44,390 bases of DNA from assembly GCA_027451885.1 (NCBI GenBank), contig DAIDHX010000036.1:1-44390 (forward strand). The letters are read 5' to 3'. The stretch's first letter is position 1. The number at the start of each line of letters is the position of its first letter. Shown here in pieces: positions 1 to 44,390 of the stretch. Both the position numbers and the translations under genes were made by a program. The notes below the pieces were generated by a model. It was not told the origin of the DNA. It was given only the letters and a program-made list of their open reading frames with translations, and ran no database searches. The DNA comes from Planctomycetales bacterium. Lineage in GTDB: Bacteria; Planctomycetota; Planctomycetia; Isosphaerales; Isosphaeraceae.

Positions 1-2330
1 GCCGCGCCCGCGCCTCCCGCCCCTCCCGTGAAGGCCGCGGTCGATTTGGCCGTTCCATGGCCGATGCCGCCAGATCCTCCCCGCCCCCCCGCGCCTCCCT
101 CGGCAAGATTGCCCGTGAAGGTCGTGCTGGAGAGCGTGAGCGTTCCCGCCGCGAGATAGACCGCGCCTCCTTTCGCCCCCTGACCCGTGGTCCCCGCTCC
201 ACCCGAATGCCCGATCGTGCCTGCCGCGCCGGCTGTTCCCGCCTGGCCCTCGGCTCGGTTATCGACCAGCCCGACACTGGAAAGCGCCACGGACCCGCCG
301 TCGATGAGAAGCGCGCCGCCGAGCGCTGCCGAGCCCCCGAGCGTTCCGCCGCCGGTCGCATTGCCCCCCTCGAGCGTAAGACCCTGAAACACCACCGAGA
401 GCCCAGCGCCGCTCGAGCCCTGAATCTCGAACAGGCGGTCGGTCCAGTTCGGAACGCCCGGCTGGATGACCGTGTTCCCGGCTCCCGCGCCCTGGATGAT
501 CAGAGTCGAGGCGCGCGTGCTGGAGCTATTTGCAAGCACAACCTGGCCGAGTGTGGTGTTCGTGAGATTGAAGGTTCCCTGGGAGAAGACCACGGTGTTG
601 GTGGAGTCCGGGCTGGCGAGCGCAGCCGCGAACGCCGCGCGGATCCCAGCATCGCCCGGTGCCGCGTAAAAGGTGCCCTGCCAGGGCGTGGGGCTGTTGA
701 TGACGTTGAACGAGCTCGTGGAGACGGAGGCAAAACTGCCGCTCGAGACCTGGAGCGTATAGCCGTTTGCGACCTGGCCAAGTGTCAGTTGGTCGAAGGC
801 GGCGTACCCATTTTGTGCGGTGACCTGGGTTGTGCCGCCGAGCGTGGCCGCGCCCGGATTCTGCGCGAGCGCGACCGAGACCGTGCCACTAAAGACGGGA
901 TCGATGTAGCCCAGGTTATCCTCAGCGGCGATCCCGATTCCAAATGGATCATTCGCGATTACGTTCTGGGGCGGCTGCGCCGAGAGAACGATCTTGGTCG
1001 CGCCCGCGTATGCGACCATGTCGCGAATGAGGAGCGGGCCGTTCGGCGTGCCCAGCCCCGTTACCTGATCATAGCCAGGCCCCGCCGAGAACCCTCCGTT
1101 CGAGCCGGACAGAATGTCGTGAAAGTCGGTGGACGGCACGGAATAGAGAATCGTCTGGGTCTGGGTGGGGTCCGCTGTGCCATTTGGTCCCGTATTCAGC
1201 AAGCTTGAGCCGGCAGCCGCGCGGCCCTGGTTCACGATCGCGAACAGGCCAGACCACGATGGCGCGGCGACGCTTGTCCCACCGATTGACACCCAGGGTC
1301 CGCTCCCGTCTGTGTTATCATAAGAGTCGTAGACAGAGACGCCCGTGTAAGGATTGGCATCCCAGGCCACATCCGGGATGGTGCGAAAGCTGGTGCTCTG
1401 AACGTTCTTCTGATACGCCGGTTTGGGCTCGTACTTGCTGGTGCCGCCACCGCTTCCCGACCACGCCGTTTCGCCACTCGGTCCCGTCCCGGGGTAGTTC
1501 CCCTGAGAATTCAGCGGCAGCGTTGTTCCTCCCGTGGCTACCACATTGGGCGAGTACGCGGGATAGTAACCCGGCGAGCCCTGATCTCCCGACGCCGCCA
1601 CGAACGTCACGCCGGGATGAACGAAGTTGGCATCCGCCGCGAGCTCAGCGCTGAATTCGTTAAGCCCCCAGCTCATGGACACCACGGAAACACCAGGCAG
1701 GCTCGCGGCCGTCGTCACCGCCTTGAAGAGATCCGTATTGCTGGTGCTGCTCGCCTCAACCAGGTCGATCCTGGCGCCTGGGGCCATGGCGTGGGCCCAT
1801 TCGATGTCGAGCGCCTCTTCCATCTCCCAGTTGCCGGTTGCGCTGCCAGGGCCGGCTGGATCCTTACCTGGCAACGAGGAGGTCGAGCCGCTCTCGTTGT
1901 ATTTGGTAAAGGAGAAAGTCGGCAGATTGCTGATGGTGTATTGCGCGTCGAACATTCCCAGGTCGCTCGTGCTGAAGTTCGACGCCGTCGAGTTCACAAA
2001 ACTCGGATCGTCGTAGACGTCCACGATGGCGATTGTCTGCCCCGCGCCATTCCCCTGGACGCCGCCGAAAGTGATGCTCCCCAGGCCGTAGGCCGTTTGA
2101 ATCTGCTGCGGGGAATAGCCGACCGGAGATGTTGATCCGTTATTCTGGGGCAGGATTCCCATCGGGCTTGGTTGATTATTCGCCGCGTAGGATCCAGCCG
2201 CATGGAACTCACGAAGATTCAAAGAGATGTTCGAAAGAACGATGCGATCTTCGAGCAACTCGACGCGCGGGCCGGACGTGCGGCCGAGCTTCCCTCGGCG
2301 CGAGCGGGAAAACCTCGGATGCGATGACAT
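1..2330 (-). CDS. Sedolisin-like (S53) serine-carboxyl peptidase with repetitive beta-rich C-terminal region, partial
   Basis: The gene is open at the left window edge; about 776 residues are visible. The start is ATG at 2328-2330 with AGGAGG about 7 bases upstream. The N-terminus holds VELLEDRIVLS, resembling the LEPR-XLL-type motif of planctomycete exported giant proteins. The S53 signature is clear: Glu171 and Asp175 (EEALD), oxyanion Asp249 (SGDQG), nucleophile Ser353 (GGTSVAAP), and a calcium-site region (FHDI, NGGF, GYDQVTGLGTPNG) near 375-405. An Ig-like segment follows, then Gly/Ala/Ser-rich text of the kind seen in right-handed beta-helix adhesins (for example FQGLTLEGG, then LTLSSTTFTGN). 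The usual 150-200-residue sedolisin prodomain is absent: catalytic text starts near residue 75. It probably acts at the cell surface, digesting or binding protein; the substrate is unknown. Family call is sure; the tail function is inference. Confidence 0.88.
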   Translation of the reverse strand, partial: MSSHPRFSRSRRGKLGRTSGPRVELLEDRIVLSNISLNLREFHAAGSYAANNQPSPMGILPQNNGSTSPVGYSPQQIQTAYGLGSITFGGVQGNGAGQTIAIVDVYDDPSFVNSTASNFSTSDLGMFDAQYTISNLPTFSFTKYNESGSTSSLPGKDPAGPGSATGNWEMEEALDIEWAHAMAPGARIDLVEASSTSNTDLFKAVTTAASLPGVSVVSMSWGLNEFSAELAADANFVHPGVTFVAASGDQGSPGYYPAYSPNVVATGGTTLPLNSQGNYPGTGPSGETAWSGSGGGTSKYEPKPAYQKNVQSTSFRTIPDVAWDANPYTGVSVYDSYDNTDGSGPWVSIGGTSVAAPSWSGLFAIVNQGRAAAGSSLLNTGPNGTADPTQTQTILYSVPSTDFHDILSGSNGGFSAGPGYDQVTGLGTPNGPLLIRDMVAYAGATKIVLSAQPPQNVIANDPFGIGIAAEDNLGYIDPVFSGTVSVALAQNPGAATLGGTTQVTAQNGYAAFDQLTLGQVANGYTLQVSSGSFASVSTSSFNVINSPTPWQGTFYAAPGDAGIRAAFAAALASPDSTNTVVFSQGTFNLTNTTLGQVVLANSSSTRASTLIIQGAGAGNTVIQPGVPNWTDRLFEIQGSSGAGLSVVFQGLTLEGGNATGGGTLGGSAALGGALLIDGGSVALSSVGLVDNRAEGQAGTAGAAGTIGHSGGAGTTGQGAKGGAVYLAAGTLTLSSTTFTGNLAEGGAGGRGGSGGIGHGTAKSTAAFTGGAGGAGA

Positions 2331-2376
2331 ATCGCCCTCCTGGGCAGAAGCTCATAAGATGCCGATGGCGATGAAA

Positions 2377-2411
2377 GCGAGACGATCCACGGAATGATGA
2401 GATCGTCTCGC
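2377..2411 (-). terminator. Intrinsic terminator after the M28/AhpD-like gene pair
   Basis: A perfect 11-bp inverted repeat (GCGAGACGATC at 2377-2387 and its complement at 2401-2411) encloses a 13-base loop. Read on the minus strand, the stem is followed by TTTCATC. It lies 46 bases after the stop of the AhpD-like gene and before the next minus-strand start, as expected for the end of that transcript. Confidence 0.65.
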
Positions 2412-2457
2412 ATTATGGGCGAGCGCAGACGTGTTGTCACGTACCAACCGGTTCGGT

Positions 2458-2916
2458 TCAAGCCTGGGACGCGTCCCGCGGCTCGTCGAGACGGGGGCGA
2501 ACATCGGGTTCCACCTGGTAGCCGTTGGCGAGGCTGTTGGTCATGTTGAAGAGGCCGACGATTGCCATGATCTCACCCAGGGTTTCGCTGTCGACCCCCA
2601 GCTTTCGCAGGGCGGCGGTATGCGAATTCAAGCAATAAGGGCAGCCATTTGTAGCAGACACCGCAACGGCGATGATTTCCCGCATCATGGGATTGAGCCG
2701 CGTAGCCCTCCCTTCCGTCTCGGGGTGCATGAGGGATTTCAGGGTGGTCCAGACCGCCTTGAGCTGGGTCGGATTGGTGGCGATGACGCGCCAGAAGGCG
2801 GGGACGAAATCGATGTTCTTGGTGTGTTTGATGTCGGCAAAAATTTCCGCGACGGCGGGGGGTGCGTTGGCTTCCTCAACCGGCGCCACCGTGGCGATGC
2901 GAGGTTGATTCGTCAT
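2458..2916 (-). CDS. AhpD-like / carboxymuconolactone decarboxylase family protein
   Basis: A protein of 152 residues. The ATG at 2914-2916 is preceded by ACAGGAG at good spacing. It has the AhpD-type active site Glu80, Cys92-Pro-Tyr-Cys95 and His99, the same E-(11)-CxxC-xxx-H arrangement that gives alkylhydroperoxidase activity in AhpD. Helical text around it (MREIIAVAVSATNGC, LNSHTAALRKLG) fits the all-alpha CMD fold, and the length fits the peroxidase-related branch of the family. It is likely a cytoplasmic thiol peroxidase or oxidoreductase; the physiological substrate cannot be read from sequence. It lies 31 bases after the M28 peptidase gene on the same strand, so the two probably share a transcript ending at the hairpin at 2377-2411. 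Confidence 0.88.
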   Translation of the reverse strand: MTNQPRIATVAPVEEANAPPAVAEIFADIKHTKNIDFVPAFWRVIATNPTQLKAVWTTLKSLMHPETEGRATRLNPMMREIIAVAVSATNGCPYCLNSHTAALRKLGVDSETLGEIMAIVGLFNMTNSLANGYQVEPDVRPRLDEPRDASQA

Positions 2917-2947
2917 CTGGATTCTCCTGTGTTGACCTGGCGGCCTG

Positions 2948-4588
2948 TCAGGGAGCCGCGGTAAGTGTGCTTGCAGGCAAGCCTGCGATCTGACTGACTC
3001 TTCCCTTCGAGACAAGTGGCAGTATTGCGGCTGTGAAGAGCACGGCCAGTCCCACGATCGGAGCCGCCATGCCCAGACCAAGGCTGTCGAACATCGTTCG
3101 AAGCAGTGGGAGAACGAGGATCAGGGCGGGTAATGATCCCAGAAAAGCGGCTCCCCGCGCCCGGAGTGAGGTTTCTCCAAGCTTGCGACTTGCGGCCAAA
3201 CCGCAGAGCCCAAACACGCTCGGCCACACGAAGAAGTAGCTCGACCCTGGGGCAATCGCGGCCAGGATGCAGCCCAGGACGACCCACCATAGCCAGGCTC
3301 CGGCACAGAGAGCGGTCCAGTCGCTCATGCCTCCCAGCCTGCGATAAATCGAGATCGTTGCCAGGCCCGCCAGAGTCGATGCGACGGAGAGAATCAATAG
3401 ATCGTGATGTGAGAAATGAAAAGGTTCTTGATTAAAGGAACTGCGGGTGATATTGATTCCCTGCATGATCATGTAAGCGGACGTTAAAATAGCGAGCGCG
3501 GCAAGTTGTGCCAGAAAAAGCAGCCCGGCGCCCGCGAGGATTTCACGCAGGGTGGATCCGCGGACGACGAGCCACGCGGCGACCAGCCCATACAGCGCGG
3601 CGGTTGCCAGGGCGAGCGGCAGCACGAACGTCATGGGATAGGCGACGACGAATCGGCTAAAGAGCGAAAAATAGGTCACGCCGGGCGCGTGGGGCTTTTC
3701 CAGATCAAGCGCGGTGAACCAGCGCAGGCATTGCAGGGCGTTTTGACCTTGATGTTGCAGCGTGTCGGGATCCATGGCGGCGGGAATATCGTGGGGTGAA
3801 TGGTAGGCGGCCACGCCGGCGCCAAAGGCGAAATTGAGACCCGCCAGGTTCGCCTGCTTGTAGACTGTGAGATCGGTGTCGTTGGGCATTGCCTTGTAGA
3901 CGTCCATGCTGAGCGATGTCGCAAGCGGGTGCGAGACCGCCTGGGCGTACTGGGTGATCAACCAGCCGTTGTCGTCGCTGGTTTCAAACATCACCGACGG
4001 ACCGGAATTGCCCCGGGCGTCAAAGTTGAGCACGACGCCGACATCATTATTCCAGGCATGTTCACGAGTGAATGCAATGGAGCCGCCGAAGTCGATTTCC
4101 TCGCCGTCATCGAAAAGCACGATCACGTCGCGCACGGGTGGAGGGCCCGCCAGGAGCGCCCGGACGGCTTCGAGAATGACGGCCACTCCGGACGCGTTGT
4201 CGCCAGCCCCTGGACCCGCCGCAACCGAATCGTAATGCGCTGAGAGCAAAAGGGCCTTGCGTCCGGGAGGCCCAGTCCCGCGGATTCGCGCGAGCACGTT
4301 TCGAGCCGGGTTTTCGCTGGAGTAAGGGGTCTGGATGCTCGGCTCGAGCCCGAGCTCCTTGAGCTGGGTGACCAGGTAGGCCCGGACCTTCTCGGCCTCG
4401 GCGGAGCCCATGGGATGGGGCGCCTGGGCGATCCGGGCCAGATGTTTCTGGGCACGGCCCGCGGAGAACGCCGTGGCGGGAGCATCCAGGCCGAGCGCGC
4501 GCGGCGGTTTCTGAGCCTCGATCCCAATCCAGCCGACAAGGACCGCCGCCCCAATCGGCGCCCAGTTCGCGATGCGCTGGTGATTCAT
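2948..4588 (-). CDS. M28-family zinc aminopeptidase with C-terminal multi-span membrane domain
   Basis: A protein of 546 residues. The ATG at 4586-4588 has AAGGAG 5 bases upstream; an in-frame GTG two codons earlier is less well placed. An N-terminal hydrophobic segment (about 9-23) suggests a signal anchor. The di-zinc M28 site is complete: His118 and Asp120 (SAHYD), bridging Asp130 (GAGDNASG), catalytic Glu163 with zinc ligand Glu164 (DDGEE), Asp190 (NFDARG) and His263 (YHSPHD). From about residue 305 the chain becomes strongly hydrophobic, with roughly seven predicted spans, an architecture like ERMP1/Fxna-type M28 proteins. The peptidase domain probably faces outside the cytoplasm and trims peptides or N-termini. 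It is followed after 31 bases by the AhpD-like gene. Substrate is unknown. Confidence 0.9.
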   Translation of the reverse strand: MNHQRIANWAPIGAAVLVGWIGIEAQKPPRALGLDAPATAFSAGRAQKHLARIAQAPHPMGSAEAEKVRAYLVTQLKELGLEPSIQTPYSSENPARNVLARIRGTGPPGRKALLLSAHYDSVAAGPGAGDNASGVAVILEAVRALLAGPPPVRDVIVLFDDGEEIDFGGSIAFTREHAWNNDVGVVLNFDARGNSGPSVMFETSDDNGWLITQYAQAVSHPLATSLSMDVYKAMPNDTDLTVYKQANLAGLNFAFGAGVAAYHSPHDIPAAMDPDTLQHQGQNALQCLRWFTALDLEKPHAPGVTYFSLFSRFVVAYPMTFVLPLALATAALYGLVAAWLVVRGSTLREILAGAGLLFLAQLAALAILTSAYMIMQGINITRSSFNQEPFHFSHHDLLILSVASTLAGLATISIYRRLGGMSDWTALCAGAWLWWVVLGCILAAIAPGSSYFFVWPSVFGLCGLAASRKLGETSLRARGAAFLGSLPALILVLPLLRTMFDSLGLGMAAPIVGLAVLFTAAILPLVSKGRVSQIAGLPASTLTAAP

Positions 4589-4795
4589 CGCCACTCCTTG
4601 CGATCACGGCATTGGCACGATTTCTACATATCATCAGATGCCGAAAGTATCCCGCGTTCCAGACCATGCGCGCCAGGCCGTTGCGCCCGGACTGATCCCG
4701 TTCACAGCTTGGTGTCCAAGCGTACTCGAACGCGCGTGCAAATCCCAGATCCCGGCGATCCGGCCGGAAGTCGTGCAAGACCGGCGTCGGGCAGC

Positions 4796-5995
4796 TTATT
4801 CGCCGTCCCCAGCCCCTGGTCTGCGGTCATCGTGACCGGTCTCTTCAGGCTCGCGCTGCGATTCTCCATTCGCGCTTCCACGGCCGCCTGGAACGTCCTG
4901 CGAGCTCAGATCGGGTTCCTCGATGCGATACTCGGCGAGCTTCTTATGCAAGGTATTGCGATTGATTCCAAGCCGGGCGGCCGCCTTGATCTGGACGCGG
5001 TCGCAGGCCCTGAGCACTTGCTGGATGAGCTCGCGCTCGACCTGGCCCACGATCTGTTCGTGGAGGTTGTCGGCATTGGGTCCGGCTGCCAGAATGCCCT
5101 GGCGGACCAGTTCGGCCCGGAGCTGAGCGGGGTCGGAGGAACCGCTTCGCGGGCGGATCGGCCGAGGCGCAGCCTGCCCGCGCAACTGAGGGGGCAAGTG
5201 CTCGACGGTAAGCTCCGGTCCCGAGCCCAGAATCACCGCTCGTTCCACGTAGTTCTGAAGCTCACGAATATTGCCCGGCCAATCGTGCTCGCGGAAAAGG
5301 CGCATCGCGTCGGGATGGACCTTGCGCATTTCACGGCGATTCTGATCCGCGTACCGGTTCAAAAAGAACAGCACGAGCGGCTCAATATCGTCTCTGCGCT
5401 CGCGCAAAGGGGGCAAGTAAATCGGAACCACGTTCAGGCGATAGTACAGGTCTTCACGAAATCGGCCCTCGCCAATTTCCTCGAGCAGGTCGCGACTGGT
5501 GGCGGCGATCACGCGCGTATCGACCTTCTTGGTGTTGTTATCACCGACGCGTTCGAATTCGCCTTCCTGGAGCACGCGGAGCAGCTTGACCTGGAGCTTG
5601 GGCGAGGTGCTGTTGATTTCGTCGAGAAAGATGCTCCCTGTGTGCGCGGCCTCGAAGCGGCCTGTGCGATTATCGACCGCTCCTGTGAATGAACCCTTCA
5701 CATGCCCGAAGAGCTCGCTTTCGAGCAGGCTTTCTGTGAGTGCGCCGCAGTTGACGCGGATGTAAGGCCCGGTCGATCGCGGCGAAAGATCATGGATCGC
5801 GCGTGCGATGAGCTCCTTGCCTGCTCCCGTTTCGCCGACAATCAGGACGCAGGCCTTCGACGGCGCGACCTGGCGGGTCACACGCACGACTTCACGCAGT
5901 CCGGGGCTTGATCCGACCACGCCTGGCAGTGAGAGCTCGTCTCCCGGGCGGCGCATGGCCTGCGCGACGGGATTGGACTTCAGCTCCATGGGCAT
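4796..5995 (-). CDS. Sigma-54-dependent transcriptional activator without N-terminal sensory domain
   Basis: A protein of 399 residues. The ATG at 5993-5995 has AAGGAGG 8 bases upstream. The AAA+ domain runs from about residue 24 to 265: Walker A GETGAGK (54-60), GSFTGA (101-106, a GAFTGA variant that contacts sigma-54), Walker B FLDEIN (123-128), and arginine-rich sensor text PPLRERRDD. A C-terminal Fis-type helix-turn-helix is near 340-372 (AAARLGINRNTLHKKL). Only about 23 residues precede the AAA+ core, so there is no receiver, PAS, GAF or V4R input domain. It should activate RpoN promoters from distant enhancers; control may be by expression level or a partner protein. It lies 115 bases after the HEAT-repeat gene on the same strand. 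The acidic 25-residue tail has no recognised role. Confidence 0.92.
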   Translation of the reverse strand: MPMELKSNPVAQAMRRPGDELSLPGVVGSSPGLREVVRVTRQVAPSKACVLIVGETGAGKELIARAIHDLSPRSTGPYIRVNCGALTESLLESELFGHVKGSFTGAVDNRTGRFEAAHTGSIFLDEINSTSPKLQVKLLRVLQEGEFERVGDNNTKKVDTRVIAATSRDLLEEIGEGRFREDLYYRLNVVPIYLPPLRERRDDIEPLVLFFLNRYADQNRREMRKVHPDAMRLFREHDWPGNIRELQNYVERAVILGSGPELTVEHLPPQLRGQAAPRPIRPRSGSSDPAQLRAELVRQGILAAGPNADNLHEQIVGQVERELIQQVLRACDRVQIKAAARLGINRNTLHKKLAEYRIEEPDLSSQDVPGGRGSANGESQREPEETGHDDRRPGAGDGE

Positions 5996-6110
5996 GGCCG
6001 CGGCCTCCTTGGGAGGACCTCGCTGGTGTGAATTCGGTCGCGTGCAATCAGGTGTGAGCGGTGCGAGAACCAGGATCCTGGGCGAGAGTTCCGCTTCGCT
6101 CCGCGCGGCG

Positions 6111-8273
6111 TCATCGCCGTGCTCCGGTGGCGGGGGCCTGGGCTTGCCGGCGTTCGAGGGCGGCCATGACTCTGGCAAAGCTGGGGTCGCCGTCGGTGCT
6201 TGTTTTAGCAAGGTCGGCCAGACGCGATTCTTGCTCAGCCGAGACGAGGGGCCCGAACCGCTCGATGCTCGCCACCAGGCTCTCGACCGCGGCCTTGCGG
6301 AACGCCTCGTTCCGGGAGCGATCGAGAACCACGTCGGCCAGCGCGCGCTGGGCATCCGGGCTGGGAGTGGCGCCGAGGGCCGTCGCAAGCGGCGGGGTTG
6401 CTCCAGGTGCACCAGCGGCCGCGGCGAGAATGGGCTCGATCCGAGATAAATCGCTTGCGAACGGGCTCTTGCGATCCGCCGCAATTCGGCCGAGCAACGC
6501 CTGCGACTCGCGAGCATAAGCTTGCCGTTCCGCCTCGGTCAGCGTGCGCGGCAATACCCGAAGCTGACGCCTCAGCGAGCCTGCCTCGAGCGGCTGGACC
6601 AGATAGCGGATCCCTGGATAATCATGCCCGATGTTCGGCCGCTTGATCGGCAAATCAATCGGCCCGTAAACATACAGCGGGATGCCCTTGGTTCGTGCGT
6701 CGGCGTGGAAGTTGGTCAGTGTGTCGGGGAGCTTCCAGCCAGGTCGGAAAAGATCGTAGCTCACGAGTACAAGATCGACGTTCGCCGATCCGGCGGCCGC
6801 CCGGAATCCGATCTCGGGATTGACCTCGAGCTCGGAATCGTAATCCAGATCGACCAGCAGGCCGGCAAGCTGGCTGCCCCGGCTGGGATTGGAGTCGATC
6901 ACCACGGCTCTCGGCTTCGGCTGATGGACCAGGAACCGCGCCAGAGTCGGCACGACAAGGCTCGAGCCGGGAAATCGTGCCGTGGGTCCAAGCTCCACCA
7001 GGGCCTTCGCGGCGGCGAACTGAGTCGGGCGTTCGGAGGCCAGTAATGCTTCGGCCAGAGGATGCATTCGGCGCCCGGTCAATTGATCCCGCCGGCTCAC
7101 CGCGCCCAGTGCCTGGGCTGAAACGGCGGCGAGATCACCCCGGCCGTCGGCAATCGCGGTCTTGAGCACGTCGCTCAGGACGGCGGGACCGCTGGCCTTG
7201 GCCGCATTAAAGGCCGCGGCGTTTTTGGTTGCAAAGTCGAGCCGGCCGGTTTTCTCGACTGCCTTATCGAGCATGATGCTCACGGCCGCGACCCTGGCGT
7301 CATGATTTTTGGGATCGAGCCGCAGCGCCTCCTGGGCGAACCGGCCGCCGATCATGGCCTCGGCTTCGCTCCGACTCATTTCTTGCGCCTGGGGTGCCTG
7401 GGTCTGTGCATCCCACATCCAGAGCAGAGGCGGGTCGTCCTCGAACGTGGCCTGGTGGCGATGATAGCTCCAGGCAGCGGCGGTGAGGATCTGGGCCGAC
7501 GTCTGTTTCTGGGAAGCATAGGGCCGGCCGGTAATGCGGGCGATGGCGGCTTGTGCCGCCATTTTGAGCTGGGGGTTCGCCCCTGCCGCCGCAGGATATG
7601 CCAGGTAAGGCAGTGCCGCGCTGCTGCCAATCGAGCCCAGAATCTGGGCGGCACTGGCCGCGATCATGGGATTGCTTGCTTCAAGCAAGGTGGCGAGGCC
7701 CGGGATCGCGGAACGGTCGAGCTGACCCAGCCCAAAGAGGAGCGAGGCGCGTGCGTCCGCCGCAAGATCAGTGCGAGCCAGCTCCTGTGCGATCTGGGGC
7801 GCAGCGTGCGAGCCTGCCTCGCGCAGATGGCGGGCTCCGAAGTCTCTCTCGACGGGACCGCCGGTCAGTTCCTTCATGAAGCGCGCGACGCGCTCGGGAG
7901 ATCGCGCAACCTTACGCATTGATGCGGTAAAGGCGGTCACAAGAGGCTCAGCGTACTTCGCGGTGGCGGCATTGTCTGACAATCGGAGGATCGAACCGGC
8001 ACCGTAACGATCGCGAATGGCGATCCAGGTCGAATCATCAACCTGCGCTTTGGAAAAGCGCTCGAGATAGAGCACGGCCTTCTCGGATTGCCCAGTTCGC
8101 GTCAAATAATCAATCGCGCTCCAGAGCTCGAGCGGGGTTCGGGGATCGATGGCGAAAAGCTCCGGACCGGGGACCTGCGCCAGGGCTCGCCCGCTCGCGG
8201 CAGCCCCGAATGCCAGCCCCAGTGCGGCGAAAACCTGGGTGTAGCACAGGCGTTGCTTCAAGTTCCGGAGCAT
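6111..8273 (-). CDS. Secreted HEAT-repeat protein with an internal pseudo-receiver-like domain
   Basis: A protein of 720 residues. A typical signal peptide occupies about 1-33 (basic start, hydrophobic core, then ALAQ). Residues about 130-260 and 400-450 show HEAT/PBS-lyase-like helical repeats (IPGLATLLEASNPMIAASAAQILGS is the pattern). Around 450-560 an alpha/beta unit resembles CheY: a beta-1 end (AVVIDSNPSRG), a central strand (VDLVLVSYDLF) where the usual phospho-acceptor Asp is Ser, and a later strand (PLYVYGPID). The C-terminus returns to helical text. No catalytic motif is seen; it probably works as an exported protein-binding scaffold. It sits 73 bases after lysA and 115 before the sigma-54 activator on the same strand. 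Start support is weak (GGA 8 bases upstream). The receiver-like call is inference. Confidence 0.72.
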   Translation of the reverse strand: MLRNLKQRLCYTQVFAALGLAFGAAASGRALAQVPGPELFAIDPRTPLELWSAIDYLTRTGQSEKAVLYLERFSKAQVDDSTWIAIRDRYGAGSILRLSDNAATAKYAEPLVTAFTASMRKVARSPERVARFMKELTGGPVERDFGARHLREAGSHAAPQIAQELARTDLAADARASLLFGLGQLDRSAIPGLATLLEASNPMIAASAAQILGSIGSSAALPYLAYPAAAGANPQLKMAAQAAIARITGRPYASQKQTSAQILTAAAWSYHRHQATFEDDPPLLWMWDAQTQAPQAQEMSRSEAEAMIGGRFAQEALRLDPKNHDARVAAVSIMLDKAVEKTGRLDFATKNAAAFNAAKASGPAVLSDVLKTAIADGRGDLAAVSAQALGAVSRRDQLTGRRMHPLAEALLASERPTQFAAAKALVELGPTARFPGSSLVVPTLARFLVHQPKPRAVVIDSNPSRGSQLAGLLVDLDYDSELEVNPEIGFRAAAGSANVDLVLVSYDLFRPGWKLPDTLTNFHADARTKGIPLYVYGPIDLPIKRPNIGHDYPGIRYLVQPLEAGSLRRQLRVLPRTLTEAERQAYARESQALLGRIAADRKSPFASDLSRIEPILAAAAGAPGATPPLATALGATPSPDAQRALADVVLDRSRNEAFRKAAVESLVASIERFGPLVSAEQESRLADLAKTSTDGDPSFARVMAALERRQAQAPATGARR

Positions 8274-8346
8274 GAATCACGTCCGATCGGCAAGGGAAAC
8301 AGAGTCGATCAGCAACTCCGAGGCAGGCGCGCTCACCCAGCGGGCG

Positions 8347-9612
8347 TTACACGAAAACGTCGAGCTCGGGCCGCAAGAGGTCGTCCACGGTTTCGCGGCG
8401 GCGCACAAGCCGCGCGTTCGCCCCATCGACCAGCACCTCGGCCGCTCGCGGGCGCGTATTGTAGTTGGAGGCCATCACCATGCCGTATGCTCCCGCCGAA
8501 AACACCGCCAGCAACTCGCCAGGCGAGATCCGCGGCAGCTCGCGATCCTTCGCCAGAAAATCGCCGCTCTCGCACACCGGACCGACCACGTCCCAGGACT
8601 GAAGTCCCGCTTCCTGGCCCAACGGCACATTCGATTCCACCGGCCAGATCCGGTGGTACGATTCGTAAAGCGCGGGCCGGATCAGGTCGTTCATGGCGGC
8701 GTCCTGGATGAGGAACCGCTTTTCTCCAGACTGCTTCGTATATATCACACGACTGACCAGAATGCCCGCGTTCCCCGCAATCACTCGCCCAGGCTCGATC
8801 GCCAGGCGGCAACCAGCGGCCTTGATTCCAGGCACAATCACCTGCGCGAATTCCTCGACCGGCCGCGCCTCATTCCCCCGATAGCTAATCCCATATCCTC
8901 CGCCCATGTTGTACCACTCGATCGGATGACCCAACTTGCGCAACTGGGCGATGAGCTCCACGCCCTTGGCCACCGCCCCCGCGTAAGGTTCCGTGCTTGT
9001 GATCTGTGAACCAATGTGCATGTGCACGCCGATCATGCGGATCGAGGGGATACTGGCGGCCTCGGTTGCCGCGCGGAGCGCACGCTCTACATCCATGCCG
9101 AACTTCGATTCCTTCTTGCCGGTCGAGATATAGCGATGGGTCCTGGGGTCCACGTCTGGATTAACCCGCAGCGCAATCGGCGCAACTCGGCCCAGACCTG
9201 CCGCGACCCGACCAATCGCCTGAAGTTCCTCCTCGCTCTCGACGTTGAACATGAGCACGCCGGCGCGAATGCCATCGGCGATCTCGAGGTCGGTTTTGCC
9301 GACCCCGGCGAAGACCGATCGCGAAGCCAGGCCTCCCGCTCGCACAACCCGCTCGAGCTCACCCCCGGAGACCACGTCGAACCCGCTCCCATGCTCCGCC
9401 ATGAGCTTGAGCAGTCCAAGGTTGGAGTTCGCCTTCACCGAGTAACAAATAAGGGGGTCAACCTCGGCAAACGCCGTCTGGAGAGCTCTGAGCGTTTCTA
9501 GAATCGAGCTCTGGCTGTACACGTAAAGGGGAGTACCGTAGGTCCTCGCAAGATCCGCGATCGCGGTTTTCTCGCAAAACAGGTGGCCGCCTTCGTAATG
9601 AAACGCATCCAT
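8347..9612 (-). CDS. lysA: Diaminopimelate decarboxylase
   Basis: A protein of 421 residues, the usual LysA length, using ATG at 9610-9612, where the text (MDAFHYEGGHLFCE) aligns with family N-termini. A start at 9699 would add 29 residues and overlap argH. It catalyses the last step of lysine synthesis, decarboxylating meso-diaminopimelate to L-lysine with PLP in the cytoplasm. Lys60 in CYSVKANSN binds PLP; the glycine-rich phosphate loop (YNMGGGYGI), an EPGR motif and the inter-subunit Cys in GPVCESGD are all present. The fold is a group IV (alanine-racemase-like) TIM barrel with a beta domain. It lies 67 bases after argH and is likely co-transcribed from the argH promoter at 11138-11167, pairing lysine with arginine synthesis. 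Confidence 0.96.
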   Translation of the reverse strand: MDAFHYEGGHLFCEKTAIADLARTYGTPLYVYSQSSILETLRALQTAFAEVDPLICYSVKANSNLGLLKLMAEHGSGFDVVSGGELERVVRAGGLASRSVFAGVGKTDLEIADGIRAGVLMFNVESEEELQAIGRVAAGLGRVAPIALRVNPDVDPRTHRYISTGKKESKFGMDVERALRAATEAASIPSIRMIGVHMHIGSQITSTEPYAGAVAKGVELIAQLRKLGHPIEWYNMGGGYGISYRGNEARPVEEFAQVIVPGIKAAGCRLAIEPGRVIAGNAGILVSRVIYTKQSGEKRFLIQDAAMNDLIRPALYESYHRIWPVESNVPLGQEAGLQSWDVVGPVCESGDFLAKDRELPRISPGELLAVFSAGAYGMVMASNYNTRPRAAEVLVDGANARLVRRRETVDDLLRPELDVFV

Positions 9613-9679
9613 CGATGAATAAGCCTCGGATCTCGCGAACGGTAAGCCCGTCGCAAACGGTGATGCATGTCTTTGAGGA

Positions 9680-11080
9680 TCAGATGTTGGTCGGGCCATG
9701 AGGTTTCAGTCGGCGCTCCCATTTTGTGAGCTCGCCCTCGACCCGCGTGGGGTTTGTTGAGCCTGCCGAGGCGAATGCCTGCACGGCGTTTTTGACTCCG
9801 AGGACGCTGCGCAATTCGGGTCCAAGGGCGGGATGCACGGCCTGGAAGTCGGCGTCATCGAGCTCCGAAAGTCTTCCCAGCCCCTTGCGTTCGCATTGGC
9901 CGACCAGCTTGCCGATGATCTCGTGCGCGGTACGCTGCGGGATCCCAAGACGGATCAGTGCTTCCATCAGTGTCGTGGCGTCCAGGAAGCCCTCTTCGAT
10001 CCGCGAGGCGATGCGGTCCCGCCGCAGCTCGGCGCCATCGACGACCACCGCGGCAAGTGCCAGCGAGGCCTCGACGGTGTCAAAGGCGTCGAACAGCGCC
10101 CGTTTATCTTCCTGCAGGTCGCGGTTGTAGGCCAGAGGCAACCCCTTCACCAGCACAAGCAGGTTGGTGAGCGCGCCAATCACCCGCGCGGAGCGCCCGC
10201 GAATGAGCTCGAGCACGTCCGGGTTCTTCTTCTGCGGCATGATGCTCGAGCCAGTGCAAAGCGCGTCCGGCAGCGCGAGGAAGCCAAATTCCTGCGTCAT
10301 CCATAGAATCCATTCCTCAGCCCACCCGGCGAGATGCTCCGCGATGAGCGTCAGGGCGAAGACGGCCTCGAGAACGAAATCGCGATCGCTGGAAGCGTCA
10401 AGGCTGTTCGCCGTGATACCGTCGAAGCCAAGTTCAGCGGCGACGAACTCGCGATCGATGGGCAAGCTCGTCCCCGCCAGGGCAGCCGATCCCAGCGGCA
10501 AGAGATTCAGTCTGCGTGCACAGTCGACCACGCGCGACCGGTCACGCTCGAGCTTTTCCACATAAGCGAGAAAGACATGGGCCGCGAGTACAGGCTGCGC
10601 GCGCTGGAGGTGCGTATAACCCGGCACAATCACCCCGGCATGGCGGCGACCGGCCTGGACGAACGCCCGTTGTAACTCACGCACGCCAGCCTCGACACGC
10701 GCGAGCGCCTCCCGCGTCCAGAGCTTCACGTCGGTTGCAACCTGATCGTTCCGGCTCCGTGCCGTGTGGAGCTTACGGCCCACGTCTCCCAGACGCTCCA
10801 CAAGTGCGGCCTCGATGTGCATATGCACATCTTCTCGAGAGAGAACAAACTCAAAGCGGCCCGCTTCGTACTCCGCCTGAATTTCAGTCAGACCACGCTC
10901 AATCTGTTGGCATTCATCCGCGGTCAGGAATCCGACCTTCGCCAGCATCCGGGCATGGGCCTTGGAGCCCATGATGTCTTGCTTGAAAAGCCTATGGTCG
11001 AAGGAGATGGATTCCGTGAACTGCTCGACCCGGCGGTCGGTGGCATCACCAAAGCGGCCGCTCCAGGGCTTATTTGACAC
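9680..11080 (-). CDS. argH: Argininosuccinate lyase
   Basis: A protein of 466 residues that splits argininosuccinate into arginine and fumarate, the last step of arginine synthesis. The fumarase/aspartase superfamily signature GSSIMPQKKNPD holds the mobile catalytic-Ser loop; HTARSRNDQVATD and TGTHLQ-type text (PGYTHLQRAQP) are also present. I choose GTG at 11078-11080 (VSNKPWSGRF), which has GGGGGA 7 bases upstream, gives the family length and leaves a leader of about 50 bases after the predicted promoter. An ATG at 11126-11128 would start only about 3 bases after that promoter's expected start point and has no ribosome-binding site. lysA follows after 67 bases. Confidence 0.96.
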   Translation of the reverse strand: MSNKPWSGRFGDATDRRVEQFTESISFDHRLFKQDIMGSKAHARMLAKVGFLTADECQQIERGLTEIQAEYEAGRFEFVLSREDVHMHIEAALVERLGDVGRKLHTARSRNDQVATDVKLWTREALARVEAGVRELQRAFVQAGRRHAGVIVPGYTHLQRAQPVLAAHVFLAYVEKLERDRSRVVDCARRLNLLPLGSAALAGTSLPIDREFVAAELGFDGITANSLDASSDRDFVLEAVFALTLIAEHLAGWAEEWILWMTQEFGFLALPDALCTGSSIMPQKKNPDVLELIRGRSARVIGALTNLLVLVKGLPLAYNRDLQEDKRALFDAFDTVEASLALAAVVVDGAELRRDRIASRIEEGFLDATTLMEALIRLGIPQRTAHEIIGKLVGQCERKGLGRLSELDDADFQAVHPALGPELRSVLGVKNAVQAFASAGSTNPTRVEGELTKWERRLKPHGPTNI

Positions 11081-11394
11081 GTTCGAGTCCCCCGAATTCC
11101 TCTCTCCTTTTGCATAATGTCCTGGCATGTGGTGGTGATTTTAGGCAGTCAATCCAGGCGATGTCAAACCGCGTGTGGTCTCCATTCTGTCTTGATGTCA
11201 CGAATCGGCTCGTGGAGGGTTTGAGAACTGAGTGCGCGCTCGATCGGTCAATCCCATCTGGCCGCGTGAGGGTGTGAGGGCGTAGACTTCAGATTCATTC
11301 AGGCTCCCGGATCGAATCTCCTTTGGGGGCTCCTGACGCATCTGGAACTTGTGTGGCGCGAGTTAAAGCGAAAACCTTGGGAGAGCGAGAGGTC
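11081..11394. other. Divergent intergenic region between argH and the RmlC-like gene
   Basis: About 314 bases hold no supported gene. The left half carries the argH promoter. For the rightward gene I find no convincing -35/-10 pair. No tRNA cloverleaf, riboswitch motif or terminator was recognised. Confidence 0.5.
11138..11167 (-). promoter_or_regulatory. Sigma-70-type promoter for argH (and probably lysA)
   Basis: On the minus strand, TTGACA (11162-11167) and TAAAAT (11138-11143) are separated by 18 bases: a perfect -35 and a 5/6 -10 hexamer. Transcription would begin near 11131, which supports the GTG start at 11080 rather than ATG at 11128. Confidence 0.62.
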
Positions 11395-11877
11395 ATGGGG
11401 ATCACCTACGAGGACGGGGAGATCGAAGGGGTTTCGATGCGCCTGCTGAAGGCTTTTCACGATTCCCGCGGCTGGCTGGTGGAAATTTTTCGGGACGACG
11501 AATTACCCGAGTCCTTGCAGCCGGTCATGATGTATGTGTCCCAGACTCTGCCTGGGGTTGCGCGTGGGCCTCATGAACACGTCGATCAGACGGATGGATT
11601 TGCGTTTATTGGTCCCTCGGATTTCAAGCTGTATCTCTGGGACACGCGTGAATCGAGCCCGACCTTTGGAAAGCGAATGGCGATGGTTGTGGGGGCGTCG
11701 AATCCCGCCGCGGTCTGGATTCCGCCGGGTGTGGTGCACGCGTACCGCAACGTGGGTGACGTTCCCGGCCTTGTTTTCAATGCGCCGAACCGGCTTTATG
11801 CAGGCTGGGGGAAAAAGGAACCGGTGGACGAAATCCGCCACGAGGATGCGGAGCCCGGTCGGTTTCCGATGGATTAA
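11395..11877 (+). CDS. RmlC-like cupin, dTDP-4-dehydrorhamnose 3,5-epimerase family
   Basis: A protein of 160 residues using ATG at 11395-11397; an upstream in-frame TTG at 11323 would give an unlikely extension. The text follows RmlC: an N-terminal strand with FHDSRGWLVEIFR, the RGPHEH segment (His60/His62) matching the RGLH region with the catalytic His, then WIPPGVVHAYRN and a Tyr near 135. RmlC epimerises dTDP-4-keto-6-deoxyglucose at C3 and C5 in deoxysugar synthesis. The protein is shorter than classical RmlC (about 180) and lacks the standard YQ after the His, so another keto-sugar or an isomerase role is possible. No rmlABD genes are near. It converges on the TolC-like gene across an inverted repeat. 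Confidence 0.72.
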   Translation: MGITYEDGEIEGVSMRLLKAFHDSRGWLVEIFRDDELPESLQPVMMYVSQTLPGVARGPHEHVDQTDGFAFIGPSDFKLYLWDTRESSPTFGKRMAMVVGASNPAAVWIPPGVVHAYRNVGDVPGLVFNAPNRLYAGWGKKEPVDEIRHEDAEPGRFPMD

Positions 11878-11886
11878 CGGGCGGCC

Positions 11887-11913
11887 GGAATCCAGATACG
11901 GAGCCTGGCTTCC
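11887..11913. terminator. Inverted repeat between convergent genes, possible bidirectional terminator
   Basis: GGAATCCAG and CTGGCTTCC pair at 8 of 9 positions around a 9-base loop, in the 68-base gap between two convergent stop codons. Neither side has a clear U-tract, so terminator function is uncertain. Confidence 0.35.
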
Positions 11914-11945
11914 GCGCGTCGTATGGGAACGCACTCGATTCCTGA

Positions 11946-13775
11946 TTATCGCGGAGTGGGCTTCCATCCCGTTTGCGGGAATGGGGTTGGTTGCGGAATC
12001 CGGGTGCGGCGGACCGCGGGATCGGCGGCCGTGGCGGGTGCGGTTGACCGACCACGAGCAGTCGAGGCCGTGGTTGCGGCCGCAGCGGGCTGAGCTGCCG
12101 CCGCGCCTGAGCCTCCGGCGGCTCCCTGGCTATCGCGCGTGGCCTGTTCGAGCATGGCGTTGATCAGGGTGGGCGCGCCCATCGCGAGCAGCAGGTCCGC
12201 CTGGGCCTGCGTCGCTGCCCACACAGCGTCAAGCCGTGAGGTATCGAGCTGAATCAGACGCTGGCGGGCCTGCATCAGCTTGGTGATATCGGTCTGGCCA
12301 GCCTCGAACAGGCGCTCGAGATTGCCCACCTCCTGCGCGAGCTGCTGGGTGAGCCCCGCTGATTCATTGACCAGGTCGGTCGCGCCATTCCAGCGCGCCA
12401 CGGCGGCGCGAACCTGAGCCACGGCGCGTTGCTGGGCTTGCTGCGCGGCAACCATGGCACGCTCATGCTCGGCCTCGCGCTGACGCACGAGCGGCTTGCC
12501 GTTATTCCAGATCGGCAGCGGGGTGATGTAGACAAAGCCGATATACTGCACCCCTGCCTCGTCCATCTCGTACTGGGGACCGATGACCGGCGTGGGAATA
12601 CGATCGGCCTTTGCCAGATTGACGGCCGCGTGCGTGCCTGAGACCTGGGCCTGGGCCGCATGGATATCCGGCCGATTCGCCAGTGCCGTCTGGACCATGG
12701 TCTCCTCGTCAACCGGCGGAATATAGGGCGGCAGAGTGAACTCGCCGAGAGGCTCAGCGGTCCCAGCGCTATCTGGCAGGCCGATCTGGTTGCGCAAATC
12801 GGCGAGAGCGGTCAGGTAATCCTGCCGGGCCGCCTTCACCTGCTGCCGGCTCGCGCGGCTTTCCACTCTGGCGAGCGCCACATCAGCCGCGGCCGCCTGA
12901 TTGGCTTCGAGCCGTTTTTCGAGCGTTGCGACCAGCTTGTCGTTGAATGCGGCCAACTCCTCGGCTAACCGAAACCGCTCGCGCCTGTAGGCCGCGGTTT
13001 GAAAGAGCCGGTAGGTCTGCACGAGCGTCGTGAGCTCAAGCTGAAGCACATTCCACTTCTGCTGGTCGTAAGCCGCCTGGGCAATGTGATACCGGTGCGT
13101 GGTCTGGTGGCCAAGTTCGATCGGCTGCCGCAAGGAGAGATAAATCAGATCCTGGCCGAAATGGTAGAAGCTTCCATGGTTGTTCGCCCTTCCGCCGGGA
13201 CTTGTGCTGCCGAAAGTATCCGGCGGAATGAGTGTGATGGGGCGGAAGTCGACCCACAGCGTGGGATTCAGGGTTGTGGGGAAATGGCGGGCGACCTCAA
13301 CGGCCTCGGCCGAGGCCGCAAGCGGATTTCCCTGCCGCTGGGAGACGAGGTCGGGATTCGAGGTCAAAGCACCATATAAAGCAGTCTGCAGGCTGATGTT
13401 CTGCCCTCCCAGCGGTGGCGTAATCGACGCTGAAAGAGGCGCTGCCTGCATGGGCTGGGCGATATTGGGAAGAGGCAGAGGTGGTTGAAGTTGCGCACGT
13501 TGCATGGCCGGGTCCAGACTGCCCCCTGCGCGCCCAGAACCTGTGATCGGTGAGCGAGGCGCTGGGATGGTCGTCCTTGCCGCTGGTGCCGAGCTTGTTC
13601 CAACCCGGCTACCGTTCGCACCCATCGGCGCGTATCGGCCGTTGACGATCGGACTGGGAGAGGCCCCATCCTGCGCATACAAGCTCGTCGAAGAGCCAGG
13701 CTCGGCCGAGAGCGCAAGAATCGCCCCGGATGCCAGAATCGTCCGATGAGCCGACAGTCGACGTTTTGCCTTCAT
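11946..13775 (-). CDS. TolC-family outer membrane efflux protein
   Basis: A protein of 609 residues, longer than the usual 430-490. The ATG at 13773-13775 has GAGGAGG about 5 bases upstream; an ATG eight codons earlier lies before that ribosome-binding site. A signal peptide (about 1-38) is followed by a Pro/Ala/Ser-rich linker to about 110. The OEP core then shows two repeats of long amphipathic helices, with typical text such as PLAASAEAVEVARHFPTTLNP and LANRPDIHAAQAQVSGTHAAVNLAKAD. The last 70 residues are Ala/Thr/Pro-rich and low complexity. The trimeric channel would span the outer membrane and periplasm and work with an inner-membrane pump and adaptor, none of which are nearby. Which transporter it serves cannot be told. 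Confidence 0.87.
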   Translation of the reverse strand: MKAKRRLSAHRTILASGAILALSAEPGSSTSLYAQDGASPSPIVNGRYAPMGANGSRVGTSSAPAARTTIPAPRSPITGSGRAGGSLDPAMQRAQLQPPLPLPNIAQPMQAAPLSASITPPLGGQNISLQTALYGALTSNPDLVSQRQGNPLAASAEAVEVARHFPTTLNPTLWVDFRPITLIPPDTFGSTSPGGRANNHGSFYHFGQDLIYLSLRQPIELGHQTTHRYHIAQAAYDQQKWNVLQLELTTLVQTYRLFQTAAYRRERFRLAEELAAFNDKLVATLEKRLEANQAAAADVALARVESRASRQQVKAARQDYLTALADLRNQIGLPDSAGTAEPLGEFTLPPYIPPVDEETMVQTALANRPDIHAAQAQVSGTHAAVNLAKADRIPTPVIGPQYEMDEAGVQYIGFVYITPLPIWNNGKPLVRQREAEHERAMVAAQQAQQRAVAQVRAAVARWNGATDLVNESAGLTQQLAQEVGNLERLFEAGQTDITKLMQARQRLIQLDTSRLDAVWAATQAQADLLLAMGAPTLINAMLEQATRDSQGAAGGSGAAAAQPAAAATTASTARGRSTAPATAADPAVRRTRIPQPTPFPQTGWKPTPR

Positions 13776-13988
13776 GGGTTCCTCCTCGCGATTCTTCATC
13801 GGCCGATCCTTTTCGCGAGGATTCGTGTAAATCGTTATTAGCGCCCCAATTGGAACAAATCGTACTCAGATGCCTGGCAACCTTTTTGGATTGAAAAGAC
13901 CCCGCGGGGGCACCAGGGGAGAATCCCATGAGACAGAGGAATAGCATGCATGCATTTAAAGAAATCTGATTTTCTTCAGACCATGGGA

Positions 13989-14017
13989 TTGACACGATCA
14001 GCCCACCGGGGCATGAT
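13989..14017 (+). promoter_or_regulatory. Candidate sigma-70-type promoter for the DUF1559 pseudopilin
   Basis: TTGACA (13989-13994) and CATGAT (14012-14017) are spaced by 17 bases. A start near 14024 would give a leader of about 165 bases containing the palindrome at 14051-14074. Confidence 0.42.
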
Positions 14018-14043
14018 GCATGCCAGCACGCGTGGCACATTTC

Positions 14044-14074
14044 AAAAAATGAAGCCAGCATCGATCCTGGCTTC
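14044..14074 (-). terminator. Minus-strand intrinsic terminator or palindromic operator upstream of the tolC-like gene
   Basis: GAAGCCAG (14051-14058) and CTGGCTTC (14067-14074) form a perfect 8-bp stem, and the 8-base centre is itself nearly palindromic (ATCGAT core), so 22 of 24 positions are symmetric. On the minus strand the stem is followed by ATTTTTTG, a classical U-tract. No minus-strand gene ends nearby; the tolC-like gene lies downstream. It could be an attenuator, the end of a small RNA, or an operator. Confidence 0.5.
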
Positions 14075-14187
14075 CTGAAGGGGTTCGGACTGGAGTAAGC
14101 TCTGCTGAACCGGTCTACCAACGTCGTGGATGTGATTCGTCGGCTGCAATTCCTGCTCGTGGCGGATTTCTACGAAAGGAAGAGCTC

Positions 14188-15462
14188 ATGCGTGATCGAG
14201 CTCGTAGGGCGTGTGCCGGCTTTACGCTGGTCGAGCTTCTGGTGGTGATCAGCATCATCGGGATACTGGTGGGGCTGTTGCTTCCCGCCGTGCAGTCCGC
14301 GCGTGCGGCAGGCAGGCGTACCCAATGCCAGAATAACATTCGCCAGCTTGCGATTGGTGTTCTGGGGTATGTGACGGCGAACAACAAGTTTCCCGCGCTG
14401 GGGGTTATCAGCGACGTTGGCAAGATGAACAACCCAAGGATGAATGTTGATACCCCGCAGAACCAGGGCATCAATAGTTGGACGGACCCAACTTACGTAC
14501 CTATCACCGGGGAAGTACCCATGTACAACTGGGTGGTAGAGATTCTTCCCTACATCGACCAGGCATCTCTGGCTAACGCCTGGGTAAAGACAGGATTGAA
14601 TGTCTCCGGTCAGCTTGGCTCCTACGGGTATATGACGGCGACCACCCTCGTCCCTGGAAATCCAAGCAATTTGGCCATTGGTTCGACGTCGCTGGCAGTT
14701 CTCAGGTGTCCTGATGATCATACGACGCTGGAAAACCAGGGCAACTTGAGCTATGTGGCCAACATGGGAGTCAGCCTCTGGAACCCGACTCCATATGGTT
14801 TTTCGGCTTCATTTGTTGATGGTCAGGGCCATGTGGGTTGCTATCCTGAGGGAATCGTTTTTGCGTCACCCTCAATGGGAAGCGGTGGGTGGAGTTTCAA
14901 CGTCAGCGTGACGCGTTGTCTGGGGCTCATGTTCATGGAAGACAACGGACTCTATGGCACTACCACGCCAATGCCATGGAACGTGCGGAACACTCCGGCG
15001 TCGATCACTGACGGCTCGTCCAGCACTCTGATGCTCAGTGAGAACACGCTCGTTGGAGTCAGTGGCGGAGGCGCAATTTCCAAAGGGGCTCCGACGAACT
15101 GGGCGTGTCCCTTGCCGACATTCTGCGGCTTCATGTACAACATTAGCTCGAGCTGCTCGGCGACGCAGCCCCCTCACGCCCCATCCGGCGATCAAGACGG
15201 GGTAGGCTGGATGTTCGCCAATCTGCAGGGGACGCCCGGTTGTATAAACGGCGGTCAGCAATTGACCGTTGAGGGCACATATCCTTATTCGAACAGCGCG
15301 CACTCGAACGGCTGTAACATGGCCTTCTGCGATGGGGCTGTGCGTTTTATCAAGCAGTCGATCGATTCAACGGCCTATGCCAAGATGATGAGCCCAGCCG
15401 GTGCGAGGGTCAATTTGCTTTACCGCCAACTTCCGCTGAACGAGGATACCTTTGCCCAGTAG
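14188..15462 (+). CDS. DUF1559 prepilin-like protein (planctomycete pseudopilin)
   Basis: A protein of 424 residues with GGAAGAG just upstream of the ATG. The N-terminus is a type IV prepilin/pseudopilin signal: basic leader, Gly11, then Phe12 and Glu16 in [16 protein letters not shown] prepilin peptidase would cut after Gly11 and methylate Phe12. The long DUF1559 domain follows ([16 protein letters not shown], then [10 protein letters not shown]), ending with the planctomycete H-X9-DG signature (His ... CDGAVRFI) near 370-385. Such proteins occur in dozens of copies in planctomycete genomes and probably form extracellular or periplasmic structures; exact function is unknown. It stands alone here, with no secretion genes nearby, and has its own candidate promoter and a downstream hairpin. 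Confidence 0.93.
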
Positions 15463-15509
15463 TGCGAGCTGACCCTGGGTCCGCCATGCCAATTGGGCGC
15501 AGACGAAAA

Positions 15510-15544
15510 CGGCCGCTCCACCGACCTGAGTCGATGGGCGGCCG
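15510..15544. terminator. Bidirectional terminator between the pseudopilin gene and sodC
   Basis: The arms 15510-15525 and 15530-15544 share CGGCCGC, CCA and CGAC, with one bulge and one mismatch, around a CTGA tetraloop. On the minus strand the stem is followed by TTTTCG; on the plus strand by a weaker TTCTGTTT. It lies between two convergent stop codons. Confidence 0.68.
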
Positions 15545-15570
15545 ATTCTGTTTCAAGGTCGAGCCTGAGA

Positions 15571-16125
15571 TCAGGGCTTGGCGATACCAATCACACCCAC
15601 GGCAAGGCGCCCGCCAGCATCGCCAGTCGGCTGGGTCTTGAGATCGTCAGCCTTGGCATGGACCACCAGGCCGCGGCCGATGATCGAGTGGGCGCCATGG
15701 AGCGTGAGATGGGGGTCGTCGAGGTCGAGCACGGCGACGCCGTTGTCATTCGCCTTCACATTGCCCAGGTCGCCCACATGGCGTTTGTTGCTGGCCTGCC
15801 CAGCATGAGGATGTTTCTCGGGATTGAAATGACCGCCAGAGGCCATGCCGTCTTCAGACCAGACGCCGAATTCGTGGACGTGGAAGCCGTGCTCGCCGGG
15901 GCGAAGCCCCTTGATCTCGGCGTGGACGTGCACCATGTGGCCGCTCTGGGTGAAGGTCACGCGGCCTGAAACCTCGCTCCCCTTGGTCGGGGTCAAGATC
16001 GCAACGGCCTTCGTTACGCCGCCTGCCGTCTCATGCTGGGCAGGGGCTGAGTTAAAGAAACCAACAAAAGCACAGAAACCGAGGGTCGACGCGGCCAAGG
16101 CCGCGAGTCCCTGCTTGATCGTCAT
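15571..16125 (-). CDS. sodC: Exported copper/zinc superoxide dismutase lacking the conserved disulfide cysteines
   Basis: A protein of 184 residues; ATG at 16123-16125 with GGGAG 7 bases upstream. It dismutates superoxide outside the cytoplasm. A signal peptide covers about 1-30. Metal ligands are present: His82 and His84 (FHVHEFG), His99 (GGHFNP), His105 or His107, His116 and Asp119 (HVGDLGN), and His156 (VVHAKADD). The substrate-guiding Arg173 is in GGRLAVGVIG. In most family members this last motif reads ACGVIG, and that Cys bonds to a Cys after the HEFG motif; here the position is Val176 and the mature protein has no cysteine at all. It lies 83 bases after the DUF3124 gene on the same strand and may be the last gene of that transcript. 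Confidence 0.93.
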   Translation of the reverse strand: MTIKQGLAALAASTLGFCAFVGFFNSAPAQHETAGGVTKAVAILTPTKGSEVSGRVTFTQSGHMVHVHAEIKGLRPGEHGFHVHEFGVWSEDGMASGGHFNPEKHPHAGQASNKRHVGDLGNVKANDNGVAVLDLDDPHLTLHGAHSIIGRGLVVHAKADDLKTQPTGDAGGRLAVGVIGIAKP

Positions 16126-16153
16126 GTCGAATCTCCCATGTGATCGACCACTC

Positions 16154-16173
16154 CGCGCGGAAACGCCCGCGCG
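16154..16173. repeat. GC-rich inverted repeat between the DUF3124 gene and sodC
   Basis: CGCGCGG and CCGCGCG form a perfect 7-bp stem with a 6-base loop, 28 bases upstream of the sodC start. There is no U-tract on the minus strand, so it may be a leader hairpin or mRNA-stability element rather than a terminator. Confidence 0.35.
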
Positions 16174-16208
16174 TGCTTTCCTGAACCTAGCCGCATGACC
16201 GGCAAGGC

Positions 16209-16778
16209 TCAAGAGGCCGGTCTCTGGGGCGCGGAGGGTTGCGCTCCGAAATCCGTGAGAACCTGCGCCGGACAACGCAACGAAACACCCTGCATTGCGG
16301 CGGTTCCAATCATGAACGTCTCGACGATGGGTTGCCGGACCGGCTGATCCGCGGCCCATTCGACCAGAAAGCTGGGCAGCATTCCCGCGGTGGTGTCGCT
16401 CTCCTTCACGAAGAAGGTGGTGGAGGCGAGCGGATCAAGCGCGAATGGCCGTTTGAGATAGGACTTCACCTGTTTGCCATCCTGGTCATGATAGTCCACC
16501 CGCGAGATGACAACTGGGTTCCTGGGATCGAGATTGCGGATGACGAGCGTAATTGCGAGTTGAAACGGCTCTGCCCGATCGGCGGTATCGACCCACGAGT
16601 ACGCCGGGGCGTAGAGCAACTGGCCTGCCGCGCGGCGCTCGGGGGGGATGGCGTCGACTTCGCGCCTGGACGATCGAATCTGCGCGGGGGTGTGATCGCT
16701 CGGCGACTCCTGGCAAGCCGCGAGCGCGAAAATTCCGGGAAGACCAAGCACGCAGAGCAGCCGTGAGGGGTTTCTCAT
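16209..16778 (-). CDS. DUF3124-family lipoprotein
   Basis: A protein of 189 residues. A lipoprotein signal peptide ends in the lipobox LAAC (Cys22), so it should be lipid-anchored outside the cytoplasm. The rest matches DUF3124: YAPAYSWVDT, then ITLVIRNLDPRNPVVISRVDYHD, then TTFFVKESD and PSFLVEW. No catalytic residues are evident; it looks like a beta-sandwich. Its ATG overlaps the stop of the antiporter gene by 4 bases (16775-16778), so the two are probably translationally coupled. Function is unknown; the coupling suggests a periplasmic accessory of the antiporter (inference). Confidence 0.8.
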   Translation of the reverse strand: MRNPSRLLCVLGLPGIFALAACQESPSDHTPAQIRSSRREVDAIPPERRAAGQLLYAPAYSWVDTADRAEPFQLAITLVIRNLDPRNPVVISRVDYHDQDGKQVKSYLKRPFALDPLASTTFFVKESDTTAGMLPSFLVEWAADQPVRQPIVETFMIGTAAMQGVSLRCPAQVLTDFGAQPSAPQRPAS

Positions 16779-18025
16779 GAGGCATCGTCTTCCGTAATGG
16801 GCGTGGGCGAAAGGACAGGCTCAAGCGAATGCTGGCGTGTTCTTTTGTCCTTGAGTCGATGGGTCCACCGTTCGAGTCGGGGTGCAAGCCTGTAGAGGGC
16901 TGGATTCAGAGTAATGGAAACCACCGACGCGGCGACGAGCACTGATCCTGCCGTGCGATCGAGCATCCCGAGGCGCAGTCCAAGCGAGCCCAGGATGAAC
17001 GAGAATTCTCCGATCTGAGCGAGAGCGAGAGCGACGGAAAAGGCGATCTGCGCGGGATGGCCGAGCAGGGCCAGGATGAGGCAAGCCACGAGTGGCTTGG
17101 CGAGCACAACGACACCTGTTGTGGCCGCGACGGCCATGGGCGTGTGGACCAGGCAGGCTGGATCGAAGAGCATGCCGATGGAGACAAAGAAGAGCACGGA
17201 GAAGGCGTCGCGCAAGGGCAAAGCCTCGGCCGCGGCGCGGCTGCCGTGCTCGGTCCGGCCCACGACCATCCCGGCCAGAAACGCGCCAAGCGGCATGGAG
17301 AGGCCAAACAATTTGGCCGCGCCCACCGCGACCCCAAGCGCCACCACGAGCACGGTGAGTGTGAAGAGCTCGCGCGAGCCGGTGCGATCGGCTCGCTCAA
17401 TCACCCAGGGGATGATCGATTTGCCGGCTGTCGCCGTGAGCAACAGCATGAGCCCGAGCTTGCCCACGGCCGCAAGCACAGCCATGGAAACCGCACCAAA
17501 GCTCTCACCGGTTGCGAGGTTCGGCAACAGCACAAGCGCGAGAACCGTGAGCAGATCCTCGACCACCAGCCAGCCCACGGCCAGCCGGCCCTCCAGGTTT
17601 GCGAGGGCCTGGTTGTCTTCAAGCAAACGCAAAAGCACCACCGTGCTCGCAACCGAGATCGCCAGGCCGAAAACAATGCCCCCGGGCAGTCCCCATCCTG
17701 AAGCCAGCCCAATGCCCGTCCCAAGCGCAGTGGCAACGACCACCTGGCCGATCGCTCCCAGAATCGCCGTGCGCTTCACCGCGATCAGGTATTCGAGATG
17801 AAAGTGCAGGCCGACGCCGAACATCAGCAGGATGACACCCACCTCGGCAAGCTGATCGGACAACCCCTGATTGGCGATGAAGCCTGGCGTATGCGGCCCA
17901 ACCAGAATTCCGCCGACCAGATATCCAACGATGGGAGACAGCCTGAACCGGTGTGCAATCACGCCGCAAACGAGCGCGGCGGCCAGCCCGCCCGTCAGCG
18001 TCAGAATGAGATCAACCTCGTGCAT
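16775..18025 (-). CDS. CPA2-family cation:proton antiporter without RCK domain
   Basis: A protein of 416 residues from ATG at 18023-18025 (MHEVDLILTLTGG), which aligns with YbaL/KefB-type N-termini; an ATG five codons upstream is possible and neither has a strong ribosome-binding site. About 12 membrane helices are predicted. Family text includes SPIVGYLVGGILVGPHTPGF, LAEVGVILLMFGVGLHF and GWLVVEDLLTVLALVLLP (the helix with the conserved acidic pair), then GAFLAGMVVGR. The chain ends in a basic tail where KefB, KefC and YbaL continue for 150-250 residues with an NAD-binding RCK (TrkA-N) domain, so ligand gating is missing. It should exchange K+ or Na+ for H+ in the inner membrane. It is preceded by the ligase gene (55-base gap). 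Confidence 0.85.
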   Translation of the reverse strand: MHEVDLILTLTGGLAAALVCGVIAHRFRLSPIVGYLVGGILVGPHTPGFIANQGLSDQLAEVGVILLMFGVGLHFHLEYLIAVKRTAILGAIGQVVVATALGTGIGLASGWGLPGGIVFGLAISVASTVVLLRLLEDNQALANLEGRLAVGWLVVEDLLTVLALVLLPNLATGESFGAVSMAVLAAVGKLGLMLLLTATAGKSIIPWVIERADRTGSRELFTLTVLVVALGVAVGAAKLFGLSMPLGAFLAGMVVGRTEHGSRAAAEALPLRDAFSVLFFVSIGMLFDPACLVHTPMAVAATTGVVVLAKPLVACLILALLGHPAQIAFSVALALAQIGEFSFILGSLGLRLGMLDRTAGSVLVAASVVSITLNPALYRLAPRLERWTHRLKDKRTRQHSLEPVLSPTPITEDDAS

Positions 18026-18079
18026 GCCGGCTCGAATCATCTTGAGAAACGTGTCCGTCGCGACATCCGTGCCGCTATT

Positions 18080-19735
18080 CTAATCCGAGGTCGCCGGCTT
18101 CTTCGATGCGCGATCGGGGGTGTGCGCCTCGATGGGAGGGAGTAACGCCTTCAGAGTTTCGAGCGAATCCGCGTCGTGTGCCTGTTTGTCGGTACGAATC
18201 CGCACGATTCTGGGAAATCGCACCGCCACGCCGGACCTGTGCCGGCTCGACCGGTTCAGCCCCTCGAAAGCGAGCTCAAAGACAAGCTCGGGTTTCACGG
18301 TGCGCACGGGTCCGAACTTCTCGACCATGTTGCGCCTGATGAAGGCGTCCACCTGGCGAATCTCCTGGTCGGTGAGCCCGGAATACGCCTGCGCGATTGT
18401 GACGAGGGCGCCATTGTGCCAGACGCCGAAGGTGTAATCCGTATAGAGACTGGCGCGTTTGCCGCTGCCTCTGCGAGCGGCGGTGAGCACGGCGTCGATG
18501 GTGAGCGGCGCGACCTTCCATTTCCACCACGCGCCTCGCTCGCGGCCGACGCCGTAGGCTTTGCCGCGATCCTTGAGCATGAGCCCCTCGGCCTGTTGCG
18601 CGCGGCTGCCGCGCCACGCCGCCTGGAGCTGCTCCCAGGTCTCGGCCTCGACGACCGGCGAGAGCCGGATTCGCTCCGCAACCGCGGGATGCCGCGCACC
18701 CAGCTCCTTGACAAGCCGTTCGAGCTTGCCCCGACGCAGGGCAAGCGGATCCAGGCGCATGTCCTGGCCCGACGCTTCGAGCAAATCGTATGCGAACAGA
18801 ACGACGGGAATCTCGCTCAGAATCGATTTCGGCACCGACTTTCGCCCAATCCTGCGCTGAAGCTGCGAAAACGGACCAACCTGGCCGTTCTTGATAGGCA
18901 AGATCTCGCCGTCGAGCACAAGTCCATCAGGAAGACACTCAGCCGCGCTGACAAGCTCGGGATAACGTTCCGTGACCAGCTCCTCGCCGCGGGTCCAGAG
19001 ATACGTCTGCCCCTGGCGGCGGATCAACTGGCAGCGGATACCGTCCCATTTCCACTCGGCTTGCCAGGCGTCGCGAGGTCCGAGCGCGGCAGGCGGCTGA
19101 TCGATCGCGTGGGCCAGAAAGAACGGATACGGCCGGCTGGAGCTGGTGTCTGTTTCGTCGCGTACGAGCAAGCTCTGAAAAAAGGCGGGTGTCGGCGTCC
19201 AGTCGCCCATGAGCCGATGTGCGACGGCCGCGGGTTCGATGTTGCCATGTGCCGCCAGCGCACGAATGACAAGCTGGCGCGAAACTCCCACCCGGAATCC
19301 GCCGCTCAGGAGCTTGTTCCAGAGAAAGCGCTGTTCGTGATCGAGCTGTCTCCAGGCGTCGACCACGGCCAGGCGTTTCTGATCATCGTCGAGCTTTGCA
19401 AGCGGTAGCAGCCGTTCCTCGATCCAGCGTGAGAGCGTCAAGTCGCTGGAACGTTCTGGCCGCGGCAACAGGAGTGCAATCGTTTCAGCAACGTCGCCCA
19501 CGGCATCGTACGACTCCTGGAAGAGCCAGTCGGAGATTCCAGATTCGGCCGCGGCCCACTCGCGCAGGCGGGGCGATGCCACAGCCTGGCGGGGTTTGCG
19601 TCCGATCAAAAGCGCGATCGCCCAGGCGGCGTCGGCTGGGTCGGCGGTGGCGAAGTATTCCACCAGCGCACGGACCTTGTCCGAAGTTTTTGTCGTGCCG
19701 TCGAGCTGGGCGTAAAGCGTGGTGAAGGTCTTCAC
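18080..19735 (-). CDS. ATP-dependent DNA ligase (ligase-associated damage-response type)
   Basis: A protein of 551 residues. The domains are those of archaeal/eukaryal DNA ligase I: a helical DNA-binding part (about 1-205), the nucleotidyltransferase core, and an OB fold (about 415-530). The adenylated lysine is Lys229 in motif I (KWDG); DGEILP is motif III, EGLMLKD motif IV, and WWKWKV motif V. It seals nicks in double-stranded DNA using ATP. Its ATG overlaps the stop of the exonuclease gene by 4 bases. In many bacteria this ligase subtype is clustered with an MBL exonuclease, an Lhr-type helicase and the phosphoesterase PdeM; only the exonuclease is here. It should work in DNA-damage repair rather than replication, which uses NAD-dependent LigA. 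Confidence 0.94.
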   Translation of the reverse strand: MKTFTTLYAQLDGTTKTSDKVRALVEYFATADPADAAWAIALLIGRKPRQAVASPRLREWAAAESGISDWLFQESYDAVGDVAETIALLLPRPERSSDLTLSRWIEERLLPLAKLDDDQKRLAVVDAWRQLDHEQRFLWNKLLSGGFRVGVSRQLVIRALAAHGNIEPAAVAHRLMGDWTPTPAFFQSLLVRDETDTSSSRPYPFFLAHAIDQPPAALGPRDAWQAEWKWDGIRCQLIRRQGQTYLWTRGEELVTERYPELVSAAECLPDGLVLDGEILPIKNGQVGPFSQLQRRIGRKSVPKSILSEIPVVLFAYDLLEASGQDMRLDPLALRRGKLERLVKELGARHPAVAERIRLSPVVEAETWEQLQAAWRGSRAQQAEGLMLKDRGKAYGVGRERGAWWKWKVAPLTIDAVLTAARRGSGKRASLYTDYTFGVWHNGALVTIAQAYSGLTDQEIRQVDAFIRRNMVEKFGPVRTVKPELVFELAFEGLNRSSRHRSGVAVRFPRIVRIRTDKQAHDADSLETLKALLPPIEAHTPDRASKKPATSD

Positions 19736-20856
19736 GTGACTTTGCCTGCGGGAGACGCGGAATCGCCGTGGAGCTGGTTATCTGGCTTTGGTTGAACATC
19801 GAGCGCGGGGATGAGCTCCTCGGCGTCGTCGTGCTCGCCCTGGTAACGAGTGGCCAGGGCGTGGGCGTCTCGGCCTTGTTCCTGGAGCCAGCGCACCACG
19901 GCGGCGGTATAGCCGTGCGTGAGCAGGACGGTTTCCGCGGCTGTGGCGTCGATTGCTGAGAGTAGCCCTGGCCAATCGACGTGGTCGGAAAGCACGAAGC
20001 CGCGATCGATCGCCCGCCGCCGGCGCGTGCCTCGAATCCGCATCCAGCCTGATGCCTGCGCCGTCGAATGCGCACCCAGCCGCCTGGTCCAGGGTGTGCC
20101 GTGGGCTGACGGAGGCGCAAGGATGAGCGCCCGCGACCAGTCTGTCCCCTTTTCTGCCTCCGCCACTCGCCTGGTGTGCGGCAACACGAATCCGCCTTCA
20201 CGATAGGCGTCGTTCAAGGGCTCGATCGCGCCATGGATGTAAATCGGCCCGGGTAGATTCGCCCCCTCGGCAGACCCCGATGTCGCCGCCAAGCCCGCCA
20301 GCAATCGCTGGGCTTTCCCTAGCGAATAGCCGAGCAACAGGCTCGCCCTGCCCGCTTGCTGGTTCGACTGCCACCACGCCAGAATCTCCTGGAAGACCTG
20401 GATCGGTTCCGGCCAGCGGTAAATCGGCAACCCGAATGTACATTCACTGATAAACACATGGCAGCGTACCGGCTCAAATGGGGTGCAGGTCGGATCAGGC
20501 TCGATCTTGTAATCGCCCGAGACCACCCAGACTTGCCCTGAGCGTTCAAGCCGAACCTGGGCTGAGCCGCGGATGTGGCCGGCAGGATGGAGCGAGATCT
20601 TCACGCCGCCGATGTCGATCGTTTGGCCGTACTCCAGATGCCCGACCTCGGCGCCGGGCTGGAGCCTTCGTCTTGCGATCGGCAGGCATTCGCGCGAGGC
20701 GAGATAACGGCGGCAGCCCCAGGCGAGATGGTCGGCGTGGGCATGCGTGATCACCGCTTGATCGACCGCGCGCCAGGGATCGACGAAGAAATCACCCTGC
20801 GCGCAGTAGAGCCCGTGATCGGTCCGTGTCAGGAGGGGCTCAGACGCGGCGGTCAT
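19732..20856 (-). CDS. Ligase-associated MBL-fold exonuclease
   Basis: A protein of 374 residues in the metallo-beta-lactamase/beta-CASP-like superfamily, matching the ligase-associated DNA-damage-response exonuclease group (TIGR04122 type). The metal motif is His38-x-His40-x-Asp42-His43 (HAHADH). Further ligands are in HPAGHIRGSAQ and GDYKIEPDP, and late motifs are LSDHVDW and LLTHG. It should trim DNA ends as partner of the ligase downstream. Both ends are coupled: its ATG overlaps the eutC stop by 4 bases (20853-20856), and its stop overlaps the ligase ATG by 4 bases (19732-19735). The 35-residue acidic and polar C-terminal tail looks disordered. Confidence 0.92.
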   Translation of the reverse strand: MTAASEPLLTRTDHGLYCAQGDFFVDPWRAVDQAVITHAHADHLAWGCRRYLASRECLPIARRRLQPGAEVGHLEYGQTIDIGGVKISLHPAGHIRGSAQVRLERSGQVWVVSGDYKIEPDPTCTPFEPVRCHVFISECTFGLPIYRWPEPIQVFQEILAWWQSNQQAGRASLLLGYSLGKAQRLLAGLAATSGSAEGANLPGPIYIHGAIEPLNDAYREGGFVLPHTRRVAEAEKGTDWSRALILAPPSAHGTPWTRRLGAHSTAQASGWMRIRGTRRRRAIDRGFVLSDHVDWPGLLSAIDATAAETVLLTHGYTAAVVRWLQEQGRDAHALATRYQGEHDDAEELIPALDVQPKPDNQLHGDSASPAGKVT

Positions 20857-21701
20857 GGCATCGATTCTCGAGTCCTGTCGGCTGGTTCGGATCCGATCGC
20901 GGGGATGGGCTCAAACGGCGGTTCCTTGACGTGAACGCCGCTGGTAACGAGAGTGCGCATCCTCTCGGCGAGCCGCGCGATCCGGCAGGCCGCCTCAGCG
21001 TGAGCAACACCCCGGGCGTGGATGTTCGAGATCAAGTTGCGCCTGGAGTCATCGTGTCCTGCGCGGGGATGGTATGCCATGTAGGCGGAAAGCCCTGTCG
21101 AGGTGGCAAGCCCAGGGCGCTCGCCGATCAAAAGCACAACGACCACGGGATCGAGAATCGCACCCAGATCATTCAGAACGCCAACCCGGGCGCGTGCGAT
21201 CCAGAGCGTGCGGCCCAGCGTCCAGCCACGCGCCTTTGCCTGCTCCACGATCAGCGGCAAAAGGGGCGGCGCCTGCATTCGCGCGGCGGCCGAGGAGAGC
21301 CCGTCAGAGATCGCGATCTGGAGATCAACGCCCGCGGGTGCGCTTTGCTCGAGCTCGATCCGTGAGCGCTCGTCAAGCCGGCGCCCCAGTTCAGGATTGA
21401 GCAGATACTCCGCCCGTGTTTTGGCCTCGGTTTCGAGCCCAAGAAGATTCCAGCGTGAAACGAAGTCAGCGCCAAAATCCCGTGCGGGGTCAAGCTCCTC
21501 AAGCACCGCGTCACGCGCCGCGGCGTGATCGCGCCTCAGCTCAAGCCAAAGCGCGGTGGGATACGTGGGCCCAGGGCGCGCTCGAAAAATGCGCGCGGGC
21601 GTGGTCGACCTGATCGATTCCGAATCCAGCCAGCCCGTGATCGGCCCGGGCGCTGGGGTCTGCTCGGGGCTCTCCGCCGTGAACTCATCCCCTGAGCCCA
21701 T
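20853..21701 (-). CDS. eutC: Ethanolamine ammonia-lyase light chain
   Basis: A protein of 282 residues from ATG at 21699-21701 with AGGAGG 8 bases upstream. EutC with EutB forms the adenosylcobalamin-dependent enzyme converting ethanolamine to acetaldehyde and ammonia. The family regions are clear: ARIFRARPGPTYPT near the N-terminus, then DLQIAISDGLSSAA, LWIARARVGVLNDLG, VVVVLLIGERPGL and SAYMAYHPRAGHDDSRRNLISN, the last two contributing to the cobalamin site. The first 30 residues are polar and probably flexible. It begins 16 bases after the permease stop and its own stop overlaps the exonuclease start. Confidence 0.95.
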   Translation of the reverse strand: MGSGDEFTAESPEQTPAPGPITGWLDSESIRSTTPARIFRARPGPTYPTALWLELRRDHAAARDAVLEELDPARDFGADFVSRWNLLGLETEAKTRAEYLLNPELGRRLDERSRIELEQSAPAGVDLQIAISDGLSSAAARMQAPPLLPLIVEQAKARGWTLGRTLWIARARVGVLNDLGAILDPVVVVLLIGERPGLATSTGLSAYMAYHPRAGHDDSRRNLISNIHARGVAHAEAACRIARLAERMRTLVTSGVHVKEPPFEPIPAIGSEPADRTRESMP

Positions 21702-21717
21702 GCCGCCGACCTCCTCT

Positions 21718-23223
21718 TCAAGCGTCCACCACCGCGGGTTCCACCGCGGGAGGACCGACAAAATGCTTGCGAACCCCGGCGTACCAGGCCGCACCAAGCG
21801 CGATTGCAAAGCCCCCAACGACCACGATCGCGTGCTCGTTGGGCGGCTGAATTCCCAGCACAATCAGGAAGAGGCAGCCAAACACTCCAATCCCAGCCAG
21901 AATCCGATAAGACATCGGGGGTTGCCAGAGCCCCTCGGTGGTCCAATGTTCGCCACGCGTCCAGGCGCCGAGCGTTGAAGGCAAAATGTAAGAGAGGTAG
22001 AGAAAGATTGTGCATACGACGGTGATCGTCGAATACACGGGGGTGTAAAGCGTGAAAAGGACGGACGCAATGGCGATGATCCAGATCGCCAGTACCGGCG
22101 TCTTTCGCTTCGGGCAAACCCAGGCAATCGCCCGGGAACGCGGCAACCCTCCATCGCGCGCGAAGGCGTAGGCCAGGCGCGAGGCGGATGTCATCGTGGC
22201 CAGACCGCAAAGATACTGGGCGATCGCGATTCCAAGCAGGAGCATCATGGCGATTCGCGGTGGCAGAACGTCGCGGATAATCGCCAGGAACGCGCCTTCT
22301 CCGTGTGCGGCCGCGGCCGCGGGATTGGGCGCCGCGAGCACAAGCGCCACCAGCAAGAGCCAGCCGACCAATCCGGAGACAACCACCGAACGCACAATCG
22401 CTCGCGGGACGTTGTGCGAGGCTTCATGCGTTTCTTCCGCGGCCTGCGCCGAGGCATCAAAGCCGGTGATCGTGTAGGCCGGCAGCAAAAAGCCGAGCAC
22501 AAAGAGCAGCGAAACGCTCTCGGTCTGGGGCCAGACACCGCCGCCCGCCGCGCCACTGTGATTGGCAAAGGCCACCAGGCGCCCTGCCTCCAGCGCGGGG
22601 GCGTAGATCAGCAGACACGCCGCGAGCGCTCCCGCGACAGCCATGATCCAGTAGCCGCTGAAATCGGTCAGCCGGGATGTCAGCTCGATGCCCCAGTGAT
22701 TGACAAGCGCCTGCGAGGCGGTGATCACGGCGACGCCGAACGCCTGGTACACAGGGTCGAGCAGCCAGCCCGCGGTACTGGCGGTCTCCGACTCAACTCC
22801 GCAGGTTCGCAGCGCGAATCGATACATTCCAACATTGATCGCTGCCAGTACCGTCGTTTGGCCAGCCAGATTGAACCAGGCCACGAAGAATCCCCAACCA
22901 GGGCCGCCGAGCCGCCCTGCCCACTGGTATAAACCGCCGGCCGCGGGAAACGCCGCGGCGAGCCTTCCCATGGTGAGTGCAACGATCACCGCGAATCCGC
23001 AAACGATCGGCCAGCCGATTCCAATGGCTGCGCCGCCGGTCGCGCAATAGCCAAGGTGAAACGACGTCACGCCGCCTGCGAGCACACAGATGATCGAAAG
23101 CGAAAGCGCGAAATTGGAAAATCCAGAAAGCCGCCGGGCAAGCTCCTGGCGATAACCAAGCGCGCGGAGCGCCCGCTCATCATGGTCGAGAGTCGATTTC
23201 GAACGATCGCTCATGGGCGGCAT
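21718..23223 (-). CDS. APC-superfamily amino acid/amine permease, probable ethanolamine uptake
   Basis: A protein of 501 residues with about 12 predicted membrane spans. The N-terminal region (RRLSGFSNFALSLSII, then TSFHLGYCATGG) and AAFPAAGGLYQWAGRLGGP follow the amino acid/choline transporter branch of the APC superfamily (secondary transport). It lies between eutB (stop 9 bases upstream) and eutC (start 16 bases downstream), so ethanolamine is the likely substrate, as for Eat-type permeases elsewhere; choline, GABA or an amino acid cannot be excluded. Two ATGs (23223 and 23214) are possible; neither has a clear ribosome-binding site, which suggests coupling to eutB translation. Confidence 0.85.
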   Translation of the reverse strand: MPPMSDRSKSTLDHDERALRALGYRQELARRLSGFSNFALSLSIICVLAGGVTSFHLGYCATGGAAIGIGWPIVCGFAVIVALTMGRLAAAFPAAGGLYQWAGRLGGPGWGFFVAWFNLAGQTTVLAAINVGMYRFALRTCGVESETASTAGWLLDPVYQAFGVAVITASQALVNHWGIELTSRLTDFSGYWIMAVAGALAACLLIYAPALEAGRLVAFANHSGAAGGGVWPQTESVSLLFVLGFLLPAYTITGFDASAQAAEETHEASHNVPRAIVRSVVVSGLVGWLLLVALVLAAPNPAAAAAHGEGAFLAIIRDVLPPRIAMMLLLGIAIAQYLCGLATMTSASRLAYAFARDGGLPRSRAIAWVCPKRKTPVLAIWIIAIASVLFTLYTPVYSTITVVCTIFLYLSYILPSTLGAWTRGEHWTTEGLWQPPMSYRILAGIGVFGCLFLIVLGIQPPNEHAIVVVGGFAIALGAAWYAGVRKHFVGPPAVEPAVVDA

Positions 23224-23232
23224 GGGGTTGAT

Positions 23233-24654
23233 TCAGGCGGTGACCCGGTTCGCTTCGAGCATACCCTTGATGCGGTCGAGAGTGCGAATCCGCGCGCGTT
23301 CTCCGTCGTCCTGAGACGAACTTCGCGGCCGCAAGCCCTGCTCTTGCAGCCAGCGTTCGAATTCCGGCGCTGGACGCAGCCCAAGCAACTGGCGAATGGC
23401 CACCGCGTCTTGAAAGCTCGTCGATTGATAATTGAGCATGACGTCGTCGCCACTGGGCACGCCCATCACATAATTGCATCCCGCCGCGGCCAGCAGAATC
23501 AAAAGATTCTCGGCTGAATTCTGGTCAGCCTGGGCATGATTCGTGTAGCAAACGTCGACCCCCATCGGCAGCCCGAGGAGCTTGCCCATGAAATGATCCT
23601 CGAGCCCCGCGCGGATGATCTGCCGCTCGTCGTACAGATACTCCGGGCCGATGAACCCCACCACGCTGTTGACCAGAAATGGGTCGAAGGCCCGGGCAAA
23701 GCCGTACGCTCTGGCCTCGATCGTGAGCTGATCGATGCCATGATGAGCCCCGGCGGAAAGCGCGCTCCCTTGCCCCGTTTCGAAATACATCGTGTGGCGT
23801 CCAGCCCAGGCGATGTTGCGGTTTGTGCGCGCCTCGAGAACGCGAGCTCGCCCCTCGTCGAGCAGAGCGCGGCTCACCCCAAAAGCATGATTCGCGCTCT
23901 CGGTGCCGGCGATGGATTGAAAGAGCAGATCGATCGGAGCCCCTTGCTCGAGCGCGGCAAGCTGCGTCGTCGCATGAGCCAGGCAACAGTGCTGGGTGGG
24001 AATTTGCAGCAGGGAAATCAGTCGATCGAGGGTACGCAGGATCTCCGCGACCGACTCGACCGATTCCGCCGCCGGATTGACGCCGATCACCGCGTCTCCG
24101 CAGCCATGGAGCAAGCCGTCAACAGAAGCAAGCACAATACCGGCGAGATCGTCGCGCGGATGATTTGGCTGAAGGCGAATCCCAAAGACCCCCGGCTGGC
24201 CCATGGTATTCCGGCAACGGGTTACCACGCGGATCTTGCTCGCTGCTCGCACGAGATCCATGGTTCCCATGATCTTGGCGATCGCGGCCGCGATCTCAGA
24301 TGTGATCCCAGGCGCGATCGCCCCGAGCATCTCTGGAGTCGTGTCGTCCGAGAGAATCCACTCCCGAAACTCGCCCACCGTCATCCCCGCGAGCGGAGCG
24401 AAACAGCCGTGATCTTGCCCCTCGAGAATCGTCCGGCTCACCTCGTCCTGATCGGGATCTAGCAGCGGCTGCGAGACGATCTCCTTCAAGCTGAGATCCG
24501 CCAGGACCTGCTTGGCTGCAACGCGTTCGCGCTCGCTTGACGCCGCCAGCCCGGCTAGCTCGTCGCCCGATTTGGGCTCATTCGCCTTCGCAAAAACGGT
24601 GCGCAGATCGGGAAAGCGAAAGCGCTCGCCACGGATGATGCTCGATCGAATCAC
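23233..24654 (-). CDS. eutB: Ethanolamine ammonia-lyase heavy chain
   Basis: A protein of 473 residues (E. coli EutB has 453). The start is GTG at 24652-24654 with AAAGGAG 8 bases upstream; it gives the normal EutB N-terminus (FRFPDLRTVFAKANEPKSGD), whereas a longer frame adds 41 unrelated residues. EutB is the TIM-barrel catalytic subunit that holds the substrate and part of adenosylcobalamin. Family text includes CRNTMGQPGVFGIRLQPNHP, GIDQLTIEARAYGFAR, NSVVGFIGPEYLYD, CYTNHAQADQNSAENL and YVMGVPSGDDVMLNYQ. No reactivase (EutA), aldehyde dehydrogenase or shell genes are near, so this looks like a free cytoplasmic enzyme. It heads the minus-strand run of genes to 15571. Confidence 0.96.
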   Translation of the reverse strand: MIRSSIIRGERFRFPDLRTVFAKANEPKSGDELAGLAASSERERVAAKQVLADLSLKEIVSQPLLDPDQDEVSRTILEGQDHGCFAPLAGMTVGEFREWILSDDTTPEMLGAIAPGITSEIAAAIAKIMGTMDLVRAASKIRVVTRCRNTMGQPGVFGIRLQPNHPRDDLAGIVLASVDGLLHGCGDAVIGVNPAAESVESVAEILRTLDRLISLLQIPTQHCCLAHATTQLAALEQGAPIDLLFQSIAGTESANHAFGVSRALLDEGRARVLEARTNRNIAWAGRHTMYFETGQGSALSAGAHHGIDQLTIEARAYGFARAFDPFLVNSVVGFIGPEYLYDERQIIRAGLEDHFMGKLLGLPMGVDVCYTNHAQADQNSAENLLILLAAAGCNYVMGVPSGDDVMLNYQSTSFQDAVAIRQLLGLRPAPEFERWLQEQGLRPRSSSQDDGERARIRTLDRIKGMLEANRVTA

Positions 24655-24807
24655 AATCCCCGCTCCTTTCGATGCAAACAGGAATTGGTTCTCTACATGC
24701 GCTCGGACTGGCGGGGCGAACCTGGCTAAATTCGGCCAGGCGCTCGTATCCAAAGCGACCAACCCCATGGCGCACAAGTCGATACGGCACGCCGCGGTCC
24801 CGAATCT

Positions 24808-24836
24808 GTTCTATGTTCTGATCGGAAGCCGGTCAA
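24808..24836 (-). promoter_or_regulatory. Candidate sigma-70-type promoter for eutB
   Basis: On the minus strand TTGACC (24831-24836) and TAGAAC (24808-24813) are spaced by 17 bases, matching consensus at 5 and 4 positions. The leader to the GTG start would be about 147 bases. Confidence 0.4.
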
Positions 24837-24873
24837 CCAATCCGAGCATTGGCTCTGGATTAGGTCACGAAAC

Positions 24874-25494
24874 ATGGCAAAAACAACGAAATCCATTCTT
24901 CTAACCATGGCGTTAGTGCTGTGCTGGGGCGGATTTGCAGGAGTCGGCCTGCTCGCGCTTCAGGCCTATAGTGCGCGCCCTGGAGATGCGGGAGCGCCGC
25001 CGGGAATCTGGCCGCAAGCGAGCGCGATTCCGATCTCGCAACGCCCGTGGTCCTTGCTCGTCTTTCTCGACCTCGGTTGCCCGTGCACGAGCGCCTCGCT
25101 TGGAGAACTGGAAAGGCTGCTCGCACACAGCGGCGATCGCTTGAGCCTGATTCTGGTCCTGGACGACTCGGCTGGAGATCGAGCCGGGGACGCGAATTCC
25201 TCTGAGCTATTGCGGCTAAGTCAACTTCCTGGAGTTGTGACAGTGCATGATCAGGATGGATCTGAAATCCGCCGGTTTGGGATGAAGACTTCCGGGCACT
25301 CCCTGCTTTATCACACCGCGGGCACTCTCGTTTATTCCGGTGGTCTGACCGCATCTCGTGGGCATCAGGGCGGAAATTATGGATGCGATGCGGTGCTCGC
25401 CTGGGTTGAGGGGCGAGATCCGGGGATCTCCGGCTGCCCTGTCTTTGGGTGTCAACTGGGCGGAGCAAGTCGTCCCGCGGAGCGCAGTCCATGA
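24874..25494 (+). CDS. Membrane-anchored thioredoxin-fold protein with CPC motif (RedB-like)
   Basis: A protein of 206 residues. A hydrophobic N-terminal segment (about 8-30) is a signal anchor or uncleaved signal. The following domain has the thioredoxin-fold start (LLVFLDLGCPCTSASLGELERLL) but with Cys69-Pro-Cys71 instead of CxxC. More cysteines lie at 171, 188 and 193, the last two in a CPVFGC cluster. Mid-domain strands (LSLILVLDD, VVTVHD) and HSLLYHTAGTLVYSGG fit a TlpA/AhpC-type fold. It resembles proteins annotated RedB in planctomycetes. It probably faces the periplasm and senses or carries redox state. Its stop overlaps the start of the hybrid kinase by 4 bases (25491-25494), pointing to a sensor partner role. 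Precise activity is unknown. Confidence 0.75.
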   Translation: MAKTTKSILLTMALVLCWGGFAGVGLLALQAYSARPGDAGAPPGIWPQASAIPISQRPWSLLVFLDLGCPCTSASLGELERLLAHSGDRLSLILVLDDSAGDRAGDANSSELLRLSQLPGVVTVHDQDGSEIRRFGMKTSGHSLLYHTAGTLVYSGGLTASRGHQGGNYGCDAVLAWVEGRDPGISGCPVFGCQLGGASRPAERSP

Positions 25495-28400
25495 CGCCTA
25501 CCGGACACGACCCGGAACATGCCCATCGCTCGATCATCGAGCGCGCTGATCAGCTTTTCGCCACCCAGTTGGATGAAAGTCAGCGACGGGTTGATTACCT
25601 CTTCGCGGTCCTGCTGATCCTGGAATGGTCTGGGCTGATCTGCACCTCTGTGCTCGTGTCGCCCTATGCCTGGCGGGATGGAACCAGTTTGATCGACAAC
25701 CACGTGGCGGTCGCGGTCTCGCTGGGCGCTGTGATCGTGAGCTTGCCGCTCGCGCTTTCGCTCTTGCGCCCCGGCGTGGTCGTGACGAGGCATGTCGTTG
25801 GGATCGGCCAGATGCTTCTGGGAGCACTTTTGATTCACCTCATGGGAGGGAGAATCGAGACACACTTCTTTATTTTTGGATCGCTGGCTTTTCTCGCGCT
25901 TTACCACGATTGGAAAGTCCTGGCAAGCGCATCCGTGATCGTGGCCATCGACCATCTGCTGCGAGGCTATTACTGGCCTCGCTCGGTCTTTGGGGTGCTC
26001 ACCGCGAGCCCCTGGCGCTGGGTGGAGCACTCGGCCTGGGTCGTGTTCGAAGACGTGGTGCTGGTGAAGGGGTGTTTTGACTGGATCCAGCAGCAGCGAG
26101 AGCTGGCGTTCCGCCAGGCAGAGATCGAGGAGTCACACGCCCAGGTAGAGCGGATCGTGGAGGAACGCACGGCCGAATTGCGAAGCGCGAATGCCGAGCT
26201 TAAACGGCAAGCCGATGAGCTTCGGCGCGCGGAGCTGCTCGATCGCAGGCTGGCGGCGATCGTGGAATCCTCCGATGACGCCATTATCAGTATCAGCCTT
26301 GAGGGAATCATCACTTCGTGGAACCGGGGAGCCGAGCAAATCTTCGGCTTCACATCCATCGAAGTCCTTGGCCGGTCGATCACGGTTCTCTCACCGATCG
26401 ACCGCTTCGATGAAACTCCGCGAATTCTCGCCCGGCTCTGGACCGGTGAGCGGCTCGAGCATTACGAGACGGTACGTCGAGCCAAGGACGGCCGGTTAAT
26501 CCACGTCTCGCTCACGATCTCTCCGATGCGAGACAGATCGGAGCGAATTGTCGGCGGCGCCATGACCGCGCGGGATGTCACCGAGGCGAAAGCGGCACAC
26601 GATCGAATGCAAACCCAGCACTCGGCCATGCGCGTGCTCACGGAAGCAGACTCCATCGAAGTCGCAATGCCGGAGCTTCTGCGCGTCATCGGCGAGACGC
26701 TCCATTTGCAGTGCGGTGAGTTCTGGCTCCTCGACCCCGAAACGAAAACGCTCCGCTGCGGCGACAACTGGTGCCAGGATCCCGCGACCGAAGCGATTCG
26801 CCATTTTCTGCGGTCATCCCGCACATATCAATTTGCGACAGGCGTCGGTCTGGCTGGCCGTGTCTGGGAACTCGGCGTTCCTCTTTGGAGTGCTGATCTG
26901 GAATCGGACCCGCACTTTTCCCGCCTCGAGCTCAGCCAGCCCGCGGGATTCAAGTCCGCGGTTGCGTTTCCACTCGCCGTCGGCGATGCCTTTTACGGCG
27001 TGGTCACGTTCCTGACGCACACGCGAATCCAGATGGATCAGGCCCTTGAGGATCTGCTCGTGACCCTTGGGCGCCAGATTGGATTGTTTGTCGAACGCCG
27101 CCTGGCCGACACAGCGTTACGAGCAGCCCGCGACGAGCTCGAAATCCGGGTCCAGGAACGAACGGCGGAGCTGGAGCTCATCAATTCAACGCTCAAAGAT
27201 GAAGTCGCGGAACGGAGGCGCAGTGAAGAAGCCCTGCGCGAAAGCGAAACTCGATTTCGCGTCGTTTCAGAAGCCATTCCCCAAATCCTGTGGGTCTTCG
27301 GTGGGGATGGCCAGGAAGAGTATCTCAATCACCGCTGGTTTGAGTATTTCGGGGTTGATCCGCACGCGCCTCGCACAAGCGACACCTGGACCAAATTCCT
27401 GCATCCCTCCGACCTGGAGCGAACGGTCGATCGCTGGAATCATTCACTCGCGACGGGAGAGTCGTACGAGATCGATTATCGGCTGCGCCGGCACGATGGT
27501 GAATACCGCTGGTTCCTGGCGCAGGGTCTGCCGCAAAGAGATTCGAACGGGGCGGTCGTGCGATGGTTTGGCACCTGTACCGACATCGACGATCAGCGCC
27601 GCGCCCAGCAGATTCTTCAAGACGCGCACGACGAGCTGGAACGGCGCGTCCTGGAACGCACGGATGAGCTGCGCAAGGTGAATGAATCGCTCGTGGTGGA
27701 AGTCGCTGAGCGAATTCGAGCCGAGGAGCAGGCCCGCGAGCGCGAACGCTTTGTCGAGAGTCTTACCCAGGCCAACCCCTCGATCATTTATCTTTTCGAT
27801 CTGCAGATCTGCCATGTCGTCTGGGCAAACGCTCGGGTGACGAGCTTGCTCGGTTACAAGCTTGATGACATCTATGAGCATCCTGGTCCACAACTCGTCG
27901 ATGATTGCGTTCATCCCGATGACGCGACCAGGCTTGGCTTCACGGGCGACGGCCGGCGATTCCAGGATGTGGCCGACGGAGGTGTGCTCGAGTTCGACAC
28001 GCGGGTCCGCCACGCGGACGGAACCTGGCGCTGGCTGCGTGCGCGGGAGTTGATCTTCGAGCGCGACTCCGCGGGAGAGCCGAAGCTCGTACTTGGAACC
28101 GCCGAGGATATCACGGAGCGCAAGGAAGCCGAGGATCGCTTCAAGGCGCTTTTCGAACAATCAAGCAATGCACACATCTTATTTTCTGAAGAGGAAGGTG
28201 TTATTGATTGTAATCGTGCGGCGCTCGAGCTTTACGGCTGCCGCGACCTGTCGCAGATGCTGGGACGTCATCCGGCGGACTTCGGGCCTGAGGAACAGCC
28301 GGATGGGCGACTCTCCTCGGTTGAGCGCGTGCGGTATGACGCCCTCGCCCGCAACGAGGGCTTCCATCGTTTTGATTGGACCATCCAGCGGTTCGATAAC

Positions 28401-30479
28401 CGAGCCTACGTGCCTTGCGAGGTGACCCTTTCGCCAATCGACGTTGCGGGGCGTGAGTTGTTACTGGTGGTCCTGCACGACTTGACGGAGCGCAAACAGG
28501 CCGAGATCGCACTGCGAAACGCCAAGGAAGCCGCTGAGTCCGCCAGCCGCGCCAAGAGTGAATTCCTCGCCAACATGAGCCACGAGATCCGGACGCCGAT
28601 GAATGGGATCATCGGCATGACTGAGCTCGCGCTCGACACCGAGCTGAATGCTCGCCAGCGCGAGTATTTGAGTCTCGTGAAAAGCTCGGCCGATGCGCTG
28701 CTCACGGTGATCAACGACATCCTCGATTTTTCCAAAATCGAAGCTGGAAAGCTTACGCTTGACCCAGCGCCCTTCTCTCTGCGTACGGTGGTGGAAGATA
28801 CCCTGCGGACCCTGGCGCTGCGGGCGCACTCCAAAGGCCTCGAGCTTGCCAGCCGGATTGGCCCCGAGTTGCCAGAGGATCTCATTGGCGACTCCGGCCG
28901 TTTGCGGCAGGTCCTGGTCAATCTGGTTGGCAATGCCATCAAGTTCACCGAGCGCGGCGAGGTTGTCGTCCACGTCGGCCTTGAGGATCACGGCGACAGC
29001 ACAATTCGATTGCGATTCGCCGTTTCAGACACCGGGATTGGCATCCCCGTCGACAAGCTATCCCGGATCTTTGAGCCGTTTGAACAAGCCGATGGTTCGA
29101 CGACCAGGCGCTTTGGTGGAACCGGGCTTGGTTTGACCATCTCCGTCAAACTGGTGGAGCTCATGGGTGGCCGGCTTTGGGTTGAGAGCCAGCCTGGAGT
29201 GGGGAGTACATTCTGGTTCACGCTCGCATTCACGGCGGCGCCGAAGGATGCCTCGGCGGGTCCGTCGCCATCGCTCGTCGAGCTTGAAAATCTGCCGATT
29301 CTGATCGTCGACGACAATCAGACAAATCGGATGATTCTGCAAGAATTGCTTGTGAACTGGGGAATGAGCCCGACGTCGGTCGAGAGCGGTCGAGCCGCGC
29401 TTGGGATCTTGCGGGCCTATGCCGCCAAGGGCTCACCGATCCCGGTGGCGCTTGTGGACGGCATGATGCCCGAGATGGACGGTTTTGAGCTGGCCGCGGC
29501 GATCGCTTCCGATGCAACAACTGGCAGCCCGAAGGTCATTCTGCTGACTTCCGCTGGCTGCGATGAAAACTCCGAAACGTGTCGTTCGAAAGGCATCGTC
29601 GCTTGCCTCACCAAGCCCATTCGACAGTCCGAGCTATTTGACACCCTTGTCAATGCTGCGCACCGTGAACGTCCCATGCCGGATAGCGCGTTCGCGCCGC
29701 CCGTCGTCTCAGTACTGACCAGCGGTCATCGGTTGCGCGTACTTCTGGCGGAAGATCACGCCGTGAATCAAAAAGTGGCCACGCGCTTGCTCGAGCAGCT
29801 CGGCCACGAGACGCATGTGGCCGCCGATGGGCTTCAGGCCGTTCGGGCCTGGGAGTCGGGAACGTTTGACGTCATTCTCATGGATGTTCAAATGCCTGAG
29901 ATGGATGGGTTCGAGGCGCTGCGGGTAATCCGCGAGCGCGAGCAAGCGCTCAATCAGAAAACACCGATCATCGCGCTCACGGCCCATGCCATGCAGGGCG
30001 ATCGCGAGCGCTGCCTCGCCGCAGGATTCGATGGCTATCTCGCCAAGCCGGTACGCCGCGCAGAGCTTGCGGCGGCGCTCGGGCAAGTTGCGCAGTCACC
30101 CCTCGTCCTGCCGGTTTCCAGGATCACGCACGACACGCAATTCCTTGAGAATCTGTCCGGCATTTGCAGCGGCGACGAAGGCTTCATGCGTGAGCTTGCC
30201 GAGTCGTATCTGGAGTCTGTCCCGAAGGCGATCACAGGGCTTGAACAGGGCTTCGCCGCGCACGATTTCGCGCGAATCGTTGCCGAAGCCCACGGAATCA
30301 AGGGAATCAGCCGAACCGTGGCCGCGCAGGCGGTTGCGGACGCGGCCTCGCGAATTGAGGCGGCGGGAAGACGCGGCGATCTCGTCGCTGCTGCTGCCGC
30401 ATTTTCTTGCCTCGCCATAGCGTGGAAACCGATCCGCGAAACTCTGGAGGGTTTTGTTCTCGTGGAGAGCCGATCATGA
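25491..30479 (+). CDS. Giant hybrid histidine kinase: 6-TM His-rich domain, PAS, GAF, 3 PAS, HisKA, HATPase, 2 receivers, Hpt
   Basis: A protein of 1662 residues starting at the ATG that overlaps the previous stop. Order: about six membrane spans (20-195) with conserved-looking His116, His125, His139, His155 and His180 at membrane faces; a coiled coil (205-245); PAS 250-365 (ESSDDAIISISLEGIITSWN); GAF 376-530; PAS 583-703, 758-878 and 883-1000; HisKA with His1031 (MSHEIRTP); HATPase about 1133-1247 (N, G1 DTGIGIP, GGTGLGL); receiver 1 with Asp1323; receiver 2 with Asp1465 (LMDVQMPEMDG); Hpt with His1601 (AHGIKG). It should autophosphorylate and relay phosphate through receiver and Hpt to a response regulator, most simply the one encoded next. 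All phosphotransfer residues are present. Input is probably via the membrane domain with the thioredoxin-fold protein, plus cytoplasmic PAS/GAF ligands. Confidence 0.93.
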   Translation: MTPTGHDPEHAHRSIIERADQLFATQLDESQRRVDYLFAVLLILEWSGLICTSVLVSPYAWRDGTSLIDNHVAVAVSLGAVIVSLPLALSLLRPGVVVTRHVVGIGQMLLGALLIHLMGGRIETHFFIFGSLAFLALYHDWKVLASASVIVAIDHLLRGYYWPRSVFGVLTASPWRWVEHSAWVVFEDVVLVKGCFDWIQQQRELAFRQAEIEESHAQVERIVEERTAELRSANAELKRQADELRRAELLDRRLAAIVESSDDAIISISLEGIITSWNRGAEQIFGFTSIEVLGRSITVLSPIDRFDETPRILARLWTGERLEHYETVRRAKDGRLIHVSLTISPMRDRSERIVGGAMTARDVTEAKAAHDRMQTQHSAMRVLTEADSIEVAMPELLRVIGETLHLQCGEFWLLDPETKTLRCGDNWCQDPATEAIRHFLRSSRTYQFATGVGLAGRVWELGVPLWSADLESDPHFSRLELSQPAGFKSAVAFPLAVGDAFYGVVTFLTHTRIQMDQALEDLLVTLGRQIGLFVERRLADTALRAARDELEIRVQERTAELELINSTLKDEVAERRRSEEALRESETRFRVVSEAIPQILWVFGGDGQEEYLNHRWFEYFGVDPHAPRTSDTWTKFLHPSDLERTVDRWNHSLATGESYEIDYRLRRHDGEYRWFLAQGLPQRDSNGAVVRWFGTCTDIDDQRRAQQILQDAHDELERRVLERTDELRKVNESLVVEVAERIRAEEQARERERFVESLTQANPSIIYLFDLQICHVVWANARVTSLLGYKLDDIYEHPGPQLVDDCVHPDDATRLGFTGDGRRFQDVADGGVLEFDTRVRHADGTWRWLRARELIFERDSAGEPKLVLGTAEDITERKEAEDRFKALFEQSSNAHILFSEEEGVIDCNRAALELYGCRDLSQMLGRHPADFGPEEQPDGRLSSVERVRYDALARNEGFHRFDWTIQRFDNRAYVPCEVTLSPIDVAGRELLLVVLHDLTERKQAEIALRNAKEAAESASRAKSEFLANMSHEIRTPMNGIIGMTELALDTELNARQREYLSLVKSSADALLTVINDILDFSKIEAGKLTLDPAPFSLRTVVEDTLRTLALRAHSKGLELASRIGPELPEDLIGDSGRLRQVLVNLVGNAIKFTERGEVVVHVGLEDHGDSTIRLRFAVSDTGIGIPVDKLSRIFEPFEQADGSTTRRFGGTGLGLTISVKLVELMGGRLWVESQPGVGSTFWFTLAFTAAPKDASAGPSPSLVELENLPILIVDDNQTNRMILQELLVNWGMSPTSVESGRAALGILRAYAAKGSPIPVALVDGMMPEMDGFELAAAIASDATTGSPKVILLTSAGCDENSETCRSKGIVACLTKPIRQSELFDTLVNAAHRERPMPDSAFAPPVVSVLTSGHRLRVLLAEDHAVNQKVATRLLEQLGHETHVAADGLQAVRAWESGTFDVILMDVQMPEMDGFEALRVIREREQALNQKTPIIALTAHAMQGDRERCLAAGFDGYLAKPVRRAELAAALGQVAQSPLVLPVSRITHDTQFLENLSGICSGDEGFMRELAESYLESVPKAITGLEQGFAAHDFARIVAEAHGIKGISRTVAAQAVADAASRIEAAGRRGDLVAAAAAFSCLAIAWKPIRETLEGFVLVESRS

Positions 30480-31399
30480 AGATCCTGATCGCGGAGGACC
30501 AGGCCATGGCCGCGATTTTCCTGAGACGAACGCTCGAAAAGATGGGCCACCAGGTGACGGTCGCCCAGGATGGCGAGGAAGCCTGGCACTTCGTTCAGGA
30601 AGAGGGCGCGAGCCTGCTTATCTCCGACTGGATGATGCCCAGGCTTGACGGTCCCGAGCTCTGTCGCCGTATCCGTCTCGCACAGGCGGAGCAATATACG
30701 TACATTATCTTGCTAACATCGCTCGATCGCCGGGATGACAAGCTCACCGGTCTGCGTGCGGGGGCCGACGACTTTTTGACCAAGCCCCCCGATCCAGACG
30801 AGCTCGCGCTCAGGCTCGAGATTGCCGAGCGCATCCTGGCGGTACACGAACAACTGGCACGGCAAAACGCCCGGCTGCGGGAACTGGTTGCGGTGGACGA
30901 GCTCACCGGCGTCAAGAATCGGCGGCGCTTCCGCGAGGATCTCGAGCTGCTCTTCGCCCAGTCGGAGCGGCTCGAATCGCCGCTTTCCCTGATCATGCTC
31001 GATATCGACCGCTTCAAGGAATACAACGACGCGTTCGGCCATCCTGCTGGCGATGAGGTTCTCCACGGCGTGGGTCAGCTTCTCCGGATGGCGGTGCGCG
31101 GGCATGACGTGGTCGCGCGTTACGGCGGCGAGGAATTTGTCGTACTTTTACCGGGCACCGACCAGGATGAGTCGCTCCGGGTTGCCGAAAGGCTTCGGAA
31201 AGCAATCGAAAACCAGATCTGGACGCACAGGGCCGTGACGGCAAGTCTCGGTATTGCCACCACCGGCGACTTGATTTCAACTTCCGCAATGCTCGTCGAT
31301 CGAGCCGACCGCGCGCTTTATCGCTCAAAACAAGCTGGGCGGAATCGTGTGATCCATTACGATCACAGCGAAATCGGAGCTCCAGCACGATTGGCGTAA
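30476..31399 (+). CDS. Response regulator diguanylate cyclase (receiver-GGDEF)
   Basis: A protein of 307 residues, starting at an ATG that overlaps the kinase stop by 4 bases; upstream extension in frame is coding for the kinase in another frame. The receiver (1-125) has the acidic pair Glu7/Asp8, phospho-acceptor Asp51 (ISDWMMP), LLTS and Lys in LTKPP. A short helix linker leads to the GGDEF domain (about 140-300) with an active GGEEF (217-221) and an intact product-inhibition site Arg208-Gly-His-Asp211 five residues before it (PleD/WspR-like). It should make cyclic di-GMP from two GTP when phosphorylated by the upstream kinase, and be feedback inhibited. This is the output of the three-gene operon. 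Confidence 0.95.
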   Translation: MKILIAEDQAMAAIFLRRTLEKMGHQVTVAQDGEEAWHFVQEEGASLLISDWMMPRLDGPELCRRIRLAQAEQYTYIILLTSLDRRDDKLTGLRAGADDFLTKPPDPDELALRLEIAERILAVHEQLARQNARLRELVAVDELTGVKNRRRFREDLELLFAQSERLESPLSLIMLDIDRFKEYNDAFGHPAGDEVLHGVGQLLRMAVRGHDVVARYGGEEFVVLLPGTDQDESLRVAERLRKAIENQIWTHRAVTASLGIATTGDLISTSAMLVDRADRALYRSKQAGRNRVIHYDHSEIGAPARLA

Positions 31400-31504
31400 C
31401 AGACTCGCTCGAGCCGGATTGCTCTTCAAAAAGCAGCCTCTATCCGCACGGGTCGAAAGCCCATACGATGCCATCCTCGCTTCACCGAGGGGGATTGTTA
31501 CATC

Positions 31505-33094
31505 ATGAGCTTTTTATTGAACCTGGATCGCGGTCTGGTTCTGCGGTCCCTCGCTGTGTGCCTTGCGTTTTGTGGGTCTCAGGTCGTTCAAGCGGCCGAG
31601 CTCGCGCATCCGCCACGCTTCCTGGTGCATCTGGCCCCGGCGATGCGCACACGTCTCGGCATCGATAACGCCGGCTCTGGCTGGCCCGCGGATGCGCGCT
31701 TGATCGTGGTTCTTGCAAAAGGCGAAGGCGGCGAGCCCAGATACGCCATCGAACCCGGCGGTATGAACTCGCCGGTGGTCATTGGACGCGACGTTCGCGG
31801 GCTCGATGCTGGCTCAATCGCCGTACTCGATGAACGCTGCACGCGCTTTCCCTTCGATCGCCTGAGCCAGATCCCTGCCGGAGACTACGCGGTACAGGCG
31901 CTGCTGCATCGGAATCGAGATCTCAACCTTCTGAATGCACCAGGTGATCTTTACAGCCGCACCGCTCACGTGCGTATCAGGTCCGAAGAGTCCACCGCGA
32001 TCGATCTTGAATTGACGGAGAGCGTGCCTGAGGAGTCGTTCCCGGTCGAGACGGAACTGGTGAAATTCGTGAGGCTTCGCTCGCGGTTATTAAGCGCGTT
32101 TCACGGCAGACCGATCGACCTGCGAGCTGGCATTATTCTGCCGCGGGATCATGGTCGCGACCCAGGTCGGCGGTATCCGTTGCGAGTCCATATTGGCGGC
32201 TATGGATCGCGCTTTACTGGAGTGGGCGGAATGATGACCGCTGGCTCGCCCTTTCGCGCAGCCTGGCTGGCGAACGACGCGCCGCGGATGATTCTCTTGC
32301 ATCTCGATGGCGCGGGTCCGCTCGGCGACCCGTATCAGATTGATTCGGCCAATCATGGGCCGTATGGCGCGGCTCTAACCCAGGAATTGATCCCCCATGT
32401 CGAGCGTCTTTACGGGGGTCGAGGCGATGGCAAATCACGCGTGCTTGATGGCGGTTCAACCGGGGGCTGGGTTGCGCTTGCACTCCAGGTGTTCTATCCC
32501 GATTTCTTCAATGGCGCCTGGTCGTTTTGCCCAGACAGTGTGGACTTTCATTCATTTCAACTTGTAAATATTTATGATGATGAAAATGCATATGTGAACT
32601 CTCGTGGCTTTGAGCGGCCAGGCGCCCGCGAGACTTCGGGCGAGGTCAGGTACACGATGCGCCACGAGCTGCGGCTCGAGAACGTGCTTGGCCTGGGTGA
32701 TTCGTGGACAATGTCTGGCGGTCAATGGGGGGCCTGGAACGCGGCGTACGGGCCGCGTGGCGGGGATGGGCGGCCTGTGCCGCTCTGGGATCCCCGCACG
32801 GGAGTCATCAACCGCCGCGCCGCCGATGCCTGGAAGCGTTACGACTTGCGGCAGAGGCTCGCGAATCAGTGGGCCGAACTTGCCCCGCGCCTGAACGGCA
32901 AGATTCACATCTGGGTAGGGGACGCCGATGATTACTTTCTCAACAACGCCGTTCATCGTCTTGATGCGTTTCTCCGGCGCGCGCAGCCGCGGTTCGACGG
33001 ACTGATCCGCTACAAGCCTGGCCAGGGTCACTGCTGGATTGGAGTCTCGGAATCCGAGATGATGAAACAAATGGCGGCGCGCACTGCTGAATGA
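31505..33094 (+). CDS. Secreted alpha/beta-hydrolase, putative esterase
   Basis: A protein of 529 residues with a signal peptide (about 1-30, ending VVQA). The N-terminal 170 residues form a beta-rich domain without clear homology. The hydrolase domain follows: IILPRDH and YPLRVHIGGYG start it, the nucleophile elbow is Gly-Gly-Ser318-Thr-Gly-Gly, the acid is probably in VGDADDYF (about 470), and the base is His509 in GQGHCW. The fold resembles the putative-esterase (esterase D/feruloyl-type) families. It probably deacylates a polysaccharide or plant-derived ester outside the cell; the substrate is not evident. It lies 24 bases before the CE15-like gene on the same strand. The ribosome-binding site is a modest GGGGGA 10 bases before the ATG. 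Confidence 0.8.
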   Translation: MSFLLNLDRGLVLRSLAVCLAFCGSQVVQAAELAHPPRFLVHLAPAMRTRLGIDNAGSGWPADARLIVVLAKGEGGEPRYAIEPGGMNSPVVIGRDVRGLDAGSIAVLDERCTRFPFDRLSQIPAGDYAVQALLHRNRDLNLLNAPGDLYSRTAHVRIRSEESTAIDLELTESVPEESFPVETELVKFVRLRSRLLSAFHGRPIDLRAGIILPRDHGRDPGRRYPLRVHIGGYGSRFTGVGGMMTAGSPFRAAWLANDAPRMILLHLDGAGPLGDPYQIDSANHGPYGAALTQELIPHVERLYGGRGDGKSRVLDGGSTGGWVALALQVFYPDFFNGAWSFCPDSVDFHSFQLVNIYDDENAYVNSRGFERPGARETSGEVRYTMRHELRLENVLGLGDSWTMSGGQWGAWNAAYGPRGGDGRPVPLWDPRTGVINRRAADAWKRYDLRQRLANQWAELAPRLNGKIHIWVGDADDYFLNNAVHRLDAFLRRAQPRFDGLIRYKPGQGHCWIGVSESEMMKQMAARTAE

Positions 33095-33118
33095 GTCACC
33101 GGCACGAGGATCGCATCC

Positions 33119-34417
33119 ATGTCGATCGGCTTTTTATTCCTTGCGACTTGCATGGTTTCGCAGGCTTCGAAGGCATCCAGGCCGCCGGAGATTCGAATCA
33201 ATCAAGACGAATCCAAGGTGCCGCCTTACACGTTGCCCGATCCGCTCAGGAAGCTCGACGGCCGCGCTGTGGAGTCAAAGTCAGAGTGGCCAGCGCGGCG
33301 TGAGGAGCTCATGCGGCTGTTTGAAGTTGAGGTTTATGGCAAGACGCCGTCGCCGCCGCGGCCTTTGACTGCGCGATTTCACGAACGTTCGAGAGACGAG
33401 ACCGCCGTTGGTGGCAAGGCCATTCGCCGGGAAATCACGATCGAGCTTGGCGGCGCCGCGGATGGTCCCAGAATCGACATGCTGCTGTATACCCCGAAGA
33501 AGGCAACACCAGCCCCGATTCTGCTGGCCTACAATTTTTGGGGCAATCAGACGATTGATCCGGATCCCGCCATCATCCCGACACGGCTCGAGCCGCGGCC
33601 GCCGCACAGTAACAAGGACGAACCCAATCGTCGCCAGCGGGGTTCGGATCATGCCTCGTGGCCCCTTGAGCGAATCCTTGATCGTGGCTACGGCCTGGCC
33701 ACGGCGTGCTACTCCGATGTCGATCCCGATTATGACGATGGTTTCGTAAACGGCATTCATCCCCTCTTCTACCAGCCTGGTCAAACCCATCCTGCGGATG
33801 ATGAATGGGGATCAATCGGCGCGTGGGCGTGGGGACTGTCGCGAATGCTGGATTATCTGGAGACCGCACCCGGCGTGGACGCGCGGCGCGTGGTCGTGAT
33901 GGGGCATTCCCGCCTGGGCAAGACCGCCCTCTGGGCTGGAGCACGCGATGAGCGGTTCGCGATTGTGGTTTCGCTTCAGTCCGGCTGCGGGGGCGCCGCA
34001 CTTTCAAAGCGGGATTTCGGCGAAAACGTGGCGCGGATCAACACCAGCTTTCCGCACTGGTTCTGCAAAAACTTCCGCAAGTACAACAACAACGAAAGCG
34101 CGTTGCCTCTGGATCAACACGAACTGATCGCCCTTGTTGCGCCTCGGCCGGTCCTGATCTGCTCAGCCGCCGAGGATCTCTGGGCCGACCCCAAAGGCGA
34201 ATTCCTGGGGGCGCTTGGAGCAGACCCTGTTTACCGTCTGCTGGGAACCGACGGTCTCGCCACGAAGGAGATGCCGGCTCCCGCGCCGGATCAGCTTATC
34301 AAGAGTACGATCGGGTATCACATTCGACCCGGCGGGCATTCCGTGACAGGGGACGACTGGGACGCCGTCATGACCTTCGCCGATCGTCACCTGCCCCCAG
34401 CGACGATCTCGAAGTAA
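33119..34417 (+). CDS. CE15 glucuronoyl-esterase-like hydrolase
   Basis: A protein of 432 residues with a short hydrophobic, probably signal-like N-terminus. It matches bacterial CE15 proteins: TPAPILLAYNFWGN gives the oxyanion strand, Gly-His-Ser264-Arg-Leu-Gly-Lys the nucleophile elbow with the family-typical Arg and Lys, LQSGCGGAALSKRDFGE the next conserved block, Glu352 in AAEDLWADPKGE the acid (CE15 uses Glu in this region), and His407 in RPGGHSVT the base. CE15 enzymes cleave esters between glucuronic acid on xylan and lignin alcohols. It probably works with the hydrolase encoded 24 bases upstream. Its last 50 bases overlap the 3' end of the convergent histidine kinase gene. Confidence 0.9.
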   Translation: MSIGFLFLATCMVSQASKASRPPEIRINQDESKVPPYTLPDPLRKLDGRAVESKSEWPARREELMRLFEVEVYGKTPSPPRPLTARFHERSRDETAVGGKAIRREITIELGGAADGPRIDMLLYTPKKATPAPILLAYNFWGNQTIDPDPAIIPTRLEPRPPHSNKDEPNRRQRGSDHASWPLERILDRGYGLATACYSDVDPDYDDGFVNGIHPLFYQPGQTHPADDEWGSIGAWAWGLSRMLDYLETAPGVDARRVVVMGHSRLGKTALWAGARDERFAIVVSLQSGCGGAALSKRDFGENVARINTSFPHWFCKNFRKYNNNESALPLDQHELIALVAPRPVLICSAAEDLWADPKGEFLGALGADPVYRLLGTDGLATKEMPAPAPDQLIKSTIGYHIRPGGHSVTGDDWDAVMTFADRHLPPATISK

Positions 34418-36089
34418 CAAGCGCAGGAGCAGGCGCGCTTGATCGTTCGGCCTCGGCCTGCGATTGCGCATCGTCCCATTCGAGCGAGGAGACCAGAGCG
34501 AGCACCAGGTCCGGATCGACCGGCTTGATCAGATGATGATCAAATCCGGATTCGCGAGAGCGTTTCCGGGCTTCGTCCTCGGCGTAGCCGGTCACCGCAA
34601 CCATCAGCGCGATTCCTCGAGAAAGTTCCTCATCGGAGCGGATGCTGCTCGCCACGTCGTAGCCGCTCATACCGGGCAGGCCAATATCCATGAGCACGAT
34701 CGCGGGCCGAAACGTGCGCACCTGCTCGATGGCCTCGGCACCATCATGAGCAACCATGGCGTCGTGGCCTTCGAGCCGGAGCACCATGGCCAGGCTCTGC
34801 GCCCAGGCCACGTTGTCGTCTACCACCAGCACCTTGCGCGGCGTTCTGGTGAGCTGGGCTTTCTTCGGCAAGGGATCGATTTCTTCGATCACATCGATTG
34901 CTTCATGGGCCTCACACGCGGTCCTGGAAGGGGCGAGCAGCGGCAAACGCACGACGAATTCGCTTCCCATATTGAGCCCTTCGCTCAGCGCCTGCACGCT
35001 GCCGCCGTGCATTTCGACCAGGCTCTTGACCAGGGTGAGCCCGAGACCAAGCCCCCCCTGCGAGCGATCGAGCGAATGATCGACCTGGGCGAAAACCTCA
35101 AAGATGCTTGAGAGCATTTCTGGGGGAATTCCGATCCCGTTATCGCGAACTCGGAAGATCACCTGGCTGCCTTCGGTGGCGACTGTCAGCCGGATTCTGC
35201 CCGCCTGTTCCGTGTACTTGGCAGCGTTGTTGAGCAGGTTGGAAAGCACCTGCGCCATGCGAATGGGATCGGCGTCGACATAGGGCGAATCGGCCGGGAC
35301 CGAGATCGAGAGCCGATGGTGCCGCGCCTCGACGACGGGTCGACTGGTTTCGACGGCATAAGCCACGATTGTGGCGGCATCGACCGGTTCCCGCTGGAGC
35401 CGCACCTTGCCCGAGGTCACGCGTGAGATCTCAAGCAGATCATCGACGAGTTGCGCCATCTGGTGAACCTGGTGGTCGATGACATCCCGCGCCCAGCAGA
35501 CCTCGGGATCGTCCCCGCCGCGTTGTTTCATGATTTTGATCGCGCTTCGGATCGGCGCGAGGGGATTACGCAGCTCGTGTCCGAGCATCGCAAGGAACTC
35601 ATTTTTGCGAATGTCCGCCTCAGCCAGTTTCCGAGCGGCGGCTTCGCTATTGCGGAGCGCCTCCTCAGCCCGTTGCCGGCTCGCAAGTTCACGCTCAAAA
35701 TTCTGGCGGCTATGCCCCAGTTCTCGCCGAGACGCGACGCACGTGAGCGAAACGGCGGTGCAAACGCACACAAACGCGGTGAGCATTCCGACCCAGGCCC
35801 GGCGCGAGGGAGTGTCACCCGACAGCCCGGAAAGAATCTGAAGGGCGCCGCAGATCGCAAGTGCAGCAGCTAGCCCACGCAGTCGGCTCGAGCCCAGGGT
35901 AGATCCAGGCGACAAAATCAACTTTCGCAAAGCCAGCCCCAGAAATCCCAGGCCAGCCAGCCCAAGCAGAATCTCTGGCGCCCACCGAATCCAGTTTTCA
36001 CGCAAGCCCAGGCCGTGAACCCAGCCCAGCGTGTTCAACCCCACATGCGTGGAGGCAAATAATAGACTGTCTCGGTCCATGACTTCCAT
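34368..36089 (-). CDS. Hybrid histidine kinase with C-terminal receiver
   Basis: A protein of 573 residues. Three predicted membrane spans (about 39-59, 70-90, 99-119) leave little outside the membrane. A coiled coil follows (120-160), then HisKA with His171 (GHELRNPLAPI), HATPase (about 275-390; NNAAKYTE, DNGIGIPPE, GGLGLGLTL), and a receiver (about 425-535) with Asp468 (LMDIGLPGMSG) and LIKPVD. There is no PAS or large periplasmic domain, so the signal may be membrane-borne or come from a partner. The C-terminal 35 residues are Ser/Ala-rich, and their codons overlap the convergent CE15 gene by 50 bases. Start at 36089 (GAGG just upstream) or the ATG three codons on; a leader hairpin at 36101-36119 precedes it. 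Confidence 0.93.
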   Translation of the reverse strand: MEVMDRDSLLFASTHVGLNTLGWVHGLGLRENWIRWAPEILLGLAGLGFLGLALRKLILSPGSTLGSSRLRGLAAALAICGALQILSGLSGDTPSRRAWVGMLTAFVCVCTAVSLTCVASRRELGHSRQNFERELASRQRAEEALRNSEAAARKLAEADIRKNEFLAMLGHELRNPLAPIRSAIKIMKQRGGDDPEVCWARDVIDHQVHQMAQLVDDLLEISRVTSGKVRLQREPVDAATIVAYAVETSRPVVEARHHRLSISVPADSPYVDADPIRMAQVLSNLLNNAAKYTEQAGRIRLTVATEGSQVIFRVRDNGIGIPPEMLSSIFEVFAQVDHSLDRSQGGLGLGLTLVKSLVEMHGGSVQALSEGLNMGSEFVVRLPLLAPSRTACEAHEAIDVIEEIDPLPKKAQLTRTPRKVLVVDDNVAWAQSLAMVLRLEGHDAMVAHDGAEAIEQVRTFRPAIVLMDIGLPGMSGYDVASSIRSDEELSRGIALMVAVTGYAEDEARKRSRESGFDHHLIKPVDPDLVLALVSSLEWDDAQSQAEAERSSAPAPALVTSRSSLGAGDDRRRS

Positions 36090-36100
36090 GCCTCACACCA

Positions 36101-36119
36101 CAGCCACACTCGGTGGCTG
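36101..36119 (-). promoter_or_regulatory. Leader hairpin or operator just before the hybrid kinase start
   Basis: CAGCCAC and GTGGCTG form a perfect 7-bp inverted repeat with a 5-base spacer, 11 bases upstream of the kinase ATG. It could fold in the mRNA next to the GAGG ribosome-binding site or bind a dimeric regulator. Confidence 0.35.
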
Positions 36120-36159
36120 AGTTCCTTGCATCCGTCGCGAAACACAGTTGATTTACGAC

Positions 36160-36188
36160 CATATACTTTCCAGTCTCTCAAGTCACAA
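36160..36188 (-). promoter_or_regulatory. Possible promoter for the hybrid kinase gene
   Basis: On the minus strand TTGTGA (36183-36188) and TATATG (36160-36165) are 17 bases apart, each matching consensus at 4 of 6 positions. The site is weak but well placed, about 75 bases upstream of the start. Confidence 0.3.
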
Positions 36189-36396
36189 GCGCTCTGCTCC
36201 GTCCACACCCGACTTTCTACCGGTTTCGCTTCGCTCCTGAAATCTCGTAAACGATCCAGACTTCCCAGAGTCTAAAGTGTGCCTCAATTCTTCCGCTCGC
36301 GATTCCCCCAGATTCTCTGTGTCGCCGATTTTCCAAATGACGGATGGGGCCTTGGAGGAGCAAGGTCCTCTGATCCGCGGGTTTCATCGGTTGTGA

Positions 36397-36425
36397 TTGA
36401 CGAGACTCGGCCTGGCCCATAGACT
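36397..36425 (+). promoter_or_regulatory. Sigma-70-type promoter for the lipoprotein gene
   Basis: TTGACG (36397-36402) and TAGACT (36420-36425) are spaced by 17 bases, matching consensus at 5 and 4 positions. Transcription would start near 36432, leaving about 79 bases of leader before the ATG at 36511. Confidence 0.5.
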
Positions 36426-36490
36426 TCGCTCGCTTCAGGGGATCTGCTTACCAGAGGCGAGAATCGCACTTCGGGGCCGCGTCATTTTTT

Positions 36491-36506
36491 GCGGAAAGGA
36501 CTCCGC
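36491..36506 (+). promoter_or_regulatory. Hairpin presenting the ribosome-binding site in its loop
   Basis: GCGGA and TCCGC pair around the loop AAGGAC, so the Shine-Dalgarno bases AAGGA lie in the loop, 11 bases before the ATG at 36511. It may tune translation initiation. Confidence 0.3.
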
Positions 36507-36510
36507 AGTC

Positions 36511-37575
36511 ATGAGCTCGAATCGTCGAGCCAGCTTCTGGCTTTCTCTCCTGGTCTCGGCTGGTTCTGCTGCGCTTCTTGTTCTGGGGGGCTGCGCGCTC
36601 GACAAAAACAACAAGAAAGGTTTGATTCCGCGCATTGGCGGGCACGGCGGCGAGGTGATGGAACCCAAGCGCTGCCTGCTGAAAGTGGCGATCATCAGTC
36701 GGCCCTTCGACGACCCCGCGGTGAACGACGTTGTGTGGCGAGTTGCCGATGAGCAAATTGTGCCTCCCGCGGAGCGCCATGTGTGGGAAGTCAACGGCCT
36801 GCGTGTGGGGCGGATCATTGGCGAGCTGCCGCTTGAGCTTGATGAGATCATGCGAGAGACGACCGCGCCCAAGAAGGTCGACCCGGTGAGCTACTACGTC
36901 GAGAGCGGCGAGCAGACGCTGGTGAGTGTGAGTGAGCAAGTTGACAAGGCGAGCGTGATCCTGAACCGCGAGGGGCGGGTGTTCGGCAAGGATTACGACA
37001 CGGCCAGCGGTTTTTTCCGCGTGACAGTCCGACACGAGGCCGAACAGGCGGTTGGGCTTCGGCTGACGCCTGAGATTCACTATGGACCGATTCAGCGAGC
37101 GTTCCAGGCAGCACCAAATGCAAATCCGCTGACCCCGCAGCAATTCCAGATCAGCGACGGTCAGGCGGAAGAGACGTTGCGCGACCTTGCGGTGAATCTG
37201 GTAGTGGAATCGGGCCAGGTGGTGGTGATTGGGTGTCGGCCTGAGCAAAAGCGGGGGCTGGGAACGTTCATGCTCACGCAGGCGCAGGCGCACAGCGATC
37301 AGCGGATGCAGCGGCTGATCTTGATCTGGGCGTCGCGAAACCTCACCGGCGTGGGCGATCCTGCTGCGCCGAAGGCGAGCGATCGACCCAGGTTTGAACG
37401 ACTTCGATTCGGCAAATCGGCAGCCGCCACGACCGGCCCTGGCCTCACCCCCGCGCCACGAATCAAGGGAACACCCGCGCCTCAGATCACAAGCGATCCA
37501 GCAATTCCCACGGCTCCGCCGCTGGGTTCTGCTCCACCGGCAGCAGATGCGTCAAAGCCAGCACCAGGTTCGTGA
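36511..37575 (+). CDS. Conserved planctomycete-type lipoprotein of unknown function
   Basis: A protein of 354 residues from ATG at 36511, placed after a good promoter and ribosome-binding site; a frame extension back to 36397 would start inside the promoter. The signal peptide ends in the lipobox LGGC (Cys31), followed by a basic stretch. The central 220 residues are soluble alpha/beta text (LLKVAIISRPFDDPAVNDVVW, GQAEETLRDLAVNLVVESGQ, VVVIGCRPEQKRGLGTFML). The last 60 residues are Pro/Ala-rich and disordered. I do not recognise a domain family. The hydrophobic-then-Pro-rich design suggests a lipid-anchored envelope protein. A small gene follows after 30 bases. Confidence 0.75.
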   Translation: MSSNRRASFWLSLLVSAGSAALLVLGGCALDKNNKKGLIPRIGGHGGEVMEPKRCLLKVAIISRPFDDPAVNDVVWRVADEQIVPPAERHVWEVNGLRVGRIIGELPLELDEIMRETTAPKKVDPVSYYVESGEQTLVSVSEQVDKASVILNREGRVFGKDYDTASGFFRVTVRHEAEQAVGLRLTPEIHYGPIQRAFQAAPNANPLTPQQFQISDGQAEETLRDLAVNLVVESGQVVVIGCRPEQKRGLGTFMLTQAQAHSDQRMQRLILIWASRNLTGVGDPAAPKASDRPRFERLRFGKSAAATTGPGLTPAPRIKGTPAPQITSDPAIPTAPPLGSAPPAADASKPAPGS

Positions 37576-37605
37576 GTCTGCGAAATGTGAAGGAGGATTG
37601 TCGCC

Positions 37606-37782
37606 GTGAATGGATTCACGCTTCAAGGCTCGAAAAACACGGAGAAGAACCGTTCCAGCGCCCGGGAAGACGCCAGGCGATGGCGGATTCACGCCGCACA
37701 CGAGCCGTTGCCGCGCCCGCTGCTCATTTTGCTCGAGCAACCCACAGACGACGAGGACTCTTCTTCGAGTCCTTTCAACTAG
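37606..37782 (+). CDS. Small hypothetical protein, 58 residues
   Basis: A GTG at 37606-37608 is preceded by AAGGAGGA with 7-8 bases spacing, one of the strongest ribosome-binding sites in the window. The frame reads 58 residues to TAG: a polar, basic N-terminal half (QGSKNTEKNRSSAREDARRW), a short hydrophobic patch (LPRPLLILLEQP) and an acidic serine end (TDDEDSSSSPFN). No family is recognised. Its position 30 bases after the lipoprotein stop suggests the same transcript. Conservation in relatives is needed before calling it a real gene. Confidence 0.4.
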   Translation: MNGFTLQGSKNTEKNRSSAREDARRWRIHAAHEPLPRPLLILLEQPTDDEDSSSSPFN

Positions 37783-37923
37783 ATCGCGGCCGTCTTTTGG
37801 GGCTCGGACCGTGTCCCTGAGCTCCGCGATTCTTGACCCATCCTCGCCTACGCCGATACGATTGAACACGTTCTCGGGGCCCCGGCTCCCGGCTCGAAGA
37901 GTGCTGGACTTTTCGAACGCGGA

Positions 37924-37943
37924 TCGCCCGGGACCACGGGCGA
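37924..37943 (+). repeat. Inverted repeat upstream of the thiS-thiG fusion
   Basis: TCGCCCG and CGGGCGA pair perfectly over 7 bp around a 6-base loop, 16 bases before the ATG at 37960. There are no TPP-riboswitch core motifs here. It may be a leader hairpin or a weak terminator for the upstream genes. Confidence 0.3.
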
Positions 37944-37959
37944 CGTTGATGAGACTGGG

Positions 37960-39018
37960 ATGGTCAAGATCACGCTCAATGGTGAGCCGCGCGAGCTGGT
38001 CGAGCCGGTCACCATTGCCGAATTGCTGCCACGATTAGGGGTTCGTTCCGAGCACGTGGCGGTCGAGCTCAATCGCCGGCTTGTGCCCCGCGCGCTGCAC
38101 TCCCAGACCAGACTTGCGGGGGGGGATGAGCTTGAAGTCGTCACCCTTGTGGGCGGGGGTTCAGGCGAGCCAGACAGGGTCGCGCCGTTTGACCTCGGAG
38201 GGCGCGTCTTTCGCAGCCGTCTCTTCGTGGGAACGGGTAAATACGCGACGCTCGAGCTCATGCGTGACTGCCTCGCAGCCAGTGGCGCGGAGGTGGTGAC
38301 CGTGGCCGTACGCAGGGAGCGGCTCACCGACGCGGGGGGCCGCAGCCTGCTGGATTTTCTTGACCTCGATCGCTACACGATCCTTCCCAACACAGCGGGC
38401 TGTTTCACCGCGGAGGATGCACTTCGCACTGCGCGGCTGGGGCGCGAACTGCTCGAGGGGCTGGACAATCCGGGTGCGTCGTGGGTGAAACTCGAGGTGC
38501 TGGCAGACCCACGCACGCTGCTTCCCGACCCTGTCGCCACGCTCGAGGCCACGCGGATTCTCGTCGCCGAGGGTTTTCAGGTGCTTTGCTATACAAGTGA
38601 TGATCCGATCATGGCGCGCCGTTTGAAGGCCGCGGGTGCAACCAGCGTGATGCCTGCTGGCAGCCCGATCGGCAGCGGCCAGGGCGTGCTGAACCCGAAT
38701 AACATCCGGATCATTCTTGAGGATCTCAAGGGTGACGATCCGGAGTATCCGGTGATCATCGACGCGGGCGTGGGCACGGCGAGCGACGTGGCCATCGCGA
38801 TGGAACTTGGCTGCGACGGCGTCTTGCTCAATACGGGCATCGCAGGCGCGGCGGATCCGCTCGCGATGGCGCATGCGATGCGCCTGGCTGTCGAGGCCGG
38901 TTGGCTCGCGGCTCTGGCTGGGCGGATTCCGCGCAAGCTTTACGCCACCGCCTCGAGTCCGACCGCAGGGCAGATCCGGCCATCGGGATCGCGCTACGCG
39001 GAAAAGACGCCTGGTTGA
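37960..39018 (+). CDS. thiSG: ThiS-ThiG fusion: sulfur carrier protein joined to thiazole synthase
   Basis: A protein of 352 residues. Residues 1-67 are ThiS, a ubiquitin-fold sulfur carrier ([26 protein letters not shown]) whose C-terminal glycines are internal at 65-67. Residues about 75-345 are ThiG, a TIM barrel that builds the thiazole phosphate of thiamine from deoxyxylulose phosphate, dehydroglycine and ThiS thiocarboxylate. The Schiff-base lysine is Lys177 in [24 protein letters not shown] and DAGVGTASD are further ThiG landmarks. Because ThiS must carry a free terminal glycine to be activated by ThiF, the fusion needs cleavage or another route. Neither thiF nor thiO is nearby. DinG follows after 38 bases. 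Confidence 0.94.
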
Positions 39019-39056
39019 GCTCGTCTCGTTGCTGCTCGTGAGGCCCTCGAACCATT

Positions 39057-41042
39057 ATGCCCGTGCTCGATCCTGCCGCCATACTGGGCCCATCGGGTGC
39101 GATTGCGCGGCGGCTCTCGAATTACGAGCATCGCACCCAGCAGCTTGAGATGGCCAATGCGGTTGCTGCTGCCATCGAAAAGCCTGGCCATCTGATCGTG
39201 GAGGCCGGCACCGGCGTGGGCAAGAGCTTCGCGTACCTGGTCCCGGCGATTCAGGCCGCGGTGGAGCTCGAGAAAAAGGTTGTCGTTTCCACCCATACGA
39301 TCGCGCTTCAGGAGCAGCTTCTCAACAAGGACGTTCCGTTTCTGCGCTCGGTACTGCCCTATGAATTCACAGCGATCCTGGTCAAGGGGCGCTCGAATTA
39401 TCTGAGCCTGCGGCGGCTTGATTCCGCCACGAAACGGCAGGATTCGCTCTTTCAGACGAGCGAGGAAGTCGACCAGCTTGCCGAGCTCCGATTCTGGGCG
39501 GGGAGCACCCAGGATGGAAGTCGGTCGAACCTGCGATTCCGGCCGAAATCGACGGTCTGGGACGCGGTGGTGAGCGATAGCGGCAACTGCCTGGGCCGCG
39601 AATGCCCTCGGCACCCCGACTGTTTTTTTTTCAAGGATCGCCGCCGCATGCGCAACGCCCAGATTCTGGTCGTGAACCATGCGCTTCTGGTGGCGGATCT
39701 TGCCCTCCGAGACGTCGAGGCTCAACTTCTGCCCGATTACGACGTCGCAATTATCGACGAGGCGCACACGCTCGAGGCCGTCGCCGCGGAACACCTCGGC
39801 CTGCGACTGACGAGCGGCAGCGTCGACTTTACCTTGAATCGGCTCTACCACGAGCGCACGCACAAAGGTCTGCTGTCTTATCATAAGCTTGAGGAGGCGA
39901 TCCACCGCGCGCGTGCCGCGCGTGCCGCCGCGGAAAGCTTCTTCAACGCGGTCGCCAACTGGCGCGCCAATCATCCCGCGGGTTTCAATGGCCGTGTGCG
40001 CAAACCGATTGCGCTGCCAGGCGCGCTCGTGATGGAGCTGCGCGCCCTGTCTGGATCGATCGCGGTCGCCACGCAGGAAATCGAAAACCGCGAGGATCGG
40101 CTCGAGCTCGCCGCGGCCGATGATCGTTGCCGCAAGCTCGCCGACCAGATCACCGCCTGGGTTAATCAAGACGACGATTCACTCGTTTACTGGGTCGAGA
40201 ACACCGGGACCCAGTTCCGCCGGATCGAGCTTGCGGCAGCGCCCGAAGATCCTGGTCCCGCCCTCAGACGCCTGTTGTTCGAGGAAACGTCCACGTGCGT
40301 CCTCACGTCGGCAACGCTGTGCGTTGGCTCGCCACCTTCGTTCGAGTTTATCAAGTCGCGCGTGGGGCTTACCGCCGCCGATACGATCGCACTGGGCAGC
40401 CCGTTCGATTACGCCAAATCCGTCGCGATTCATATCCCACGCAATTTGCCTGACCCAACCAGCGATGCCGCGGCCTTTGAGCGCGAGTCCGTGCGCGCGA
40501 TCGCGCATTATCTCGACAAGACGCACGGCAAGGCCTTCGTGCTATTCACGTCGTACAAGATGCTTGACGCCTCGGCCCGCGCGATCACACCCTTCCTTGC
40601 GCGGAGGAACATTGCGCTTTTCACTCAGAGCGACGGCATGCCGCTCTCCAAGATGGTTGAGGCGTTCAAGGCCGACGTGGACAGCGTCATCTTCGGCGCG
40701 GATAGTTTCTGGCAGGGAATCGATGTTCCCGGCGAGGCACTCTCGAATGTGATCATCACAAAATTGCCGTTCTCAGTGCCGAGTCATCCCCTGCTTGAGG
40801 CCCGGCTTGAGGCCATTCGAGCCCGCGGCGGTAATCCGTTCATCGAGTATCAGGTCCCGGAAGCGGTGATCAAGCTCAAGCAAGGCTTCGGCCGCTTGAT
40901 CCGCGCCCATAATGACAGCGGCATCGTGGTCATCCTTGATCCACGCGTGCTCACGAAACCCTACGGACGGACATTCCTGAGCTCGCTCCCCCCCTGCCCA
41001 CGCGTGATCGAAGCTCCTGATTTCGGGAGTGCCGGGCTTTGA
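39057..41042 (+). CDS. DinG/XPD-like ATP-dependent DNA helicase with an atypical iron-sulfur site
   Basis: A protein of 661 residues of superfamily 2. Walker A is GTGVGKS (51-57), motif II DEAH (234-237), and later motifs include LTSATLCVG, VLFTSYKMLD, SFWQGIDVPGE and QGFGRLIR (motif VI). It should unwind DNA 5' to 3', acting on R-loops, forks or damaged DNA like DinG. The iron-sulfur region has Cys178, Cys183 and Cys189 with the same 5- and 6-residue spacing as E. coli DinG, but the first ligand position, in GRSNYLSLRRL, is Ser117 where the family normally has Cys. It is followed by the convergent GH38 gene, the stops being only 3 bases apart. The gene start has weak ribosome-binding support. 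Confidence 0.93.
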   Translation: MPVLDPAAILGPSGAIARRLSNYEHRTQQLEMANAVAAAIEKPGHLIVEAGTGVGKSFAYLVPAIQAAVELEKKVVVSTHTIALQEQLLNKDVPFLRSVLPYEFTAILVKGRSNYLSLRRLDSATKRQDSLFQTSEEVDQLAELRFWAGSTQDGSRSNLRFRPKSTVWDAVVSDSGNCLGRECPRHPDCFFFKDRRRMRNAQILVVNHALLVADLALRDVEAQLLPDYDVAIIDEAHTLEAVAAEHLGLRLTSGSVDFTLNRLYHERTHKGLLSYHKLEEAIHRARAARAAAESFFNAVANWRANHPAGFNGRVRKPIALPGALVMELRALSGSIAVATQEIENREDRLELAAADDRCRKLADQITAWVNQDDDSLVYWVENTGTQFRRIELAAAPEDPGPALRRLLFEETSTCVLTSATLCVGSPPSFEFIKSRVGLTAADTIALGSPFDYAKSVAIHIPRNLPDPTSDAAAFERESVRAIAHYLDKTHGKAFVLFTSYKMLDASARAITPFLARRNIALFTQSDGMPLSKMVEAFKADVDSVIFGADSFWQGIDVPGEALSNVIITKLPFSVPSHPLLEARLEAIRARGGNPFIEYQVPEAVIKLKQGFGRLIRAHNDSGIVVILDPRVLTKPYGRTFLSSLPPCPRVIEAPDFGSAGL

Positions 41043-41045
41043 TCT

Positions 41046-43679
41046 TCAAGAACTCCCAGCACCCAGCGGCTCGAACCGGACACGGATCGTCTTGATCTCG
41101 AACGGACTGAAGTCGAGCGAGAGGGCGTTTGACTCGACCTTGAGAACCTCGGCAGGCTCCTCGAGCAGATTTGCCGCACGCGCCTCGATCACCTTGGGAG
41201 TGAAGCTGAGCTTGACGCCTTGCGCGGGCTGGCCGTTGGTTTCGAACAGGCGGATCGCCGCTTCGCCGCCCTGGACCGGCTTGATTGAGGAGACCACGAT
41301 GTTCGGCGAACGAATCGCGAGCAAACTCCAGTGCGGCGGCAGAACGCCCTTGTGCTGAATCACGGGCCGGGTGATCAAGGGACGATTGAACGCCAGCCCT
41401 TCACGCTCAAGATCGCCTTTTCGCCAATCGCCCGCATGCGGCAAAAGCGCGTAACGCATCGTGCGCTCCTGGCCCAACTGAAAGCCCGACTCGGACGACA
41501 TCCCAGGCTCGTAGCCGCCGCCGAATCCGTAACGACCAAGCGTATGCGCCCGCAACAAGGAGAGCATCATCGTGCCGTCGGTCGTGACATTCCCCGGCAG
41601 TCCGATGTTGAGAATCGCCAGCCCGCGGGCGCCGTCGCTCAGGTCGACCCAGTTCTGCGCGGGGAACTCAATCCCCTCGGGGCGATCGATCGCGCCAAAC
41701 GGAATCGCGTGCGTGCTTTTCGCCCCCTTGATCGTCGTGGGAAACAGCGCCTGATAGCGCACGTAACGCTCCTGGTTGACAAGCCGGGTGGTGATCTCGA
41801 TGCGTTTGAGTGCGAGATAAACGCGCACCCGCGTTGCGAATCGCCCCGAGCCGAACGCGCGATCGACGTTCAGCTCGGCGAAGATGGGGCCCGTGACGAG
41901 CGTCCCTGGCTTGCCCTGCCCCTCGTCGCTGAAGGCGGCCTTGCCTCGAGCAGGCGCTGACTGGCGCGTGGTCATGGCCACGCGGCTTCCACCATCGAGG
42001 CCCTTGTAGAGCTCCCAAAGATCGCCGCGATCTTGCTCGCGCGCGACCACGTTTCCGGCAGCCGCAAGCAACTCCCCTTGCGAATGCAGGCCGCTTAACG
42101 ACGTGATCGCGCCCGTGGAGGGATCAACCCGTACCCGCACGTGACCAGCCCCGAGCTCCGTCGATCCGTCACCGACCTTCAAGGTGGGAAAAACGAATGG
42201 CGCGGGCGGTTCGCCATGCGTCGGCGAAACATGATAAATCGACCAGCCCAGGGCGGGCGCATTCGCCAGGAACGCGATCCGCGCCGTCTTGAGCCCGCCG
42301 TCGGCATAGCGCGTTGATTCGAGGAACTGGACCGGGACCTGGTCTTGCCGTGTGGCCGGCTGCGCCTGGATCCGCACGCCCGTGACCCCCTTTTCCGCGA
42401 AGCCGATCGTGACCTCGGCCACGTCGAAGCGCGGCCATGAGAGCGGGTTGAAGACCAGCACCGCCGCGCCTGGCCCACGGGTATCGATGCGCGAAGCCAT
42501 GCGCTCCCACGCCTGATCGGCAACCGCGTCGGCCCGGCGTTCGGAGTATCGATAGCTCAGGATCGTGTCGTCGTAGACATGGTCGGTCATCACGCCCGAG
42601 GCCAGGTCGTGGGTCTGGTTGAAAAGCGTTGGTTCCCACGCCGCCCAGAGCCCTGGGAGATCCGCCGGGGCGCCCATCCAGGCGCCCAGCGCCCCAAGCG
42701 TTTCCGCCGCGAGCAGCTTCTGCTCCATCACGCGCATCCACGCCTTGAGCTCGATCCGGCTGCTGTAGATCCCCTGGAAGATCGGGTTGAGCTCGCCCTT
42801 GAAGACGGGCCAGCGTGCGGGATCGCCGGCCGCCTTCTCGTAATCGGCCGGGACGGCCATGCGCATGCTGAAGGGGGCGGATGGATCGCGATTGAATTCC
42901 TCAATTCGGCTTGCGAGATGCTCTTCGGGTTCGCTCACATCCGGCCCCGTGAGCCCCACGCGATCCGCGCCTCGCGCGTTTGGATCGAGCAGCTTGAAAC
43001 GCCCGATCGCCCATGACCGGAATGCCGCCTGGTCCCTCGGCGCACCATAAAGAAGTGCATAGCTATGGGGAAGATAAAACGAAGGAATCCGCGTGCCGTC
43101 GATCCCTTCCCAGAGAAACTCCGCCGGATGTTCCTGCTTCGGCACGCCGCGAACGAACCAGAAGCTCTTGAATCCAGCCTTTGCAAGAAGTTGGGGCAGT
43201 TGCGCATGATGCCCGAAGCTATCGATCAACCAGGCCGAGGTGACGTCGATTCCCAGTTTTTCGCGGTAATATCCCTTGCCGTACTGCATCTGGCGAATAA
43301 ACGTTTCGCCGCCGGGCATGTTATCGTCCGGCATGACATCAAGCGCGCCTGTGATTTGCAGTCGCCCTTCCTGGATGAAACGGCGAAAGTCCGGCTCGAA
43401 TTCGGGATAGCGCTCGAGAAATGGCCGCACATACGCGACCTGGTCGAGCGTGAAGTGAAATCGTGGCTGTTCTCGCAGGAGCCTCATCGCCTTGAGGATG
43501 TTGGGCAGGCCCATTTCCAGGTATTCCTCGCGCGTCTTGAAGACTGCGCCTTCCCAGTGCGTGTGCGGGATCACCCAGAATGTGGGCCTGTTCTCGGCTG
43601 GCGGATCACCGCAGTAACCCCGCGCGGGGCAGAGGGAAAGCACCGAGCAAACGAGCAGAACGGCTGGGCACGACTTCAT
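41046..43679 (-). CDS. Secreted GH38-family glycoside hydrolase (alpha-mannosidase-like)
   Basis: A protein of 877 residues from ATG at 43677-43679 with GGAG 7 bases upstream. A signal peptide covers about 1-24. The catalytic domain begins with PHTHWEGAVF (His39, His41 and Glu43 at the zinc site), has the nucleophile Asp153 in AWLIDSFGHH, and a later zinc His in FNQTHDLASG (about 490). The middle and C-terminal beta-sandwich domains (570-877) follow GH38 order, ending in IKTIRVRFEP. Family members hydrolyse alpha-mannosides with retention. Glu43 replaces the usual Asp of HxHxD/HTHWD, so this is a divergent subfamily and the sugar is not certain. Divergent from ackA, and convergent with the DinG-like gene. 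Confidence 0.88.
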   Translation of the reverse strand: MKSCPAVLLVCSVLSLCPARGYCGDPPAENRPTFWVIPHTHWEGAVFKTREEYLEMGLPNILKAMRLLREQPRFHFTLDQVAYVRPFLERYPEFEPDFRRFIQEGRLQITGALDVMPDDNMPGGETFIRQMQYGKGYYREKLGIDVTSAWLIDSFGHHAQLPQLLAKAGFKSFWFVRGVPKQEHPAEFLWEGIDGTRIPSFYLPHSYALLYGAPRDQAAFRSWAIGRFKLLDPNARGADRVGLTGPDVSEPEEHLASRIEEFNRDPSAPFSMRMAVPADYEKAAGDPARWPVFKGELNPIFQGIYSSRIELKAWMRVMEQKLLAAETLGALGAWMGAPADLPGLWAAWEPTLFNQTHDLASGVMTDHVYDDTILSYRYSERRADAVADQAWERMASRIDTRGPGAAVLVFNPLSWPRFDVAEVTIGFAEKGVTGVRIQAQPATRQDQVPVQFLESTRYADGGLKTARIAFLANAPALGWSIYHVSPTHGEPPAPFVFPTLKVGDGSTELGAGHVRVRVDPSTGAITSLSGLHSQGELLAAAGNVVAREQDRGDLWELYKGLDGGSRVAMTTRQSAPARGKAAFSDEGQGKPGTLVTGPIFAELNVDRAFGSGRFATRVRVYLALKRIEITTRLVNQERYVRYQALFPTTIKGAKSTHAIPFGAIDRPEGIEFPAQNWVDLSDGARGLAILNIGLPGNVTTDGTMMLSLLRAHTLGRYGFGGGYEPGMSSESGFQLGQERTMRYALLPHAGDWRKGDLEREGLAFNRPLITRPVIQHKGVLPPHWSLLAIRSPNIVVSSIKPVQGGEAAIRLFETNGQPAQGVKLSFTPKVIEARAANLLEEPAEVLKVESNALSLDFSPFEIKTIRVRFEPLGAGSS

Positions 43680-43854
43680 GGCGGGGCTCCACAAGCGGGG
43701 CGAGGTTGCATCCTCGTGATCCGGGCAGCATAACAGGCCGGCGCGGGCGGGTTGAGTCTCGTGGATGGGCTTGCCCAGCCCAACGGCCGTCGGTACCGTG
43801 CAACGCGATCTCCAGGCCTGGCGCAATCCCGCAACGAACGAGGAGACGGCGGAG

Positions 43855-44390
43855 ATGAGCAACGAGCCAGTTCCAGAAAGCGCCCCGTCTCGGTGTACAA
43901 CCACTGGCCACTCGGTCGTGCTCACGATCAACGGTGGTTCCTCGAGCCTTAAGTTCGCGGTGTTCGAGGCCGTTCTTCCTCCGCGGCGACGACTCACTGG
44001 CCAGGTTGAGGGCGTGGGCAAGCCCGATGGGAGGCTCGTGATCAAGACGGGCGCGGGCGAGAACACGCTCGATCAGAAGATCAGCGCCGCGACCTTGCTC
44101 GATGCCATGCGGATCGTCGATCACGCGTTGGGGGCGCAGATCGAGCGGATGCCGATCATCGCGATCGGCCACCGCGTGGTACATGGTGGCGGCCGACACC
44201 ATCGCCCCGAGCCGATCACACCCGCGCTGCTTGACTCGCTTCGCGCGATAATCCCCTTCGCGCCCAATCACTTGCCAGGTGAGATCGCACTGATCGAAGC
44301 ATGCGCCCAGCTTGATCCCAACCGGCTTCAGGTCGCCTGCTTCGACACAGCCTTTCACCACGAGCTCCCGGAGGTCGCACGTATCCTGCC
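43855..44390 (+). CDS. ackA: Acetate kinase, N-terminal part
   Basis: The gene runs off the right end; 178 residues are visible. ATG at 43855-43857 follows AGGAG about 9 bases upstream. Acetate kinase interconverts acetate plus ATP and acetyl phosphate plus ADP. The first 20 residues are extra and polar, then the actin-fold phosphate-1 strand LTINGGSSSLKFAVFE appears (Gly where many have Cys), followed by IGHRVVHGGGRH (substrate-site Arg), FAPNHLPGE and the second signature ACFDTAFHHELP. In this window it has no pta or phosphoketolase neighbour; such a gene may lie beyond the edge. It is divergent from the GH38 gene across 175 bases with no strong promoter seen. Confidence 0.93.
   Translation, partial: MSNEPVPESAPSRCTTTGHSVVLTINGGSSSLKFAVFEAVLPPRRRLTGQVEGVGKPDGRLVIKTGAGENTLDQKISAATLLDAMRIVDHALGAQIERMPIIAIGHRVVHGGGRHHRPEPITPALLDSLRAIIPFAPNHLPGEIALIEACAQLDPNRLQVACFDTAFHHELPEVARIL

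Follow-up and report, generated by a model that had tools for sequence, protein, structure and literature searches.

The window, i.e., the whole stretch of DNA analyzed here (44,390 nucleotides of a contig assigned to a Planctomycetales bacterium), carries on its minus strand an open reading frame of 720 amino acids (6111-8273), which the translation and an AlphaFold2 model present as an exported-looking HEAT/TPR-type alpha-solenoid protein with a nested pseudo-receiver. The preliminary description of this DNA had given the same frame, and it was reproduced exactly; a search of the genome of origin returned one match, i.e., the gene is present as a single copy. On the same strand, the next gene downstream encodes a sigma-54 activator with AAA+ and Fis-type HTH domains (4796-5995, read from the ATG at 5995), in which no sensor or receiver domain was detected by Pfam from that start codon. 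Upstream lie lysA (diaminopimelate decarboxylase, 8347-9699; TIGR01048, E-value 1.3e-147) and argH (argininosuccinate lyase, 9680-11128; TIGR00838, E-value 4e-166), both also on the minus strand. The search for a sigma-54 promoter near the gene gave 13 matches in the window (up to 2 mismatches) vs. 20.5 expected by chance, and there is therefore no sigma-54 signal. Further along the window (25449-30479), a large hybrid histidine kinase was found, which combines PAS, GAF, and Hpt domains with two receiver stretches.

In the full-length model (mean pLDDT 85.5, pTM 0.74), helices form an N-terminal alpha-solenoid (residues 47-447, positions 6933-8135) and a C-terminal one (residues 580-712, 6138-6536), and between them sits the predicted pseudo-receiver of CheY fold (residues 453-572, 6558-6917), which was delimited from the model together with structure and profile comparisons. 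A beta-hairpin within the N-terminal solenoid (residues 283-298) carries W285 and W287, of which the former is invariant and the latter nearly invariant in a 23-sequence family alignment. The presence of HEAT repeats, claimed earlier from the sequence, was borne out by Pfam HEAT_2 (E-value 4.5e-10, 40.1 bits vs. a curated cut-off of 27.7, best stretch at residues 165-244) and by the helical-repeat model; HEAT repeats are the sole Pfam family above cut-off in the query, and HEAT_2 was matched by 16 of the 17 members of the alignment used for the domain profile. The NCBIfam collection gave nothing for the query at E-value ≤ 0.1. When the whole chain was used in a fold search, armadillo, HEAT, and TPR solenoids came out on top, with long, loose alignments of low TM-score, and CheY3 appeared at rank 27. 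As far as sequence and model can tell, the protein is a HEAT-repeat solenoid: it shares helical repeats with the HEAT_2 (PF13646) alpha-solenoids, although here they are interrupted by the receiver domain and by a W-x-W hairpin.

The family was recovered in 43 of 45 Isosphaerales genomes (26/26 of the good ones) and, by a search with the query sequence alone (E-value ≤ 1e-5), in 105 of 294 genomes across the phylum, its own genome included (66/155 of the good ones). Singulisphaera acidiphila, Paludisphaera soli, and Aquisphaera insulae are among the named relatives, and the assignment to the family Isosphaeraceae and the order Isosphaerales was deduced from them. A contig scan with the query alone returned nothing, while a scan with a family alignment returned 16 loci, each with a title that refers to Planctomycetes or one of their genera. 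The alignment used for the residue counts below comprises 84 members: 34 of the 43 Isosphaerales genomes with a match contributed to it, among them that of the query, as did 50 of the 104 genomes with a match elsewhere in the phylum sample. Duplicate copies of a locus were removed, and 5 of the members have no receiver domain. In two loci (L076 and L079, from genomes G313 and G309), the N-terminal part (approximately residues 46-124) was matched again just upstream, which suggests either a duplication or an assembly fault.

The preliminary description had likened residues 450-560 or so to CheY and had named a comparison of the predicted fold with CheY as the check. This comparison was run, and the predicted fold is that of CheY: the elements of a (beta-alpha)5 arrangement span residues 455-571 of the full-length model, between the helical regions, and residues 440-585 modelled alone (AlphaFold2, 17 sequences) gave the same (beta-alpha)5 fold with a mean pLDDT of 82.9 and a pTM of 0.76. 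Foldseek against the PDB returned CheY3 as best match (E-value 6.9e-7), CheY3 and CheY4 led the matches, and, judging by their titles, all 50 of those listed were receivers or response regulators (chain 4 of 8wiw, from a flagellar C ring, was taken by us as CheY). Re-alignment of the PDB matches with VIA-align put CheY4 first (Z 16.6, 120 residues, 2.0 Å). At the sequence level, Pfam Response_reg gave no match at E-value ≤ 1 in the query or in the other 16 members of the 17-sequence alignment; another Isosphaerales member (L116) matched at 0.083, and among 40 more diverse members, 36 of them with the domain, 12 gave a match at E-value ≤ 1. The best of these, L061 (5e-8), lies over the curated cut-off, while the others shown fall under it. 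In addition, a profile-profile comparison by hhalign of 17 family domains with 20 ordinary receivers of the own genome reached a probability of 93.1% and an E-value of 3.1e-7. This profile E-value, together with the Response_reg matches in distant relatives, marks the nested domain as a receiver homologue by both predicted fold and sequence, and it shares with CheY and with Pfam PF00072 not just a fold but also a sequence homology that is detectable through the family. Two other explanations were considered: a chance Rossmann-like fold is ruled out by the Z-score and the profile homology, and an assembly or frameshift artefact by the presence of the domain in 79 of the 84 aligned members.

At the five catalytic positions of a receiver, the query has D, S, S, G, and Q. 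The first is D460 (6894-6896), at the position of CheY Asp12, and the acceptor position is taken by S505 (6759-6761), which pairs with the phosphorylated Asp57 of CheY in the profile alignment as well as in a joint alignment with the 20 receivers of the own genome, in agreement with the serine that had been read there from the sequence. The accompanying claim that the acceptor Asp is missing stands for the query, with the refinement that the loss does not extend to the whole family, in which 16 of 79 domain-bearing members keep Asp (and just 5/79 the catalytic Lys). All five catalytic residues together were found in none of these 79 members vs. all 20 ordinary receivers, a difference that also separates the family from CheY. 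Within Isosphaerales (n = 34), the first acidic residue is D in 32, the second acidic residue is kept in 1, and Thr/Ser and Lys in 0 members, while the acceptor position shows D in 12, S in 9, A in 9, E in 3, and G in 1. Outside Isosphaerales (n = 45), the first acidic residue is D/E in 34, the second is kept in 13, the acceptor D in 4, Thr/Ser in 8, and Lys in 5, and the acceptor position is occupied by R, H, S, E, D, Q, N, V, K, C, or T. Counted per member (n = 79), no catalytic residue is kept in 4, one in 47, two in 24, three in 2, and four in 2. As the decay extends across all five positions in the family, the serine of the query is part of a general decay and not a single substitution. 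Judged by sequence and model, the nested domain is accordingly best described as a putative pseudo-receiver, a receiver fold that lacks the key phosphotransfer residues, and the census rules out a phospho-switch with ordinary chemistry. The earlier proposal of a pure binding module would fit a query that is without the acceptor Asp, one acidic residue, Thr, and Lys. The two members with four of the five residues, L061 (1372-3684; D, S, D, T, K) and L064 (2681-5209; E, D, S, S, K), are both signal-bearing and from outside Isosphaerales, and they offer themselves as test cases for a working extracytoplasmic receiver.

Across the phylum, conservation within the domain is found in beta1, beta3, beta4, and the alpha1-beta2 and alpha3-beta4 loops, and not on the phosphorylation face. 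The alpha3-beta4 loop (D525-A-R527-T528-KGI-P532, 6678-6701) is among the domain's most widely conserved motifs in the family, with D525 in 69, R527 in 71, T528 in 67, and P532 in 72 of 79 members, compared to 3, 3, 4, and 11 of 20 at the same positions of the ordinary receivers, where this stretch is loosely aligned. The old active-site pocket was considered as the main conserved site, but the phylum-wide scores do not support it, as they are highest for alpha1-beta2 and alpha3-beta4, which belong to the set of four loops on the opposite face. Within Isosphaerales, the beta1-alpha1 and beta4-alpha4 loops are also well conserved, and D460, N462 (91%), W513, and G537 (33/34) are kept. The retention of D460, N462, and G537 in this order could point to a switch by another route, in which D460 and its neighbours would bind a metal, a phosphate, or a phosphorylated ligand outside the cytoplasm, and the Isosphaerales members with an acceptor Asp as well as the two outside members with four of five residues are consistent with it; we nevertheless consider such a switch quite unlikely, given an acceptor that drifts between D, S, A, E, and G within a single order and more widely outside it, and given that D460 and G537 are weaker outside Isosphaerales (29 and 19 of 45, respectively). 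Taken as a whole, the receiver domain is about as conserved as the solenoid and no more, so that nothing marks it as the business end of the protein.

In a quick, midpoint-rooted tree built from the solenoid columns without those of the receiver, in which several long branches are unsure, Isosphaerales fall on one branch and the topology largely follows the group codes; the sequence comparisons support a family that is probably old and vertically inherited. The five members without the domain (L020, L021, L024, L029, and L052; 588-626 aa) form one nested clade beside a domain-bearing member in the same tree, and their solenoid closes over the gap. Most simply, these relationships would be explained by one old insertion of the receiver and one later loss. 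A different kind of variation was observed in L118 (6040-9264), an ORF of 1075 aa whose pseudo-receiver is split between alpha4 and beta5 by an insertion of some 200 residues; Pfam recognized no known domain in this long insert, and matches are broken at the same place in four genomes of that genus, the one of L118 included. Could the domain then be a purely structural insertion that acts as a spacer within the solenoid and binds nothing? A clade that keeps the rest of the protein without it and an ORF that tolerates a long insertion within it would both agree with this, but a spacer is hard to reconcile with a domain that 79 of 84 members across the phylum share, that bears a family-specific loop signature, and that roughly equals the surrounding solenoid in conservation, and we regard this possibility as highly improbable.

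The N-terminus was described earlier as a clear signal peptide, and its inspection agrees: residues 1-32 (8178-8273) begin with MLRNLKQR, continue with a hydrophobic stretch, and end in RALA, with cleavage proposed after ALA, at 32/33, before the Q of QVPGPE. The signal-peptide check named with that claim was made by inspection, a crude rule, and cysteine content, and n-region, h-region, and A-x-A site are all present. Q33 is nearly invariant across the 23-sequence alignment (query included), and residues 1-37 fall below a pLDDT of 50 in the full-length model. By inspection, relatives within Isosphaerales have Sec-type N-termini like that of the query, many with A-x-A directly before Q, and members from distant classes have signal-like N-termini that differ from it in sequence. 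In 79 of 84 members, the core is immediately preceded by a hydrophobic stretch (mean hydropathy ≥ 1.5 over 12 residues), and a loose cleavage-site pattern lies near the core in 54 of 84; against export, 8 of 84 mature regions contain a 19-residue stretch above 1.6 hydropathy. A rule-based signal predictor was passed by 83 of 84 members (any start codon in the first 200), yet it was given little weight because neighbour proteins pass too: among 54 of these (clusters taken as lysA, argH, and the activator), false positives amounted to 22 with any early Met and 7 at the first start.

Cysteine content says more on export than this predictor, at least within Isosphaerales, where cysteine is entirely absent from 28 of 34 mature proteins (0.025 per 100 residues; lengths of 664-896 residues), whereas each of the 72 matched parts taken from lysA, argH, and activator proteins contains it (0.92-1.24 per 100). 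Outside Isosphaerales the depletion is weaker (12 of 50 members without any, 0.35 per 100), and the ordinary receiver proteins of the own genome stand at 0.60 per 100, 6 of the 20 being free of cysteine. Together, these sequence features support export of the 720-aa protein and cleavage of its predicted signal peptide. Four weak receiver matches of the own genome that were inspected show no signal peptide by eye. One of them (25.3 bits), at the N-terminus of the ORF L166:1453-2637, is perhaps another pseudo-receiver, in a protein that resembles a pilus-assembly ATPase of the TadZ/CpaE kind.

The gene neighbourhood is well kept within Isosphaerales: 19 of 20 loci have lysA upstream of the gene and, as the next gene downstream on its strand, the sigma-54 activator, and 18 of 20 have argH further upstream (one contig ends early). 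None of the three is present at L117, and in L105 just a 91-aa piece of lysA was matched. Of the 40 loci outside Isosphaerales, 20 of which have flanks of a few kb or less, 8 have lysA upstream, at a distance of up to 450 bases in 7 of them and of 1.8 kb in the other; argH directly precedes the gene in 3, and the activator follows it within 550 bases in 5. The link to these neighbours could be functional or inherited gene order. Since the genes conserved alongside encode cytoplasmic enzymes and a transcription activator, they argue against export and would suit a cytoplasmic or inner-face-anchored regulator, whose N-terminus stays inside and whose pseudo-receiver acts in trans on the downstream activator, much as PspA acts on PspF. 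The position of the activator next downstream and the failure of Pfam to find a sensor domain in it fit such a regulator. We regard it as unlikely in view of the Sec-type N-termini across Isosphaerales and the signal-like ones in distant classes, the near absence of cysteine in Isosphaerales members, unlike the 72 neighbour proteins, and the 35 of 40 other loci with no activator next downstream (half with short flanks). Direct contact with the activator is likewise not proposed, because the activator is cytoplasmic and the 720-aa protein looks exported.

Receivers and pseudo-receivers are regarded as cytoplasmic signalling parts, and FrzS, one of the closest cases known, is found inside the cell and is not known to carry a HEAT solenoid. 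A 2025 review (PMC12632262) defines pseudo-receivers (PsRs) as receiver folds without the key phosphotransfer residues, identified computationally as receivers, and calls their control a mystery. In the bacterial PsRs it covers, loss affects the second acidic residue more often than the first, as in the family described here, and protein binding is one of the mechanisms discussed; the present domain differs in that it lies within a solenoid that is apparently exported, and in that Pfam recognizes just some of the relatives and not the query. The pseudo-receiver of FrzS from Myxococcus xanthus binds SgmX via alpha3-beta4-alpha4 (PMC12632262), i.e., on the side where the family of the 720-aa protein keeps its conserved loop, although the partner there is a separate protein. 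The main text of the review does not contain the words "periplasm", "extracellular", "extracytoplasmic", "signal peptide", or "planctomycet", and the term "extracytoplasmic receiver domain", as used in PMC11754779, refers to the domains with which histidine kinases sense their signals. Searches of the open-access literature uncovered no case of a CheY-type receiver that is exported, and those of PMC10632474 and PMC8567305 for essentiality or proteome data yielded nothing on the 720-aa protein. Pseudo-receivers as a kind are already known, and it is the apparent export and the nesting in a solenoid that set this one apart.

We consider it moderately probable that the protein is a Sec-exported envelope scaffold, in which the nested receiver fold is a fixed docking element and not a switch. 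The 720-aa chain would be exported via Sec into the planctomycete cell envelope as a long HEAT/TPR-type alpha-solenoid interrupted by the receiver domain, which would descend from ordinary two-component receivers and have lost their phosphotransfer chemistry. As the histidine-kinase/ATP chemistry that serves a receiver is lacking outside the cytoplasm, we infer for the domain a role as a fixed docking element. The alpha3-beta4 loop (DxRTxxxP), together with alpha3 and beta4, may clamp the domain to the solenoid or bind a partner, while the solenoid would hold an envelope protein or peptide. A docking contact at or near alpha3-beta4 is suggested because this loop is conserved phylum-wide and because FrzS binds its partner through the same part of the fold. 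Whether events also unfolded in the following order appears to us about evenly balanced: a receiver was captured in an exported solenoid early in Planctomycetota, its chemistry was lost stepwise, as would be indicated by the two sampled members that still keep four of the five catalytic residues, and it became an envelope docking module that binds via its alpha3-beta4 edge.

No ordinary kinase could serve a receiver that lies outside the cytoplasm, and those of its parts that remain conserved should therefore reveal which surfaces of the fold serve binding only. The family provides a natural series within one architecture, from a nearly complete receiver (D, S, D, T, K) to fully dead ones. It also marks out a conserved, predicted envelope protein of Planctomycetes, for which no earlier description was found in the open-access literature.
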